NCBI RefSeq assembly: GCF_012979235.1
Contig: NZ_JAATWC010000001.1
Location: forward strand, 501,001 to 565,000
Direction of reading: 5' to 3'
Origin: Dissulfurirhabdus thermomarina
Lineage (GTDB): Bacteria > Desulfobacterota > Dissulfuribacteria > Dissulfuribacterales > Dissulfurirhabdaceae
DNA length: 64,000 bases
Of the stretch, positions 1 to 64,000 are shown in pieces. Both the position numbers and the translations under genes were made by a program. A model generated the notes under the pieces. It did no database searches. It worked only from the letters and a program-made list of their open reading frames with translations, and was not told the origin of the DNA. Positions within the stretch are counted from its first letter, which is position 1. The number at the start of each line of letters is the position of its first letter.

Positions 1-885
1 GTTGTTGACCACCTCCTGGCTGGAGGAGGAGAGGTCTTCCACGCTCTTGGCGTTCTGGGCGTTCTGCTCCGTCATGGAGGCGATCTCCTCCATGGCGGTG
101 GCGGTGGTCTCCAGGGTGGCGGCCTGCTCCGAGGCCCCGCTGGCCATCTGCTGCGAGGCGGTGGCCACCTGGGCGGAGGCCTCGGTGAGCTGGGCGGATC
201 CCTGGCTGATCTCGGTCACCACCCCGCGGAGCGGCCGGCTGATCATCCGGTCCACCACCAGCCAGAAGGTGAGGATCACCAGCGGGAGGGTGATGACCGC
301 CAGGATCACCGCCGCCCGGATCATCCGGGCCTTGGCCTTTCGGGTGGCCGCCAGGGAGGCCTCGCGGAAGTCCTCGATGCTGGCCCGGCTCTCCTCCACG
401 GCCTTGTCGATGTAGTCCCGCTTGAGGCCGAGCTGGACGGTCCCGATCTTTTCACCTTCCACGAGGATGGGCTGGGTGATGACGGGGATGCCGGCCACCG
501 GGTCGGTCCCCGCCAGGCGCTTGCCGTCGAGGTTGCGGAAGGAGAGAAAGGCGATGTCCGGGTCCTGGAGGCTCGCCGAGGCGTATTCCTCCAGGGCCGA
601 GAAGTCGTAGCCGAGGACCCGCTCGGGCGCGATCATGGCCATGATGCGCCCGAGGGTGTCGCCCTTTTCCTGGAGCTTCTTCTGGAGATGGGCGGTCTGC
701 TGTTCCTGGAGGCGCGAGAGCAGGTCGGCCACCTGGGCGTTCTGCTCGTGCTGGGCCTGGACCGAGAGGTAGAGAAGGGTCCCGGCCACCAGCACCAGGG
801 TGCCCACCGCGGTGAAGATGCCGGTGAGGGCCACCACCTTGGCGCCGAAGGTGCCGCCGTGGTTTCGATTGAGGCGTTTCATCAT
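1..885 (-). CDS. Methyl-accepting chemotaxis protein (3' end outside window)
   Basis: Inner-membrane chemoreceptor; 295 codons are visible and the C-terminal signalling tip lies beyond the window edge. The sequence shows a short basic N-terminus, a first membrane helix (about residues 14-40), a sensor region to about residue 185, a second hydrophobic helix (about 189-212) and then the start of the cytoplasmic helical bundle, with typical text such as TASQQMASGASEQAA and TATAMEEIASMTEQNAQNA. The start is a double ATG at 885 behind an AGGGGAATC ribosome site. It is the last gene of a cheA - PhnD-like - receptor operon, 34 bases after its neighbour, so it probably senses what that binding protein binds, or shares its signal. 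The ligand cannot be read from the sequence. Confidence 0.9.
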   Translation of the reverse strand, partial: MMKRLNRNHGGTFGAKVVALTGIFTAVGTLVLVAGTLLYLSVQAQHEQNAQVADLLSRLQEQQTAHLQKKLQEKGDTLGRIMAMIAPERVLGYDFSALEEYASASLQDPDIAFLSFRNLDGKRLAGTDPVAGIPVITQPILVEGEKIGTVQLGLKRDYIDKAVEESRASIEDFREASLAATRKAKARMIRAAVILAVITLPLVILTFWLVVDRMISRPLRGVVTEISQGSAQLTEASAQVATASQQMASGASEQAATLETTATAMEEIASMTEQNAQNAKSVEDLSSSSQEVVNN

Positions 886-919
886 GATCCGATTCCCCCT
901 GTCAGGCCGACGCCCGGCC

Positions 920-1810
920 TCATTTTTCGTGCTCCCTGACGATCCGGAGGCATTCGGCCACCGGGCCGTAGTCCAGCGGGGCGGTCCAGCCGGCGATCTT
1001 GGCCGCCTTGGCCGCCGGGTGCCCCTCCTTCAGGGAAAGGAGGGCCCGGGTCACCCGCCGGTTGAGATCCGCCGGGGTCTTGGCGAGGGCCGCGAACGGC
1101 CATTCCGGGTAGAGGATGGTGGTGTGGACGAAGGGGAAGCCGTCGTGGGCCGGGTCGATCACCCGGAACTCGCCCATGCGGATCTTGCCCTCCGCCTCCA
1201 TCCGTTCCAGGGTGTCGCTCCGGACCGTCCCGGCGTCCATGACGCCGTTTTTGACGGCGTAGACGACGTTGTCGTGTTTCTTGCCCTCCACCAGGGTGAA
1301 GTCCCGGAAGGGGTTGATCCCGTGTTCGATGAGGTGCCGGAAGGCCATCTGGCCGCCGCCGAAGGAGGTGCGCTTCACGCACATGAACCGGGTGCCGCGC
1401 AGGTCGGCGAGGGAGCGGATGGAGCTGCCGGCCCGGGTGAAGATGACGCCGCCGAACCGGTTGAGGGCGCGGCCCTCGCGCATGTTGAGGAGGCTGGCCA
1501 GGGCCTTGACGCCGTACTTCTCGTGCATGTCCACGTAGAAGCCGGAATTGGCGATGAGGTAGTCGATGCGCCCCCCGCTCACCGAGGGTTCGATCTCCTC
1601 GAAGTTCAGGGGCACCACCTCGAAGGGCGTCCCGGTCTCCTTGGTGAGGTAGTCCGCCAGGGGCTTCCACTTCTTCATGGCCACCACGTTGCCCCGCTTG
1701 GCGAGGACCCCGATCTTCATGGCGGCGTGGGCGCCGGCCGGGGCGGACAGGGGCGCGAGGCCGAGGACGGCGAACCATGCCACGAGTCGGATGAACATTT
1801 TCCCTTTCAT
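920..1810 (-). CDS. PhnD-type periplasmic substrate-binding protein linked to chemotaxis
   Basis: A 296-residue exported protein with a signal peptide (about residues 1-29, ending AGAHA) and a phosphate/phosphonate-binding-like (PhnD) fold. Recognisable pieces are GVLAKRG near the N-terminus, the central FMCVKRTSFGGG segment and the GVMDAGTVRSDTLERM region. No ABC permease or ATPase lies beside it. It overlaps cheA by 4 bases (ATGA, 1807-1810) and is followed by a chemoreceptor gene. I infer that it acts as a periplasmic ligand receptor feeding the chemoreceptor rather than as a transporter component. The ligand is unknown; PhnD-family proteins bind phosphonates, phosphite and other small anions. 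Confidence 0.8.
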   Translation of the reverse strand: MKGKMFIRLVAWFAVLGLAPLSAPAGAHAAMKIGVLAKRGNVVAMKKWKPLADYLTKETGTPFEVVPLNFEEIEPSVSGGRIDYLIANSGFYVDMHEKYGVKALASLLNMREGRALNRFGGVIFTRAGSSIRSLADLRGTRFMCVKRTSFGGGQMAFRHLIEHGINPFRDFTLVEGKKHDNVVYAVKNGVMDAGTVRSDTLERMEAEGKIRMGEFRVIDPAHDGFPFVHTTILYPEWPFAALAKTPADLNRRVTRALLSLKEGHPAAKAAKIAGWTAPLDYGPVAECLRIVREHEK

Positions 1811-4122
1811 GCGTTGACCTCCATCGTTTCGTTGTGCCGGGCCCCCTCTGCCGAAGCCCGGTGATCCATCTGCTCGTTGTCCCGGCGGACCTTATCGTTG
1901 TGGGACTCGATGATGCCGGCGATGTCGAGGATGAGTCCCACCCGGCCGTCGCCGAGGATGGTTCCCCCGGCCACGCCCCGGATCTGCTGGAGGTACTTGC
2001 CGAGGCTCTTGATCACCACCTCTTGCTTGCCCAGGAGGCCCTCCACCAGGAGGCACCGCTGCTGGCCCTCGTTTTCCACCACCACCACCAGGGCCTCGCA
2101 GGGGTCGGTCTGGCGGGGCTCCACTCCGAAGAGCTCGTAGAGCCGGATGAGCGGGATGAGCTCGCCCCGGACCTTGATCATCTCGCCCCGGCCCTGGACG
2201 GTGTGGTAGTCGGCCCGGCGGGGGCGGAGGGTCTGCTTGATGGCGATGGTGGGGATGATGTAGCGTTCGGACCCCACGCACACCACGATGCCGTCGATGA
2301 TGGCCAGGGTGAGGGGGAGGCGGATGGCGATGGCGCAGCCCCGGCCCGGGGTGGACCGGAGCTCCACCTTGCCCCGGAGCCGCTCGATGGCGCGCTTGAC
2401 CACGTCCATCCCCACGCCCCGGCCGGAGACCTCGGTCACTGATTCGGCGGTGGAGAAACCGGGATGGAAGACGAGGTTGTCGATCTCGTGGTCGGCGAGG
2501 GTCTCGTCCTCCCGGACGAGGCCGCGTTCCTCGGCCTTCTTTCGGATCCGGGTACGGTCGAGGCCCCGGCCGTCGTCCCGGATCTCGATGATGATGGAGC
2601 CGCCCTTGTGGTAGGCCTCCAGGAGGACCACGCCGGTCTCGGGCTTGCCGGCGGCGGCGCGTTCCTCCGGCGGTTCGAGGCCGTGGTCCACGGCGTTTCG
2701 GATCATGTGGACCAGGGGGTCGTAGATGGCCTCCACCATGTTCCGGTCGATCTCGGTGTCTTCCCCGCTCATCCGGAGTTCCACCTGCTTGCCGCACCGC
2801 TTGGAGAGGTCCCGGACGAGGCGGATCATCTTGTGGAAGGTGTGGCGGATGGGGACCATCCGGAGCGCCATGGCGTTCTTCTGGAGCTCGGAGGTGATCC
2901 GCCCGAGCTGCGAGAGGTCGCGCTGGAGCTTCTGGTCCAGGGTGTCTCGGATGCTGGGGTTCTGCTGGACCAGGGACTGGACGATCACCAGTTCCCCCAC
3001 CATATCCACCAGGTTGTCCAGCTTGCCGAGGTCCACCTTCACGGCGGCGGCCTCGCTGCGGAGCTGCCGCTGTTCCCGGATGGCGTGGGCCACGTCCTTG
3101 GGGTCGGCCTTGCCCTCCTGGACCAGGATCTCCCCGATCCGGGCCTGCGGGGTCTCCTCCCGCTGCTTCCGGATGGCGGCGTCCACGTCCTCGGGGGTGA
3201 CCACCCCCTTCTCCACCAGGATCTCCCCGAGGGGTTTCGTGGGGACCGGGACGGGTCCCGTCTCGCCGGCCAGCATGGCCTCGATGCGTTCGAGGTGCCC
3301 GGAGATGTCGCAGGGCCGGTAGGCGGCCGGGCCTTCCCGGAGGACGTCCTGGAGGTTCCCGATCATGGTCTTCAGGATGTCCACCACGTCGAGCACCAGA
3401 TCCACCAGGGCGGGAGAGACCTCGAGCTGGTCGTTGCGGACCCGGTCGAGCAGGGTCTCGGCCTGGTGCGAGAGGCGGTTGACGTCCTGGAGCTGGAGGA
3501 AGCCGGAGACGCCCTTTATGGTATGGAAGGGCCGGAAGATGCCGTTGATGCACTCCTTGTCGTCCGGCCGCTGTTCGAGTTCCAGGAGGTGGATCTCGAT
3601 CTGCTCCAGGTGTTCGGCCGCCTCGTTGACGAAGTCCTTGAGGAGGTCCGGGTCGGCCATGAAGGGGAGGGGTTCGGCCGGCGCCGGGCGTTTCGGGGCC
3701 TTCGGTTTCCGGCCGGCGCGGGCCTTCCCCTTGCCCTTTTTCTTCTTGGTGTCCCCGTCCTCGGCGCTGCCGGCCGTTGCCGCCACGGTGACGCCCCAGC
3801 CGGCGAGGAGCCCGGCCGCCTCCTCAAGGCAGGCGCGGCCTGCGTCCTCGCCGCCGTGGAGGGCCTTCTGGAGCAGGGTGACGCAGCGGGCCAGGGTTTC
3901 GAGGTTTTCGCGGGAGTCTTCCAGGTCGGCGAGAACGATCTTCTCCCCGGCCTGCTTCACCGCCTCGAGGATGGACCGGGCGGGGCCCTCGGGGGCCGCT
4001 TCCAGGCAGGCGTCCAGGGTGGACAGGAACTCCCCCAGGGCGGGGAGGTCGCCCGGGGTGAAGAGGACGGCCTGGAGGGCCAGGGCGTCCACCAGGGTCT
4101 CAAAGGGGACTTCGGGTGTCAT
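1807..4122 (-). CDS. cheA: Chemotaxis histidine kinase CheA
   Basis: Cytoplasmic kinase (771 residues) that autophosphorylates in response to chemoreceptors. Seen in order: an N-terminal helical region (1-110), a Lys-rich linker (125-145), the HPt domain with phospho-acceptor His200 in FHTIKGVSGFLQ, a dimerisation domain (about 360-425), the ATPase with N-box HMIRNAVDHGLE (472-483), DDGRGLD (516-522) and GRGVGMDVV (567-575), then a CheW-like domain to about 745. Two tandem copies of LGEILVxxGxxxPxDVxxAIRxQ (about 298-320 and 329-351) sit between HPt and dimerisation domain, a feature not in E. coli CheA. It is the first gene of the operon with the PhnD-like protein and receptor; no cheW or cheY is in the window. 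Confidence 0.96.
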   Translation of the reverse strand: MTPEVPFETLVDALALQAVLFTPGDLPALGEFLSTLDACLEAAPEGPARSILEAVKQAGEKIVLADLEDSRENLETLARCVTLLQKALHGGEDAGRACLEEAAGLLAGWGVTVAATAGSAEDGDTKKKKGKGKARAGRKPKAPKRPAPAEPLPFMADPDLLKDFVNEAAEHLEQIEIHLLELEQRPDDKECINGIFRPFHTIKGVSGFLQLQDVNRLSHQAETLLDRVRNDQLEVSPALVDLVLDVVDILKTMIGNLQDVLREGPAAYRPCDISGHLERIEAMLAGETGPVPVPTKPLGEILVEKGVVTPEDVDAAIRKQREETPQARIGEILVQEGKADPKDVAHAIREQRQLRSEAAAVKVDLGKLDNLVDMVGELVIVQSLVQQNPSIRDTLDQKLQRDLSQLGRITSELQKNAMALRMVPIRHTFHKMIRLVRDLSKRCGKQVELRMSGEDTEIDRNMVEAIYDPLVHMIRNAVDHGLEPPEERAAAGKPETGVVLLEAYHKGGSIIIEIRDDGRGLDRTRIRKKAEERGLVREDETLADHEIDNLVFHPGFSTAESVTEVSGRGVGMDVVKRAIERLRGKVELRSTPGRGCAIAIRLPLTLAIIDGIVVCVGSERYIIPTIAIKQTLRPRRADYHTVQGRGEMIKVRGELIPLIRLYELFGVEPRQTDPCEALVVVVENEGQQRCLLVEGLLGKQEVVIKSLGKYLQQIRGVAGGTILGDGRVGLILDIAGIIESHNDKVRRDNEQMDHRASAEGARHNETMEVNA

Positions 4123-4243
4123 GCCATCTCCGAACGATCCGACAAAGCGCCACCAACGTTCTACTCATCGTCCGGAATGGCACGAGACTAAAACCGGAAC
4201 GGATCCAAGTTGAATCGCCGGCGGGGAGGGGCTTGGCGGGAGG

Positions 4244-6241
4244 TCAGCCGGCCCAGGCCAGGGCCTTCTTGAGCTCGGCGACCCGGTCGCGGAGCCCGGC
4301 GGCCTGCTCGAAGTCGAGGGCCGCCGCCGCGGCGCGCATCTCGGCCTCGAGGCGGGCGATCTCCCGGGCCAGGGCCGCGGGATCGGCGGCGGCGGGCGGG
4401 GCCTCGGCCACCTGGTCGAGGCTGACGTAGTCCCGCTCGTAGATGGCGGCCAGGGCGTCGCCGGCGGCCCGTCGCACCGTCTCCGGGGTGATGCCGTGGG
4501 CCTCGTTGTAGGCGGCCTGGATGGCCCGGCGGCGGCGGGTCTCCTCCATGGCCCGGCGCATGGAGCCGGTGACGCGGTCGGCGTAGAGGATGACCTTCCC
4601 GCGGGCGTTGCGGGCCGCCCGGCCCGCGGTCTGGACCAGGGAGACCTCGGAGCGGAGAAAACCCTCCTTGTCCGCGTCGAGGACCGCCACCAGGGAGACC
4701 TCGGGGAGGTCCAGACCCTCCCGCAGGAGGTTGATGCCGACCAGGACGTCGAACTCGCCCCGGCGCAGGTCCTGGATGAGCCGGCTCCGCTCCACGGTCT
4801 TGATGTCGGAGTGGAGGTAACGGATCCGGACCCCCACCGACTCGTAGTACTCGGTGAGGTCCTCGGCGAGCCGCTTGGTGAGGGTGGTGACCAGGACGCG
4901 TTCCCCGCGCCGGGCCCGTTCCCGGATCTCCCCGAGCAGGTCCTCCACCTGGTTCTCCGCCGGCCGCACCTCCATCTCGGGGTCCATGAGGCCGGTGGGC
5001 CGGATGATCTGTTCCACCACGGAACCGCCCGCGCGTTCCAGCTCGTAGGGGCCCGGGGTGGCCGAGACGTAGACCGCCTGCCGGATGCGGGCCTCGAACT
5101 CCTCGAAGCGCAGCGGCCGGTTGTCCAGGGCGGAGGGGAGCCGGAAGCCGAATTCCACCAGGGTCTCCTTGCGGGAGCGGTCGCCGGCGTACATCCCGCG
5201 CAACTGGGGGAGGGTGATGTGGCTCTCGTCCACGACGACGAGGAAGTCGTCGGGGAAGTAGTCGAGGAGCGTGGGGGGCGGCTCCCCCGGGGCGCGCCCG
5301 GAAAGGTGCCGCGAGTAGTTCTCGATGCCGTGGCAGTAGCCGAGCTCCTCGAGCATCTCGAGGTCGAGGTTCGTCCGCTGCTCCAGACGCTGGGCCTCCA
5401 CCAGGCGGCCCGCCGCCTCCAGCTCGCGGAGGCGCTGGGCGAGCTCGGCCCGGATGCCCGTGACGGCCCGCTCCAGGCGGCCCTCCGTGGTGACGTAGTG
5501 GCTCGAGGGGTAGATCACGGCATCGCGCAGCTCGGCCACCCGCTTCCCGGTGAGGGGGTCGATCACGGAGAGGGCCTCGATCTCGTCGCCGAAGAGCTCC
5601 ACCCGGATGGCCCGGTCGTCCTCGTGGGCCGGCAGGATCTCCACGGTGTCGCCCCGGACGCGGAAGGTTCCCCGGCGGAGGTCCGCCTCGCCCCGCTCGT
5701 AGAGCATGGCCACCAGCCGGGCGAGGATCTCCTCCCGGGGGCGCCGATCCCCCGTCCGGAGGTAGAGCTGCATGCGCTCGTACTCCTCCGGGGAGCCCAG
5801 GCCGTAGATGCAGGAGACGCTGGCCACGATGATGACGTCGCGGCGGGTGAGGAGGGAGCGGGTGGCGGAATGCCGGAGCCGGTCGATGAAGTCGTTGATG
5901 GCGGCGTCCTTCTCGATGTAGGTGTCGGACTGGGGGATGTAGGCCTCGGGCTGGTAGTAGTCGTAGTAGCTGACGAAGTATTCCACGGCCGTTTCCGGGA
6001 AGAGGGCGCGGAACTCCCCGAAGAGCTGGGCCGCCAGGGTCTTGTTGGGGGCGATCACCAGGGTGGGGCGCTTGAGGGCCGCGATCACGTGGGCCAGGGT
6101 GAAGGTCTTGCCGGAGCCCGTGACGCCGAGGAGGACGTTGTGGCGGGTGCCCCGGCGGAGTGCCTCCACCAGGGCGGCGATGGCCCGGGGCTGGTCGCCG
6201 CGGGGCTCGAGGTCGGTGGCGAGTCGGAAGGTGTCGTCCAT
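4244..6241 (-). CDS. uvrB: Excinuclease ABC subunit B
   Basis: UvrB receives damaged DNA from UvrA, verifies the lesion and loads UvrC during nucleotide excision repair. The 665-residue protein has the usual length. It shows Walker A GVTGSGKT (39-46), the DNA-gripping beta-hairpin around [10 protein letters not shown] (92-101), helicase motif DESH in the middle, the RAARN segment of motif VI, and a C-terminal UVR motif (about 627-661) for UvrC contact. The start ATG at 6241 follows AGGAAAAA. The gene stands alone, divergent from gltX. The only uvrA-like gene in the window (37277-39775) is an atypical one, so a normal uvrA is expected elsewhere. Confidence 0.97.
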
Positions 6242-6356
6242 TTTTCCTGGCGGGGCGGCCGTTGTGCCGGGGGACGCGAGCGGCTAGTATGGCCACCGTC
6301 GGCCGCCACGCCGAAAGGTAGTGCCGATCCACCCGGAACGAAAGAGGGAGGGCATC

Positions 6357-7862
6357 ATGACCACAGCGGGATCCCCCACCCACGCGCCCGTGCGGGTCCG
6401 GTTCGCGCCGAGCCCCACCGGGTACCTCCACATCGGCGGCGCCCGGACGGCCATCTACAACTGGCTCTTCGCCCGGCGGCACGGCGGCACCTTCATCCTC
6501 CGCATAGAGGACACCGATGCCGAGCGTTCCACGCAAGACTCCATCCGGGGCATCATCGACGGGCTCACCTGGCTCGGGATCGACTGGGACGTGGGGCCCG
6601 ACTTCCAGTCGCGGCACATCGCCGAGCACCGGGCCGCGGCGGAACGGCTCCTCGCCTCCGGCCATGCCTACCGCTGCTTCTGCACCAAGGAGGAGCTGGA
6701 CGCCAAGCGCGAGGCCGCCAGGGCCGCCAAGCGGCCCTTCAAGTACGACGGGACCTGCCGGAACCTCCCCCCGGAGGAGGTGGAGCGGCGCGTGGCCGCC
6801 GGCTGGCCCAGCGTCATCCGCTTCCGGGTGCCGGAGGGCGAGGGGGCGGTCCGCTTCGACGACGTGGTCTACGGGCCCATCGAGCGGGCCTGGGCCGACA
6901 TCGAGGACTTCGTCATCGTGCGGTCCAACGGGACCCCGCTCTACCTCCTCTCCAACGCGGTGGACGACATCCGGGACGGGATCACCCACGTGATCCGCGG
7001 CCAGGACGGCCTGGCCAACACCCCCCGCCAGATCCTCATCTACCAGGCCCTGGGGGCCCCGCTGCCGGTCTTCGCCCACATGCCCCTCACCCTGGACCTC
7101 CAGAAGCGGAAGATCTCGAAGCGGACCCACGGCGAGGTGGTGGCCGTCCAGTTCTACCGGGAGCGGGGTTTTCTACCCTGGGCACTGGTGAACTTCCTGG
7201 TCCTCCTCGGCTGGCACGTCTCCGGCGACCAGGAGATCTTCTCGCGGGAGGAGCTGCTCGAGGCCTTCTCCCTGGAGGGGATCGGACGGGCCAACTCCAT
7301 CTTCAACTACCGGCCCGGCGACCCGAAGTTCTTCACGGATCCCAAGGCCCTTTCCATCAACGCCCACTACCTCCGGACGCTGCCCGTGGAGGAGATCGCC
7401 CCCCACGTGAAGGCGGAACTCGAGGCGGCCGGTATCTGGGACCCCGCCTGGGAGGGTGAGCGCCGGGAGTGGTTCCTGGCCACCGTGGACCTCATCCGCA
7501 GCCGCTACCACACCCTCAAGGACTTCGTGGAACTCGGACGTGCCTATTTCTCCGACGACTTTCCGGTGGACGAGAAGGCCCTCCGGAAGAACGTCCTCAA
7601 GCACGAGGCGCTCCGGGAGTGGCTGCCCGAGCTCGCCGACCGCCTGGCCGGGGTGTCGCCGTGGACCCCGGAGGCCACGGAGGCCGCCGTCCGGGCCTTC
7701 GCCGAGGAGAAGGGGATCAAGGCCGGGGTCGTCATCAACGGGATCCGCACCGCGGTCACGGGCCAGGCCGTGGGCCCCGGGCTCTTCGACGTCCTGGCGG
7801 CCGTGGGACAGGAGCGCACGGTGGCCCGGCTCCGGCGGGTCCCGGCGCTCTACGGCGGCTGA
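6357..7862 (+). CDS. gltX: Glutamyl-tRNA synthetase
   Basis: Class I aminoacyl-tRNA synthetase charging tRNA-Glu; 501 residues, the normal length. It has the HIGH-type motif HIGG (25-28), the catalytic KISKR (252-256, the KMSKS equivalent) and cysteines C108 and C110 plus C134 in the insertion that can hold zinc in this family. I chose ATG 6357 because an AGAGGGAGGG ribosome site precedes it at good spacing; an in-frame GTG at 6321 has none and would add a non-conserved tail. Whether it also charges tRNA-Gln cannot be decided from the sequence. It converges on ftsY with four bases between the stop codons. Confidence 0.96.
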   Translation: MTTAGSPTHAPVRVRFAPSPTGYLHIGGARTAIYNWLFARRHGGTFILRIEDTDAERSTQDSIRGIIDGLTWLGIDWDVGPDFQSRHIAEHRAAAERLLASGHAYRCFCTKEELDAKREAARAAKRPFKYDGTCRNLPPEEVERRVAAGWPSVIRFRVPEGEGAVRFDDVVYGPIERAWADIEDFVIVRSNGTPLYLLSNAVDDIRDGITHVIRGQDGLANTPRQILIYQALGAPLPVFAHMPLTLDLQKRKISKRTHGEVVAVQFYRERGFLPWALVNFLVLLGWHVSGDQEIFSREELLEAFSLEGIGRANSIFNYRPGDPKFFTDPKALSINAHYLRTLPVEEIAPHVKAELEAAGIWDPAWEGERREWFLATVDLIRSRYHTLKDFVELGRAYFSDDFPVDEKALRKNVLKHEALREWLPELADRLAGVSPWTPEATEAAVRAFAEEKGIKAGVVINGIRTAVTGQAVGPGLFDVLAAVGQERTVARLRRVPALYGG

Positions 7863-7866
7863 TCCC

Positions 7867-8886
7867 CTAGGCGGCCCCTTCCCGCTCGAAGAGGGCCGAG
7901 ACGAAGGCGTCGGGGTCGAAGGGCCGCAGGTCGTCCATCCCCTCCCCGATCCCGATGTAGCGGATGGGGATCCCCATCTCGTCCGAGACGGCCACCACGA
8001 TGCCGCCCTTGGCCGTGCCGTCGAGCTTGGTGAGGACGATGCCCGTGACGTCCACGGCCTCCCGGAAGAGCCGGGCCTGCGAGACGGCGTTCTGCCCGGT
8101 GGTGGCGTCCAGGACCAGGAAGACCTCGTGGGGCCCCTCCGGGACCTTCTTGCGGATGACCCGCCGGAGCTTCTTGAGCTCCTCCATGAGGTTGGTCTTG
8201 GTGTGGAGGCGGCCGGCGGTGTCCACCAGGACCACGTCGGCCCCCCGGTGGATGGCCGCCTCCAGGCCGTCGTAGACCACGGCCGCCGGGTCGGCCCCCG
8301 CCGCGTGGCGGACCACGGGGACGTCCAGGCGCCGGCCCCAGGTCTCGAGCTGTTCCGCCGCCGCCGCCCGGAAGGTGTCGGCCGCCACCAGGAGGACCTT
8401 CTTGCCCTCGGCCTGGAGGCGGCGGGCGATCTTGGCGATGGTGGTGGTCTTGCCGACGCCGTTGACCCCCACCACCAGGACCACGAAGGGCGCCGGGGCC
8501 CATGCCGGCCCCGGCCCCGGCGGCGGCAGCAGCGCCCGGATCCGGTCCTGGAGCCGCTCCCGGAGGGCCCCGGCGTCGGCGAGCTCGCGGCGCTTCACCT
8601 GGATCCGCAACTCCTCCAGGACCTTGCCCACCGTGGCCACGCCCATGTCCGCGGTGACCAGGATCTCCTCGAGCTCGTCGAGGAGGCCGGGGTCGATCTC
8701 CTTGCGGCCGAGGAGGAGCTCGTCCACCTGGTGGACGAAGCCCTGGCGGGTGCGGGCGAGGCCCTCCTTGAGACGGGCGAGGAGCCCCTTCCTTTCGCCG
8801 GCCTCCGGCCCCGCGGCGGGCCCGGACGGCGCCTGGGAGGGCGCCTCCTCCGCGGGGGTCTTCCGTCCGAACCAGTTACCGATCAT
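7867..8886 (-). CDS. ftsY: Signal recognition particle receptor FtsY
   Basis: SRP receptor GTPase that docks ribosome-SRP complexes at the inner membrane. It is 339 residues long, with a short, partly charged N-terminal A domain (1-30), the NG domain, P-loop GVNGVGKTT (140-148), DTFRAAA (170-176), DTAGR (222-226) and TKLD (286-289). The acidic A domain is shorter than in E. coli, which is common outside the enterobacteria. The start ATG at 8886 follows GGAGGTCC. It is convergent with gltX and divergent from the HU/IHF gene. Confidence 0.96.
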   Translation of the reverse strand: MIGNWFGRKTPAEEAPSQAPSGPAAGPEAGERKGLLARLKEGLARTRQGFVHQVDELLLGRKEIDPGLLDELEEILVTADMGVATVGKVLEELRIQVKRRELADAGALRERLQDRIRALLPPPGPGPAWAPAPFVVLVVGVNGVGKTTTIAKIARRLQAEGKKVLLVAADTFRAAAAEQLETWGRRLDVPVVRHAAGADPAAVVYDGLEAAIHRGADVVLVDTAGRLHTKTNLMEELKKLRRVIRKKVPEGPHEVFLVLDATTGQNAVSQARLFREAVDVTGIVLTKLDGTAKGGIVVAVSDEMGIPIRYIGIGEGMDDLRPFDPDAFVSALFEREGAA

Positions 8887-9023
8887 CGCCTGGACCTCCG
8901 GGGCGGGGCACCCGGAACGGTGCCCGGGGTTGCCAGCGGCGCCCGAAGTCTGATATTAACGGACACATCGGGATCGACCAACCCGGGGGGAGGAGACCCC
9001 GGAACTTCGCCGGCGAGGTGACC

Positions 9024-9311
9024 ATGAACAAGTCCGAGCTGATGGAAGGCGTGGCGGAACGCGCCGATCTCCCGCGTGCCCATGCCGAGGCGGTGGTGAA
9101 GGAGATCTTCGCCGCCATGACCGAGGCCCTGGTCTCCGGTGAGGGCGTGGAGATCCGGGGCTTCGGCAGCTTCGTGGTGAAGAGCTACCGGCCCTACACG
9201 GGCCGCAACCCCAAGACCGGCGAGAAGATTCCCGTGGCTCCCAAGAAGCTCCCCTTCTTCAAGGTCGGCAAGGAACTGCGCGAGCGGGTCCAGCGGGGGC
9301 GCGGTTCTTAG
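9024..9311 (+). CDS. HU/IHF-family DNA-binding protein
   Basis: Small histone-like protein (95 residues) that bends DNA as a dimer. The family signature is intact: GFGSFVVKSY in the beta arm base, RNPKTGEKIPV in the arm tip with the intercalating proline, and the C-terminal FFKVGKELRERV helix. The arm sequence GRNPKTGEKI looks more like IHF than HU, but the paralogue cannot be settled without alignment. ATG 9024 was preferred over GTG 9018 because the GGCGAGG ribosome site overlaps the GTG. It is monocistronic. Confidence 0.93.
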   Translation: MNKSELMEGVAERADLPRAHAEAVVKEIFAAMTEALVSGEGVEIRGFGSFVVKSYRPYTGRNPKTGEKIPVAPKKLPFFKVGKELRERVQRGRGS

Positions 9312-9329
9312 ACTCCCGGCCGCCCGGAG

Positions 9330-9740
9330 CTAGCCGGCCTCCTCGATCTCCAGCCCCTCCAGCAGGAGCCGCGCGGCGGTGACGCCGAGGACCGGCGTGA
9401 GCCCGCAGCTGGGGCTTCGCGCCTTGAGCACCGCCCGGGCCACGCCGAGACGGCGGGCGAGGCGGGCGGCCTCCTCCGCGCCGCGGAGGAACTGGGCCGT
9501 GACGTCCTGGCCCGCGACGGTGCGCACCGCGGCCCGGCCCTCGATGACGGCGAGCCCGTCACCGCCCTCGAGGGCGGCGGCCGGCCGCGGGGTGGCAAGC
9601 CCCCCGAGCTGCTCCGGGCACACGGGAACGACCCGCCGGCCGGCCAGGGCCGCCAAGACCTCCGGGTCGAGGCGGCTTCCGCCGTCGTAGCGGCAGGCCG
9701 CGCCCAGGAGGCACGCGCTCACGAGGAGGCCGGGCGCCAC
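9330..9740 (-). CDS. DUF523 family protein (TudS-like)
   Basis: A 136-residue DUF523 protein. Conserved blocks are SACLLG (8-13), CRYDGG (16-21), the CPEQLGGL stretch (41-48) and ARSPSCG (107-113). Cysteines C10, C16, C41 and C112 are the conserved ones. A characterised member of this family, TudS, is an iron-sulfur 2-thiouracil desulfidase that removes sulfur from thiolated pyrimidines; the same function here is an inference from family membership. It starts at GTG 9740, with GAAGG overlapping the purM stop codon, so it is translated after purM. Confidence 0.85.
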   Translation of the reverse strand: MAPGLLVSACLLGAACRYDGGSRLDPEVLAALAGRRVVPVCPEQLGGLATPRPAAALEGGDGLAVIEGRAAVRTVAGQDVTAQFLRGAEEAARLARRLGVARAVLKARSPSCGLTPVLGVTAARLLLEGLEIEEAG

Positions 9741-9742
9741 CT

Positions 9743-10792
9743 TCAGCCGGCGAAGGCCACGGCCGGGGCCCCCTCCGGCCGGGGCCGCACCTCCCCGATC
9801 CGGTAGGCCGGCTCCCCGGCCGCCGCGGCCGTCTCGAGGACGGCGTCGGCCGTCTCCCCGGGCACCACCAGGACCATCCCGATCCCGCAGTTGAAGGTCC
9901 GGAACATCTCCTCGTCAGGGATGTCCCCCGCCTCCCGGAGGAAGGTGAAGACCGCCGGGACGGGCCAGCTCTCCCGCCGGATCACGGCCTGGAGGTGGCC
10001 GGGGAGGACTCTCGGGATGTTGTCCACGAACCCGCCCCCGGTGACATGGACCATGCCGGAGACGGGGTGGGCCTCGAGGATCCGGGCGACGGCCCGGGCG
10101 TAGATCCGGGTGGGGGTGAGGAGGACCTCTCCCAGGGGCCGGTTGCCCAGGGCCGGGACCGGGGCCCGGACGTCCAGCCCCCGTTCCTCGAAGCAGATCT
10201 TCCGGACCAGGGAGAAGCCGTTGCTGTGGAGGCCGCTCGAGGCCAGGCCGACGAGGGCGTCTCCTTCACGGACCCGCGAGCCGTCGATGAGGCGGGAGCG
10301 GTCCGCCACCCCCACCACGAAGCCGGCGAGGTCGTAGTCCCCTGCGGCGTACATGCCCGGCATCTCGGCGGTCTCGCCGCCGATGAGGGCGCAGCCCGCC
10401 TGGCGGCACCCCTCGGCGATGCCCCCGATCACCTCGGCGGCCACGTCGGGGTCGAGGCGCCCGGTGGCGAAGTAGTCCAGGAAGAAGAGGGGCCGGGCCC
10501 CGCAGACCAGGATGTCGTTGACGCTCATGGCCACGAGGTCGATCCCCACGGTGCCGTGGATGCCGGCCTCCACGGCGACCTTGAGCTTGGTGCCCACCCC
10601 GTCGGTGGAGGCCACGAGGACGGGGTCGGAGAGCCCCGAGGTGTCCAGGGCGAAGAGCCCGGCGAAGCCGCCGAGCTCGGTGATGACGCCCGGGGTTCGG
10701 GTCGCCGCCACCAGGGGCCGGATCCGGTCCACCAGGCGGTTGGCCTTGTCGATGTCGACGCCGGCCTGGGCGTATCGGGAGGTTCGGGTCAC
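9743..10792 (-). CDS. purM: Phosphoribosylformylglycinamidine cyclo-ligase
   Basis: AIR synthetase, the fifth step of purine synthesis. The 349-residue protein has the expected length and conserved segments: DGVGTKLK in the ATP-binding loop, HGTVGIDLVAMSVNDI, GGETAEMPGMY, and HVTGGGF with NIPR. I place the start at GTG 10792, preceded by AGGAGG at about 7 bases; the open frame extends much further upstream but without family similarity. The DUF523 gene follows after two bases. Confidence 0.97.
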   Translation of the reverse strand: MTRTSRYAQAGVDIDKANRLVDRIRPLVAATRTPGVITELGGFAGLFALDTSGLSDPVLVASTDGVGTKLKVAVEAGIHGTVGIDLVAMSVNDILVCGARPLFFLDYFATGRLDPDVAAEVIGGIAEGCRQAGCALIGGETAEMPGMYAAGDYDLAGFVVGVADRSRLIDGSRVREGDALVGLASSGLHSNGFSLVRKICFEERGLDVRAPVPALGNRPLGEVLLTPTRIYARAVARILEAHPVSGMVHVTGGGFVDNIPRVLPGHLQAVIRRESWPVPAVFTFLREAGDIPDEEMFRTFNCGIGMVLVVPGETADAVLETAAAAGEPAYRIGEVRPRPEGAPAVAFAG

Positions 10793-10966
10793 GGGAGGCC
10801 TCCTGGGCGGGGGGATTCCGGGGCAGTTGTATTCGCTGGCGGGGGGGAAGTCAACCGCCGCCCGCCTCCGCCGGGGTGCCGGCGTTGCCGCGCCTTCCCC
10901 GAAATGTTTTATAGGGGGCATGACGGACGTGAAAGACGGCACGATGGCGGCCGGCCGGGGCGCCGC

Positions 10967-11500
10967 ATGAAACAGGTGCGGAACGGGCCGGCGATCCCCG
11001 TCGGCGTGGACCATCCCATCGGGGAGAAGATCGCCGCGGCCCGGCGGCTCCTGGCCGTTCACGGGGCGGCGCTCCACTCCGACCCGGCCGTCGCCGGACT
11101 GCTCGGGCGCTACCGGGCCGCCCTCCGGGACAGCCGCCGCGAGATGGAGGCGGGCGGCATCGTGGCCGAATGCACCGAGTGCGCCGTGGTGGACGGCGGC
11201 AGCTGCTGCGGCCGCGGCATCGAGAACCGCTTCGACGCCGTGCTCCTCCTGGTGAACCTGCTCCTGGGGGCGGAGCTTCCCGACCGACCGGAGGACCCCG
11301 ACGGGTGTTGGTTCCTCGGCGCCGCCGGCTGCCGCATCCCCGCCCGCCACGTGATCTGCATCAACTACGTCTGCCCCCGGCTGGTCCGCCGGCTGGGGCC
11401 GGAGGGGCTCCGATCCTACCAGGCCCGGGTGGCCCGGGAGGCGGACCTCGGTTTCGCCCTGGAGGAGGCGCTCAAGCGGTGGCTGCGGAACCGGACCTGA
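10967..11500 (+). CDS. Cysteine-rich protein of unknown function
   Basis: I do not recognise a characterised homologue. The 177-residue protein has eight cysteines (C69, C72, C80, C81, C114, C122, C131, C136) spaced as CxxC, CC and four singles, in the style of zinc or iron-sulfur binding YkgJ-like clusters, between helical ends. There is no signal peptide, so it is probably cytoplasmic. Its last 22 bases overlap the deaminase gene, which in turn overlaps the radical SAM gene, suggesting the three products act together. The start ATG 10967 lacks a strong ribosome site. Confidence 0.75.
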   Translation: MKQVRNGPAIPVGVDHPIGEKIAAARRLLAVHGAALHSDPAVAGLLGRYRAALRDSRREMEAGGIVAECTECAVVDGGSCCGRGIENRFDAVLLLVNLLLGAELPDRPEDPDGCWFLGAAGCRIPARHVICINYVCPRLVRRLGPEGLRSYQARVAREADLGFALEEALKRWLRNRT

Positions 11501-12057
11501 GCGCGGACCGGCGCTGGATGGGCGAGGCCCTCGCCCTGGCCCGCCAGGCCTTGGCGGCCGGCGAGTTTCCGGTGGGGTGCGTCCTGGTGGCGGGCGGGCG
11601 CGTGGTGGGCCGGGGGCGGCGGGTCCACACCCGGCCCGGGGAGGTGAATGAGCTGGACCATGGCGAGATGGTGGCGCTTCGGCAGTGGCTCTCCGGCGGC
11701 GCCCCGGGGTCCGGCGGGGCCGTCACCGTCTACACCACCCTCGAGCCCTGCCTCATGTGCCTCGGCGCCCTCGTCTTGAACGGCGTCCGGCGGATCGTCT
11801 ACGCCTACGAGGACGTCATGGGGGGAGCCACGGGCCTCCTCCCCCGGGTCCGCTCGGGGGGCGGGCCGGGCGCCCCGGGGCCGACGCTCTACACCGATCC
11901 CCCGGTCACGATCACGGCCGGCGTGGAGCGGGGCCCGAGCCTCTCCCTCTTCCGGGCCTTCTTCGCCGATCCCGCCAACGACTACTGGCGGGAGAGCCCG
12001 CTGGCGCGCTACACCCTTTCGGCGGCCGCGTCGGCGCCGCGGGGGAGGCCCCGGTGA
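11479..12057 (+). CDS. Nucleoside/nucleobase deaminase of the TadA-like cytidine deaminase fold
   Basis: A 192-residue zinc deaminase. The catalytic pair is visible: HGE (61-63, the HAE position) and PCLMC (90-94). The start WMGEALALARQAL is the usual N-terminal helix of this family. The C-terminal part is longer than in tRNA-specific TadA and the HAE motif is HGE, so a free nucleoside or base substrate is as likely as tRNA A34. GTG 11479 was chosen because GGAGGAGG (11461-11468) precedes it; ATG 11518 would cut the first helix. It overlaps the Cys-rich gene by 22 bases and the radical SAM gene by 4. Confidence 0.82.
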   Translation: MAAEPDLSADRRWMGEALALARQALAAGEFPVGCVLVAGGRVVGRGRRVHTRPGEVNELDHGEMVALRQWLSGGAPGSGGAVTVYTTLEPCLMCLGALVLNGVRRIVYAYEDVMGGATGLLPRVRSGGGPGAPGPTLYTDPPVTITAGVERGPSLSLFRAFFADPANDYWRESPLARYTLSAAASAPRGRPR

Positions 12058-13085
12058 GGATCGAGCGCCGGACCGTCCAGTTCCAGGCCCGCACCCGGAA
12101 CCTCTTCCTCCACGTGTTGACCCGGTGCAACCTCCGGTGCCGCCACTGCTACATCAACCCAGGCCAGCACGGGACCGGGGTCCTCGACGCGCCCACCATG
12201 GCCCGCTGGCTCGCCCTCTTCGCCGAGGGGGCCGAGGTCACCAACGTGGTCTTCCTCGGCGGGGAGCCCACGTTGAACCCGGCCCTCCCGGACGGGATCC
12301 GCGAGGCCCGGCGCCTCGGCTACGCCAGCGTCACCGTGGACACCAACGGGTTTCTCTTCCACGACGTCCTGGACCGGGTCGCGCCGGACGAGGTGGACTA
12401 CTTCAGCTTCAGCCTGGACGGGGCCTCGCCGGAGGTGAACGATCCCGTCCGGGGGGCGGGCGTCTTCGAGACCTGCACCGCCGGCATCCGGCGGGCCCGG
12501 GAGCGGGGTTTCGGCGTGAGCGTGATCTTCACGGCCAGCCGCCTGAACCTCCACGACCTCCCCAACATGCCGGGGCTGCTCGCCGGCCTGGGGGTGGAGC
12601 GTTTCTTCATCCAGGTGATCGGGATCCGCGGTCAGCCCGCGGCCCGGGGGGAGGCCGGTCTCCAGCTCGCCCGGGAGGAATGGGAGGCGGTGGTGCCGGG
12701 GGTGGCCCGGGCGGCCGCCCGGCTCGGCCTCGTGGTGACCTACCCCAAGGTCTTCCTGGCCCCCGGCGAACCCTTCGCCTGCGCCGGCCGGGTGGCGGAC
12801 AACTACTTCGTCTTTCCCAACGGGCGGGTGTACCGGTGCCCGCTCTGCGAGGACTTCCCGCTCCATTCCCTGGAGATCCGCGGGGACCGCCTGGTGGAAC
12901 GGCCGCCCATCCGGGAGAGCGACCTCTTCGGCCTCGAGATCCCGGAAGGCTGTGTGCTGAACCGGATCCTCCACCCCGGCAACCTCGCCTACGACGCCGA
13001 GGGCCGTCCCCTCCACCGGATCGCCTGCTGCATGCTCAAGGAAGAGGTCCGGCCAGCAGGCCCCCGACGTCCACGCGGCGCGTGA
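12054..13085 (+). CDS. Radical SAM protein with SPASM-like C-terminal cysteines
   Basis: A 343-residue radical SAM enzyme. The cluster motif CNLRCRHC (C25, C29, C32) is followed by FLGGEPTLNP (the GGE motif, 68-77), DTNGF (96-100) and SLDG (120-123). C243, C262 and C265, with more cysteines near the end, look like auxiliary iron-sulfur ligands as in SPASM proteins. The substrate is unknown. It starts at GTG 12054 on the deaminase stop (GTGA) behind GGGGGAGG, so it is translationally coupled. The last 50 bases overlap the convergent ABC substrate-binding gene. Confidence 0.88.
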   Translation: MRIERRTVQFQARTRNLFLHVLTRCNLRCRHCYINPGQHGTGVLDAPTMARWLALFAEGAEVTNVVFLGGEPTLNPALPDGIREARRLGYASVTVDTNGFLFHDVLDRVAPDEVDYFSFSLDGASPEVNDPVRGAGVFETCTAGIRRARERGFGVSVIFTASRLNLHDLPNMPGLLAGLGVERFFIQVIGIRGQPAARGEAGLQLAREEWEAVVPGVARAAARLGLVVTYPKVFLAPGEPFACAGRVADNYFVFPNGRVYRCPLCEDFPLHSLEIRGDRLVERPPIRESDLFGLEIPEGCVLNRILHPGNLAYDAEGRPLHRIACCMLKEEVRPAGPRRPRGA

Positions 13086-14025
13086 CGAGGCCCTGCCGGT
13101 AGAGGATCGCCTCGGTCTGGCGCCATCCCTCGAGGTCGACGGCGCCCACGGGCCGTCCCCCCGGGGGGAGGACCAGGCGCCGCGTCTCCGCCAGCTGGCG
13201 GCGGATGACCGCCACCGGGGTCTGCGTGTCGCGCCGGTGGACGGCCTCGGCCACCGCGGCCTCCCGGGCCGGGTCCATGGCCTCGCGCCATCCCCGGAGG
13301 AAGGCCCGTGTGAACCGGCGGACCCGGTCGGGGTGGGCCCGGTAGTAGGCCCGGGAGGTCACGAGGGAGTTGGCCACGAACCGGATGCCCCAGGCCGCCG
13401 GGTCCAGGAAGCCGGGCCGCCCGCCGCCCGCCGCGATCCGGTCGGCGAGGAAGACGCCCTGGGTGTTGCGGTAGACCGGCCAGAGGTCCACCCGCCCCCG
13501 CCAGAACGGGCCGAAGTCCGGGGTGACGGGCCAGAGGTCGGACTCGGCCTTCTGGACGTGGTACTTCCGGAGCAGGGCCCGGAGGATGGCCTCGTCGTTG
13601 CCCCCGTAGGTGACGCCGATCCGGAGACGGCCGAGGGCCGCCGGGGTGAGCGCCGGGATCCGGTCGGCCCGGTAGATCCACTGGAGGGGGTTTCGCTGGA
13701 AGACCTGGGCCAGCACCACCACGTCGGCGCCCTTGGCCGCGGCCCGGATCACCTGGTCCGCGGAGGCGATGCCGAACTGGGCACGGCCGAGCTCGAGGTC
13801 GCGGATGGCGTCCTGCTCGGGGCCGCCCTCCCGGAGGACCACCCGGAGGCCCTCGGCCCGGAAGAGGCCGGCCTGGTCGGCCCAGATCTCCCCGGCGAAG
13901 CTGGCGTTGAAGAGCCACTTGAGCCGGAGGACCACCGGGGCGCCGGGGCCCGCCGCCGGTTCCCCGCCGCCGCAGCCGGCGGCGAGGAGGAGGACCGCCG
14001 CGAGGGCGAGGAGGCGGCCCTTCAC
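13036..14025 (-). CDS. ABC transporter substrate-binding lipoprotein (NMT1/ThiY-SsuA type)
   Basis: A 329-residue lipoprotein: signal peptide with lipobox LAAGC (Cys18), then an NMT1/SsuA-like binding fold with LKWLFNASFAGEIWA and GLRVVLREGG. This KW-plus-aromatic opening is typical of the ThiY / pyrimidine-precursor and sulfonate binding group, but the ligand is not settled. The permease stop overlaps its start (ATGA, 14022-14025), and the ATPase gene lies before that, so the order ATPase - permease - binding protein is one operon. The end overlaps the radical SAM gene on the other strand by 50 bases. Confidence 0.85.
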   Translation of the reverse strand: MKGRLLALAAVLLLAAGCGGGEPAAGPGAPVVLRLKWLFNASFAGEIWADQAGLFRAEGLRVVLREGGPEQDAIRDLELGRAQFGIASADQVIRAAAKGADVVVLAQVFQRNPLQWIYRADRIPALTPAALGRLRIGVTYGGNDEAILRALLRKYHVQKAESDLWPVTPDFGPFWRGRVDLWPVYRNTQGVFLADRIAAGGGRPGFLDPAAWGIRFVANSLVTSRAYYRAHPDRVRRFTRAFLRGWREAMDPAREAAVAEAVHRRDTQTPVAVIRRQLAETRRLVLPPGGRPVGAVDLEGWRQTEAILYRQGLVTRRVDVGGLLAGPLP

Positions 14026-14780
14026 CGGCCGGCCCCCCGGAGCCGGCGCTTCCAGGCCGTGCCCACGCCTTCCACCGCGGCCAGGTAGAGGGAGGAGGCG
14101 AGGCCGATGAGGAAGAGGGCCACCAGGATCCGGGCGAGGTTTCCCTGGTAGAGGGCCTTTCGGATGACGTAGCCGATGCCGCGCCCCGCGGCGAGGAACT
14201 CCCCGATGATGGTGCCCACCATGGCCAGCGTCCCGCTTCCCACCACCACGGTGACGATCTTGTCGAGGTTCTCGAAGGTCCGGATCCGGATCTCGAGGCG
14301 CCAGTCGAGGCGGCCGGTGGCCCGGTAGAAGTGTTCTACGGCCTCCACGGGCTCGGAGAAGATCCCGATGAAGCTGAGCAGCAGGGGAAAGTAGCAGACC
14401 AGGGCCGTGATGAGGAGCCGCGCCAGGAGCCCGTCGCCGAAGAAGAGGAAGATGAGGGGGGCCAGGGCCACCACGGGGTAGGCCTGGAGGTTGTAGGCGG
14501 CCAGGCGGGTGAGGGCGCCCGGCCAGGAGGCGAGGCGTCCCACGAGCCCCACGGCGGTGGCCAGGACCACGGCCAGGACGTGGCCCAGGACGGCCACGCC
14601 CAGGGTGTTCGAGACGGCGGTGGTGAAGGCGGCCCCGTCCGCCCGGGCCACGCTCCAGAGTTCCACCGGCGGCGGGACGAGGTAGTCGGAGAGGCCGAGG
14701 GCGACCTTGGCGGCCCAGAGGAGGCAGAGCCCGGCCGCGTAGAGGGCGGCGAACTGGACGAGCCGGCCCAGGGCGCGCAT
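14022..14780 (-). CDS. ABC transporter permease (SsuC/TauC type)
   Basis: Inner-membrane permease of 252 residues with about six hydrophobic segments. The cytoplasmic coupling loop is visible around residues 155-200, with EHFYRATGRLDWR and the ending GTIIGEFLAAGRGIGYVIRKA typical of the nitrate/sulfonate/taurine class. It works with the ATPase upstream and the lipoprotein downstream. The start ATG 14780 comes two bases after the ATPase stop. Confidence 0.9.
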   Translation of the reverse strand: MRALGRLVQFAALYAAGLCLLWAAKVALGLSDYLVPPPVELWSVARADGAAFTTAVSNTLGVAVLGHVLAVVLATAVGLVGRLASWPGALTRLAAYNLQAYPVVALAPLIFLFFGDGLLARLLITALVCYFPLLLSFIGIFSEPVEAVEHFYRATGRLDWRLEIRIRTFENLDKIVTVVVGSGTLAMVGTIIGEFLAAGRGIGYVIRKALYQGNLARILVALFLIGLASSLYLAAVEGVGTAWKRRLRGAGR

Positions 14781-14782
14781 GG

Positions 14783-15496
14783 TCAGGCCGCCTCCCGGCT
14801 GGCCGCCCGCAGGACGTCGTAGACCACGCGTTGGACGGCGGCGTCCGGGGCCGGTTCCCCGCCGCCGGGCCGGTCCAGGGCGTCCAGGGACCGGAGGCGC
14901 CGGACGCCGCCCCGCGCGTGGGGGACGACGTGGACGCGGCGGCAGTAGCGGGCCACCTCCAGGGCGTTGTGGGAGATGTAGAGGAGGAGCCGGTCGGGGA
15001 ACCGCCGCTTGAGGTCGCCCAGGATGCGCTCCCGCATGGGCTCGTCCACGTTGGCCAGGATCTCGTCCAGGATCAGGACGGCGAAGGGCTGGACCAGGTA
15101 CCGGACCAGGTTGACCCGGTTCTTCTGCCCCATGGAGAGGGCCCCGAAGCGGTGGCCGGTCACCGGGGCGAGGTCATAGGCGGCCACCAGGTCGTCGAGG
15201 AGGCGGCGGGACGGGGCCGGGGTCACCGAGTCGAGGTGCGCCGCCACGGTCTGCCATCCCGGCAGGCGTTCGGCGTTGTGGGCATAGAGGACGGGGCCGC
15301 CGGGCGGGGCGGTGCATTCCCCCGCCTGCGGGGCCAGCTCCCGGGCCAGGAGGCGGGCCAGGGTGCTCTTTCCGCACCCGGAGAAACCGAAGAGGGCGTG
15401 GAGGCCGGGGACGTCGAGGGCCCAGTCGAGCCCCCGGAAGACCGGGGCGTCGGCCCCGGGGTAGCGGAAGGTAAGCCCGCGGCAGGCCAGGTGCAT
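14783..15496 (-). CDS. ABC transporter ATP-binding protein
   Basis: A 237-residue ATPase powering the importer. Walker A is GFSGCGKST (37-45), Walker B is VLILDEI and the H-loop is YISHN. The signature is LSMGQ instead of LSGGQ, and Walker B is followed by Ile rather than Pro. Both are tolerated in small subgroups but mark this as divergent from the usual SsuB/TauB. It is the first gene of the importer operon, 24 bases after the YkgJ-type gene, so that gene may share its transcript. Confidence 0.88.
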   Translation of the reverse strand: MHLACRGLTFRYPGADAPVFRGLDWALDVPGLHALFGFSGCGKSTLARLLARELAPQAGECTAPPGGPVLYAHNAERLPGWQTVAAHLDSVTPAPSRRLLDDLVAAYDLAPVTGHRFGALSMGQKNRVNLVRYLVQPFAVLILDEILANVDEPMRERILGDLKRRFPDRLLLYISHNALEVARYCRRVHVVPHARGGVRRLRSLDALDRPGGGEPAPDAAVQRVVYDVLRAASREAA

Positions 15497-15520
15497 GGGG
15501 CGCCTCCGGGCCGGCCGGCC

Positions 15521-16426
15521 TCAGCGCCGGCCCCGGGCGAGCCGCTCGAGGCGTTTTCGTTCCTTCTCCCGCCGCCGCCGGATCTTTTCGACCTCGGCCT
15601 GGAGGACGTCCGGGCGGAGCCGGACCACCCGGCTCTCGGCCCCGAAGACCGCGGTCTTCAGGAACTCGAAGCCGAACTCCATGAGGGCGACGTCGTCCTC
15701 GAGGATGTTCCGCAGCACCGATTCGTCCACCTCGTATTTTTCGAGGAAGCGGCTCTCGAAGACGAAGCGCCGGAACTGCTCGGCGTTGGTGGTCACCATG
15801 TAGAAGAGCCGCTGGGCCTTGGGGGGCATGTCCACGTCGTCGCCGAAGGACTTCTTCCGGAGCATGAGCTCCATCCAGCCCCGGTTCATCCGGTCGTAGA
15901 GGTCGGCCTCCTGGTCGGCGCGCCAGGAGTCCACCGTCCACTCGGCGGGTTCCTGGAACCCTTGGCAGTGGTCTTCCTTGATGAGGAAGAAGAATTCCTC
16001 TTCCTCTCCCGCGTGTTTCTCCTGCTGGCGGAGGCTGGCCATCCCGATGGGGTAGTAGCGGCAGCTCACCGGCCGGTCGGTGTAGACCTGGCAGCCGGCG
16101 GGCGTCACGAAGGGACACTTGCCCCCCTGGTCCTCGAGCATCCGGAGCCGGGCCACCGGGACCCCCGTGACCTCGAGGATCTCGGGCTCGGCGTAGAGCT
16201 TGAGGAAGGCGTCGGCGCTGAGCCCGAGCCGGTGCTTGAGCCGGATGATGTCGTAGGGGGTGAGGATGATGTTCATGTTCCGGCAGCACCGGGTGAAGCA
16301 GGTCACCCCGGGATGGCAGCGGAAGCGGAAGGTGCTGTCGCGTTCCAGGCGGACGGGTTCGATGACGCCCGCCTTCTTGGGCTTGAGGGCCTTTCGGGCC
16401 CGTTCTTCGAGTTCGGTCAGCGGCAT
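15521..16426 (-). CDS. YkgJ-type cysteine-cluster protein (copy 1)
   Basis: Cytoplasmic protein of 301 residues with the YkgJ metal-cluster pattern: CHPGVTCFTRCC near residues 37-48, then KCPF, GCQVYTDRPVSCRYYP. These cysteines are thought to hold zinc or iron in the family; the function is not established. The C-terminus is a highly charged helix (KIRRRREKERKRLERL). A second, shorter paralogue lies at 53117-53938 with the same order of motifs. Upstream of the ABC importer genes, divergent from mreB. Confidence 0.8.
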   Translation of the reverse strand: MPLTELEERARKALKPKKAGVIEPVRLERDSTFRFRCHPGVTCFTRCCRNMNIILTPYDIIRLKHRLGLSADAFLKLYAEPEILEVTGVPVARLRMLEDQGGKCPFVTPAGCQVYTDRPVSCRYYPIGMASLRQQEKHAGEEEEFFFLIKEDHCQGFQEPAEWTVDSWRADQEADLYDRMNRGWMELMLRKKSFGDDVDMPPKAQRLFYMVTTNAEQFRRFVFESRFLEKYEVDESVLRNILEDDVALMEFGFEFLKTAVFGAESRVVRLRPDVLQAEVEKIRRRREKERKRLERLARGRR

Positions 16427-16545
16427 CGGTGCCTCGCGGTGGCGGGCGGCGTCGCGGGTGGGACGCCGCCGGGGATTTGTTCAAAAAAACATTAAAACAT
16501 CTCCGGCAACAGCTGTCATCCCGGCGCCGCCGGACGCCTCCGTCC

Positions 16546-16574
16546 TTGTCAAGGGTATTGCTTTTTGTTAGTGT
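16546..16574 (+). promoter_or_regulatory. Possible mreB operon promoter
   Basis: TTGTCA (16546-16551) and TAGTGT (16569-16574) are 17 bases apart in a T-rich stretch that contrasts with the GC-rich surroundings, 72 bases before the mreB start. The -10 element is weak. The rest of the 220-base interval (16427-16646) shows an A-rich run near 16480-16500 and no gene. Confidence 0.4.
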
Positions 16575-16598
16575 TCGTGCTTCATGGAAGCGGGGTGA

Positions 16599-17672
<1,074 letters not shown>

Positions 17673-17741
17673 GGCCGCCCCCCGCCGGGCCGCCCATCGT
17701 CCGCCGGGGCCGCCGCCCCGGCCCGGGAGGTCGCCGGTTCC

Positions 17742-18605
17742 GTGCGCCTGAAGCCGCCCTCTGCCCCCCTTTCGAAGCGGGTGCGCCGCCACCCGGTCGG
17801 GTGCCTCGCCCTGGCCGCGGCCCTGGGGCTGGTCTTCCTGTTCGTGGGTTTCCGCCTGGGGCGTCCCGGCTTCCGGCCGGCGACCCACGGGGTGATGGAG
17901 GTGGGGGGGCTCTTCCAGAAGGCGCTCTCTGTCCCGGCCGGGTGGCTGGGGGACCTGTGGCGGTCCTACGTGGACCTCCGGGACGTCCGGGTGGAGAACG
18001 CGGCCCTGCGGTCCGAGATCGAGCGTCTCCGGGAGGAGGTCAACCGGTACCGTGAGGCCATGATCGCCAACGTGCGTCTCCAGCGCCTGCTGGACCTTCG
18101 CGGTTCCCTCGAGGCCCCGACCCTGGCGGCCCGCGTGGTGGCGGTGGACGTGGCCCCGTGGGTGGCCACCGTGACGGTGGACCGGGGGGCGAGCCAGGGG
18201 GTGGCCCCGGGGATGGCCGTTTTGGCCGGGGCGGGGGTGGCGGGCCAGGTGGTGGACACGGCGCCGCATTTCAGCCGGGTGCTCCTGCTCACCGACTACA
18301 ACAGCGCCGCGGACGCCTTCGTCCAGCGGAGCCGGGCCCGGGGCGTCCTCAAGGGGACGGGGGAGGTGGGCCTGTGCCGCCTGGAGTACGTGGAGAAGGG
18401 GGCCGACGTCCAGGTGGGGGACGTGGTGGTCACCTCGGGGCTCGACCAGATCTATCCCAAGGGTTTGCTCCTCGGGCGGGTGACCGCCGTGGAGCCCGGG
18501 ACGGCGGAGGATCTCTTCCAGGAGGTGACGGTGCGGCCGGCGGCGGACTTCCGGCATCTGGAGGAGGTGCTCATCGTGCTCCGGACCGGCGGGGGCGTCG
18601 ACTAG
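17742..18605 (+). CDS. mreC: Rod-shape determining protein MreC
   Basis: Bitopic inner-membrane protein linking MreB filaments to periplasmic wall synthases. The 287 residues have a basic N-terminus, one membrane helix (about 22-42), a coiled coil (about 76-112) and the two beta domains typical of MreC, with TVTVDRGASQGV and VGDVVVTSGLDQIYPKGL. Start at GTG 17742, with GGGAGG about 11 bases upstream. Lies 69 bases after mreB and 9 before mreD. Confidence 0.95.
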   Translation: MRLKPPSAPLSKRVRRHPVGCLALAAALGLVFLFVGFRLGRPGFRPATHGVMEVGGLFQKALSVPAGWLGDLWRSYVDLRDVRVENAALRSEIERLREEVNRYREAMIANVRLQRLLDLRGSLEAPTLAARVVAVDVAPWVATVTVDRGASQGVAPGMAVLAGAGVAGQVVDTAPHFSRVLLLTDYNSAADAFVQRSRARGVLKGTGEVGLCRLEYVEKGADVQVGDVVVTSGLDQIYPKGLLLGRVTAVEPGTAEDLFQEVTVRPAADFRHLEEVLIVLRTGGGVD

Positions 18606-18614
18606 GGACGGGCC

Positions 18615-19091
18615 ATGCGGGACGTCTTCTTCATCCTGGCGGCCGGCTTCGTGCTCCTGGTGCTGGAGACGGCCCTCGGACGGGTCTTCCAGGCCGGCAT
18701 GATTCGGCTGGACGGCGTGGTGCCCATGGTGATCTGGCACGGGCTCCGGCGCCCCCTGCCCGCCGGCCTCATTCCGGTGCTCGCCCTGGCGCTCCTGGCC
18801 GGGGTCTTCTCCAACGTGGCCACCGGGCTCTTCTTCGTGGCCTACGCCGCCGGGTATCTCCTCGTGCGCTACCTCCAGGGGCAGGTCCTGTGTCCGGCCG
18901 CGTGGCAGCAGGCGCTGCTGGCCGGGTTCGTGGGGCTGGCGGTGGCCCTGGTGCTGTTCGCCGGTGATGGTGTGACCGACCTCTTCTGGCCGTGGGGCGT
19001 GGGGCAGGCGGTCGTCTGGGGTGTCACCGCGCCGGCCTGGTTCTGGCTCTTCGACCGGGCCGAGTCCTGGCTGCCGGAGCCGGAGGCATGA
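18615..19091 (+). CDS. mreD: Rod-shape determining protein MreD
   Basis: Small polytopic membrane protein (158 residues, about five hydrophobic segments) of the elongasome. MreD sequences are poorly conserved; the call rests on length, hydrophobicity and position between mreC and mrdA. Its stop overlaps the mrdA start (ATGA at 19088-19091), so PBP2 is translationally coupled to it. Confidence 0.9.
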   Translation: MRDVFFILAAGFVLLVLETALGRVFQAGMIRLDGVVPMVIWHGLRRPLPAGLIPVLALALLAGVFSNVATGLFFVAYAAGYLLVRYLQGQVLCPAAWQQALLAGFVGLAVALVLFAGDGVTDLFWPWGVGQAVVWGVTAPAWFWLFDRAESWLPEPEA

Positions 19092-20983
19092 GGCCGTCGC
19101 TCAGGGACGCGGGGCGGGTGCTCCTCCGCCTCAGGCAGCTCGATGTCAAGGCCCGGGAGGTCAACCGGCAGCGGTGCGAGGCCGCCTTCCTCTTCGTGCT
19201 CCTGTGCGTGGTCACCCTCGCGGCGCGGCTCTGGTACCTCCAGATCGTGAAGGGGACGGAGCTCCGGGCCCGGTCCGAGCACAACCGTGTCCGCCTGGTC
19301 CGGCTCCAGCCGCCCCGGGGCAAGCTGCTGGACCGCTCCGGGCGCCTGCTCGTGGGCAACCAGCCCTGTTTCAACGTCTGCCTCGTCCGGGAAGAGGCCA
19401 AGGACGTGGAGGACCTCCTCGGCCGGCTCTCCGTCCTGCTGGAGGAGCCGGTGGGTGCGCTCCGGGAGCGGCTCATCCTGGGGCGGCGGCTCCCCCTGTA
19501 CACGCCCATCGTCCTCAAGCGGGGCATCGACCGCGACACCCTGGCCCGCCTCGAACCCCGGCTCTTCCGGCTCCCGGGGGTGAGCGTGGAGGTGGAACCC
19601 CTGCGCAAGTACCCCCACGGCCGCCTGGCTTCCCATCTGCTCGGGTACCTCGCCGAGGTGAACGAGGCGGAACTGGCCAAGGGGATCTACCCGGGCGTGC
19701 GGCCGGGCGACCTCGTGGGGCGGGCCGGCGTGGAGGCCCAGTACCAGAAGGTGCTGTCGGGGCGGAGCGGGGTCCGGCGGGTGGAGGTGGACGCCACGGG
19801 GCGCCTGGCCCGCGTCCTCGACGAGACCCCGCCCCTGCCCGGCAGCGATCTCTTCCTGACCCTCGACCTCGATCTCCAGGAGGAGGCCGAGCGGGCCATG
19901 CGCGGGAAGGTGGGGGCGGTGGTGGCCCTCGACCCCCGCAACGGCTGCATCCGGGCCTTCACCAGCGTGCCCGAGTACGACCTCGAGCCCTTCGCCTGGG
20001 GCCTGACGCCCGCCCAGTGGCGGGCCTTGAACGACGCCCGGACCCGCCCCCTCCAGGACAAGGCCGTCCAGGGGCTCTATTCCCCCGGGTCCATCTTCAA
20101 GATCGTGGCGGCCGTCGCCGCGCTGGAGACGGGGCGCCTTGCGCCGCAGACCCGCCTGACCTGCACGGGGAGCTTCCGTCTGGGGCGCCGGGTCTTCCGG
20201 TGCTGGGACCGGCGGGGGCACGGGGAGCCGGACCTCTACGAGGCCCTGGTGGCCTCGTGCGACGTCTTCTTCTACCAGGCGGGGCTCATGGTGGGGGTGG
20301 ACGAGCTGGCCCGCTACGCCCGGGCCTTCGGGTTCGGGCGGGCCACCGGCATCGCCCTCGAGGACGAGAAGGCGGGCCTCGTCCCCGACCGGGCCTGGAA
20401 GCTCGAGCGCTACGGCAAGCCCTGGCAGGACGGGGAGACGGCCATCATGGCCATCGGGCAGGGCTTCACCCTGGTGACCCCGCTCCAGCTGGCGGAGATG
20501 ATCGCCGCCATCGCCAACGGGGGGACCTTCTACCGGCCCCTCTACGTGGACCGGGAGCGGTCGCCCTCCGGCCGGGTCCGGCCGGGGGACGCTCCCGAGG
20601 TGGTGGGCCGCCTGGATGTCCGGCCCGAGACCCTCCGGCTCGTCCGGCGGGCGCTCCGAGGCGTCGTGGCCGACGAGGAGGGGACGGGACACGCCTGCCG
20701 GCTCCCGGACGTGGCGGTGGCCGGGAAGACGGCCACCGTCCAGGTGGTGCAGCAGTCCAGGCGGGGCCAGCTCGAGGAGCTTCCCTGGAACCTCCGGGAT
20801 CATGCCATCTTCATCGCCTACGCCCCGGCCGAGGCGCCGGAGCTGGCGGTGGCGGTCCTGGTGGAGCACGGCGGGCACGGGGGCAGCGCGGCCGCCCCCA
20901 TCGCCCGGAGGCTCTTCGAGACCTGGTTCCGGGGCCGGCCCGGCGGGGAGGGCCGGGGCCGCGGGGACGGGGGGGCGACGTGA
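19088..20983 (+). CDS. mrdA: Penicillin-binding protein 2 (elongasome transpeptidase)
   Basis: Cell-wall transpeptidase with a single membrane anchor. The 631 residues contain a short cytoplasmic tail, an anchor near residues 35-52 (LFVLLCVVTLAARLWYL), a dimerisation domain starting with LQPPRGKLLDRSG, and the transpeptidase domain. SxxK is SPGSIFK, the second motif is SCDVFFYQ and the third is GKTATVQV, where KTA replaces the usual KTG. The frame is open further upstream, but ATG 19088 behind GGAGG fits the family. It ends on the rodA start (TGATG). Confidence 0.96.
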   Translation: MRPSLRDAGRVLLRLRQLDVKAREVNRQRCEAAFLFVLLCVVTLAARLWYLQIVKGTELRARSEHNRVRLVRLQPPRGKLLDRSGRLLVGNQPCFNVCLVREEAKDVEDLLGRLSVLLEEPVGALRERLILGRRLPLYTPIVLKRGIDRDTLARLEPRLFRLPGVSVEVEPLRKYPHGRLASHLLGYLAEVNEAELAKGIYPGVRPGDLVGRAGVEAQYQKVLSGRSGVRRVEVDATGRLARVLDETPPLPGSDLFLTLDLDLQEEAERAMRGKVGAVVALDPRNGCIRAFTSVPEYDLEPFAWGLTPAQWRALNDARTRPLQDKAVQGLYSPGSIFKIVAAVAALETGRLAPQTRLTCTGSFRLGRRVFRCWDRRGHGEPDLYEALVASCDVFFYQAGLMVGVDELARYARAFGFGRATGIALEDEKAGLVPDRAWKLERYGKPWQDGETAIMAIGQGFTLVTPLQLAEMIAAIANGGTFYRPLYVDRERSPSGRVRPGDAPEVVGRLDVRPETLRLVRRALRGVVADEEGTGHACRLPDVAVAGKTATVQVVQQSRRGQLEELPWNLRDHAIFIAYAPAEAPELAVAVLVEHGGHGGSAAAPIARRLFETWFRGRPGGEGRGRGDGGAT

Positions 20984-22065
20984 TGGACCGCCGGGTGTTC
21001 GCCCACGTGGACGGCTGGTTGCTCTTCGCCGCGTGCGGCCTGGCCTGCCTGGGGTTCGTGAACCTCCACAGCGCCAGCGTGGCCGCGGGCCATGCCTACC
21101 ACTGGCGCCAGCTCCAGTGGTTCTGCCTGGGGGCGGGGGGCGCCCTCGCCCTCTTCTGGATGGATTACCGGCTGCTGGCCGCCTACACGGCCCACCTCTA
21201 CCTCGGCACCGTGGCCCTCCTGGCCCTCGTCCTGGTGGCCGGGAAGGCGGTGGGCGGATCCCAGCGATGGCTCTCCCTTGGCTTCCTGAACTTCCAGCCC
21301 TCGGAACTGGCCAAGCTCACCCTGGTGGTGGTCCTGGCCAGCTACTTCTACAACGAACAGCACGAGACCTACCGGATCCGGGACCTGTGGCGCCCGGCCC
21401 TCTTGGTCCTGGTGCCGGCGGTCCTGGTCTACCTGGAACCGGATCTCGGGACAGCCATCCTCTACCTGGCCATCTTCGGGTCCATGGTCTTCCTGGCGAG
21501 GCTCCGGGCCTCCTCGGTGTTGATCCTCGCGGGGCTCGCCATGGTGGCCATGCCGCTGGTCTGGAAGCTGCTCAAGCCGTACCAGCGCCGGCGCATCGAG
21601 ACCTTTCTCAACCCGGAGAGCGATCCCCTTCACGCCGGCTACCACGTCCTCCAGTCCAAGATCGCCGTCGGGTCGGGCCAGGTCCTCGGCAAGGGCTACA
21701 TGGCGGGGACGCAGGCCCACCTCAACTTCCTGCCGGAGATCCACACGGACTTCGCCTTCTCGGTCTGGGCCGAGGAATGGGGCTTCGTGGGATCCCTGGT
21801 CATGCTGGTCCTCTTCACCCTCCTCCTCTACCGGGGGCTCCTGGCCGCGGCCGAGGCCAAGGACCGGTTCGGGGCCTTCCTCGCCTTCGGGATCACCGCC
21901 CTCTTCTTCTGGCAGTTCCTGATCAACGTGGGCATGGTCCTCGGGCTCATGCCGGTGGTGGGAATCCCGCTGCCCCTGGTGAGTTACGGGGGGTCCTCGG
22001 TCCTGGTTTCCCTGGCGGGGATCGGGCTGCTCCTCAACGTCCGGGCCCGGCGGTTCGTTTTTTGA
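20983..22065 (+). CDS. rodA: Peptidoglycan glycosyltransferase RodA
   Basis: SEDS-family polymerase making glycan strands with PBP2. The 360 residues have about ten membrane segments and the conserved blocks GGSQRWLSLG, FQPSELAKL, EPDLGTA, LPEIHTDFAFSVWAEEWG (the catalytic Asp loop region) and PLVSYGGSS. The start ATG 20983 shares a base with the mrdA stop. Last gene of the rod operon. Confidence 0.97.
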   Translation: MDRRVFAHVDGWLLFAACGLACLGFVNLHSASVAAGHAYHWRQLQWFCLGAGGALALFWMDYRLLAAYTAHLYLGTVALLALVLVAGKAVGGSQRWLSLGFLNFQPSELAKLTLVVVLASYFYNEQHETYRIRDLWRPALLVLVPAVLVYLEPDLGTAILYLAIFGSMVFLARLRASSVLILAGLAMVAMPLVWKLLKPYQRRRIETFLNPESDPLHAGYHVLQSKIAVGSGQVLGKGYMAGTQAHLNFLPEIHTDFAFSVWAEEWGFVGSLVMLVLFTLLLYRGLLAAAEAKDRFGAFLAFGITALFFWQFLINVGMVLGLMPVVGIPLPLVSYGGSSVLVSLAGIGLLLNVRARRFVF

Positions 22066-22092
22066 CGCCGGGCGGGTTTCGGCCGGGAGGCG

Positions 22093-22121
22093 TTGACACG
22101 CTGCGGCAAATAATGTAAAAG
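22093..22121 (+). promoter_or_regulatory. Probable promoter of the ATP synthase F1 operon
   Basis: A perfect TTGACA (22093-22098) is followed after 17 bases by TAAAAG (22116-22121), with an upstream TG. It opens a 100-base AT-rich stretch (22107-22205) that is striking in this GC-rich window and precedes the first b-subunit gene by 95 bases. The long leader holds a poly-A/T tract but no clear structure. Confidence 0.6.
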
Positions 22122-22215
22122 CATCAGACAGTAATTTCTGAATGGGGCTTCATTTTTTATAACTGACTGAAAAAACAACAAATAAAAAATCGCCACGGAC
22201 AACCGAGGACGCCAG

Positions 22216-22641
22216 ATGATAGATCTAGACATTTCCCTGTGGATCGAGCTCGTCTCCATGCTGGTGTTGATGTTCCTCCTGAACGCCATGCTCTACAAGC
22301 CGATCCGGCGCCTGCTCGAGGAGCGGGAGGCCCGGATGGCCGCCATCCGGAGCGACGTCGAGAAGTTCCGCCGGAACGCCGAGCAGCTCCTGGCCGACTA
22401 CAGCCGCAAGCTCGACGAGGCGCGCCGGTCCGGCCTGGCGGAGCGGGAAGGGCGCAAGAAGGAGGCCCGGGAGGAGGAACGCCGGCTGCTCGAGACCAGC
22501 GCCAAGGAGACCGAGGTGCGCAAGCAGCAGATGCTCACCGAGCTTCATGCCCAGATCGGCAAGGCGCGCGAGGAGCTTCGGGCCCAGGTGGAGAACTTCG
22601 CGGCGGAGATCGCGCAGAAGTTGCTGGGGAGGGCCGTTTGA
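22216..22641 (+). CDS. atpF': ATP synthase FO subunit b'
   Basis: First of two b-type stator subunits (141 residues). One N-terminal membrane helix (about 8-25) containing ELVSMLVLMFLLNAMLYKPI is followed by a long charged helix, the peripheral stalk. Two different b genes in tandem form a heterodimeric stalk in many Deltaproteobacteria, cyanobacteria and chloroplasts. The stop overlaps the next start by one base (TGATG). Confidence 0.92.
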   Translation: MIDLDISLWIELVSMLVLMFLLNAMLYKPIRRLLEEREARMAAIRSDVEKFRRNAEQLLADYSRKLDEARRSGLAEREGRKKEAREEERRLLETSAKETEVRKQQMLTELHAQIGKAREELRAQVENFAAEIAQKLLGRAV

Positions 22642-23327
22642 TGAGACGCAATGGGTTCCGGGCGGCCGCGGCCGCCCTGGTGACGTTGGTGGGGCTGGTG
22701 CTGTTGCTGCCGGTGGCTTGGCCGGCGGCGGGCGTTGCGGTCGGCGGGCACGGCGTGGCCCTGGCCGCGGAGCACGAGGCCGGGGTCGTGGACGTGGAGA
22801 CCCATGGCGAGGCGGCGGGCCACGGCGAGGGGCACCACGGTGTCACCCACTCGCAGCTCATGAACTTCATCTGGCACTGCCTGAACTTCGCCATCATGGT
22901 GGTGGTGCTGGTCCACTTCCTCCGCAAGCCCATTACGGAGTCTCTCCGGGGTCGGCGGGAGGGGATCCGCCAGGCCTTCGAGGATCTCGAGGCCAAGCGG
23001 GTCGAGGCGGAGCGGCAGTACGCCGAGTACGAGCGGCGCCTGGCCAACATGGAAGAAGAGGCGGCGCGGATCCGGCAGGCCTTCGTGGAGCAGGGCCAGG
23101 CGGAGAAGGAGAAGATCGTCGCGCAGGCCCGGGAGGCCGCCGAGCGGATCCGGGCCCAGGCGGAATTCTACGTCCAGCAGGAACTCGCCAAGGCGCGTCA
23201 GCAGCTCCAGGCCGAGGTCGCCGACATGGCGGTGCGGATGGCCGAGGAGCTGGTCCGGAAGAACCTGACCCCGGAGGACCACCGGCGCCTCATCTCTGAC
23301 TATCTGGAAAGGGTGGTGCAGAATTGA
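22641..23327 (+). CDS. atpF: ATP synthase FO subunit b
   Basis: Second b-type subunit, longer than usual (228 residues) because of an N-terminal signal-like hydrophobic segment (about 8-35) and a His-rich stretch near residues 55-72 (HGEAAGHGEGHHGVTH) before the true membrane helix (about 78-95, FIWHCLNFAIMVVVLVHFL). The rest is the charged stalk helix. The N-terminal segment is probably a cleaved signal peptide, which would leave a His-rich tail outside the membrane. The stop overlaps the atpH start. Confidence 0.92.
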   Translation: MRRNGFRAAAAALVTLVGLVLLLPVAWPAAGVAVGGHGVALAAEHEAGVVDVETHGEAAGHGEGHHGVTHSQLMNFIWHCLNFAIMVVVLVHFLRKPITESLRGRREGIRQAFEDLEAKRVEAERQYAEYERRLANMEEEAARIRQAFVEQGQAEKEKIVAQAREAAERIRAQAEFYVQQELAKARQQLQAEVADMAVRMAEELVRKNLTPEDHRRLISDYLERVVQN

Positions 23328-23874
23328 TTAGCACGGTCGTTGCCCGACGGTATGCCAAGGCCCTCTTCGCCATCGCGAAGGAGGAGGGGACCCTGGAGGA
23401 GATGTACCGGGTCCTCGGCGAGATCCACGGTTTTCTCGCCGACAGCCCCGAGGTGGAGGCGGCGCTCTCCAGCCCGGTGCTGCCCATGGAACTCAAGCAC
23501 AAGGCCGTCCAGGAGATCATCAAGGCCTTCGGGGTCCAGGGGACGCTGGCCCGCTTCCTCGAGCTCCTGGTGGATCGGCGCCGGATCCAGCACCTGGGCC
23601 TCATCGCCGAGTGCTACCAGGAGCTGATGGACGAAGAGATGAACGTCGTCAGGGCGGTGGTCCGCACGGCGGTGCCGCTGCCCGACGATCTCAAGGCACG
23701 GGTATCCGAGGCCCTTGCACGCGTGAGCGGCAAGGAGGTCAAGCTCGAGCTCCGGGAAGATCCTTCCGTCATTGCGGGCGTGGTCGCGCAGATCGGCGAC
23801 AAGGTCTTGGACGGGAGCATCGCGAGCCAGCTGCAGGGCTTCAAAGAATCCATCGAGAGGGGTGAGCTGGGATA

Positions 23875-23875
<1 letters not shown>
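23324..23875 (+). CDS. atpH: ATP synthase F1 subunit delta
   Basis: Stator subunit joining the b dimer to the alpha3beta3 head (183 residues). The start [14 protein letters not shown] and the end [21 protein letters not shown] are typical. It has no ATG start: the best start is TTG 23324 inside the atpF stop (TTGA), which suggests coupled, low-efficiency initiation. It ends on the atpA ATG (TAATG). Confidence 0.95.
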
Positions 23876-25398
<1,523 letters not shown>

Positions 25399-25411
25399 GG
25401 ACCCGACCGCC

Positions 25412-26290
25412 ATGGCTGCGCTGAAGGACATCAAGATCAAGATCACCGGGGTCAAGAAGACCCAGCAGATCACCAAGGCCATGAACATGGTGGCCGCGGC
25501 GAAGTTGCGGGGCGCCCAGGCCCGCATGGAAGACTTTCGGCCCTACGCCGACAAGTTCCGGGCCGTCATGGGGGATCTCGCCGGGGGGGCCAGTTCCAAC
25601 GCCTTCCCGCTGATGGCCGTCCGGGAGGTCCGAAAGGTCCTCCTGGTGCTCATCTCCTCCGACCGCGGCCTCTGCGGGGCCTTCAACACCAACCTCATCC
25701 ATACGGCAGAGAAATTCCTGGCGGCCCAGGAGGAGCAGGGCCGCGAGGTGGCCCTGGTGTGTGTGGGGCGCAAGGGGGCCGCCTACTTCGGGAAGAGCCG
25801 TTTCCCGGTGGTCTCCAAGACCATCGACGTCATGGGCAACGTCCAGATGTTCAACGCCCGGCAGGTGGCCCAGGAGGTGATCCGGCTCTTCCTGGAAGAG
25901 GCCGCCGACGAGGTCCATCTCCTCTTCAGCCGGTTCGTCAACCCGGCCGTCCAGCGGCCCACGGTGCAGCGGCTTCTGCCCATCACCAGCGAGGGGCTCG
26001 GCGAAGGCGGCGGAGAGGAGGGGCCGGCCGCGGCCTACACCTACGAGCCGGAGCCGGAACGGATCCTGAACCAGCTCATGCCCATGTACGTGAACGTGCA
26101 GCTCATGCACGCCATGCTGGAGACGGCCGCCAGCGAGCAGGGCGCCCGGATGACCGCCATGGACAACGCGACCCGGGCGTGCAAGGACATGATCGACAGC
26201 CTCTCCCTGGTGTACAACAAGGCCCGGCAGGCCGCCATCACCACGGAACTCATGGACATCGTGGGCGGCGCCGAGGCACTCAAGGGATGA
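25412..26290 (+). CDS. atpG: ATP synthase F1 subunit gamma
   Basis: Central rotor shaft of F1 (292 residues). The N-terminal helix ITGVKKTQQITKAMNMVAAAKL and the C-terminal helix SEQGARMTAMDNATRACKDMI form the coiled-coil shaft; SSDRGLCGAFNTN is the conserved Rossmann segment. Lies 13 bases after atpA. Confidence 0.97.
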   Translation: MAALKDIKIKITGVKKTQQITKAMNMVAAAKLRGAQARMEDFRPYADKFRAVMGDLAGGASSNAFPLMAVREVRKVLLVLISSDRGLCGAFNTNLIHTAEKFLAAQEEQGREVALVCVGRKGAAYFGKSRFPVVSKTIDVMGNVQMFNARQVAQEVIRLFLEEAADEVHLLFSRFVNPAVQRPTVQRLLPITSEGLGEGGGEEGPAAAYTYEPEPERILNQLMPMYVNVQLMHAMLETAASEQGARMTAMDNATRACKDMIDSLSLVYNKARQAAITTELMDIVGGAEALKG

Positions 26291-26323
26291 CGGGCGGCGA
26301 CGGCAGCGTCGCAGGAAATCTGA

Positions 26324-27784
<1,461 letters not shown>

Positions 27785-27861
27785 CCCCCGGCAATCCCAG
27801 AGAGGAGGCCGGCCGGCGCATGGCCCTGGATCGGGCGCCGGGCGTCGGCGGTTGAGGAGAT

Positions 27862-28278
27862 ATGGCGAACCGAATACTGCTGGAAGTGGTGACACCCACG
27901 AAGTCGGTCCTGAGTGAAGAGGTCGAGCTGGTGACCGCGCCGGGTGCGGAGGGGACCTTCGGCGTCATGGCCAACCATGCGCCCTTGCTCGCCACCCTTC
28001 GCGCTGGCGAGATGCGCTATGCCTCCGGTGGGGGGGCGGTCCGGCTGGCCATCAGCGGCGGCTTTTGCGAGATATCCAACAACCGGATGACCGTCCTGGC
28101 GGAATCGGCCGAAAGGGCCGAAGAGATCGACGTCGAGCGGGCGCTTCGCGCCAAGGAGCGCGCCGAGCGGCGACTCCAGGAGGCGGCCGCCCAGCGGGAG
28201 CGGATCGACGTGGCCCGCGCCCAGGCGGCGCTCACCCGGGCCCTGACCCGTCTCAAGGTGGCGCAGCGGCAGGAATAG
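27862..28278 (+). CDS. atpC: ATP synthase F1 subunit epsilon
   Basis: Rotor subunit of 138 residues that contacts gamma and the c ring and can inhibit ATP hydrolysis. N-terminal beta sandwich (PGAEGTFGVMANHAPLL) and two C-terminal helices. Last gene of the F1 operon, followed by a strong terminator. Confidence 0.95.
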   Translation: MANRILLEVVTPTKSVLSEEVELVTAPGAEGTFGVMANHAPLLATLRAGEMRYASGGGAVRLAISGGFCEISNNRMTVLAESAERAEEIDVERALRAKERAERRLQEAAAQRERIDVARAQAALTRALTRLKVAQRQE

Positions 28279-28311
28279 TTGCGGCGGCCCGAGGGCATCC
28301 GTTAATCTTAT

Positions 28312-28349
28312 CGGGGCGGCCAGGGATCCTGGCCGGCCCCGTTTTTTTT
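28312..28349 (+). terminator. Rho-independent terminator of the ATP synthase F1 operon
   Basis: A 13-base arm CGGGGCGGCCAGG (28312-28324), loop GAT and a pairing arm with one bulged G (28328-28341) are followed by eight T residues. It separates atpC from the glmU-like gene. Confidence 0.92.
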
Positions 28350-28362
28350 GAGGAGGCGTTCC

Positions 28363-29373
28363 ATGGGCGCATGCGAGGCACGGGGCACGGGGCCCGGGTG
28401 GGCCGCGGTGGTGCTGGCCGCCGGGCAGGGGACGCGCATGCGCTCGAACCTGCCGAAGGTCCTCCATCCCCTGCTGGGCCGCCCCCTGGTGCTCCACGTC
28501 CTGACGGCCCTCCAGGATCTCGCGGTGGACCGCGTGGTGGTGGTGGTGGGACACGGGGCCGACGCCGTGCGGGAGGTGCTGGGCGGTCTCCCGGTCTCGG
28601 TGGCGGTCCAGGAGGCGCAGCTCGGGACGGCCCACGCCGTGGCCGCGGCCCGGCCCTGCCTCGAGGACTGGCGGGGCCCCGTGCTCATCCTCTGCGGGGA
28701 CACCCCCCTGGTCCGGCCCGAGACGCTCGGGGCCTTCATGGCGGCCCACCTGGAGGGGGGGCGGACCCTGTCGGTCCTGACCGCCCGGGTGGCGGACCCC
28801 GCCGGGTACGGGCGGATCCTCCGGTCCGGGGAGGGCGGGCGGCTCGTGCGCATCGTGGAAGAGCGGGACGCCGGGGCCGCGGAACGGGCCGTCGACGAGA
28901 TCAATACCGGGATCTATGCCGTGGAGTCGGGGTTCCTCTTCAGGGCCTTGTCCGCGGTCCGGCCCGAAAACGCCCAGGGCGAGTACTACCTCACGGATAT
29001 CGTGGAGATCGGCGTGGCCTCCGGCATGGATGTCGACGGGGAGCCCCTGGCCTCTGCCGAGGAGGCCCTCGGGGTGAACAGCCGGGCGGAGCTGGCGCGG
29101 GCCGAGGCGGTCCTTCTCCGGCGCCTGCGGCGCCGCTGGATGGACTCCGGGGTCAGCTTCGAGCTCGCCGAGAGCGTCTACCTGGAGCCCACCGTGGAGT
29201 TGGAGGCCGACGTGGTGGTCGGCCCCCACGCCGTGCTTCGCGGGCGGACCCGGGTGGGGGCGGGCGCGCGCATCGGCCCCTTCGCCCTGCTCCAGGACGC
29301 GGAGGTGCCCGGGGGGGCGGAGGTGCCGCCCTTCTCGCACCTCGTGGGCAGGTGCCGGGCGGCCGGGGGCTGA
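28363..29373 (+). CDS. Shortened GlmU-like UDP-N-acetylglucosamine pyrophosphorylase
   Basis: The N-terminal half is a complete GlmU-type uridyltransferase: VVLAAGQGTRMRSNLPKVLHPL, QLGTAHAV, LCGDTPLV and EINTGIYAV. The C-terminal left-handed beta-helix is cut to about 60 residues with four or so hexapeptide turns, giving 336 residues instead of the usual 450-460. The acetyltransferase active site of GlmU is absent. It should therefore make UDP-GlcNAc from GlcNAc-1-phosphate only, and the cell would need another source of acetylation. ATG 28363 follows AGGAGG. No frameshift remnant is visible downstream. Confidence 0.85.
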   Translation: MGACEARGTGPGWAAVVLAAGQGTRMRSNLPKVLHPLLGRPLVLHVLTALQDLAVDRVVVVVGHGADAVREVLGGLPVSVAVQEAQLGTAHAVAAARPCLEDWRGPVLILCGDTPLVRPETLGAFMAAHLEGGRTLSVLTARVADPAGYGRILRSGEGGRLVRIVEERDAGAAERAVDEINTGIYAVESGFLFRALSAVRPENAQGEYYLTDIVEIGVASGMDVDGEPLASAEEALGVNSRAELARAEAVLLRRLRRRWMDSGVSFELAESVYLEPTVELEADVVVGPHAVLRGRTRVGAGARIGPFALLQDAEVPGGAEVPPFSHLVGRCRAAGG

Positions 29374-29496
29374 AGGCGGCGTTTCCTGCCCGCCGGATGA
29401 CGCCTTGCGGGGCACCCGGAGGGCGGGCCGCACCGCGCGGCGCGGGTTTGCCAGGACCGACGGCAACAACTATCATGAAGATTCCAGGAGAAGGCC

Positions 29497-29763
29497 ATGG
29501 AGAGCGAGGAATTTCGAATCCTTGAGGAAAAGGTGGAGCAGCTCCTCCACCTGTGCGGGCAGTTGCGGATCGAGCGGGAGGACTACCGGCGGCGGGCCGA
29601 GGAGATGGGGGGCCGTCTCGCCGACCTCGAGCAGGAGGTCCAGCAGTTGCGGGGGGAGCGTTCGGCGGTTCGCGACCGGGTTTCGGCGCTCATCGCCAAG
29701 ATCGACCAGTTGACCGGGGAGGGCCGCGCCGAGGCGCCGGCCCCCGAGCGGGAAGGCCCCTAA
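29497..29763 (+). CDS. zapB: ZapB-like coiled-coil cell division protein
   Basis: Small (88 residues) almost fully helical coiled-coil protein, beginning MESEEFRILEEKVEQLL and carrying heptad-like leucines to about residue 72. The call rests on size, coiled-coil character and position directly before zapA, where ZapB-type genes are often found in this group. ZapB bridges ZapA-decorated FtsZ rings to other division factors. Confidence 0.75.
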   Translation: MESEEFRILEEKVEQLLHLCGQLRIEREDYRRRAEEMGGRLADLEQEVQQLRGERSAVRDRVSALIAKIDQLTGEGRAEAPAPEREGP

Positions 29764-29772
29764 GGATCGCCG

Positions 29773-30093
29773 ATGCCCGACGGCCGGCCAGCAGACCCCG
29801 GGACCGTGGTCCTGGAGCTCTTCGGCCAGGTCTACCATCTCAGGGCCGAGGCCGAGGACGTGGACATCCGGGAGGTCGTGGCCCATGTCCGCGAGAAGGT
29901 GGCGGAACAGGAAAGGTTGCACCCGGGCCTGCCGCCGCATAAACTGATGGTGCTGACGGTGCTGACCCTGGCCAAGGAACTGGTGCAGGTACGGGCCCGG
30001 GCGGAGCGGCTGGAGGCGGTGGTCTCGGACAAGGCCCGCCACCTGGCGGCCCAGATCGACGCCGTGGTGAAGGTGACCGAGACCGCCAAGTAA
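29773..30093 (+). CDS. zapA: Cell division protein ZapA
   Basis: FtsZ-ring stabilising protein (106 residues). N-terminal strands VVLELFGQVYHLRAEAED, then DIREVVAHVREKVAE and the long C-terminal helix KLMVLTVLTLAKELVQVRA typical of ZapA, with a basic tail. Lies 10 bases after the zapB-like gene and 50 bases before the 6S RNA, the usual zapA - 6S RNA arrangement. Confidence 0.9.
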   Translation: MPDGRPADPGTVVLELFGQVYHLRAEAEDVDIREVVAHVREKVAEQERLHPGLPPHKLMVLTVLTLAKELVQVRARAERLEAVVSDKARHLAAQIDAVVKVTETAK

Positions 30094-30143
30094 GGCGGCG
30101 GCTCCCGCCCGGAAGGGCCCTGGCGGAGGCCGCGGGAAAATTT

Positions 30144-30315
30144 CCCTGCCCTGTTGGTGATCGACGGGATGTTTGTTGAGCCAACATCATTGAACCGGGG
30201 ACTTCCTCTCCCCGTCGCCGGGAAGGCGCCACGGCGCCGTCCCAAGCGGCGTGGACGAAATCCCCACCTGGCTTCCAGAGGTTCAATGGACCCCGGAGAC
30301 ACGGCATGGGCGGGG
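30144..30315 (+). ncRNA. ssrS: 6S RNA
   Basis: About 172 bases between zapA and rny with the marks of 6S RNA, the RNA that mimics an open promoter and binds sigma-70 RNA polymerase. A closing stem pairs CCCTGCCC (30144-30151) with GGGCGGGG (30308-30315). The right half contains CACCTGG, GAGGTTCAATGG and ACGGCATGGG in the order seen in E. coli 6S (CACCT, GGTTCAAGG, GCGGCATC). Location after zapA is the classical one. Ends are estimated from the closing stem. Confidence 0.8.
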
Positions 30316-30320
30316 GTTCA

Positions 30321-30480
30321 GCTTGATGTGGCCTCGTAGAGAGGCCTCTGAGTGGGTGGTTCAGCGGGAATCGCCAGATGCAAGGCGCGAGGATGTCGAG
30401 GGAGGAGGCGTGTTCTACGGTACGCCGCCGAGACATCCGAAGCCACGCGGTAGTCGGCGCATTCTTGCGGTGCCATCGGC
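30321..30480 (+). repeat. Imperfect inverted-repeat element, copy 1
   Basis: Starts GCTTGATG and shares with copy 2 (48757-48925) the blocks GGCCTCTGAGTGG and a 32-base core (30369-30400 here, 48805-48836 there) with only three differences. The right end GGCG...GGTGCCATC mirrors the left end only imperfectly, so this copy is more decayed. No coding sequence. It resembles a small non-autonomous mobile or palindromic element. Confidence 0.7.
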
Positions 30481-30898
30481 TATAACCCTGTCTGGGGATG
30501 ACATATACGATGCAGCGGATTTGAGGAGAACGACGGTTTCAGCGGCCGATGACATAACCGAATCCCGATGGCCAGGGGGGCGGAAGACCGGGCCGTAGGG
30601 CCCCGATGGGCCGCCCGGAGAGGTTTCCGTCGCGCCGCCCTGGCTACGGTTGGGCTGTCCCCTAGCATTCGTTCGGGCCGAAATCAGTAACGGCGAAACG
30701 GTTGTGACCCAAAAAGGTGCGGGGACGGCACCACGGGCGCCAAGGCGCCCCGGGACCCTCTCTTGAAGGACCGGCCAAGGCTCCGGCCGGTTCCCGCCTG
30801 ATCCGGAGTTCCCCCGATTCAAGTCCGTTCAACCGCCGGACTCCCCGGCGGACCAGATCGGGTATGGCGTTTGGCGGTTCTGGGAGGTGCCGCACGTC
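30481..30898 (+). other. Non-coding leader of rny with tandem hairpins
   Basis: No gene is seen in these 418 bases. Three hairpins lie close together: GGTGC/GCACC (30716-30732), GGGCGC/GCGCCC with loop CAAG (30735-30750), and ACCGGCC/GGCCGGT (30770-30791). A further stem GGGCC/GGCCC lies at 30590-30603. None has a T-tract, so they are not simple terminators. They could shape the 5' end of the RNase Y message. Confidence 0.55.
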
Positions 30899-32461
30899 AT
30901 GGAACCCATATATTTCGCCATAGGCGTCGTCCTGGCCCTGGCCATCGGGGTCCCCGCGGGGATCTGCATGGCCCGCCGCCGCATGGAGGCGGCCAGGGGG
31001 CCGGCCATGGACGAGGCCGAGCGCATCAAGGATGCCGCCCGCGTCGAGGCCGAAAGGATCCAGAAGGAGGCCTTGGTCCGGGCCCAGGAAGAGACCTTCC
31101 GCCTGAAGCAGGAGGCGGAACGCGAGATCCGCGAGCTCAAGGCGGAACTCCAGGACCAGGAGAAGCGGCTGCTCCAGAAGGCGCAGCAGATCGACCGGAA
31201 GCAGGACCTGGTCGAACGCCGGGAGATCGAGCTTCTCGAGAAGGAGAAGGCCCACCTCCAGGCCGTGGAGGCGCTCAAGGACCGGGAACGGGAGGTCGAG
31301 GCGTTGCGGGTCCAGCAGCTGGCCCGCCTGGAGGAGATCTCCGGGATGACCGCCGCCGAGGCCAAGGAACAGCTCCTCCAGGCCATGGAGCGGGAGGCCC
31401 GGCAGGACGCCGCCCGCATCCTGAAGAACATCGAGGCCGAGACCCGGGAGGCCGCCGACAAGAAGGCCAAGGAGATCCTCTCCCTGGCCATCGCCCGCTA
31501 CGCGGGCGACTTCGTGGCGGAGCGGACGGTCTCCGTGGTCTCGCTCCCCAGCGACGAGATGAAGGGGCGGATCATCGGCCGCGAGGGGCGCAACATCCGG
31601 GCCATCGAGGCGGCGACGGGAGTGGACCTCATCATCGACGACACCCCGGAGGCGGTGTTGCTTTCGGCCTTCAACCCGGTGCGCCGCGAGGTGGCCCGCA
31701 TCGCCCTCGAGCGGCTGGTGGCCGACGGGCGCATCCACCCGGCCCGGATCGAGGAGGTGGTCCGCAAGGTCGAAAAAGAGCTCGACGTCACCATCCGGGA
31801 GACCGGGGAGCAGGCCACCTTCGACGTGGGGGCCTACGAGGTCCACCCGGAGCTGGTGAAGCTCCTCGGGCGGCTGCGCTTCCGGACGAGCTACGCCCAG
31901 AACGTCCTCCAGCATTCCGTGGAAGTGGCCTTCCTGTGCGGGATCATGGCCTCGGAGCTCGGCCTGAATCCCAAGAAGGCCAAGCGCGCCGGCCTCCTCC
32001 ACGACATCGGCAAGGCCGTGGACCACGAGGTGGAGGGCCCCCACGCCATCATCGGGGCCGACCTCGCCAAGAAGTACGGCGAGGCCCCCGAGATCGTCCA
32101 CGCCATCGCCGCCCACCACGAGGACGTGCCGCCGGACACCGTCCTGGCCGTGCTGGTCCAGGCGGCCGACGCCCTGTCCGGGGCCCGGCCCGGCGCCCGG
32201 CGCGAGATGCTGGAGTCCTACGTCAAGCGCCTCGAGGACCTCGAGCGCCTGGCCACGTCCTTCCCGGGCGTGGAGAAGTCCTACGCCATCCAGGCCGGCC
32301 GCGAGATCCGTATCATGGTGGAGAGCGGCAAGGTCTCCGACGACGAGGCCGTGCTCCTGGCCCGGGACGTGGCCAAGAAGATCGAGAGCGAGATGAGCTA
32401 CCCCGGGCAGATCAAGGTGACGGTCATCCGGGAGACCCGGGCGGTGGAGTACGCGAAGTAG
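30899..32461 (+). CDS. rny: Ribonuclease Y
   Basis: Membrane-anchored endoribonuclease that starts mRNA decay. The 520 residues show the N-terminal anchor (about 5-25), a long charged coiled coil to about 185, a KH domain ([20 protein letters not shown]) and the HD domain with LLHDIGKA and HHED. ATG 30899 was chosen over GTG 30887 because the GGGAGG ribosome site covers the GTG. Followed by tyrS after 30 bases. Confidence 0.96.
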
Positions 32462-32491
32462 GCCGGGCGGCCGGGGCGGGGGCATCCTTCC

Positions 32492-33706
32492 ATGGAAACC
32501 GACGTCCGAAAGGCCCTGGACCTCATCGCCCGCGGGGCGGTGGAGATCATCGAGCCGGCGGAACTCGAGGCGAAGCTGCGGCGGGCGGCGGCGACGGGCC
32601 GTCCCCTCCGCGTCAAGGCCGGTTTCGACCCCACGGCCCCGGACCTCCACCTCGGGCACACGGTGCTCATCCAGAAGATGAAGCACTTCCAGGAGCTCGG
32701 TCACGAGGTCATCTTTCTCATCGGGGATTTCACCGGCCGCATCGGGGACCCCACGGGGAAGAACGAGACGCGGCCCCCGCTGACGCCCGAGGAGGTGGCG
32801 GCCAACGCCCGAACCTACCGGGAGCAGATCTTCAAGGTCCTCGACCCCGCCCGGACCCGCGTGGTCTTCAACAGCACCTGGATGGAGGGGCTCTCCGCCA
32901 TGGAGCTGGTGCGCCTGTGCGCCCACCAGACCGTGGCCCGGATGCTGGAGCGGGAGGACTTCAAGCAGCGCTTCCAGGGGCACCGGCCCATCGGGCTCCA
33001 CGAGTTCCTCTATCCCCTCATACAGGGCTATGATTCCGTGGCCCTCGAGGCCGACGTGGAGCTCGGCGGCACCGACCAGCGCTTCAACCTGCTGGTGGGG
33101 CGCGACCTCCAGCGCGAGTACGGGCAGGAGCCCCAGGTGGTGCTGACGCTGCCGCTCCTCGAGGGGCTCGACGGGGTCCAGAAGATGTCCAAGTCCCTCG
33201 GTAACTACGTGGGGATCACGGAGCCGCCGGGCGAGATGTTCGGCAAGCTCATGTCCATCTCCGACGAGCTCATGTACCGCTACTACGAACTCCTGAGCGA
33301 CCGGAGCCTCGAGGAGGTGGCGGTGATCCGCCGGGACGTGGCCGCCGGCCGGGTGCACCCCAAGGCGGCCAAGGCGGCGCTGGCCCAGGAGCTCACCGCC
33401 CGCTTCCACGGGCCCGAGGCCGCCGAGGCGGCCCGGGCGGCCTTCGAGGCTCAGTTCTCGCGGGGGGAGATCCCCGAGGACATCCCGGAGGTCCGGGTCG
33501 GCGCCTCGGGCGGGGGGATCTTCCTTCCGCGCCTCCTCAAGGAGGCGGGGCTCGTCTCCAGCGCCAGCGAGGCCCGGCGCCTCATCCGGCAGGGGGCGGT
33601 CTCCATGGACGGCGAACGGGTGGCCGGTGAAGAGGTGCGGGTTTCGGCCGGTTCCCGCGTCCTCAAGGTGGGCAAGCGGCGGTTTCTCCGGGTGGTGGTC
33701 GCCTGA
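32492..33706 (+). CDS. tyrS: Tyrosyl-tRNA synthetase
   Basis: Class I synthetase of 404 residues. HIGH motif is HLGH in [10 protein letters not shown], the second is KMSKS in [12 protein letters not shown], and an S4 RNA-binding domain forms the C-terminus ([14 protein letters not shown]). The HLGH form and length fit the TyrZ-like group. Lies in the rny-tyrS pair. Confidence 0.96.
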
Positions 33707-33858
33707 GACCGCCTTGTCCCGTCCCCCGGCCCACGGTATAAGGTCCGAAGGGCCCGCCGCCGTGGGGCCGTCGCGTCCGCCCGGCCTCCGGCGCCCGTTC
33801 CGGGCCATCTCGTCCCGGGCCCCGGGGGGTCCGGCCAGTATCCAGCAAGGGAGGGGCC

Positions 33859-35154
33859 ATGCACCACCACCAGATGTCGGCCAGGGCCTTCGAGGCGGCC
33901 CGGGAGGTGATCCCGGGCGGAGTGAACAGCCCGGTCCGTGCCTTCAAGTCCGTCCAGTGCGATCCGGTCTTCATCGAGCGGGCGTCCGGGTGCCGGCTCT
34001 TCGACGTGGACGGCAACGCCTACCTGGATTACATCGGCTCCTGGGGGCCCATGATCCTCGGCCACGGGCACCCGGAGGTGCGGGCCGCGGTGGCGGCGGC
34101 CCTGGAGGACGGGACCAGCTTCGGTGCCTCCACCTGGCGGGAGGTGGCCCTGGCCCGGCGCATCGTGGACATGGTGCCGGGCATCGACATGGTCCGCCTG
34201 GTGAATTCCGGCACCGAGGCCACCATGAGCGCCGTCCGCCTGGCCCGGGGCTTCACCGGCCGCAAGAAGATCGTGAAGTTCGACGGCTGTTACCACGGCC
34301 ACGCCGACGGCTTCCTGGTGAAGGCCGGCTCCGGGGTGGCCACCCTGGCCATCCCCGGCAGCCCCGGGGTGCCCGACGAGGTGGTGGCCGCCACCCTCAC
34401 CGCGCCCTTCAACGACCTCGAGGCCCTCGAGGCCCTCTTCGACCGCGAAGGTGGCGACATCGCCGCGGTCATCGTGGAGCCCGTCCCGGCCAACATGGGA
34501 GTGGTGCCGCCGGACGGCGATTTCCTCCCCACCCTTCGGCGGTGGACCGAGGAGCTGGGGATCGTCCTCGTCTTCGACGAGGTCATCACCGGCTTCCGGC
34601 TGGCCCCGGGCGGGGCCCAGGAACGTTTCGGCGTGGTGCCGGACCTCACCTGCCTCGGCAAGATCATCGGCGGCGGCCTGCCCGTGGGGGCCTACGGGGG
34701 GCGGCGGGAGATCATGGCCCAGGTGGCGCCCGATGGGCCCGTCTACCAGGCGGGGACCCTCTCCGGCAATCCCCTGGCCACTGCGGCGGGGCTGGCCACC
34801 CTCGAGGTCCTCTCCCGCCCGGGGGTCTACGACCTCCTCGAGGAGCGGGGACGGGCCCTGGCGGAGGGGCTGGGCGAGGCCGCCCGGCGGCACGGGGTGG
34901 CCTGCACCGTCCAGGGAATCGCCTCCATGGCCACGGTCTTCTTCGGGCAGACCGGGCCCGTCCGGAACTTCGACGACGCGCTCCGGTCCGACACCGGGGC
35001 CTACGCCCGCTTCTTCCGGGCCATGCTGGAACGCGGGGTCTACCTCGCCCCGGCGCAGTTCGAGGCCGCCTTCGTCTCCCTGGCCCACGGGTGGGACGAG
35101 ATCGAGGTCACGGTGCAGGCCGCTGAATCGGCATTCAAGGAATTGGCCGGATAA
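33859..35154 (+). CDS. hemL: Glutamate-1-semialdehyde 2,1-aminomutase
   Basis: PLP enzyme making 5-aminolevulinate for tetrapyrroles by the C5 route. 431 residues, with [13 protein letters not shown] near the start, [30 protein letters not shown] and the PLP lysine segment [19 protein letters not shown] 33859 follows AAGGGAGGGG. It depends on glutamyl-tRNA made by GltX. Confidence 0.97.
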
Positions 35155-35179
35155 CCCGGCCGGCGCCGGCACAAATCCG

Positions 35180-35208
35180 TTGACAGCCCCCCGTGGCTAT
35201 GCTAAGTC
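35180..35208 (+). promoter_or_regulatory. Possible promoter of the atpZ-atpI-atpB-atpE block
   Basis: A perfect TTGACA (35180-35185) lies 129 bases before the atpZ start. The -10 is unclear: TAAGTC at 17 bases is weak and TATGCT is too close at 12. Followed by an AT-richer segment (35200-35230). Confidence 0.4.
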
Positions 35209-35314
35209 ATGAGCCTGAGTTTAAAAGCTTGCGGGAGGGGAGCCACGTGTCGGCGGGCCGGCTCCCGAAGGTGAGGCCTCGTTCAGTGGGCCGCGAGGCG
35301 GCCCGGAGGCGGGG

Positions 35315-35620
35315 ATGGGCGGCCTGAGACACGAACTGGCAGAGCAGTTCCGCAGCCTCGGCGCCGCCATGACCATCGCCATGTCGGTGGTCTTCTCCAT
35401 CTTCGCCGGGGCCTTGACGGGCTACTACCTCGACAACTGGCTCTTCGACGGCCGGACCTCCCCGTGGCTGACGCTGGTGTGCCTCGCCATGGGCGTGGCC
35501 GGGGGGGCGAAGAACTTCGTCCTCCTGAGCCGGCGCTTCAGCCGGGAACAGGCCGGCCGGGGGGACGAAACGGACGCGACGGGACCGGATGGAAGCGATC
35601 AGGCAGATGATCAGCGGTGA
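35315..35620 (+). CDS. atpZ: AtpZ/AtpI family protein
   Basis: 101 residues with two membrane helices (about 20-42 and 50-70) joined by a short loop with YYLDNWLF, the AtpZ pattern. AtpZ and AtpI together have been linked to cation transport and c-ring assembly of ATP synthase. ATG 35315 follows GGAGGCGGGG. Overlaps atpI by 32 bases. Confidence 0.85.
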   Translation: MGGLRHELAEQFRSLGAAMTIAMSVVFSIFAGALTGYYLDNWLFDGRTSPWLTLVCLAMGVAGGAKNFVLLSRRFSREQAGRGDETDATGPDGSDQADDQR

Positions 35621-36008
35621 GCTGACCGGGTCCAGGTTCGTCCGGTTGTTCACGGGCATGAGCTGGGCCCTCCTGGCCGTTTTGGTCGTGGGCGCCCTGG
35701 GGCTCTTCGGGGGTCGCTTCGCCGGCGGCGTCCTGGTCGGCGGCGTCCTGGCCAACCTCAACGGCCTCGGCCTCGAGCGGGACTGCCGCCGCGTGGTCCG
35801 GCTGGGGAGCCCGGCCGCCTACTTCGGCGGCATGGCCGTCCGCCTGGGGCTTTTGGCCCTGGCCCTGTCCGTGGCGCTGCTCCTGCCCGGGCGTCCCCTC
35901 TCCCCCATCGGCATCATCGTGGGCCTGTCCGTGATGGTCGGGACCTTCTACCTCCTGACCCTGGGCATGCTCGCCTACCGTCTCTTCGGCGCGAAGGAGG
36001 CCGCGTAA
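35589..36008 (+). CDS. atpI: ATP synthase subunit I
   Basis: 139 residues with four predicted membrane segments. It matches the loosely conserved AtpI family by length, hydrophobicity and place before atpB. In other bacteria AtpI helps assemble the c ring. Overlaps the atpZ end and is followed by atpB after three bases. Confidence 0.82.
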   Translation: MEAIRQMISGELTGSRFVRLFTGMSWALLAVLVVGALGLFGGRFAGGVLVGGVLANLNGLGLERDCRRVVRLGSPAAYFGGMAVRLGLLALALSVALLLPGRPLSPIGIIVGLSVMVGTFYLLTLGMLAYRLFGAKEAA

Positions 36009-36011
36009 TCC

Positions 36012-36728
36012 ATGGAACATCCGTTGCTTTTTCTGAGCCTGATCCTCGATGCCCTGGGGCTGCCGGCCCACGGGGGCGAGACCACACTGGCCAAGGCCTT
36101 GGCTCCGCACATGCAGTACAGCTTCCTCGCCATGTTCCTGTGCCTCGTGGCGGCCTGGCTGGGGACCCGGCGGATGGAGATGATCCCCCGGGGGATGCAG
36201 AACCTCATGGAGGCCTACGTGGCCTGGCTCGAGGACTTCATCGACGACCAGACCCACGACCGGCGCAAGACCCTCATCATCTTCCCGATGATCGCCACCT
36301 TCTTCCTCTACATCCTCATCGGGAACTACATGGGCCTGATCCCGGGCTTCATGTCCCCCACCGCCAACCTCAACGTGACCCTGGGCTGCACCGCCATCTC
36401 CATCGCGGCCTACCACCTCCTGGGCATCCGGTTCCACGGCATCAAGTACATCAAGCACTTCATGGGCCCCATCCCCTGGATGGCCCCCATGATGTTCCCC
36501 ATCGAGATCTTCAGCCACATCGGCCGGATCCTCTCCCTCTCCATCCGGCTCTTCGGGAACATGGTGTCCAAGGAGATCCTGCTCGGCCTGCTCTTCATGC
36601 TCGCCGGGCCGTACCTGGCCCCGCTGCCGGTCATGTTCCTGGGCGTGCTGGTCTGCCTGCTCCAGGCCTTCATCTTCATGATGCTCTCCATTGTCTACGC
36701 CGTGGAGGCCATGGCGGAGGGGCACTGA
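36012..36728 (+). CDS. atpB: ATP synthase FO subunit a
   Basis: Ion-channel subunit beside the c ring (238 residues). The essential arginine is R179 in SLSIRLFGNM; other conserved segments are GLIPGFMSPTANLN and the C-terminal QAFIFMMLSIVY. About five to six helices. Lies between atpI and atpE. Confidence 0.97.
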   Translation: MEHPLLFLSLILDALGLPAHGGETTLAKALAPHMQYSFLAMFLCLVAAWLGTRRMEMIPRGMQNLMEAYVAWLEDFIDDQTHDRRKTLIIFPMIATFFLYILIGNYMGLIPGFMSPTANLNVTLGCTAISIAAYHLLGIRFHGIKYIKHFMGPIPWMAPMMFPIEIFSHIGRILSLSIRLFGNMVSKEILLGLLFMLAGPYLAPLPVMFLGVLVCLLQAFIFMMLSIVYAVEAMAEGH

Positions 36729-36809
36729 TCCCGGCCGGAGACCGCGAGCACTGCATTCCAACTTCGGAAGAAGGCCAAAATATCAAACCTTAACGAGGAG
36801 GAACGAACC

Positions 36810-37190
36810 GTGAAGAAGTTTTCCATGACCACTGCCTTGACCCTGTTGATGGTGCTCGGTTTTGCCGGCCTTTCCTTCGCCGCCGACGGTGACGTGGCCA
36901 AGGGCGGCCACATCGGCTTCCTGATGGCCATGTCTCTCCTGGCCGCCGGGCTCGGCGTCGGCATCGCCGCTTCGGGCTGCGGCGTGGGGATGGGCCACTG
37001 CGCCCGGGGCTGCCTCGAGGGGACGGCCCGGAACCCCGAGCTGGCCGGCAAGCTCACCGTGACCATGTTCATCGGCCTGGCCCTCATCGAGTCCCTCACC
37101 ATCTACGCCCTGGTCGTGGCCCTCATCGCTCTCTACGCCAACCCGCTGCTGCCGAAGCTGGCGGCCATCTTCGGCGTGGAGCTCGGATAG
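36810..37190 (+). CDS. atpE: ATP synthase FO subunit c (with signal-like N-terminus)
   Basis: Ring subunit, 126 residues: a signal-like N-terminus (1-25, ending LSFAADG), helix 1 (about 36-65), the polar loop RNPE (74-77) and helix 2 with ion-binding E94 and S95. Where sodium-coupled c subunits have Gln this protein has Met61, followed by His63, Cys64 and Cys68 in MGHCARGC. Missing Gln speaks for protons. The His and Cys residues beside the ion site are unusual. SD CGAGGAGGAAC is strong. Confidence 0.95.
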   Translation: MKKFSMTTALTLLMVLGFAGLSFAADGDVAKGGHIGFLMAMSLLAAGLGVGIAASGCGVGMGHCARGCLEGTARNPELAGKLTVTMFIGLALIESLTIYALVVALIALYANPLLPKLAAIFGVELG

Positions 37191-37220
37191 GGCGCACCAC
37201 TGCGAAGAAGATGCCTTGAC

Positions 37221-37260
37221 GGCCGCGGGACCTCTGTGGGTCCCGCGGCCGTTTTTGTTT
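37221..37260 (+). terminator. Rho-independent terminator after atpE
   Basis: GGCCGCGGGACC (37221-37232) pairs perfectly with GGTCCCGCGGCC (37239-37250) over a six-base loop, followed by GTTTTTGTTT. It ends the FO operon and also lies just beyond the stop of the convergent UvrA-like gene. Confidence 0.93.
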
Positions 37261-37276
37261 TCGAGGGGCGGGCGGC

Positions 37277-39775
37277 TCAGCGGGCCGTATCGACCGCTTC
37301 CAGGGCGCGGGCGAGGTGGGGGCCCGTCGGCCCGCCGGCCCCGGCCACCGACGCCGGCGGCCCGGCGGCCACCAGCCGCCCGCCCGCCGGCCCCGGCCCC
37401 GGCCCGAGCTCGATGACCCAGTCGGCCAGGGCCAGGACCTCCGGCGCCTGTTCCACGAGGACGAGGGTGTGGCCCCGGTCGAGGAGGTCGTCGAAGACGT
37501 CCAGCAGGCGCTGGATGTCCACCTGGTGGAGGCCGCGCGTGGGCTCGTCGAAGACGAAGAGGGTGGGGCGGGCGGCCTCCCGGGCGAGTTCCACGGCGAG
37601 CCGGAGGCGCTGGGCCTCGCCCCCGGAGAGGGTGGGCACGGGTTGTCCGATGGGGAGGTAGCCGAGCCCAAGCCGTTCCATGGCCTCCAGGGGGGCCCGG
37701 ACGGGGGGGATCCGCCGGAAGAAGTCCGCCGCCTGGCCGGCCGTCAGATCCAGGACGTCGGCCATGGTGAGCCCGCGGTAGCGGATCTCCAGGGCGTCGC
37801 GGTTGTACCGGCGCCCGTGGCAGAGATCGCAGGGATACGGAAGCGGGGGCAGGGCGCCGAGCTCGAGGGCGAGCCGGCCCCGCCCGCGGCACCTTTCGCA
37901 GCGGCCGCCCTTCCGGTTCAGGCTGAAGTAGCCCGGCCCGTAGCCGCGGCGGCGGGCCTCGGGGGTGCGGGCGAAGAGGTGCCGCAAGGGGGTGAAGACG
38001 CCGATCACGGAGGCGGGGGTCGAAAGGGCCCCGCCGCCGAGGGGGCGCTGGTCCACCGCCAGGAGGCGTTCGGGCGCCGGCCCGCCCTCGATCTCCACCC
38101 CGCCGCCTTCGCCCCGGAGCCAGGCCGAGAGGCGGGGGCGGAGTTCTTCTTCCACCAGGGCGCTCTTGCCGGCGCCGGAGACCCCCGTGATGCAGACCAG
38201 GGCCCCGAGGGGGATCTCCACGTCGATGCCGGCCAGGTTCCGCGCCTCGGCCCGGCGGAGCCGGATCCGACCCCGGGGTGCGTTCCGGCGGAGCCGCCGG
38301 AGCCGACTTTTCCCCAGGAGGTAGGGCGCCGTGACGGATTGGGGTGCATCCTTCAGACCGCCCGGGGGGCCGGCATAGAGGAGGCGGCCCCCGTCGGGGC
38401 CGGCGCCGGGTCCCAGCTCCACCAGGTGGTGGACCTCCCGCAGGAGATCGAGGTCGTGTTCCACCACCAGGACCGTGTTCCCGTCGGCCGCCAGGCGCGC
38501 CAGCATCCGCTGGAGGCCGGGATGGTCGGCCGGGTGGAGCCCGGCGGTGGGTTCGTCCAGGATGTAGAGAACGCCGGTGAGGCGGCGGCCCAGGGCGCCG
38601 GCCAGGCGCAGGCGCTGGAGTTCGCCGGCGGCGAGGGTCGGGGCCGGGCGGTCCAGGCCGAGGTGGCCGAGGCCCGCCTCCACGAGGGAGGCCACTCGTT
38701 CCAGGAGCTCGTCGACGAGGCGGAGGGCGGGCCGGATGGGGAGATCCGCCGGGCTGGAGGTCCCGAGGCGCGCCCGGAGTTCCGCCAGGCGCTCCCCGGC
38801 CGTGGCGAGGGGCCAGGCCATCACCTCCGGGTAGGTCCAGGGGCCGAGGGTGACGTGGCGGACGTAGCGGGCGAGGGGGAGCGGGAGCCCCGCCTTCTCC
38901 CCCTCGCCCCCGGCGGCGAAGAGGGCGGGGGTGAGCGGGGGGAAGGCGGCGCCGCAGCCGGGGCACCGGGCGTCCTCGCTGAAGGCGTGCTCCTCCGGCG
39001 GCCCGCCCGGGGGCTCCACGGCCACCCGAAGCCGCCCCCCGCCGAGGCGGAAGGCCAGGGCCAGGGAGTCGGCGAGGCGGTTGAAGAGTCCCGGCCGCAG
39101 GACGACCCGGTCCACCACGGCCTCGAGGTCCGCCCCGGCGGGGACCGCGCCGGCCGGGTCCTCCAGGAGGTCCTCGACCCGGACGACCCGCCCGGAGACC
39201 CGGACCCTGGAGAAACCGTCCTTCTGGAGGTCGCCGAGGACTTGTCCCGCCGGGGTTCCGGGGCCGCGGTCCCCCATGGGGGCGAGGACCAGGAGCCGGG
39301 TCCCTTCCGGGAGCCCCGCCAGGCGGTCCGCGACCTGGAGCGCCCCGAGGGCCCGGATCTCCGTCCCGCAGCCGGGGCACCGGGCACGGCCGGCGGCGGC
39401 GAAGAGGGCCCGGATGAGCCCGGCCAGCCCGGCCAGGGTCGCCACGGTGGACCTCGGGTTCCGCCCGCCCGCCCCGCCGCCCACGACCACCGCCGGGGGA
39501 AGTCCCTCGATCCGGTCCACCGGGGCCTCCTCCCAGTGTCGGGACTCGGCCCGCTCCTCGAGGCCCAGGGCGAGAAGGTACCGGTAGCGTCCCTCGACGG
39601 CCAGGAGGTCCATGGCCAGGCTGGACTTTCCGGACCCGGACGGCCCGCAGAGGCCGATGATGCGCCCCAGGGGGAGATCGAGGTCGAGCGCCCGGAGGTT
39701 GTGGCACCGGGCGCCGCGAATGCGGAGGACGCCGCCGGTGGGGGCGGTTGCGGGATGCGGGAAGCGGCCTGGCAT
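37277..39775 (-). CDS. Reduced UvrA-like ABC ATPase
   Basis: 832 residues with the two-ABC layout of UvrA but about 100 residues shorter. Both Walker A motifs are present, GPSGSGKS (44-51) and GVSGAGKS (531-538). The first ABC signature is degenerate, LAAGE (381-385), the second is intact, LSGGE (716-720). The DNA-binding zinc module keeps C626, C629, C649 and C652. The first zinc module keeps CPGCG near 133 and 271, but the NSPxGACPxCxGLG part is replaced by a short AAGGEGEKAG stretch. A UvrA2-type paralogue is more likely than the repair subunit, and some relatives are tied to drug tolerance; this role is inference. Confidence 0.82.
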   Translation of the reverse strand: MPGRFPHPATAPTGGVLRIRGARCHNLRALDLDLPLGRIIGLCGPSGSGKSSLAMDLLAVEGRYRYLLALGLEERAESRHWEEAPVDRIEGLPPAVVVGGGAGGRNPRSTVATLAGLAGLIRALFAAAGRARCPGCGTEIRALGALQVADRLAGLPEGTRLLVLAPMGDRGPGTPAGQVLGDLQKDGFSRVRVSGRVVRVEDLLEDPAGAVPAGADLEAVVDRVVLRPGLFNRLADSLALAFRLGGGRLRVAVEPPGGPPEEHAFSEDARCPGCGAAFPPLTPALFAAGGEGEKAGLPLPLARYVRHVTLGPWTYPEVMAWPLATAGERLAELRARLGTSSPADLPIRPALRLVDELLERVASLVEAGLGHLGLDRPAPTLAAGELQRLRLAGALGRRLTGVLYILDEPTAGLHPADHPGLQRMLARLAADGNTVLVVEHDLDLLREVHHLVELGPGAGPDGGRLLYAGPPGGLKDAPQSVTAPYLLGKSRLRRLRRNAPRGRIRLRRAEARNLAGIDVEIPLGALVCITGVSGAGKSALVEEELRPRLSAWLRGEGGGVEIEGGPAPERLLAVDQRPLGGGALSTPASVIGVFTPLRHLFARTPEARRRGYGPGYFSLNRKGGRCERCRGRGRLALELGALPPLPYPCDLCHGRRYNRDALEIRYRGLTMADVLDLTAGQAADFFRRIPPVRAPLEAMERLGLGYLPIGQPVPTLSGGEAQRLRLAVELAREAARPTLFVFDEPTRGLHQVDIQRLLDVFDDLLDRGHTLVLVEQAPEVLALADWVIELGPGPGPAGGRLVAAGPPASVAGAGGPTGPHLARALEAVDTAR

Positions 39776-39861
39776 GCCGGGTGTCTCCTGTGGCAGGGGT
39801 GGCGTCCGTGGGCACGCCCACTATACCCATCCGGCGGTCCGGGTGGAAAGGCCCGCCCGCC

Positions 39862-39890
39862 TTGACTTTCCCAGGCAAACCCCGTAGACA
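39862..39890 (+). promoter_or_regulatory. Probable tRNA-Sec promoter
   Basis: TTGACT (39862-39867) and TAGACA (39885-39890) are exactly 17 bases apart. The -10 element ends six bases before the first base of the tRNA, so transcription may start at or very near tRNA position 1. Confidence 0.55.
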
Positions 39891-39896
39891 GTTACC

Positions 39897-39994
39897 GGAA
39901 GCGGAAAGGGCGCTGGTGGCCCTCCCGGACTTCAAATCCGGTGCACGGGGTGAGGAGCCCCGTGGGTGGGTTCGATTCCCATGCGCTTCCGCCA
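39897..39994 (+). tRNA. selC: tRNA-Sec (anticodon TCA)
   Basis: 98-base tRNA with encoded CCA. The acceptor arm GGAAGCG pairs with CGCTTCC, extended to the long Sec type. The anticodon stem CCGGA/TCCGG frames the loop CTTCAAA with anticodon TCA (39932-39934), and a long variable arm (ACGGGG/CCCCGT) follows. These are the marks of selenocysteine tRNA, which inserts Sec at UGA codons with SelB. selA, selB and selD are not in the window. A candidate user is the frame at 56320-57231. Confidence 0.97.
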
Positions 39995-40004
39995 GGTGCA
40001 AGCC

Positions 40005-40036
40005 CACCGGGCCGATTCCGCCGGCCCGGTGTTTTT
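40005..40036 (+). terminator. Rho-independent terminator of tRNA-Sec
   Basis: CACCGGGCC (40005-40013) pairs perfectly with GGCCCGGTG (40023-40031), followed by TTTTT. It starts 11 bases after the tRNA CCA end, so tRNA-Sec is a single-gene transcript. Confidence 0.92.
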
Positions 40037-40139
40037 CGCTCGGCCCGGGGTCTTGGCCGCCGGGGCGAAAGGGCATAGGATGGTCCTGCGGCCCCGGGCC
40101 CCGGGCCCGGGCGCGGACGGGATGGGGGCAGCACGCGGC

Positions 40140-40685
40140 ATGGCATCGAGGGCGCCAGTCCGGGGGTGGATCGGGGCCGTTCTCTTGGGAATGGCCGCGG
40201 CCGCCTGTGCCCCGGCCGGCCCCGTCCCGACGGCCCCGCCGCCGGAGGAGGGCGGCCGGGCGGGGCCGCCGCCGGCCGCCGCCTCCCCGGCGGTGCTCCG
40301 GCGGGAGGCGGCCCTGCGGGAGGCCCTGGCCGGGCAAGGGCCGGTGGAGGTCCGCCGCACGGGTGCCGAGGTCCAGGTGGTGCTGGACGGCGCCTGGTGC
40401 TTTCCGTCGGCGGGCGACCAGGTGGCGCCCGAGGTCTACGGGATCCTGGACCGCCTGGCACAGGTGCTCCTGGAGACGCCCGGGGTCGGGGCGCGCGTGG
40501 AGTACCGGGCAGGGCCTGCCGCGGCCTTCCCCGCGGCCCAGCGGCGGGCGGAGGCGGTTAAGCGGCTTCTCGCCGTCCGCGGCCTGCCCCGGGCCGGCCT
40601 CACGGCCGTGGGGCGCCCCGGCGGCGCCGGGGCCCGGCCCGAGGTGGTGATCACCGTCGTGCCCCCGGCGCCGCCGGGGGAGTGA
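40140..40685 (+). CDS. Small lipoprotein with OmpA-like C-terminal domain
   Basis: About 181 residues. N-terminal signal peptide with lipobox ending AAAAC and a Pro-rich linker. The C-terminal part has an OmpA/MotB-like layout (EVYGILDRLAQVLLETPG, then AQRRAEAVKRLLAVRG), the peptidoglycan-binding pattern, though it is short and lacks a clear NxxLSxxRA motif. ATG 40140 gives the cleanest signal peptide; ATG 40122 is an alternative. Seven bases before glgC. Confidence 0.65.
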   Translation: MASRAPVRGWIGAVLLGMAAAACAPAGPVPTAPPPEEGGRAGPPPAAASPAVLRREAALREALAGQGPVEVRRTGAEVQVVLDGAWCFPSAGDQVAPEVYGILDRLAQVLLETPGVGARVEYRAGPAAAFPAAQRRAEAVKRLLAVRGLPRAGLTAVGRPGGAGARPEVVITVVPPAPPGE

Positions 40686-40692
40686 ACCACCC

Positions 40693-41964
40693 ATGCGGGA
40701 GACCTTCACCTTCGTCCTGGCCGGCGGCGTGGGGAGCCGCTTGAACGTCCTGGTCCGCCACCGGGCCAAGCCCGCGGTCCCCTTCGGCGGCATCTACCGC
40801 ATCATCGACTTCGTCCTCTCCAACGCCATGAATTCCGGGATCTCCCAGGTGGCGGTCCTCACCCAGTACAAGCCGCTCTCCCTCATGGAGCACATCGGCG
40901 ACGGCTCGGCCTGGGACTTCGCGGGCCGGACCCGGTGGATCAAGATCCTGCCGCCGCGGACCGGCGAGAAGGACTCCGACTGGTACAAGGGCACGGCGGA
41001 CGCCTGCCGCCAGAACCTCGACCTCCTGGCGGCCCATCCCTCCCGCCAGGTCCTGGTGCTCTCCGGCGACCACGTCTACCGCATGGACTACCGGGCCCTG
41101 GTCCGCCACCACCGGGAGCGGGGGGCGCGGGTCACGGTGGCCATGATGCCGGTCCCGTGGGAGGAGACCCACCAGTTCGGCATCGGCATCACCGACGGCG
41201 AGGGCCGGATCGTGGACTGGGAGGAGAAGCCCGCCCGGGCCCGGTCCAACCTCGCCTCCATGGGGATCTACGTCTTCGACACCGATTACCTGGTGCGCGC
41301 CCTCCGGGAGACCGGCGAGGTGGACTTCGGCCACCACATCCTGCCCGCGGCCATGGCCCGGGGCGACGTCCACGCCTTTCCCTTCGAGGGATACTGGCGG
41401 GACGTGGGCACAGTCGAGGCCTACTGGGCCGCCAACATGGATCTCATCCGGCCGGAGAGCGGCCTCGCCCCGGAAGACTGGGGGGTCTGCACCAACCTCG
41501 AGGCCGAGGGGCGTCCCGGCGACCGCCCCCCGGCCCGCCTGCTCCCCGGCGCCGAGGTCCGGTCGTCCATCCTGGGGCCCGGCTGCGTCATCGAGGGACG
41601 GGTGGAGGGTTCGATCCTCTCGCCGGGGGTCCGGGTGGCCCGGGGGGCCGAGGTCTCCGGGTCCATCCTCATGCACGGGACCCGGGTGGGGCCGGGGGCG
41701 GTCCTCCACCGGGTGATCGCCGACAAGGAGGTGGTCGTGGGGGCCGGGGCCCGGGTGGGCCACGGGGACCCGGGCAGGGCCAACCGGTCCTTCCCGGGGC
41801 ACCTCCGGAGCGGCCTCACCCTGGTCGCCAAGGGGGCCGTGGTGCCCGACGGGGCCGTGGTGGGGACCAACTGCGTGGTGGGGGGCGAGGGCGAAGGCGG
41901 CGGGTGGCCCCCGGGCGGGGTCGTCGGCGACGGGGAGTGCGTGGGGCTGGCGGCGGCGCCGTGA
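40693..41964 (+). CDS. glgC: Glucose-1-phosphate adenylyltransferase
   Basis: ADP-glucose pyrophosphorylase for glycogen synthesis, 423 residues. It has FVLAGGVGSRLNVL, KPAVPFGGIYRIIDFVLSN, WYKGTADA, LSGDHVYRMDY and the C-terminal beta-helix. The N-terminal catalytic loop reads GSRLNVLVRHRAKPAVPFGG. No other glycogen gene is adjacent. Confidence 0.93.
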   Translation: MRETFTFVLAGGVGSRLNVLVRHRAKPAVPFGGIYRIIDFVLSNAMNSGISQVAVLTQYKPLSLMEHIGDGSAWDFAGRTRWIKILPPRTGEKDSDWYKGTADACRQNLDLLAAHPSRQVLVLSGDHVYRMDYRALVRHHRERGARVTVAMMPVPWEETHQFGIGITDGEGRIVDWEEKPARARSNLASMGIYVFDTDYLVRALRETGEVDFGHHILPAAMARGDVHAFPFEGYWRDVGTVEAYWAANMDLIRPESGLAPEDWGVCTNLEAEGRPGDRPPARLLPGAEVRSSILGPGCVIEGRVEGSILSPGVRVARGAEVSGSILMHGTRVGPGAVLHRVIADKEVVVGAGARVGHGDPGRANRSFPGHLRSGLTLVAKGAVVPDGAVVGTNCVVGGEGEGGGWPPGGVVGDGECVGLAAAP

Positions 41965-41979
41965 GGGGCGGCCCCGGCG

Positions 41980-42867
41980 TCAGCCGTCGCCCCCGAGCCA
42001 GCTCACGGCCTCCTCGGGGAGGGCCTTCAGGAACATGACGTGGATCCGCGCGTCGTCCTCCTGGCCGCGAAGGGCCCGGACGACCCCGAAGATCTGGAAC
42101 TCGAGGGGCGGGGACGGTGCGCCTCCCTCCTCGCCGGCGGACGGCGCCAGGTGGAAGTGCACCATGACGAGCCGGTTGAAGAGGTTCATGTCCGGCGCCG
42201 ACGGGGCGGCCAGGCAGAGGCCGCCGGTGGAGACGTCCACCAGCCGGCCGGGGATGGGGGTGGTCTGGGCCAGGTCGTCCTGGAGGGGACTGGCGGCGCG
42301 CTTGGCGGGGTCGTAGAGCACGTCGACGACGCCCGGGCCGGCATCGCCGGCCGCCCCGCCGCCTTCGGGTTCGCCGGGATCTGCCTCCGCCGGGGCCGCC
42401 TCGCCGAGGCGGATGTCCCGGAGGATCTCCAGTTCTCCGGCCTCCATCTTGGCCACCAGGACGTCCGGCAGGCGCCAGGCCTTGACCGCTACCTCGCCGG
42501 CCGGGCGGTACCGGCGCTGACACCGGGGGTCTTCGACGTGGAGCTGGACGCGGTCCACGAAGACCTTCTCCGCCGAGGTCTGGAGGACGAAGCGGCGCCC
42601 GTCGTCCGCCGGGACGACCACGATGACCCGTTCGCCGGGTTTGATCGACGCGGCCAGGGTGTCGCTTTCCACCAGGAGCCGCCGGTCCCCGAGATCCTGG
42701 ACCGGGACCGGCAACAGGTGGGAGCGGAGCAGCAGCCGGGCCTTCCGCCGGCCCGAGAGGAGTTCTTCCCGCAGGGGGGCCTCGATCCCCTCCAGGCTGG
42801 AGACCTGGATGTTGCGGCGGTCGAGGAGTTCCTTGAGGTAGTGGGCGAGTTCGATGGTGAGACGCAT
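41980..42867 (-). CDS. PilZ-domain protein
   Basis: 295 residues with a YcgR-like layout: an N-terminal flagellar-brake-type domain (to about 125), RRYRPAG (the RxxxR end of PilZ), an Ala/Glu-rich low-complexity stretch (about 175-205) and LVDVSTGGLCL (DxSxxGG). This is the c-di-GMP binding signature, so it is a probable c-di-GMP effector, perhaps of motility given the chemotaxis genes. ATG 42867. Confidence 0.8.
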   Translation of the reverse strand: MRLTIELAHYLKELLDRRNIQVSSLEGIEAPLREELLSGRRKARLLLRSHLLPVPVQDLGDRRLLVESDTLAASIKPGERVIVVVPADDGRRFVLQTSAEKVFVDRVQLHVEDPRCQRRYRPAGEVAVKAWRLPDVLVAKMEAGELEILRDIRLGEAAPAEADPGEPEGGGAAGDAGPGVVDVLYDPAKRAASPLQDDLAQTTPIPGRLVDVSTGGLCLAAPSAPDMNLFNRLVMVHFHLAPSAGEEGGAPSPPLEFQIFGVVRALRGQEDDARIHVMFLKALPEEAVSWLGGDG

Positions 42868-43039
42868 GGCCGGCACGGGCGGTGCGTCCGCCCTTGTTCG
42901 GTGATAGCAGGGGCGGTGCCGGGATGTCAACCGGGACGCGCGCCCGGGGCCGCTCGACAAACGGGCGCGAAGGTGCTAGAAGTCCGTGCCCGGGGGTAGG
43001 GCCGGAAGGGCCCGCCCGCAATACGAGGAGGCGAGCATC

Positions 43040-43603
43040 ATGGTGGACACGACCCAGTACACCCTTTTCAGCGGCGGCCTCAAGGGGGCCGAGGCGGAAT
43101 TCGGGATCAACGCCGAGCGGTGGGGGCTCCGGGAGGTCACCTTGTCCTTCCGGGGGCACGAGATGGCCAGGGCCAAGGACGTCCGGGTCCTCAGCGAGGA
43201 GGAACTCCGCCGGGGCGACATCAGCATGGAGATCGTCTCCAAGCGCATGGGCCGGACCTACGCGGAGGCCGAGAAGATCCGCCGGGTCCTCCAGTCCATC
43301 TTCCACATGGTGAACAACGGCTACCAAGTCTTCGCCGTGGGCTGGATCCAGCCAGACGGCACCGTCAAGGGCGGCACCGGCTGGGGCGTGGAGCTGGCCA
43401 AGCTCTTCAACCGGCCCCTGAGCGTCTTCGACCAGGACCGGAACCGATGGTTCACCTGGGACGGGCACCAGTGGGTGCCGGACGACCCCGCCATCGTTCA
43501 CAAGACCTTCGCCGGGACCGGGACGCGGTACCTCACCGAGGAGGGCCGGCGGGCCATCCGGGACCTCTTCGAGCGGTCCTTCGGCCCGCCGCCCCAAGGG
43601 TAG
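43040..43603 (+). CDS. SLOG/Rossmann-like nucleotide-binding protein of unknown function
   Basis: 187 residues, starting YTLFSGGLKGAEAEFG and containing RTYAEAEKIRRVLQSIFH, VKGGTGWGVELAKLFNRPLSVFDQ. The SGG...GAE and GGTGWG...FNRPLSVFD pieces look like a SLOG-type fold that binds nucleotide derivatives. No specific function is known to me. ATG 43040 follows GAGGAG. Ten bases before the CobD-like gene. Confidence 0.6.
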   Translation: MVDTTQYTLFSGGLKGAEAEFGINAERWGLREVTLSFRGHEMARAKDVRVLSEEELRRGDISMEIVSKRMGRTYAEAEKIRRVLQSIFHMVNNGYQVFAVGWIQPDGTVKGGTGWGVELAKLFNRPLSVFDQDRNRWFTWDGHQWVPDDPAIVHKTFAGTGTRYLTEEGRRAIRDLFERSFGPPPQG

Positions 43604-43612
43604 CCCTGGGCC

Positions 43613-44704
43613 GTGCTGCACGGGCACGGCGGGGACGTCCACGGGCTCGCCCGGGAGCTCGGCCGTTCCCCCGGCGAGATCCTTGACTTCAGCGGGAACA
43701 TCAGCCCGCTGGGCCCCCCGGAGGGGCTCCGGGAGGCCCTCTTCGCCTGCTATCCCGAGGTGCGGTTCCTGCCGGAGGTGGATTCCCGCTCCCTCCGGGA
43801 GGCCCTGGCGGCGCGCTACGGGGGGGACCCGGAGGGCTATCTGGTGGGCGCCGGGACCACCGAGTGGATCCATCTCCTGCCGGCGGCGCTTCGGGCCGAT
43901 CCCGTGGTGGTGCCGCTGCCCACCTACGCCGACTACGCCGACGCCGCCCGCCAGGCGGGCCGGCCGCTCCGGATGATCGGCCCCTGGCCCGGCCCCGGGG
44001 AGGAGGAGGCCCTGGCCGCGGCCCTCTCGGCGGCGGCGGAAGAGGGGGACCGGCCCCTCTGCTTCGTCTGTAACCCCAACAACCCCACCGGGCGCTTTCT
44101 CGACCCCGACGCCCTCCGGGCCCTGGCCGAGGGCCATCCCCGGGCGGCCTGGGTGGTGGACGAGTCCTACGCCCCCTTCGTGGGGCCGGACGCGGCGACC
44201 TCGCTCCTGGCCCGGGAACTGCCGGGGAACCTCCTGGTACTGCGGTCCTTTTCGAAGATCTACGGTGTCCCCGGTCTCCGGATCGGGTTCGCCGCCGGGG
44301 CGCCGGCCCTCCTCGCGCCGCTCCGGGCCGCCGCCCGGCCCTGGTCCGTGGACCGGCTGGCCCAGGTGGCCGGGGTCTTCCTGCTAGGGGCGACCGGCTA
44401 CGAGGAGCGGGTGCGCGGCTACTGGCCGCCGGAGCGGGACCGCCTCCTCGCCGCGATCGCCGAGGCGGCGCCCTTTCTCCGGCCCCGGCCGGGGGCCGCC
44501 CACTTCACCCTGTGCGAGGTGAGGCCCCCCTGGACCGCCCGGGAGCTGACCGGCGCGCTCCGCCGCCGGGGCATCCTCGTCAGGGACTGCGGGAACTTCG
44601 AGGGGCTGCGGGGGGAATGGGTGCGGATCAGCCTCCGCACGCCCCGGGAGAACGCGGCTCTGGTCCGGTGTCTCCGGGAGATCGCGGGGGAACGGAGCGG
44701 CTGA
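43613..44704 (+). CDS. CobD-like threonine-phosphate decarboxylase / aminotransferase
   Basis: Fold-type I PLP enzyme, 363 residues. It begins HGHGGDVHGLA and has SGNISPLGPP, FVCNPNNPTGRF and the PLP lysine segment FSKIYGVPGLRIG. The HGG start and NP..P are typical of CobD/CobC, which makes the aminopropanol arm of cobalamin; HisC is a less likely alternative. No cobalamin genes are adjacent. GTG start at 43613. Confidence 0.8.
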   Translation: MLHGHGGDVHGLARELGRSPGEILDFSGNISPLGPPEGLREALFACYPEVRFLPEVDSRSLREALAARYGGDPEGYLVGAGTTEWIHLLPAALRADPVVVPLPTYADYADAARQAGRPLRMIGPWPGPGEEEALAAALSAAAEEGDRPLCFVCNPNNPTGRFLDPDALRALAEGHPRAAWVVDESYAPFVGPDAATSLLARELPGNLLVLRSFSKIYGVPGLRIGFAAGAPALLAPLRAAARPWSVDRLAQVAGVFLLGATGYEERVRGYWPPERDRLLAAIAEAAPFLRPRPGAAHFTLCEVRPPWTARELTGALRRRGILVRDCGNFEGLRGEWVRISLRTPRENAALVRCLREIAGERSG

Positions 44705-44712
44705 CGCCGGTC

Positions 44713-45045
44713 TCAGGCCTTGACGCCGGCGGCCTCCAGGACGCGGTCGGCGAACCCCAAGAGGAAGGTCCGCTGCTGGGGGGTGGCGTAGGCGATGCAG
44801 GCGCACCGGAGCTTCTTCCGGCTACGGACGAGCAATTCGAAGGAGACCCGGTCGCGTCCCACCTCCACCGCCAGGCAGTGGGGCCGGCACTCCCGGTGCG
44901 CGAACTGTTCCGGGCCGAGGAGGTCTTCCGGGACCTCCAGCCAGTAGAGGCCGCCCACTTCCGCCGGCTCGCAGGCGCGGTCCAGCTCGGCCCGGACCCG
45001 CTCGACCTCCTCGGGCCGGAGTTGATCGATGAGGTACTGGCGCAT
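44713..45045 (-). CDS. Small conserved-looking protein of unknown function
   Basis: 110 residues, not recognised. It contains HRECRPHCLAVEVG and RKKLRCACIAYATPQQ, with four cysteines in two pairs, and a helical start (QLRPEEVERVRAELDRA). The start ATG 45045 has a strong AAGGAGG site, which supports a real gene. Convergent with the CobD-like gene, divergent from pabBC. Confidence 0.7.
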   Translation of the reverse strand: MRQYLIDQLRPEEVERVRAELDRACEPAEVGGLYWLEVPEDLLGPEQFAHRECRPHCLAVEVGRDRVSFELLVRSRKKLRCACIAYATPQQRTFLLGFADRVLEAAGVKA

Positions 45046-45204
45046 CTCGCCTCCTTGTGCCATGTTGCCCCGGGAAGGACCGGAGAGTCCCATCTTACCC
45101 GCCTGGGCGGATTTTGTCCCGGGCTCCGCGGGCATCCGGCGATGGGCGCGCGGCCGTCCCGTCCTGGATGCATGACATGAAGAGTCCACCGGGTGCGAGT
45201 GTCC

Positions 45205-47100
45205 ATGGAAAGGGAACCCTACGTCACCGGCGCCCTCTATCCCCTCGACGTCGTGCCGCTGCTGGAACGCCTCCGGGAGGAGCCGGCCTACGTGCTCCTC
45301 GAGACGGCCCGGATCGCGGGAGACGACCGCCGCTCCTTCCTCTTCCGCCGGCCGGAGGCCGTGCTGACCGCCTCGGGGCCGGAGGACCTGCCGGCCTTCT
45401 TCGCGGCGGTGGAACGGGCCCTGGCCCGCGGCCGGTACCTGGCGGGGTGGTGGGCCTACGAGTGGGGCTACGCCCTGGAGCCCAAGCTCCACGGGCTCCT
45501 CGATCGGCGGCGTCCGGCCGGGCCCCTGGCCTGGCTCGGGGTCTTCCCCGAGCCGGAGGTCTTCGTCCATGCCCCGGACGGGCCGGCCTTTCCCGGGCCG
45601 GTCCCCGACCTCCGCGGCCGGATCGGCCCCCTGGCGCTCAACGTGGATCCGGCGGCCTACGCCGAGGCCATCGGGGAGGTCCAGGAGCGGATCGCCGCGG
45701 GCGAGACCTATCAGGTGAACTACACCCTCAAGGGGCGCTTCTCCTACCGGGGCGACCCGGAGGCGCTCTACCTCGCCCTCCGGGCCCAACAGGCGGTCTC
45801 CTACGCGGCCGTGGTCCGGGACGGGGACCGCTGGATCCTCTCTCTCTCGCCGGAGCTCTTCCTCCGGCGCCGGGGGGCGCGGGTCACCACCCGTCCCATG
45901 AAGGGGACGGCGGGCCGGGGGCGGACCACGGCGGAGGATCGGGAGATCGCCCGTCGGCTGGCGGCCGACGGGAAGAACCGGGCCGAGAACGTGATGATCG
46001 TCGATCTCCTCCGCAACGACATCGGCCGCCTCTGCCCGCCCGGGGGGGTGGCGGTCCCCGAGCTCTTCACGGTGGAGCGCTACGAGACCCTCTTCCAGAT
46101 GACCTCCCGGATCGACGGCCGGCTCCGGCCGGGGGTCTCGTGGGAGGCACTCCTGCGGGCGGCCTTTCCCTGCGGCTCGGTGACGGGGGCGCCGAAGCTC
46201 CGCACCATGGAGATCATCGCCGACCTGGAGCGGGAGCCGCGGGGGGTCTACACCGGTGCCGTGGGCTACCTCGGGCCCGGGGGGGAGGGGACCCTCAACG
46301 TGGCCATCCGGACCGTGGTGCTGGAGGGCGGAATGGGCGAGATCGGCATCGGCAGCGGGGTCACCGCCGGGTCCGACACCGGGGCGGAGTACGAGGAGTG
46401 CCGGGTGAAGGCGGCCTTCGTGACCCGCCGCCGGCCGGCCTTCGCCCTGGTGGAGACCCTGCGCTGGGATCCCCCCGGCGGGGGGGTGAAGACGCCGGCC
46501 GGCGGCTACTCGGACCTCGAGGCGCACCTGGCCCGCCTGGCCGACTCGGCGCATTACTTCGGGTTCCGGTGGCGGCCGTCGGCGGTCCGCCGGGCCTTGG
46601 CCGAGGCCGCCGGGGCCCTCGACCCGGGGGCGGGCCCGCACCGGGTCCGGCTGCGCTACACCTTCGAGGGGCGGGCCGAGGTCACCTCGGCCCCGCTGGG
46701 TGCCGGCCTCCGGGAACCCCTGGCCGTGGGGCTTTCCCCGGAACCGGTCCGGAGCGACGACCCCTTCCTCTTCCACAAGACCACCCACCGGCCGCTCTAC
46801 GAGCGGGAGGCGGCCCGGGCCCGGGCCGCCGGCCTCGACGAGTGTCTCTTCGTGAACGAGCGGGGGGAGGTCACCGAGGGGACCTTCACCAACCTCTTCC
46901 TCCCCCTGGAGGACGGACGCCTGGCCACCCCCCCGGCGGGCGCCGGCCTCCTCGGGGGCGTGCTCCGGCAGGGTCTCCTCGCGGCCGGCCGGGCCGTGGA
47001 GCAGGCGCTCACCCCGGCGGACCTGGAGCGGGCCCCGGCCTTCTACGTGGGCAACTCGGTCCGGGGACTCCTCCGGGCGAGGTGGCAGGGCCCCTTCTGA
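45205..47100 (+). CDS. pabBC: Aminodeoxychorismate synthase component I fused to 4-amino-4-deoxychorismate lyase
   Basis: 631-residue fusion for p-aminobenzoate in folate synthesis. The PabB part (to about 400) shows YQVNYTLKG, TRPMKGTAGRG, NVMIVDLLRNDIGR, PCGSVTGAPK and GIGSGVTAGSD. The PabC part (about 410-631) is a fold-type IV PLP lyase with HKTTHRPLYE and the ending GLLGGVLRQGLL. A GTG at 45193 is an alternative start. The glutamine amidotransferase PabA is not adjacent. Confidence 0.93.
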   Translation: MEREPYVTGALYPLDVVPLLERLREEPAYVLLETARIAGDDRRSFLFRRPEAVLTASGPEDLPAFFAAVERALARGRYLAGWWAYEWGYALEPKLHGLLDRRRPAGPLAWLGVFPEPEVFVHAPDGPAFPGPVPDLRGRIGPLALNVDPAAYAEAIGEVQERIAAGETYQVNYTLKGRFSYRGDPEALYLALRAQQAVSYAAVVRDGDRWILSLSPELFLRRRGARVTTRPMKGTAGRGRTTAEDREIARRLAADGKNRAENVMIVDLLRNDIGRLCPPGGVAVPELFTVERYETLFQMTSRIDGRLRPGVSWEALLRAAFPCGSVTGAPKLRTMEIIADLEREPRGVYTGAVGYLGPGGEGTLNVAIRTVVLEGGMGEIGIGSGVTAGSDTGAEYEECRVKAAFVTRRRPAFALVETLRWDPPGGGVKTPAGGYSDLEAHLARLADSAHYFGFRWRPSAVRRALAEAAGALDPGAGPHRVRLRYTFEGRAEVTSAPLGAGLREPLAVGLSPEPVRSDDPFLFHKTTHRPLYEREAARARAAGLDECLFVNERGEVTEGTFTNLFLPLEDGRLATPPAGAGLLGGVLRQGLLAAGRAVEQALTPADLERAPAFYVGNSVRGLLRARWQGPF

Positions 47101-47124
47101 GCCCGGGACCGTTGCAGCGGCTGG

Positions 47125-47826
47125 TCAGAACGAGAGGGTCTCGCCGGGTGCCAGCGCCGTCATCCGGACGTTGGGGGCGATCTCCCGGAGCGCCGCGTCG
47201 AAGGCCGCCACGGTCCCGGTGAGGACCGGGAAGGTCCCGAAGTGCATGGGAATCGCGGTCCTCGGCCGGATGAGGCGGCAGGCGTGGGCCGCCTCCTTGG
47301 GGCCCATGACGTAGTGGCTCCCGATGGGGATCATGGCCACCTCGGGGCGGTAGAGTTCCCCGATGAGGGCCATGTCGCCGAAGAGCGCCGTGTCGCCGGC
47401 GTGGTAGAGGGCGGTGCCGCCCTCCAGGCGGATGACGAAGCCCGCCGCCGCCCCGCCGCAGATGATCCGGTCGTCTTCCTGGATGGAGGAGCTGTGGAGG
47501 GCGGGCACCATGGTGAGGGTGACGCCCTTGGTGGTGTAGGTGCCGCCGATGTTCATGCCCGTGACGTTGGGGAGACCCTTCCCCAGCAGGTACTGCTGCA
47601 CCTCGTGGATGGCCACCACCTCGGTGTCGGAGGAGCGGCACAGGGCCGCGCAGTCGCCCAGGTGGTCGCCGTGGGCGTGGGTGATGAGCACCAGGTCGGG
47701 CGGCTCGGGCGGCGGGGCGTCGGGGGCCGAGGGGTTGCCGAGCCAGGGGTCGATCCAGATGGACAGGTCCGCGTCCGACGTCACGCGGAAGGCGGAGTGG
47801 CCGAAGAAGGTGATCTCTCTCGCCAT
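47125..47826 (-). CDS. UPF0173-type metal-dependent hydrolase (metallo-beta-lactamase fold)
   Basis: 233 residues. The metal motif is THAHGDHLGD, with HS, HAGDTALFGDM and PMHFGTFP downstream; the start FFGHSAFRV is typical. No substrate is established for the family. Overlaps the HD gene by 46 bases and shares its transcript. Confidence 0.88.
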   Translation of the reverse strand: MAREITFFGHSAFRVTSDADLSIWIDPWLGNPSAPDAPPPEPPDLVLITHAHGDHLGDCAALCRSSDTEVVAIHEVQQYLLGKGLPNVTGMNIGGTYTTKGVTLTMVPALHSSSIQEDDRIICGGAAAGFVIRLEGGTALYHAGDTALFGDMALIGELYRPEVAMIPIGSHYVMGPKEAAHACRLIRPRTAIPMHFGTFPVLTGTVAAFDAALREIAPNVRMTALAPGETLSF

Positions 47827-48389
47827 GGTTCGAAGTCCTCCAGGGGGTCCAGGTTGAGCCGATCGAGGTCGCCGGGCCCGATGTCGAGCCCCGCGAAGAG
47901 CCTCGCCTCGAGGCCCCGGGTCTCCGCGTGGAGCCGGCGGAGCCGCTCCCGCTTCTCCGGGGTGACCCCGTAGCGGGCCACGAGGTCCGCGAAGCGTTCG
48001 TCGAGGTCCACCACCCGGTGGTGCATCACCCGCTTGTCCGCGTAGAAGACCACCTGGGCCTCGTTGGGCGGGGCGGCCAGCACCTCCGGCCGGAGGCGGA
48101 CGTGCTGGCCGACGACGTCCGCCGCCTCCGCCCAGCCCCGGGCCTCGAGCACCGCCGCCGCCGTCCGGGCGTGATCCTCCCCGGTCTCCAGGGACCGCAT
48201 CTTGGTGAGGTCGTGCAGGAGGCAGCCAGCGGCCACCAGGGTGGGGTCGATCCGGCGGCCGGCGGCGGCGAGCCTCCCGGCCAGCAACTCGCCCGCCTGG
48301 GCCACGCGGAGGCTGTGCGCCACGATGTGGGGCGGGACCCGGTGGGCCCGGAGGAGCCCCAGGCACTCGGCGCGGGTGGGGATGCTCAT
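47781..48389 (-). CDS. HD-domain protein
   Basis: 202 residues. The metal site is visible as H25 in AHSLRVAQ, HDLTK and the later DKRVMHH. Predicted phosphohydrolase of the HDIG-like class; the substrate is unknown. Its long C-terminal tail overlaps the metallo-hydrolase gene. Confidence 0.82.
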   Translation of the reverse strand: MSIPTRAECLGLLRAHRVPPHIVAHSLRVAQAGELLAGRLAAAGRRIDPTLVAAGCLLHDLTKMRSLETGEDHARTAAAVLEARGWAEAADVVGQHVRLRPEVLAAPPNEAQVVFYADKRVMHHRVVDLDERFADLVARYGVTPEKRERLRRLHAETRGLEARLFAGLDIGPGDLDRLNLDPLEDFEPWRERSPSSATPPSA

Positions 48390-48756
48390 GCCGGCACTAT
48401 GCCAAAGGCCGCCTCCCCTGGCAACCGGCCCGGAGATGTCCGGGGAAGAGGAATCGGAAGAAAAACGGAGATCGCGGCAGGTCGCGGGGGTGACCCGTCT
48501 GTTGAAATCTTGTGGAAAAGTCTTTAATTAGTTGAAATAAAAGAAAAAAAATGCAGCAGGATTTTGGCCCTTTTCCCCGTTGCTTAGCGACCGGGGTCGG
48601 GATTTTTACGACAGCAGGGTCTCCTACCGGCTGTTGAATCCGGCGGACGCGGTCCGGCCAAATCCCGTCGCCATCCGCTTTGACACCTCCAAGGGGGGCC
48701 GGTAAAAAGGCACCTGTTCAATGTCTCAATCCTCGACCCTCGACGAGCGGGACAGG
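48390..48756. other. AT-rich intergenic region with a DnaA-box match; possible oriC part
   Basis: No gene. TGTGGAAAA (48511-48519) is the reverse complement of TTTTCCACA, which fits TTWTNCACA. It is flanked by GTTGAAAT direct repeats (48501-48508 and 48531-48538) and an AT-rich run (48521-48554) that could unwind. With dnaA downstream this suggests an origin or an autoregulated dnaA promoter. Only one box was seen, so an origin is uncertain. Confidence 0.4.
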
Positions 48757-48925
48757 CTTGATGACCTCGTAAAAAAGGCCTCTGAGTGGATGGCTCCGCA
48801 AAAAAATCGCCAAATGCACGGCGCGAAGATGTCGAGATGATGAAGCGGCCTTCTGATACGCTGCGGTGACGAGTCGCACCGAGGCACCGCCGCAGTCGGC
48901 GATTTTTTGCGACGCCATCAGGCTC
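48757..48925 (+). repeat. Imperfect inverted-repeat element, copy 2
   Basis: Same unit as 30321-30480. Here the ends are well kept: GATGGCTCCGCAAAAAAATC (48789-48808) mirrors GATTTTTTGCGACGCCATC (48901-48919) with few mismatches. The whole unit could fold into a long stem with a branched middle. No coding sequence. Lies between the AT-rich region and dnaA. Confidence 0.75.
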
Positions 48926-49120
48926 CTTCTTGTCCACGCGACGGAGGTGCCCCTCGGTCGGATTTCGGCCGACCGGTGGCCGTTTCGGCCGCCCCGGGCC
49001 CTCCGTGATTCGACCCTTGCAGGGGAATGGTCCCGGGCCGTTTCGGGCCCGCGGCCGGTTCGTCGGAAGCGCTCCTCCGGACCGGGGAGGGCGGTGCAGC
49101 GTTCCAACGAGGAGAGCGGG

Positions 49121-50452
49121 ATGGAAGAGAAGGTCTGGGAATCGCTCAAGGAGGTCTGGCGGCAACGGGTATCGCCCAGCAGCTACGAGGTCTGGATCGC
49201 CCCCCTCACCTTTGCCGGGGCCGAGGGCGACACCCTCCTCGTCCAGTGCCCCAACCAGTTCTTCGCCTCCTGGATCCGCGAGCACTACCTGCCGCTCCTG
49301 AAGGACCACCTGGCGCAGGGCGGCCGACGATGGAACCTCCGCCTCTGCCCGGTGGAGGAGGAGCGGGAGGCGGCCCGCGGCCAGTTGCACCTGCCCCGGT
49401 TCTCCCCCACCGAGATCGCCCGCCCGGCCTTCTGTCAGCGGTTCACCTTCGAGGAGTTCGTGGTGGGGGCTTGCAACCGTTATGCCCACGCGGCCTGCTG
49501 GGCGGCGGCCAACGAGGAGCCCAACCACAGCCGGATCCTCTACGTCCACGCCCCGGCCGGCCTCGGCAAGAGCCATCTCATCCAGGCCCTCGGGCAGCGC
49601 TACCTCGAGCGCCGTCCCAAGGCCCGGGTCTGCTACCTCACCGCCAACGACTTCACCGCCCAGGTGGTGCGCGCCATCAAGAACGACGGTCTCGACGACT
49701 TCAAGCGGCGGTACCGGGAGTCCTGCGACGTCCTCATGCTGGAGGAGGCCCACTGCTTCGCCGGCCGGGAGCGGACCCAGAGCGAACTGGCCCTGGCCCT
49801 GGACATCCTCCTCGACGACGGCAAGACCGTGGTCTTCACCGGGAGCCAGCTGCCGCGGGAGATCCCCAAGGTGAACGACCAGCTGCGCTCCCGCCTGGCC
49901 GGGGGGCTCATCACCTCCATCAATCCCCCCGACACCCCCACGCGGCGGAAGATCATCCTCCGCAAGGCCGCCTCCCAGGGGGTGGACCTCGACCCGGGGG
50001 TGGTGGACTACCTGGCCCGTCACCTCCAGGGCGACATCCGCCAGATCGAGGGCGCCGTGGCCGGTCTCGTGGCGAAGTCCTCCCTGCTGCGCGAGCCCGT
50101 GAACATGGACCTGGCCAGGGACGTGGTGCGGGAGCTGGTCGGGGAGGCGCGGGAGATCACCCTGGAGGCCATCGGGGAGGTGATCTGCCGTTACTACCAG
50201 GTCAGCTGCGAGGACCTGCGGTCCCGCTCCCGGCGGCGGGCCGTCTCGTGGCCGCGCCAGGTGGCCATGTACCTGGCCCGCCGGTTCACCGAGGATTCCC
50301 TCGAGGCCATCGGCCGCCACTTCAACAGGGATCACGCCACGGTGCTCCACTCCGTAAAGCGCATCACCGCCCAGATCCAGGAGAAGGGCAAGCTCCGCCG
50401 CCAGGTGGAGTTCCTCACCGAGCAGCTCCAGTCGCGGCGCTGGAAGGCGTGA
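49121..50452 (+). CDS. dnaA: DnaA-family replication initiator with altered Walker B
   Basis: 443 residues with all DnaA domains: N-terminal VWESLKEVWRQRVSPSSYEVWI, AAA+ domain with Walker A APAGLGKSH (144-152), sensor 2 GDIRQIEGA (304-312) and DNA-binding helix DHATVLHSVKRI (404-415). Walker B reads VLMLEEAH (204-211), with E208-E209 where DD is usual, and sensor 1 reads FTGSQLP rather than TSD. ATG 49121 follows GAGGAG. Not beside dnaN or gyrB. It could be the only initiator or a divergent paralogue. Confidence 0.88.
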   Translation: MEEKVWESLKEVWRQRVSPSSYEVWIAPLTFAGAEGDTLLVQCPNQFFASWIREHYLPLLKDHLAQGGRRWNLRLCPVEEEREAARGQLHLPRFSPTEIARPAFCQRFTFEEFVVGACNRYAHAACWAAANEEPNHSRILYVHAPAGLGKSHLIQALGQRYLERRPKARVCYLTANDFTAQVVRAIKNDGLDDFKRRYRESCDVLMLEEAHCFAGRERTQSELALALDILLDDGKTVVFTGSQLPREIPKVNDQLRSRLAGGLITSINPPDTPTRRKIILRKAASQGVDLDPGVVDYLARHLQGDIRQIEGAVAGLVAKSSLLREPVNMDLARDVVRELVGEAREITLEAIGEVICRYYQVSCEDLRSRSRRRAVSWPRQVAMYLARRFTEDSLEAIGRHFNRDHATVLHSVKRITAQIQEKGKLRRQVEFLTEQLQSRRWKA

Positions 50453-51888
50453 AGGCCCAGGCGGGACCGGGAAGCGGGCCGGGGCGGCGGCACATCGGAC
50501 GCGCCCTCGTCCGCCGCCTCGGCGAGATCGTGGGGCCGGAGAACGTCAGCATCGACCCGGCGGATCTCGCCTGCTACGGCGCCGACGCCGGTTTCGTCAC
50601 CGGCCGGCCCGACGGGGTGGTGCTCCCCGCCACCACGGAGGAGACCGCCGCGGTGCTGTCGCTGGCCGCCGATGCGGGGCTCCCGGTGGTGCCCCGGGGC
50701 GCCGGGACGGGCACCGCGGGCGGTGCCGTCCCCACCCGGGGCGGGCTGGTGGTGGCCCTCACCCGGATGCACCGCATCCACGAGATCGACCGGCGGGACC
50801 TCGTCGGGGTGGTGGACCCCGGGGTGGTCACCGGCGACTTCCAGGCCGCGGCGGAGCGCGAGGGTCTCTTCTACCCCCCCGACCCCGCCAGCCTCGCCGT
50901 CTGCACCCTGGGCGGCAACGCCGCCACCGGGGCCGGGGGTGCCCGGGCGGTGAAGTACGGGGTCACCCGCGACTACGTCCTCGGCTGCGAGGTGGCGCTC
51001 CCGGACGGCCGCGTGGTCCAGCTCGGCGGCCGGACCGCCAAGGGCGTGGTGGGTCTCGACCTCACCCGGCTGCTCGTGGGGTCCGAGGGGACGCTCGGGA
51101 TCCTCACCCGCCTGGTGCTCCGGCTGGTCCCGATGCCCCCCGCGGTGGCGACCCTGGCGGGCGTCTTCCGGGCCCCGGCCGATGCCGCGGCCGCCGTGGG
51201 GGCGGTCTTCTCCGCGGGCCTGGTCCCGCGGTGCGCCGAGTTCCTGGACCGGATGAGCCTCGCCTGCATCGGCGGCGACCTCCCCTTCCCGGTTCCCGGA
51301 GATGCCGGGGCCCTGGTGCTCCTCGAGGTGGACGGGCCGCCGGCCCGGGTCCGGGAGGAGGCGGCGGAGGCGGCCGGGAGGTTCGAGGCGGCGGGGGCCC
51401 TCCGGGTCTTCCCGGCGGCGGAGCCCGGCGCGGCCGAGGCCCTCTGGGCGGCCCGCCGCGGGCTGTCTCCGGCCCTCAAGCGTCTCGGCAGGCCCCACAA
51501 GGTCAGCGAGGACGTCTGCGTCCCGCGGGGCCGGCTCGCCGACCTCGTGGCGGCGGTGGAGGAGATCGGCGGGCGGCACCGGGTGACGGTGCTCGTCTTC
51601 GGCCACGCCGGCGACGGCAACCTCCACGTGAACTTCCTCTTCGACCGGGAGGACCCGGGCGAGGCCGGCCGGGTGGAGGCCGCCGTGGCCGATCTCATGC
51701 GGCGGACCCTGGCCCTCGGCGGCACGATCTCCGGGGAACACGGCGTCGGGGCCGCCAAGCGGCCCTTCATCCGGTGGGAGACCGGGCCCGACGTCCTGGA
51801 CCTCATGCGCCGGGTGAAGTCGGTCTTCGACCCGCGGGGTCTCATGAACCCGGGGAAGGTCTTCCCCGACGATGCAGACGTCGGTTAA
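50449..51888 (+). CDS. FAD-binding glycolate / D-lactate oxidase subunit (GlcD type)
   Basis: 479 residues. The FAD (PCMH) domain has PRGAGTGTAGGAVP, CTLGGNAATGAGG and GSEGTLGI; the C-terminal cap ends with GHAGDGNLHVNF and SGEHGVGAAKR. GlcD proteins oxidise 2-hydroxy acids together with an Fe-S CCG subunit, a role the gene at 57197-58438 could fill. Starts at GTG 50449 on the dnaA stop (GTGA), an odd coupling. Confidence 0.92.
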   Translation: MKAQAGPGSGPGRRHIGRALVRRLGEIVGPENVSIDPADLACYGADAGFVTGRPDGVVLPATTEETAAVLSLAADAGLPVVPRGAGTGTAGGAVPTRGGLVVALTRMHRIHEIDRRDLVGVVDPGVVTGDFQAAAEREGLFYPPDPASLAVCTLGGNAATGAGGARAVKYGVTRDYVLGCEVALPDGRVVQLGGRTAKGVVGLDLTRLLVGSEGTLGILTRLVLRLVPMPPAVATLAGVFRAPADAAAAVGAVFSAGLVPRCAEFLDRMSLACIGGDLPFPVPGDAGALVLLEVDGPPARVREEAAEAAGRFEAAGALRVFPAAEPGAAEALWAARRGLSPALKRLGRPHKVSEDVCVPRGRLADLVAAVEEIGGRHRVTVLVFGHAGDGNLHVNFLFDREDPGEAGRVEAAVADLMRRTLALGGTISGEHGVGAAKRPFIRWETGPDVLDLMRRVKSVFDPRGLMNPGKVFPDDADVG

Positions 51889-51939
51889 GATGGACCCTCG
51901 AGGCGTGGGGCAGCGGCCCGGCGCCCGGAGGAGTTCGAC

Positions 51940-52629
51940 ATGAAGGTCAACGCCATCGTCGCCGCGGCCGGGGTGAGCCGCCGCATGGGCGCCGAGATGC
52001 CCAAGCAGTTCCTCGAGGTGGGGGGGCGGCCACTGCTGGCCTGGACCCTCGAGGCCTTGGCCAGCTGTCCCCTGGTGGAGGCCATGGTGGTGGTGGCGCC
52101 GCCGGGCGAGGAGGCCTCGGCCCAGGCCATCGTGGGCGGCTCCTCGGTGGCCCTCCCCGTGTGGGTGGTGGCGGGCGGCACCCGCCGGCAGGATTCGGTC
52201 CGGGCGGGGCTTTCGGCGGTGGGGCCGGAATGGGAGTGGGTGGCGGTGCACGACGCCGCCCGGCCCTTCGTGGCGGCCGCGGATATCGAGGCCACCTGTC
52301 TCCTCGCCCGGGAGGTGGGGGCCGCGGTGCTCGGGACGGCGGTCCACGACACGGTCAAGGAGGTGGACGAGGACGGCTTCGTGGTCCGGACCCTGGACCG
52401 ATCCCGGCTGCTCCTGGCCCAGACCCCCCAGGTCTGCCGGCGGGCGGACCTCGAGCGGGCCCTGGCCCGGGCGGAGGCCCAGGGCCTCGAGGCCACCGAC
52501 GAGGCCGCCCTCCTCGAGGCGGTGGGACAGCCCGTGGGGGTGGTCCTGGGGAGCCGCCGCAACTTCAAGATCACCACGCCGGACGACCTGGCGGTGGCCG
52601 AGGCCATGTTCGCCTGCCGGGCGGGCTAG
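51940..52629 (+). CDS. ispD: 2-C-methyl-D-erythritol 4-phosphate cytidylyltransferase
   Basis: MEP-pathway enzyme, 229 residues, with AAAGVSRRMGAEMPKQFLEV, GGTRRQDSVRAGL, VHDAARPF and the ending NFKITTPDDLAVAE. Directly before ispF, the usual pairing. Confidence 0.97.
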   Translation: MKVNAIVAAAGVSRRMGAEMPKQFLEVGGRPLLAWTLEALASCPLVEAMVVVAPPGEEASAQAIVGGSSVALPVWVVAGGTRRQDSVRAGLSAVGPEWEWVAVHDAARPFVAAADIEATCLLAREVGAAVLGTAVHDTVKEVDEDGFVVRTLDRSRLLLAQTPQVCRRADLERALARAEAQGLEATDEAALLEAVGQPVGVVLGSRRNFKITTPDDLAVAEAMFACRAG

Positions 52630-52641
52630 GGACGGCGGCCC

Positions 52642-53136
52642 GTGGCGCGGGGACTCCCCTTCCGGATCGGTTTCGGCTACGACGTCCACCGGCTGGTGCC
52701 GGGACGGCCGCTGGTGCTCGGCGGGGTGCGGATCCCGCACCCCACGGGGCTGCTCGGCCACTCCGACGCGGACGTCCTGGTCCACGCCCTCGCCGACGCG
52801 CTCCTCGGCGCCGCCGGGCTCGGGGACATCGGGCGGCACTTCCCCGATTCCGACCCCCGCTACAAGGACATGGCCGGCTTCGACCTCCTGGTGCAGGTGG
52901 TGGAGATGGTCAACGGGCGGGGGTGGGTCCTGGGCAACGCCGACCTCACCCTGGTGGCCGAGGCGCCCAAGGTGGCCCCCTTCATCGGGGCCATGACCGA
53001 GGAGTTGGCGGTGGCCTGCCGCTCCACGCCGGAGCGCATCAACGTCAAGGCCACCACCACCGAGGGCCTCGGCCCGGCGGGCAGGGGGGAGGGGATGGCG
53101 GCCTACGCGGTGGCGCTCATCGTCCCGGCGGGGTGA
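52642..53136 (+). CDS. ispF: 2-C-methyl-D-erythritol 2,4-cyclodiphosphate synthase
   Basis: MEP-pathway enzyme, 164 residues, with GFGYDVHRL, GHSDADVLVHALADALLG, FPDSDPRYK and the C-terminal KATTTEGLGPAGRGEG. GTG start at 52642. The last 20 bases overlap the convergent YkgJ-type gene. Confidence 0.97.
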   Translation: MARGLPFRIGFGYDVHRLVPGRPLVLGGVRIPHPTGLLGHSDADVLVHALADALLGAAGLGDIGRHFPDSDPRYKDMAGFDLLVQVVEMVNGRGWVLGNADLTLVAEAPKVAPFIGAMTEELAVACRSTPERINVKATTTEGLGPAGRGEGMAAYAVALIVPAG

Positions 53137-53938
53137 CGCCGTCCGGGTCGTCGGGTGCCCCCCGGCCGCAGGCCGCCCCGCAGGCCGCGCACCCGCCCTG
53201 GAAGAGCTTCTTCTTCACCCAGCGCATCCCGTGGCGCAGCAGGGCCTCTTCATCGCGGGCGATCTCTTCCAGGACCTCCGGGGGCTCCAGGTAGCGGTCG
53301 AGGCTCGGCCCTTCCAGGTACGAGGCCCGGAAGCCGTCCACGTCGTAGCAGCCGAGGTAGAAGATCTCGATCTGGTCGGCGTCCATGGCCCCGACGCCGA
53401 CCTCGGTCTTGGCCTGGAGGAGCTCCCCGAAGGCGTCGTTCATGGCGTTGTAGGGTCCGAGGCCCTCGTTCTCCTTCCACTCCCGGACACTCCAGCGGCG
53501 GTCCTCCCGGAAGCCCAGGCAGTCCGGCTCCCGGACCACGAAGTAGAATTCCTCCACGCCCTCCATCTCCTTGCTCCGCCGGGCCATCCGTGCCAGGGGG
53601 TAGGTCCGGCAGGCCGACGGGCGATCCTCGTACACGGTGCAGCCGGAGCCGGGGTCGAGGAAGGGGCACCGGAGGTCGGCCCCTTCCATCTTGAGGGTCA
53701 CCACGGGCAGACCGGAGCCCTGGCCCACGTGCACCGAGGTGTAACGGCGGAGGAACTCCCCGGAGGAAAGGCCGAGCCGGCGCTTGAGGCGCAGGATGTC
53801 GTAGGGCATGAGGACCAGGCTGAGGTCGTGGCAGCAGCGGGTGAAGCACTCGCAGCCGGGGTGGCAGGCGAAGACGAAGGTGTCGTCGTCGGTGAGGCGG
53901 CGGGAGTCGTCGATGTAGGCCTCGGGCTCGGGGCTCAT
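53117..53938 (-). CDS. YkgJ-type cysteine-cluster protein (copy 2)
   Basis: 273 residues, paralogous to 15521-16426. Both carry CHPGxxCFTRCC, then RCPFLDPGSGC and EDRPSACRTYPL, and a middle with EFYFVVREPDCLGF. This copy has an extra Cys-rich tail, GGCAACGAACG. Proposed metal-binding cluster, function unknown. It overlaps ispF. Confidence 0.8.
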   Translation of the reverse strand: MSPEPEAYIDDSRRLTDDDTFVFACHPGCECFTRCCHDLSLVLMPYDILRLKRRLGLSSGEFLRRYTSVHVGQGSGLPVVTLKMEGADLRCPFLDPGSGCTVYEDRPSACRTYPLARMARRSKEMEGVEEFYFVVREPDCLGFREDRRWSVREWKENEGLGPYNAMNDAFGELLQAKTEVGVGAMDADQIEIFYLGCYDVDGFRASYLEGPSLDRYLEPPEVLEEIARDEEALLRHGMRWVKKKLFQGGCAACGAACGRGAPDDPDGVTPPGR

Positions 53939-54299
53939 GGAGGTCCTCCTCTGGAACCGGGGTCTGGTCCTCAGCATGCTGGACCTATAAGAATACCACC
54001 GGCCCGGGGCGTCGGCAAAAGGGCGGGCGGCTTGACCGGCCGGAACGCTTCCCCGTATAGTGCAAAACCGGCTTGATCCTGGATCCGTGGCGGCCTTTGA
54101 CGGGCATCGGGCCGGGTCGCCCGGGACTTGAGATCCTGGGGGGTATGCGCCTTCCGGCGCATGCACCGCCGCCCTTCGGGGCGCCCGATAACGGGCCATC
54201 TGCGGCGTTGGCAATTTGCCGATATCGTTGACGCCGGGCATCCGGCTCGCCCTTGGATGCCCACAAATCCAGTTTGATTTCAAATGGTTATCGGAGGCC
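53939..54299. other. Non-coding interval with tandem perfect hairpins
   Basis: No gene. ATGCGCC (54145-54151) pairs with GGCGCAT (54156-54162) over TTCC, and CGCCC (54170-54174) pairs with GGGCG (54179-54183) over the stable tetraloop TTCG. No T-tract follows. An AT-richer segment with GGAGG leads into holA. A repeat or mRNA-stability element is possible. Confidence 0.5.
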
Positions 54300-55694
54300 A
54301 TGGCCAGGAAGACATCCTCAGAGGGCAGCCGCATCCAAGAGGCCGAGGCGGCCCTGGCGGAGGCCGCGGCAGGTCGGCCGGCCCCGGCCTACCTCTTCCT
54401 GGGCGAGCGGCCCCTGTGCCGGCCCTGGATCGACCGCCTCCTCGACCTCCTGGTGCCGGCGGCCGCCCGGGACTTCAACCTGGAGGTCTGCGACGGCGAG
54501 GGCCTGGCGGAGGGCACCCTGGTGGAACGGCTCGAGACCCGGCCCTTCTTCCCGGGCCGGAAGGTGGTTTGGGTCCGGGATGCGCCCTTCTTCCACTCGG
54601 CCGCCACGTTCCCCGCGCGGTGGCGCCAGGTGCGGGCCCTGGCGGCGAAGGGCGCCACGGAGGCGGCCATCCGCCGGGCCGCGCGTCTTGTGGCGGAGGC
54701 GAAGCTCTCCCCGGCCGAGGCGGCCCGGCTCCCCGCGGACCGGCTCGGGGAGGCCCTGGGGCTTGAGGGCGAGGCGGATCTCGCCGCCTGGTGCCGGGGC
54801 TTCCTGGAGCAGCGGGGAGAGGAGTTCCCGGAGACCGCCCCGGGGGCCGGGGCCGCCGACGGGCTCCTCCTCGACTGGCTCGCCCGCAGGGCCGATCCCG
54901 GCGCCGTGGTCCTCGTCCTGGAGGCCGAGGCCGTGGATCGGCGGGGGCGGTCCTTCCGGCGCTTCAAGACCCACGGCCGGGTGCTGGATCTCTCCCCGGA
55001 GGCCGACCGGGGGGGACGGGCGGAGGCGGCCGCCGCGGAGTTCGCCCGGCGCGTCCTCACCGAGGCCGGAAAGCGCATCGAGGCCGAGGCCCTCCGGGAC
55101 CTCCTCGCCAAGGTGGGCCCGGAGGACCGGGTGGCACTCCGGACCGAGCTCGAAAAGCTCTGCGCCGCCGCCGGCGGCCGCGGGACGGTCACCGCCGGGG
55201 ACGTGGCCGCCGCCGTGGTGCGGCACCGGGAGGAGGCCGTCTACGAGCTCACCGACGCGGTGGGGGCCGGTGACCCGGGACGCGTCTGCGTCACCCTGCA
55301 CCGGCTCCTCGCCCAGGGGGTGCACCCGCTGGCGGTGCTCCGGGCCGTGGCCAACTTCGTCCGGCGGATGGCCGTGGTACGGGCCGCCCTGGAGCGCACC
55401 GGGTCCCTCCGGCGCCTTTCGGGGCTCACCTACGCCCGCTTCCAGGCGGAGGTCCTGCCCGGTCTCCGGGAGGCCTGGGGGGAGCCGCTCCCCGGGCCGG
55501 TCCGGGGGCTCCACCCGTACGCCCTCTACAAGGTGGCCCTCCGGGCCCCGGCCTTCCCGCTGGCCCGGCTGTTGGGGGCGCTGGCGGGGATGGCCGAGGT
55601 GGACTTCGCCCTGAAGGGGGGCGGGCGGGGGGCCCCGGAGGTGGTGCTCGAGGCGCTCTTGCTGCGCCTTTGCCAAGGGAGGACGGCCGCATGA
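54300..55694 (+). CDS. holA: DNA polymerase III subunit delta, enlarged
   Basis: 464 residues against about 340 in most bacteria. The start AYLFLGERPLCRPW and ending helices GVHPLAVLRAVANFVRRM ... LYKVALRAPAF match HolA, the clamp-loader subunit that opens the beta clamp. The excess is an insertion of about 100 residues (about 105-205) rich in Ala, Glu and Arg, between the two halves of domain I. First gene of an operon: the HD gene starts on its stop (ATGA). Confidence 0.88.
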   Translation: MARKTSSEGSRIQEAEAALAEAAAGRPAPAYLFLGERPLCRPWIDRLLDLLVPAAARDFNLEVCDGEGLAEGTLVERLETRPFFPGRKVVWVRDAPFFHSAATFPARWRQVRALAAKGATEAAIRRAARLVAEAKLSPAEAARLPADRLGEALGLEGEADLAAWCRGFLEQRGEEFPETAPGAGAADGLLLDWLARRADPGAVVLVLEAEAVDRRGRSFRRFKTHGRVLDLSPEADRGGRAEAAAAEFARRVLTEAGKRIEAEALRDLLAKVGPEDRVALRTELEKLCAAAGGRGTVTAGDVAAAVVRHREEAVYELTDAVGAGDPGRVCVTLHRLLAQGVHPLAVLRAVANFVRRMAVVRAALERTGSLRRLSGLTYARFQAEVLPGLREAWGEPLPGPVRGLHPYALYKVALRAPAFPLARLLGALAGMAEVDFALKGGGRGAPEVVLEALLLRLCQGRTAA

Positions 55695-56323
55695 GCGGGG
55701 ACCCGGCGACGGGAGAGTGGCGGCGCCTGGCCCGCTTCCTCTTCGAGGGGGCCATGCTGAAGCGGACCTGGCGGACGGGGTACGCCTTCCTCGGCCAGGG
55801 GCGCGAGTCCGTGGCCGCCCACTCCTTCGGCATGGCGCTCATCGGCTGGATGCTCGCCCGGCGCCACGGCGGGGCCGACGCGGCGCGGGTGATCCAGCTC
55901 TGCCTCGTCCACGACCTCCCGGAGGCCCGGACCGGGGACGCCAACGCCGTCCACAAGCGTTACGTGACCCTGGACGAGGCGGCCGCGGTGGCCGACATGA
56001 CCCGGGATCTGCCCGGCGGCGGGGAGATCGCGGATCTGCTGGCGGAATGGCGGGCCGGGGAGACCGTGGAGGCCGCCCTGGCCCGGGACGCGGACCAGCT
56101 CGACATGCTCTTGTCCCTCAAGGTCCACCTCGATACCGGGAGCCCCGATGCGGGCCGCTGGATCCCCCACGTGCGGGCCCGGCTCCGCACCGAGACGGGG
56201 CGGGCGCTGGCCCGGGCCATCCTCGAGGAGAACTGGGCCAGCTGGTGGATGGAAGAACTCCTGGCAGGGGGCGCCGGCGGCGCATCGCCCCCGCCCGGGG
56301 ACGAATCGGGAGGTTCCGGATGA
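55691..56323 (+). CDS. HD-domain 5'-deoxynucleotidase-like protein
   Basis: 210 residues of the YfbR/HDDC2 type, with ESVAAHSFGMA, VHDLPEARTGD and the DADQLDMLL segment. It probably removes phosphate from deoxynucleoside monophosphates. Starts on the holA stop and ends on the next start. Confidence 0.88.
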   Translation: MSGDPATGEWRRLARFLFEGAMLKRTWRTGYAFLGQGRESVAAHSFGMALIGWMLARRHGGADAARVIQLCLVHDLPEARTGDANAVHKRYVTLDEAAAVADMTRDLPGGGEIADLLAEWRAGETVEAALARDADQLDMLLSLKVHLDTGSPDAGRWIPHVRARLRTETGRALARAILEENWASWWMEELLAGGAGGASPPPGDESGGSG

Positions 56324-57231
56324 AGACGAAGCGATGGATGGGGCTCTTGGCCGCCGCGGTCCTCGCGGGGGCCTGGCCCGCCTTGGGCCTGGCCGGGGCG
56401 GGTGACGTGACGCTGGCCTACACGGGAAACACCCTCGGGAAGCTGGACGCCTGCGCTACCTGAAAGGGCCGGAAAATCGGGGGAATGCCCCGCCGGGTCC
56501 GGTGGATCCGGGACATGAAGGCCCGCCAGCCCGGCCTCCTGCTGCTGGAGGCCGGGGACTTCCTCTTCGCCGACGAGCGGCCGGCGGACGAGGCCGCCCG
56601 GCGGCGCGCCGAGGCCCTGCTGGACCTCTACGCCGCCGCGGGCTACCGGGCCGCCGCCGTGGGGGCCCGGGATCTCTCCGCCGGGCCCGGGTTTTGCCTC
56701 GACGGGGCCCGGCGGCGCGGCCTCCGGTTGCTCTCGGCCAACCTCCGGGTCAAGGGGGCCGCCCCGGTGCCGGCCTGGACCCTCCTCGAGGCGGGCGGGG
56801 TCCGGGTGGGGGTGATCGGGGTCACCGGCACCTTCTACGGCGGGATCCGGCGCCGCGGCGACGTGGAGATCCTGGACCCCCGGCAGGTGCTCGCCCCCGT
56901 GGTGGCCGAGGTGCGCCGGAAGGCGGACCTCGTGGTGCTGCTCTCCAACCTCGGCGACACCGCCGACCGGGCCATCGTCCGGGCCGTTCCCGGGATCGAC
57001 CTGGTCATCGGCAGTGGGGCCGGCTCCCCCCGGGGCGGGCTCCCGGCCGAGGGGCGGACGGTGCTGCTCCGGACCCACCCCAGGGGGAAGTCCATCGGGG
57101 TCGCCCGGGTGCGCGTCCAGGGCGGATCCGTGCCGCCGGCGATCCAGAACCGCCTCGTGATGCTGACAGGCAACCTCCCCGAGGACCCGGAGGCCCGTGA
57201 ACGGGTCCGGGCGGCCCTCCACGGCCGCTAG
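56320..57231 (+). CDS. Probable selenoprotein: exported UshA-like domain with Cys-x-x-Sec
   Basis: One continuous frame of 303 residues broken only by TGA at 56461-56463 (codon 48). Read as Sec it gives C45-A-T-U48 in GNTLGKLDACATUKGRKIGG. Residues 1-27 form a signal peptide, so stopping at the TGA would leave 47 residues that are mostly signal. The rest resembles the 5'-nucleotidase/UshA metallophosphatase fold, but the usual metal motifs look lost: N37 in place of the first Asp-x-His, LLSNLG (207-212) for NHE/SHLG and IGSGAG (230-235) for GGHxH. I infer a periplasmic thiol/selenol redox or binding protein. ATG 56320 follows GGGAGG and overlaps the HD stop. A hairpin after the TGA (56469-56496) fits a SECIS. 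Confidence 0.8.
56461..56496 (+). promoter_or_regulatory. Candidate SECIS element after in-frame TGA
   Basis: Upper stem CGGGG (56478-56482) / CCCCG (56488-56492) of five pairs with apical loop GAATG, lower stem CCGG (56469-56472) / CCGG (56493-56496), and a 5' bulge AAAAT. The loop begins with G and lies 19 bases after the TGA. Bacterial SECIS elements need a short G-starting loop about 16-37 bases after the UGA. Confidence 0.7.
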
Positions 57232-58438
57232 CCCGGGGGCCGGCGGGGCCGCCCCGGCCGGGGCCTGCACCCGGTGCGGGGCGTGTCTCGCGGTGTGCCC
57301 GGTCTACCGGGTGCGCCGGCACGAGGCCGCCGCCCCCCGGGGAAAGACCGTGGCCCTCGGTGCGCGGCCCCCGGTCGCCGGGCCGGGCCTGGAGCGGATG
57401 CTCTCGGCCTGCCTCCAGTGCGGGGCCTGTGCGGCCCGGTGCCCGGCCGGGATCTCGCCGGCCGATCTCGTGCAGCAGGCCAGGGCCGAGGGGCGGGGCG
57501 GCCGGGGGGGGCGGGCGGCCGCCCGGCTCTTCGGCGCCGCCTTTTCGGGGGGGCGGGGCGGCCGGTTCGCGCGTCTTTTCGCCGGGGGCCTCCGGTTCCT
57601 CCGGCGCCTGCCCCTTCCGGGGGGCGGGGGCTGGGGGTTCCCCGCGCCTGCCGCGCTCCCGGCCACGGGGCGGCCCGAGCTGCGCCCGCTGTGCCCGGGC
57701 GCCGGGCCCGTCCGGGCGGCCCTCTTCGTGGGGTGCCTCCAGGAGCACTTCTTCCCCGAGGTGGCCGTGGCGGTGGCCCGCTGGTTCGGGGAAGGAGACC
57801 TGGCGGTGCCCGCCGGGCAGGGCTGCTGCGGGCTGCCCGCCTGGGCCGCGGGGGACGTCGCCGGGGCCCGGGACCAGGCCCGCCGGTTCGTCCGGGTCTT
57901 CGCCCCCCTCCACGCGACGTGGGTGGTGACGGGATGCGCCTCGTGCGCCGCCTTTCTCTCCCGGCGGCTCCCGGGGTTGTTCCCGCCCGGGGATCCGGAC
58001 GGCGAGGCCGCCGCGGCCCTGGCCGCCCGGGTCCGGGAGTTCGCCCGGCTCGTCCTGGAGCTCGGCCTGCGGCCGGCCGGCGCTCCCGGTACCCCGCCCC
58101 CGGCGGCGGTCACCTGGCATACCCCCTGCCACCAGCGCCACGGCCTCGGGGATCCATCCGTCCTGCCCGAGTTCCTGGAAGCCCTCGGCGGCATGGACCT
58201 CCGGCCCGCGGGGGAAGGGTGCTGCGGGCAGGGCGGGGCCTTCGCCTTCCGGGAGCCCGGGACGGCGGAGGCGCTCCTTGCGGCGCGGCGTTCGGACTTC
58301 CGGGCCGCCGGGGCGGAGGTGGTGGTCACCAACTGCTCCGGGTGCCTCCTGCGGCTCCGGGCCGGGCCCGCGGGTCCAGGGGACGGGGGGGTCCGGGTCC
58401 TGCACCCCGCCGAGCTGGCCCAGGGGCGGGGGGGCTGA
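57197..58438 (+). CDS. Fe-S oxidoreductase with two CCG domains (GlcF/LutA-like)
   Basis: 413 residues. Two ferredoxin clusters, CTRCGACLAVCPVYR and CLQCGACAARCP, are followed by CCG domains with GQGCCGLP, GCASC, THTPCHxR-like WHTPCHQR, GEGCCGQGG and TNCSGC. It passes electrons from a partner flavoprotein, perhaps the GlcD-type gene at 50449. Start GTG 57197 overlaps the selenoprotein by 35 bases. The family has known Sec members, but here all cluster positions are Cys. Confidence 0.85.
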   Translation: MNGSGRPSTAASPGAGGAAPAGACTRCGACLAVCPVYRVRRHEAAAPRGKTVALGARPPVAGPGLERMLSACLQCGACAARCPAGISPADLVQQARAEGRGGRGGRAAARLFGAAFSGGRGGRFARLFAGGLRFLRRLPLPGGGGWGFPAPAALPATGRPELRPLCPGAGPVRAALFVGCLQEHFFPEVAVAVARWFGEGDLAVPAGQGCCGLPAWAAGDVAGARDQARRFVRVFAPLHATWVVTGCASCAAFLSRRLPGLFPPGDPDGEAAAALAARVREFARLVLELGLRPAGAPGTPPPAAVTWHTPCHQRHGLGDPSVLPEFLEALGGMDLRPAGEGCCGQGGAFAFREPGTAEALLAARRSDFRAAGAEVVVTNCSGCLLRLRAGPAGPGDGGVRVLHPAELAQGRGG

Positions 58439-58529
58439 TCGCGCCGCCCCTTTCCAAGTCGGTCCGATTGCAGTAAAAACAGTGAATCCCGGCTCACCCA
58501 GGGCCGGTGCCAAAGGACGGACCTGCTAC

Positions 58530-59597
58530 ATGGATATCCGACTGGAATTACTGCCGGAAGGCGAGCGCCGCCATCCCCCGGCCCCCGAGGCCCTCGGTTT
58601 CGGCGACCACTTCTCGAACCACATGTTCCTCATGGACTTCCGGGCGGACCGGGGCTGGATCAACCCCCGGATCGTGCCCTACGCGCCGTTCCGGCTCGAC
58701 CCGGCGGCGATGGCCTTCCATTACGGCCAGGCCATCTTCGAGGGGCTCAAGGCCTACCGGGGCACCGACGGCCGGGTCCGGCTCTTCCGCGCCCGGGCCA
58801 ACGCCGAGCGGTTCAACCGCTCGGCCCGCCGCCTGTGCATGCCCGAGCTGGACGAGGAGATCTTCCTCGAGGGGATCCGGCACCTGGTCCGGGTGGACGC
58901 GGACTGGGTGCCGAAGCAGCGGGGCAATTCCCTCTACATCCGCCCCCTCATGATCGCCACGGAGCCCCACCTCGGCGTGCGCCCCGCCGAGGAATACCTC
59001 TACGCCGTGATCCTGAGCCCCGTGGGGGCCTACTATGCCGAGGGGTTCGACCCGGTCCGGATCTACGTCACCGACAAGTACGTGCGCGCCGCCCCCGGGG
59101 GGGTCGGCGAGGCGAAGACCGCCGGCAACTACGCCGCCAGCCTCATGGCCTCGGAGGAGGCCAAGCGGCTCGGTTTCACCCAGGTGCTCTGGCTGGACGC
59201 CGTGGAACGGCGATACGTCGAGGAAGTGGGCACCATGAACATCTTCTTCCTCCTCGGCGACGAGCTGGTGACCCCGCCCCTCGGGGGCACCATCCTCCCG
59301 GGCATCACCCGCGACTCGGTGCTCCGGCTCACCCGCGACTGGGGGCTCCGCGTCTCCGAGCGGCGCATCGCCGTGGACGAGGTCTTCGAGGGGATCCGAA
59401 GCGGCGTCCTCAGGGAGTGCTTCGGCTCGGGGACCGCCGCGGTCATCTCCCCCGTGGGGTCCCTCTACTACAAGGGGGTCGACCACCGGATCAACGGCGG
59501 CCGCACGGGGGAGCTCGCGCGGCGGCTCTTCGACGAGATCACCGGGCTCCAGTACGGGGACCGGGACGATCCCTACGGCTGGATCGAGATCCTTTGA
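58530..59597 (+). CDS. ilvE: Branched-chain amino acid aminotransferase
   Basis: Fold-type IV PLP enzyme, 355 residues of the longer BCAT class: AMAFHYGQAIFEGLKAYR, NAERFNRSARRL, the PLP lysine in GEAKTAGNYAAS, and EEVGTMNIFFL. It makes or breaks Val, Leu and Ile. ATG 58530 follows AAAGGACGG. A 91-base gap to the Fe-S gene suggests its own promoter. Confidence 0.95.
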   Translation: MDIRLELLPEGERRHPPAPEALGFGDHFSNHMFLMDFRADRGWINPRIVPYAPFRLDPAAMAFHYGQAIFEGLKAYRGTDGRVRLFRARANAERFNRSARRLCMPELDEEIFLEGIRHLVRVDADWVPKQRGNSLYIRPLMIATEPHLGVRPAEEYLYAVILSPVGAYYAEGFDPVRIYVTDKYVRAAPGGVGEAKTAGNYAASLMASEEAKRLGFTQVLWLDAVERRYVEEVGTMNIFFLLGDELVTPPLGGTILPGITRDSVLRLTRDWGLRVSERRIAVDEVFEGIRSGVLRECFGSGTAAVISPVGSLYYKGVDHRINGGRTGELARRLFDEITGLQYGDRDDPYGWIEIL

Positions 59598-59615
59598 CCC
59601 GCCGGGGCGGCCGCC

Positions 59616-60728
59616 TCAGGCGGCCTGGTCCCGGGCCGCCGCCTCGCGGTACCCCGCCTCCAGCTCGTCCATGAGCTCCTGAACGGAGACCAGGCGGTCC
59701 ACCCGCCAGACGTTGGCCCCGCAGAAGACGAAGCCCGCGTCGAGGTAGCCCTTCTGGGCGTTGATAAGGGCCATGGAGATACAGTAGGGGGCCTTGTGGT
59801 AGTCGCAGGCCTTGAGACAGTGGTAGGTACAGGTGTAGGGGCGTTTCTTCCCTTCCCGGGAGCGCTCGATGAAGCGGCCCTTAAGCGCCCGGCCGGGGAG
59901 CCCGACGGGGCTCTGGATGATGGTGACGTCGTCCTTGGTGGCGGCCAGATAGGCCTGCTTGAAGCGGTCCGAGGCGTCGCACTCGTGGGTGGCCACGAAC
60001 CGGGTGCCCATCTGCACGCCCGCGGCCCCCATCTTGATGAACCGGTAGATGTCCGCGCCGGTGTAGACGCCGCCCGCGGCGATGACCGGGATGGGGGTGC
60101 CGCGGCGGGTCCGGAACGGGCGGAGGGCCTCGATGACCTCGGGCACGAGGTTCTCCAGGGCGTAGCGCGGGTCGTCGATCTGCTCCGGCTTGAATCCCAG
60201 GTGGCCGCCGGCCAGGGGACCCTCCACCACCACGGCGTCGGGGGCGCGGTCGTAGTGCTCGACCCACCGGCGGGCCACGATGCCCGCCGCCCGGCCGGAC
60301 GAGACGATGGGGACCAGCGCGGGATCCGTCCCCTCGGGGACGAGCCCCGGCAGGCGGAGCGGGAGACCCGCCCCGCTGATGATGATGTCCGCGCCGGCCT
60401 CGGCCGCCGCCTTCACGATGATGTCGTAGTTGTTGAGGGCCACCATGACGTTGACCCCGATGGGGCCGCCCCCGGATCGGTCCTTGGCGGTCTGGACCTG
60501 CTGCCGCAGGGCGCGGAGGGTGGCCTCGAGGGGGTTCAGGTGGAAGTCGGCCTCGATGATGCCGATCTGGACCGCGGCGATCACCCCGAGCCCGCCGGCC
60601 GCGGCCACGGCGGAGGCCAGGCCGGCCATGGAGATGCCGACGCCCATGCCGCCCTGGATGATGGGCAGCCGGAGGGTTATGTCCCCTATGGTCAGGGTCG
60701 GCGGAGTGAGAGACGTCGTGGACGGCAT
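59616..60728 (-). CDS. Nitronate monooxygenase family flavoprotein
   Basis: 370-residue FMN TIM barrel: PIIQGGMGVGIS at the N-terminus, GVNVMVAL, IISGAGLP, VPIVSSGRAA, GPLAGGHLGF, IPVIAAGGVYTG and GAAGVQMGTRF. It may detoxify propionate-3-nitronate or be a related dioxygenase-like enzyme. The Cys-rich segment CTYHCLKACDYHKAPYC near the C-terminus is extra to the standard fold. Convergent with ilvE. Confidence 0.88.
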   Translation of the reverse strand: MPSTTSLTPPTLTIGDITLRLPIIQGGMGVGISMAGLASAVAAAGGLGVIAAVQIGIIEADFHLNPLEATLRALRQQVQTAKDRSGGGPIGVNVMVALNNYDIIVKAAAEAGADIIISGAGLPLRLPGLVPEGTDPALVPIVSSGRAAGIVARRWVEHYDRAPDAVVVEGPLAGGHLGFKPEQIDDPRYALENLVPEVIEALRPFRTRRGTPIPVIAAGGVYTGADIYRFIKMGAAGVQMGTRFVATHECDASDRFKQAYLAATKDDVTIIQSPVGLPGRALKGRFIERSREGKKRPYTCTYHCLKACDYHKAPYCISMALINAQKGYLDAGFVFCGANVWRVDRLVSVQELMDELEAGYREAAARDQAA

Positions 60729-60810
60729 GGTGCCTTTTAGCCCAACGGCCGCGGCGCGTCAACCGGCGGTGCCCGGCCGTTTGCAGACATAATGGCGTCT
60801 TCGGCCGTCC

Positions 60811-60839
60811 TTGACAAGCCCCTGGGGCCATGATAACGA
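60811..60839 (+). promoter_or_regulatory. Promoter of the tRNA-Lys - tRNA-Glu transcript
   Basis: Perfect TTGACA (60811-60816), then 17 bases to a TAACGA region (60834-60839; GATAAC overlaps it). It lies about 30 bases before tRNA-Lys, as expected for a tRNA promoter. Confidence 0.6.
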
Positions 60840-60870
60840 TACCTGCCTGCGTTCGAGTGGGCCCGCGCCC

Positions 60871-60946
60871 GGGCCGTTAACTCAGCCGGTAGAGTATCTG
60901 CCTTTTAAGCAGAGAGTCGCTGGTTCGAATCCAGCACGGCCCACCA
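60871..60946 (+). tRNA. tRNA-Lys (anticodon TTT)
   Basis: Complete cloverleaf with encoded CCA. Acceptor GGGCCGT pairs with ACGGCCC, anticodon loop CTTTTAA gives TTT (60904-60906), T arm has GGTTCGAATCC. Four bases before tRNA-Glu. Confidence 0.97.
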
Positions 60947-60950
60947 AGAA

Positions 60951-61028
60951 GTCCCCGTCGTCTAGCCAGGTCCAGGACACCGGCCTTTCACGCCGGCAAC
61001 ACCGGTTCAAATCCGGTCGGGGACGCCA
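60951..61028 (+). tRNA. tRNA-Glu (anticodon TTC)
   Basis: Complete cloverleaf with encoded CCA. Acceptor GTCCCCG pairs with CGGGGAC, anticodon loop CTTTCAC gives TTC (60987-60989), T arm has GGTTCAAATCC. Substrate of GltX and, through HemL, of tetrapyrrole synthesis. Confidence 0.97.
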
Positions 61029-61116
61029 TCCGTTCCGCCCCGGCCCCCGGGGGCTTGCCGTCGGGCCCCTGCCGTGCCATCCTGGTGGCAACCCGCATCC
61101 GCCAGGAGGCCTTCCC

Positions 61117-61377
61117 ATGACATCCGGTCCCGTGAAACTCTACGCCCTGAGCACCTGCGGTCACTGCAGGGCCGCCAAGCGGCTCCTCGACGCGCTCGCC
61201 GTGGCCTACGACGTCACCGACGTGGACCTCCTCGAGGGGGAGGAACGGGCCTCGGCGGTGGCGGAGGTCCGCCGGCTCAATCCCCGCTGTTCCTTCCCCA
61301 CCCTGGTGGTGGGCGAGGAGGTGGTGGTGGGCTACCGTGAAGACGAGATCCGCCGGGTCCTGGGGGTGGCGCCATGA
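61117..61377 (+). CDS. Glutaredoxin-like protein
   Basis: 86-residue thioredoxin-fold protein with active site STCGHC (C14, C17) and FPTLVVGEEVVVGY, the cis-Pro and glutathione-loop region. The start ATG 61117 has AGGAGG. Its stop overlaps the next start (ATGA), pairing it with the ferredoxin:thioredoxin reductase subunit, which probably reduces it. Confidence 0.92.
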   Translation: MTSGPVKLYALSTCGHCRAAKRLLDALAVAYDVTDVDLLEGEERASAVAEVRRLNPRCSFPTLVVGEEVVVGYREDEIRRVLGVAP

Positions 61378-61712
61378 TGATGGACCCCCGCGACCTCCGC
61401 GAACGCCTCCGCCGTCTCCAGGAGCCCCAGGGCTACTTCTTCAACCGGGACGAGGCCCGGACCCTGGAGCTGCTCGAGGGCCTCCTGGTGAACGTCGACC
61501 GCTACGGGTACATGTCATGTCCCTGCCGGCTGGCCTCCGGCGACCGGGACCGGGACGCCGACATCATCTGCCCCTGCGCCTACCGGGAGGCCGACGTCCG
61601 GGAATACGGGAGCTGTTACTGCGGGCTCTACGTCTCGCGGGAGTGGAACGAGGAACGGGTCCCCCGGGTCTACGTTCCGGAGCGGCGCCCGCCCGAGCGC
61701 TTTTCGGCCTGA
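61374..61712 (+). CDS. Ferredoxin:thioredoxin reductase catalytic subunit-like protein
   Basis: 112 residues with the full cysteine pattern CPC (49-51), CPC (66-68) and CYC (81-83). In plant FTR one Cys of the first and last pair forms the redox disulfide (here C51 and C83) and the others bind 4Fe-4S. In anaerobes this enzyme reduces thioredoxin- or glutaredoxin-like proteins with ferredoxin electrons. Its end overlaps the NDH-2-like gene on the other strand. Confidence 0.9.
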   Translation: MMMDPRDLRERLRRLQEPQGYFFNRDEARTLELLEGLLVNVDRYGYMSCPCRLASGDRDRDADIICPCAYREADVREYGSCYCGLYVSREWNEERVPRVYVPERRPPERFSA

Positions 61713-62950
61713 GGCCGGCGCGGGAGGATGAGCCGTACCGCCCGGTCCAGGAAGAGGTAGTCCTGGGTCCAGTCGAGGAGCACCGCCAGCCGGTTCCGGA
61801 AGCCCACGAGGTAGAGGATGTGCACGAAGAGCCAGAGGAGCCAGGCCGGCAGGCCGGCGATGGCCCATCGGCCGATCCGGACCACCGCCGCCCCCCGCCC
61901 CACCACGGCCATGGCGCCCTTGTCCCGGTAGCGGAAGGGGACCGGCGTCTCTCCCCGGGCCAGCCGGAGGATGTTCGCCGCGGCGGCCCGTCCCTGTTGT
62001 ACCGCCGCCGGTGCCACGAGCGGGAGCGGCCGCCCGTCCGGCCCCTTCCAACCGCAGAGGTCCCCCGCCACGAAGACCTCCAGCCGTCCCGGCACCTGGA
62101 GCGTCGGGAGGACCTCCACCCGCCCGTCCGGCGTGACCGGGAGGCCGAGGGCCCCGGCCAGGGGATGCCCCCGGACGCCGGCGCTCCAGACCACCGTCTC
62201 GGTGGCGAGCCGGGGGGCGCCGGCAAGCTCGATGCCGTCGGGGTCCACCCGGGTGACCGCGGCGCCGAGGCGGACCTCGACCCCGATGCGCCGCAGGCGC
62301 CGGGCCGCGTACCGGCCCAGTTTTTCCGGGTAGCCGGGCAGGAGCCCGTCCGTGGCTTCGAGGAGCACCACCCGCGCCGCTCCGGGGTCGAGGTCGGGGA
62401 AGTCCTTGGCCAGGGGCCCCCGCACGAGCTCCGCCAGGGCCCCGGCATATTCCACCCCCGTGGGCCCGCCCCCGATGATCACGAAGGTGAGCAGCCGCGT
62501 TCGGGTCTTTGCCTCCGGGGTCACCGCGGCCCGCTCGAAGCAGGTGAGGATGTGGTTGCGGAGTTCGATTCCCTGCTCGAGCTCCTTGAGCTGGAAGCAA
62601 TGCGCGTCGGCGCCGGGGATCCCGTGGAACCGGGGGACGCTCCCCGGGGCCAGGAGCAGGTGGTCGTAGGCCAGGGCCGGGCCGTCGGTGAAGAGAACCC
62701 GCCGGTCGAGGTCCGCCCCCCGGACCTCCGCCATCACGAACCGGATCCCGCGCCGGCGGCGGAAGATGCCCCGGGCCGGGTAGGCGATGTGTTCGGGCTC
62801 CACCTCCGCGGCGGCCACCTGGTAGAGCAACGGGAGGAAGGTGTGGTAGTTGTTGCGGTCCACCAGGGTCGCGTCGGCTCCGGCCGCGGCCAGGGTGCGA
62901 GCGGCCCAGAGCCCAGCGAAGCCCGCCCCCACGATGACCACCCGGCTCAC
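61670..62950 (-). CDS. Type II NADH dehydrogenase-like flavoprotein
   Basis: 426 residues. Two nucleotide-binding folds: VVIVGAGFAGLWAA (N-terminal FAD) and FVIIGGGPTGVEYAG (NAD(P)H), then VFVAGDLCG and a C-terminal amphipathic/hydrophobic stretch (LPAWLLWLFVHILYLVGFRN) for membrane attachment, typical of NDH-2. It would pass electrons from NADH to quinone without pumping. Start GTG 62950 sits on the histidine kinase stop (GTGA), so they form an operon. Confidence 0.9.
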   Translation of the reverse strand: MSRVVIVGAGFAGLWAARTLAAAGADATLVDRNNYHTFLPLLYQVAAAEVEPEHIAYPARGIFRRRRGIRFVMAEVRGADLDRRVLFTDGPALAYDHLLLAPGSVPRFHGIPGADAHCFQLKELEQGIELRNHILTCFERAAVTPEAKTRTRLLTFVIIGGGPTGVEYAGALAELVRGPLAKDFPDLDPGAARVVLLEATDGLLPGYPEKLGRYAARRLRRIGVEVRLGAAVTRVDPDGIELAGAPRLATETVVWSAGVRGHPLAGALGLPVTPDGRVEVLPTLQVPGRLEVFVAGDLCGWKGPDGRPLPLVAPAAVQQGRAAAANILRLARGETPVPFRYRDKGAMAVVGRGAAVVRIGRWAIAGLPAWLLWLFVHILYLVGFRNRLAVLLDWTQDYLFLDRAVRLILPRRPQAEKRSGGRRSGT

Positions 62951-64000
62951 GGCGTTCCTCCCAGGGCGTTCTTCACCGCGGCGAGGAGGGCCTCCAGGGT
63001 GAAGGGCTTCTGGAGGAAGGGGACGGCCGCCTCGCGGATGTGGCGCCACTGGGCCTTCTGGTCGGTGTAGCCGCTGGTGAGGAGCACCTTCATGCCGGGC
63101 GCCCGGGCCGCGAGGTCCCGGACGAGGTCCAGCCCCGTGGCGTCGGGGAGGACCACGTCGCTCAGGAGGAGGTCGAACCCGCCGCCGGCCGACTCGAAAC
63201 ACTCCCGGGCCTCCGCCCCGGAGGCCGCGGCGGTCACCTCGTAGCCGTTTCCGGCGAGGGCCATGGCGGCGAAGTCCCGCACCGACGCCTCGTCTTCCAC
63301 CAGGAGGATGCGTTCCCCCCGCCCCCTGAGCCCGCCGAGGTCGGCCCGGGGCCGGTCCTCCGGGCCGGCGGCCGTCGCGGCGGCCGGGAAGTAGACGGTG
63401 AAGGCGGTCCCGCGCCCGGGTTCGCTCCGGACGTCGATCCAGCCGCCGTGTTCCTGGACGATCCCGTAGACCACCGAGAGACCGAGCCCGGTGCCCCGTC
63501 CCGCCTCCTTGGTGGTGAAGAAGGGCTCGAAGACGTGGGAGAGGGTCTCGGCGTCCATGCCGAGGCCGGTGTCCGCCACCGTGAGGGCCACGAAGCGCCC
63601 CCGGCGCCCGGGGGCGGCCTCGGGTGGGTCCTCGACCCGGACGTTGCGGGTCCGGAGGGTGAGGACCCCGCCCTCCGGCATGGCGTCGCGGGCGTTGACC
63701 GCGAGGTTCATGATCACCTGGTCGACGTTGGCGGCGTCGCCCCGGACGGGCCAGGGGGCGGGCTCGAGGTCGGTCTCCACGGTGATGTCCTCCCCGATGA
63801 GCCGGGTGAGCATCTTCAGGAGGTCCCGGATGGTGGCGTTGAGGTCGATGGAGGTGAACTCCATGGGCTGGCGCCGGCTGAAGAGGAGGAGCTGGCGCAC
63901 GAGGTTGCCCGCCCGGACCGCCGCCCGGTGGATGTAGCGGAGGTCCGCGTGGACGGGGTCCTCCTCCGGGATCTTGAGCAGCGCCAGGTCCGTGTAGCCC
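62947..64000 (-). CDS. Hybrid histidine kinase (5' end outside window)
   Basis: 351 codons visible, reading from the window edge. The first visible residues (GYTDLALLK) lie just after the phospho-His box, which is cut off. The ATPase shows NLAVNARDAM (N box), DTGLGM, FEPFFTTKEAGRGTGLGLS; a receiver domain follows with LVEDEA, phospho-Asp in LLLSDVVLPD, TSGYTD and QKPF. Target and input are not visible. Co-transcribed with the NDH-2-like gene. Confidence 0.93.
   Translation of the reverse strand, partial: GYTDLALLKIPEEDPVHADLRYIHRAAVRAGNLVRQLLLFSRRQPMEFTSIDLNATIRDLLKMLTRLIGEDITVETDLEPAPWPVRGDAANVDQVIMNLAVNARDAMPEGGVLTLRTRNVRVEDPPEAAPGRRGRFVALTVADTGLGMDAETLSHVFEPFFTTKEAGRGTGLGLSVVYGIVQEHGGWIDVRSEPGRGTAFTVYFPAAATAAGPEDRPRADLGGLRGRGERILLVEDEASVRDFAAMALAGNGYEVTAAASGAEARECFESAGGGFDLLLSDVVLPDATGLDLVRDLAARAPGMKVLLTSGYTDQKAQWRHIREAAVPFLQKPFTLEALLAAVKNALGGTP

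Follow-up and report, generated by a model that had tools for sequence, protein, structure and literature searches.

The window analysed here, a stretch of 64,000 nucleotides from Dissulfurirhabdus thermomarina, contains a candidate UshA-like selenoprotein gene between an HD-domain gene and a gene for an Fe-S protein, and it also encodes tRNA-Sec, as the first-pass annotation had stated. The features on which the following description relies are:

39897–39994, + strand: tRNA-Sec gene, the UGA reader (ARAGORN; Rfam RF01852, 75 bits)
54216–55694, + strand: holA, DNA polymerase III delta subunit (PF21694), at the start of the conserved gene order
55670–56323, + strand: HD-domain gene (HD_3, YfbR-like; PF13023, E=1.8e-26), directly 5' of the candidate selenoprotein gene
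56320–57231, + strand: candidate UshA-like selenoprotein gene, 303 aa with Sec48 when TGA is read as Sec
56320–56397, + strand: probable signal peptide, residues 1–26, MKTKRWMGLLAAAVLAGAWPALGLAG, recognized by inspection
56452–56463, + strand: C-x-x-U motif, Cys45 (TGC) and Sec48 (TGA)
57197–58438, + strand: Fe-S/CCG protein (GlcF/HdrD type; PF02754, PF13183), 3' of the candidate gene, with a true start that may lie later

The sole in-frame TGA of the 56320–57231 frame lies at 56461–56463 (residue 48), the frame being otherwise open, and translation with TGA read as Sec gives LDACATUKGRKIGG around this position. A Shine-Dalgarno-like GGGAGG is located 6 nt 5' of the ATG, which overlaps the stop codon of the HD-domain gene in the sequence ATGA. 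The order holA, HD-domain gene, selenoprotein gene was found in 26 of 31 loci, usually followed by the Fe-S/CCG protein gene (20/31) and rlmE (17/31), with proC farther 5' in many of them; these figures count loci and not independent genomes, because some loci are two records of one contig. Given this conserved gene order, the subfamily is vertically inherited within the order Dissulfuribacterales. Across the 31 loci, the neighbours (holA, HD, Fe-S and rlmE) include no obvious redox partner or pointer to a substrate. A 6S RNA gene is also present in the window, at 30140–30320 (RF00013, 57 bits).

The genome encodes selA (603 bits), selB (378 bits) and selD in two copies, one scoring 383 bits and the other, which contains an internal TGA, 361 bits; all exceed their curated cut-offs, and the genome thus has the selB and selD on which the first-pass annotation had made its Sec reading depend. 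The two selD genes (L122, G000:C10:60300-61700, and L123, G000:C4:99000-100400) comprise a Sec form, TCGUAAK with an in-frame TGA, and a Cys form, AAGCAAK; in the Sec-type gene, a hairpin occurs at 20 nt, its loop being CGTGCT. The presence of selA was considered as a marker separating genomes with the gene from those without it, and was rejected as uninformative because selA is almost universal in the order (41 out of 45 genomes).

Conservation of the selenocysteine column

A match to the selenoprotein gene was obtained in 48 of 60 related genomes, and the 29 best relatives, all from Dissulfuribacterales, were read through the TGA and aligned. The TGA falls at the identical column in all 29 of these order-mates, whose identity to the window protein ranges from 27 to 41%. 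The motif shared by the clade, from which single members deviate, reads C-x-x-U-[GKR]-G-K-x-x-G-G-[ILM]-x-R-R; within the clade, the column is Sec in 31 of 31 members and Cys45 is present in 27. Sec occurs at the same column in other groups of the phylum, as PCGU or PCPxU, and the column is shared by members of the NCBIfam families NF041198 and NF049981. Three Sec-less homologues (L062, L097 and L050, the last from a Myxococcales MAG) carry Cys there, all as C-G-C. The alignment proposed in the first-pass annotation, looking for Cys at position 48, therefore had a supportive outcome in distant relatives, which have Sec or Cys, although the C-x-x-C relatives it expected did not appear: all Cys homologues found belong to other orders and have the motif C-x-C, and the clade column is always Sec.

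In the wider set, one UshA-like paralogue above the NF041198 cut-off (L084, G153:C168) has neither Cys nor Sec (DPSGRF). Two MAG orthologues (G041:C269:14321-15232 and G014:C58:261-1154) each gave a match in two parts, the first of which contains the TGA; this may reflect either a broken frame or a stretch of divergent sequence.

The TGA could also be a plain stop, in a pseudogene or through an assembly error, with a shorter protein made from the ATG at 56485; a 248-aa ORF does begin shortly 3' of the TGA. This reading is scarcely credible, since it does not account for a TGA at one column in every aligned order-mate, and conservation extends 5' of the TGA to strand beta-1 and the signal peptide, so that homologues begin upstream of it and not after it, and a sensible product requires readthrough, as initially proposed. 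For the published assembly of strain SH388 (71.1% GC, GTDB order Dissulfuribacterales), the reported coverage of about 1384x also argues against an assembly error (PMC7463578). All three possibilities (a pseudogene, an assembly error or an internal start) were rejected on the basis of conservation. The features of a bacterial selenoprotein, namely a conserved in-frame UGA with Sec or Cys homologues and the presence of selA, selB, selD and tRNA-Sec, are found together here, and on this sequence evidence we regard the window gene as almost certainly a real selenoprotein, with its Sec in a C-x-x-U motif as first suggested.

Placement within the UshA-like selenoproteins

The first-pass annotation considered the family to be new and missing from published lists, which does not hold, because UshA-like selenoproteins are already on record. 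The CxU form is included in the 2008 GOS list (PMC2398784) and in a 2022 review (PMC9312934), and a 2026 review lists both UshA-like NF041198 (CxU) and family 2, NF049981 (CxxU, GenBank-annotated) (PMC13188914). No reported function for this group was found in the literature. The corresponding NCBIfam models are the UshA-like (seleno)protein model NF041198, with a cut-off of 275 bits, and the family 2 model NF049981, with a cut-off of 140 bits.

The window protein has the features of the superfamily, a nucleotidase-like domain with Sec or Cys between beta-1 and GG-x-x-R. It reaches 150.9 bits against NF041198, its best full-domain score, and 85.9 bits against NF049981, both below the cut-offs. 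Ten clade members that were tested scored 129–185 and 54–114 bits, respectively, none of them attaining either cut-off. The CxU form (PCGU) is absent from the clade, the window protein having C45-A-T-U48, that is, the CxxU listed for NF049981. The A1 profile proved too heterogeneous to scan the collection with, and the A2 subset yielded 12 named relatives. The 31 order members form one clade in two trees (SH-aLRT 97 and 95); family 2 was represented only by fragments in the first, which the second mended with the clade retained.

The window protein may alternatively be a divergent NF049981 member with the same CxxU, domain length and function. Besides the shared motif, both groups lack metal ligands and lie near each other in the trees, both of which place family 2, or part of it, on the same side as the clade, a placement not to be over-read. 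However, the scores of the window protein and of the ten clade members stand against this assignment, true NF049981 members of the same phylum score 254–286 bits and form a separate supported group in the second tree, and the second hairpin described below is absent from family 2. We consider such membership unlikely. The gene very probably encodes an exported selenoprotein of a third UshA-like subfamily, and there is good reason to treat this as a new subfamily of the known group, named by no NCBI model.

Hairpins downstream of the UGA

Two hairpins follow the UGA within the coding sequence:

56478–56492, + strand: hairpin 1, arms CGGGG and CCCCG around a GAATG loop, 19 nt after the UGA, at the ancestral SECIS position
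56493–56511, + strand: hairpin 2, CCGGGTCC GGT GGATCCGG, loop 37 nt after the UGA, the clade's best SECIS candidate

Neither is significant in the window gene alone; in this GC-rich gene, hairpin 1 does not exceed the chance level (z -0.45 in folding and -0.98 against synonymous codons). Across 30 genes, strong excess folding relative to synonymous-codon shuffles was confined to one of 20 segments, the 30-nt one starting three codons after the UGA, with a mean z of -1.6 compared with +0.1 to -0.65 elsewhere. In every comparable sequence codon 57 ends in C, which puts this column first among the 107 four-fold columns ranked by constraint; five of the top six places are taken by codons 53, 57, 59, 60 and 61, and codons 59–64 are those spanned by hairpin 2. 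On average, 5.33 of its six core pairs form in the 30 genes, where synonymous shuffles give an expectation of 3.63 (SD 0.16), and the hairpin is fully paired in 19 of them against 1.5 expected. With one sequence per lineage (n=15), the mean is 5.0 against 3.59 expected, and the resulting z of 7.06 is the highest of 300 same-shaped windows in the gene (runner-up 4.21).

Covariation in the two hairpins jointly exceeded all 500 shuffles, and every double change falls within hairpin 2 (C-G to A-U, G-C to C-G and U-A, and U-A to C-G); the main weight is placed on the synonymous-codon test because the covariation shuffles keep relatedness. RNAalifold recovered parts of both hairpins with little energy. 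A candidate lower stem around hairpin 1 (GATC...GGTC) showed no covariation and was discarded in favour of hairpin 2. No Rfam family matched the hairpins at its gathering threshold. On the opposite strand, 56479–56533 gave a sub-threshold match to RF02975 (DUF3800-XI RNA; 29.8 bits, gathering threshold 37.8), probably an echo of GC-rich inverted repeats.

The distribution of the hairpins differs between the clade and its relatives. Outside the clade, hairpin 1 is kept (mean z -1.53), typically as TTGGC-GGTCTT-GCCAG in the PCGU group, and hairpin 2 is weak or absent (-0.44); within the clade, the values are -1.74 and -2.92, respectively. Three clade members (L006, L013 and L018) have the old GGUCUU hairpin, and in these hairpin 2 forms only two to three of its six pairs, so that a SECIS relocation would be preserved in the natural sequences of this family. 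Compared with the bacterial SECIS model (4–16 bp, a 3–9 nt loop with G in the first two positions, 16–37 nt from the UGA, dG <= -7.5; PMC13188914), hairpin 2 fits with 8 bp, GGT, 37 nt and dG -12.2, and hairpin 1 has 5 bp, GAATG, 19 nt and dG -8.8. The first-pass proposal of a SECIS at 19 nt was thus correct as to the existence and ancestral position of the hairpin, which is significant across relatives, but the hairpin is at chance level in this gene alone and hairpin 2 is the better supported of the two. These comparisons suggest that the SECIS of the clade most likely moved to hairpin 2 or became two-part. The more specific proposal, in which the element was relocated within the coding sequence from 19 to 36–37 nt after the UGA, or turned into a two-hairpin element, while the protein stayed unchanged, is one that we hold in even balance.

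A dead nucleotidase scaffold and its Cys/Sec site

A Pfam search with the window protein gave no matches. An AlphaFold2 model built on a 30-sequence alignment has a mean pLDDT of 90.5, with values below 50 in segments 1–5 and 14–25, in the region of the probable signal peptide. The best solved matches in Foldseek are 5'-nucleotidases (3ivd, 2z1a and CD73), with TM scores of 0.7–0.8 by query length, in agreement with the UshA-like domain assigned initially. Relative to the Thermus 5'-nucleotidase, the eight metal-ligand positions of the window protein (L001) are N, L, D, A, R, N, G and G: one is left, none is fixed in the clade, and the ligands of an active 5'-nucleotidase or metallophosphatase (DxH, GD, GNHE, H, GHxH) are, apart from this one, not found in the window protein, confirming the early impression that the metal-binding motifs had been lost. 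Judged from its residues, the phosphatase is dead, and the conserved feature is the Cys/Sec loop adjoining the former metal motif.

Since the metal ligands are lost, we infer that the dead nucleotidase scaffold carries a Cys/Sec site of redox or metal type. Redox use of Cys45 and Sec48 is the likeliest role, although we propose it tentatively: the fold is that of a nucleotidase and not of a thioredoxin-type oxidoreductase, and because Cys45 is replaced in 4 of 31 members in which Sec is kept (L023 and L024, VHSU; L030, LHAU; L018, SKSU), a simple Cys-Sec couple is not universal. In the corresponding model, the protein would be exported to the periplasm after SelB, guided by the hairpin pair with hairpin 2 most likely as the SECIS core, had inserted Sec; Cys45 and Sec48, in the loop after the former DxH motif, would then act as a selenenylsulfide/selenol centre, perhaps on reduced sulfur species or thiols.

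A Cys/Sec cluster replacing the dimetal site could instead bind a thiophilic metal or oxyanion, as a periplasmic chaperone or scavenger of soft metals or metalloids. The position of the Sec loop after the former DxH motif agrees with this, as do a third Cys, which 9 of 31 clade members have at residue 36, adjacent to the former metal-ligand Asp, and a His at -2 from Sec in three of the members without Cys45 (L023, L024 and L030). Nevertheless, the extra Cys is not general and the conserved neighbourhood contains no metal transport or resistance genes, which makes a metal-binding role rather improbable.

Somewhat less probable again is sulfur chemistry, with Sec48 carrying or reducing sulfane sulfur or groups derived from thiosulfate, in analogy to the relative SoxB, which acts on protein-bound thiosulfonate. 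Among the characterised enzymes of NCBIfam, SoxB gives the top score (E=3.8e-11; UshA, 0.008) and the order includes sulfur disproportionators (PMC7463578), yet the metal ligands are lost, solved SoxB is only a weak match (E=0.068) and the genome paper reports no sulfur-oxidation marker genes (PMC7463578). Redox use of the Cys/Sec pair remains the reading we prefer.

The clade adds an order-wide third branch to the UshA-like selenoprotein group, one in which a dead nucleotidase scaffold bears an invariant Sec, so that a redox or metal role is directly testable. Because its members fall below both NCBI models, at least 30 genomes probably carry the gene mis-annotated, either divided in two by the TGA or with a start placed beyond it. 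At the protein level the finding is of modest interest; the proposed relocation of the RNA element is more unusual, and the set of hairpin 2 sequences offers natural material for testing SelB recognition distance and SECIS relocation.

Among known systems, NF041198 (UshA_like_PCGU; COG0737 UshA-like, CxU) shares with the window protein the N-terminal nucleotidase-like domain and Sec at the same column before GG-x-x-R/K, but its 519-position model includes a C-terminal half and its motif is PCGU instead of CxxU. Unlike the clade, its members retain the Asp of DxH in 11 of 12 cases, with the two His kept in about half, and have a SECIS with a GGUCU-type loop at the hairpin-1 position. NF049981 resembles the window protein in its short form, its CxxU and its lost metal ligands; it differs in forming its own clade and in lacking hairpin 2, and the window protein and its clade score far below its cut-off. 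The UshA and CD73 5'-nucleotidases (2z1a, 3ivd, 1ush) have the same N-terminal metallophosphatase domain fold, whereas the window protein lacks their C-terminal substrate domain and all but one of the eight ligands, having the Cys/Sec motif instead. The SoxB thiosulfohydrolase (TIGR04486), although the top-scoring characterised enzyme family, is matched with only 42 bits against a cut-off of 550. Finally, hairpin 2 resembles the consensus SECIS model (PMC13188914), with 6–8 bp, G[G/U] at the loop start and a distance of 36–37 nt in most members, but it lies at the far edge of the 16–37 nt range, and an extra hairpin is also kept at the usual distance.
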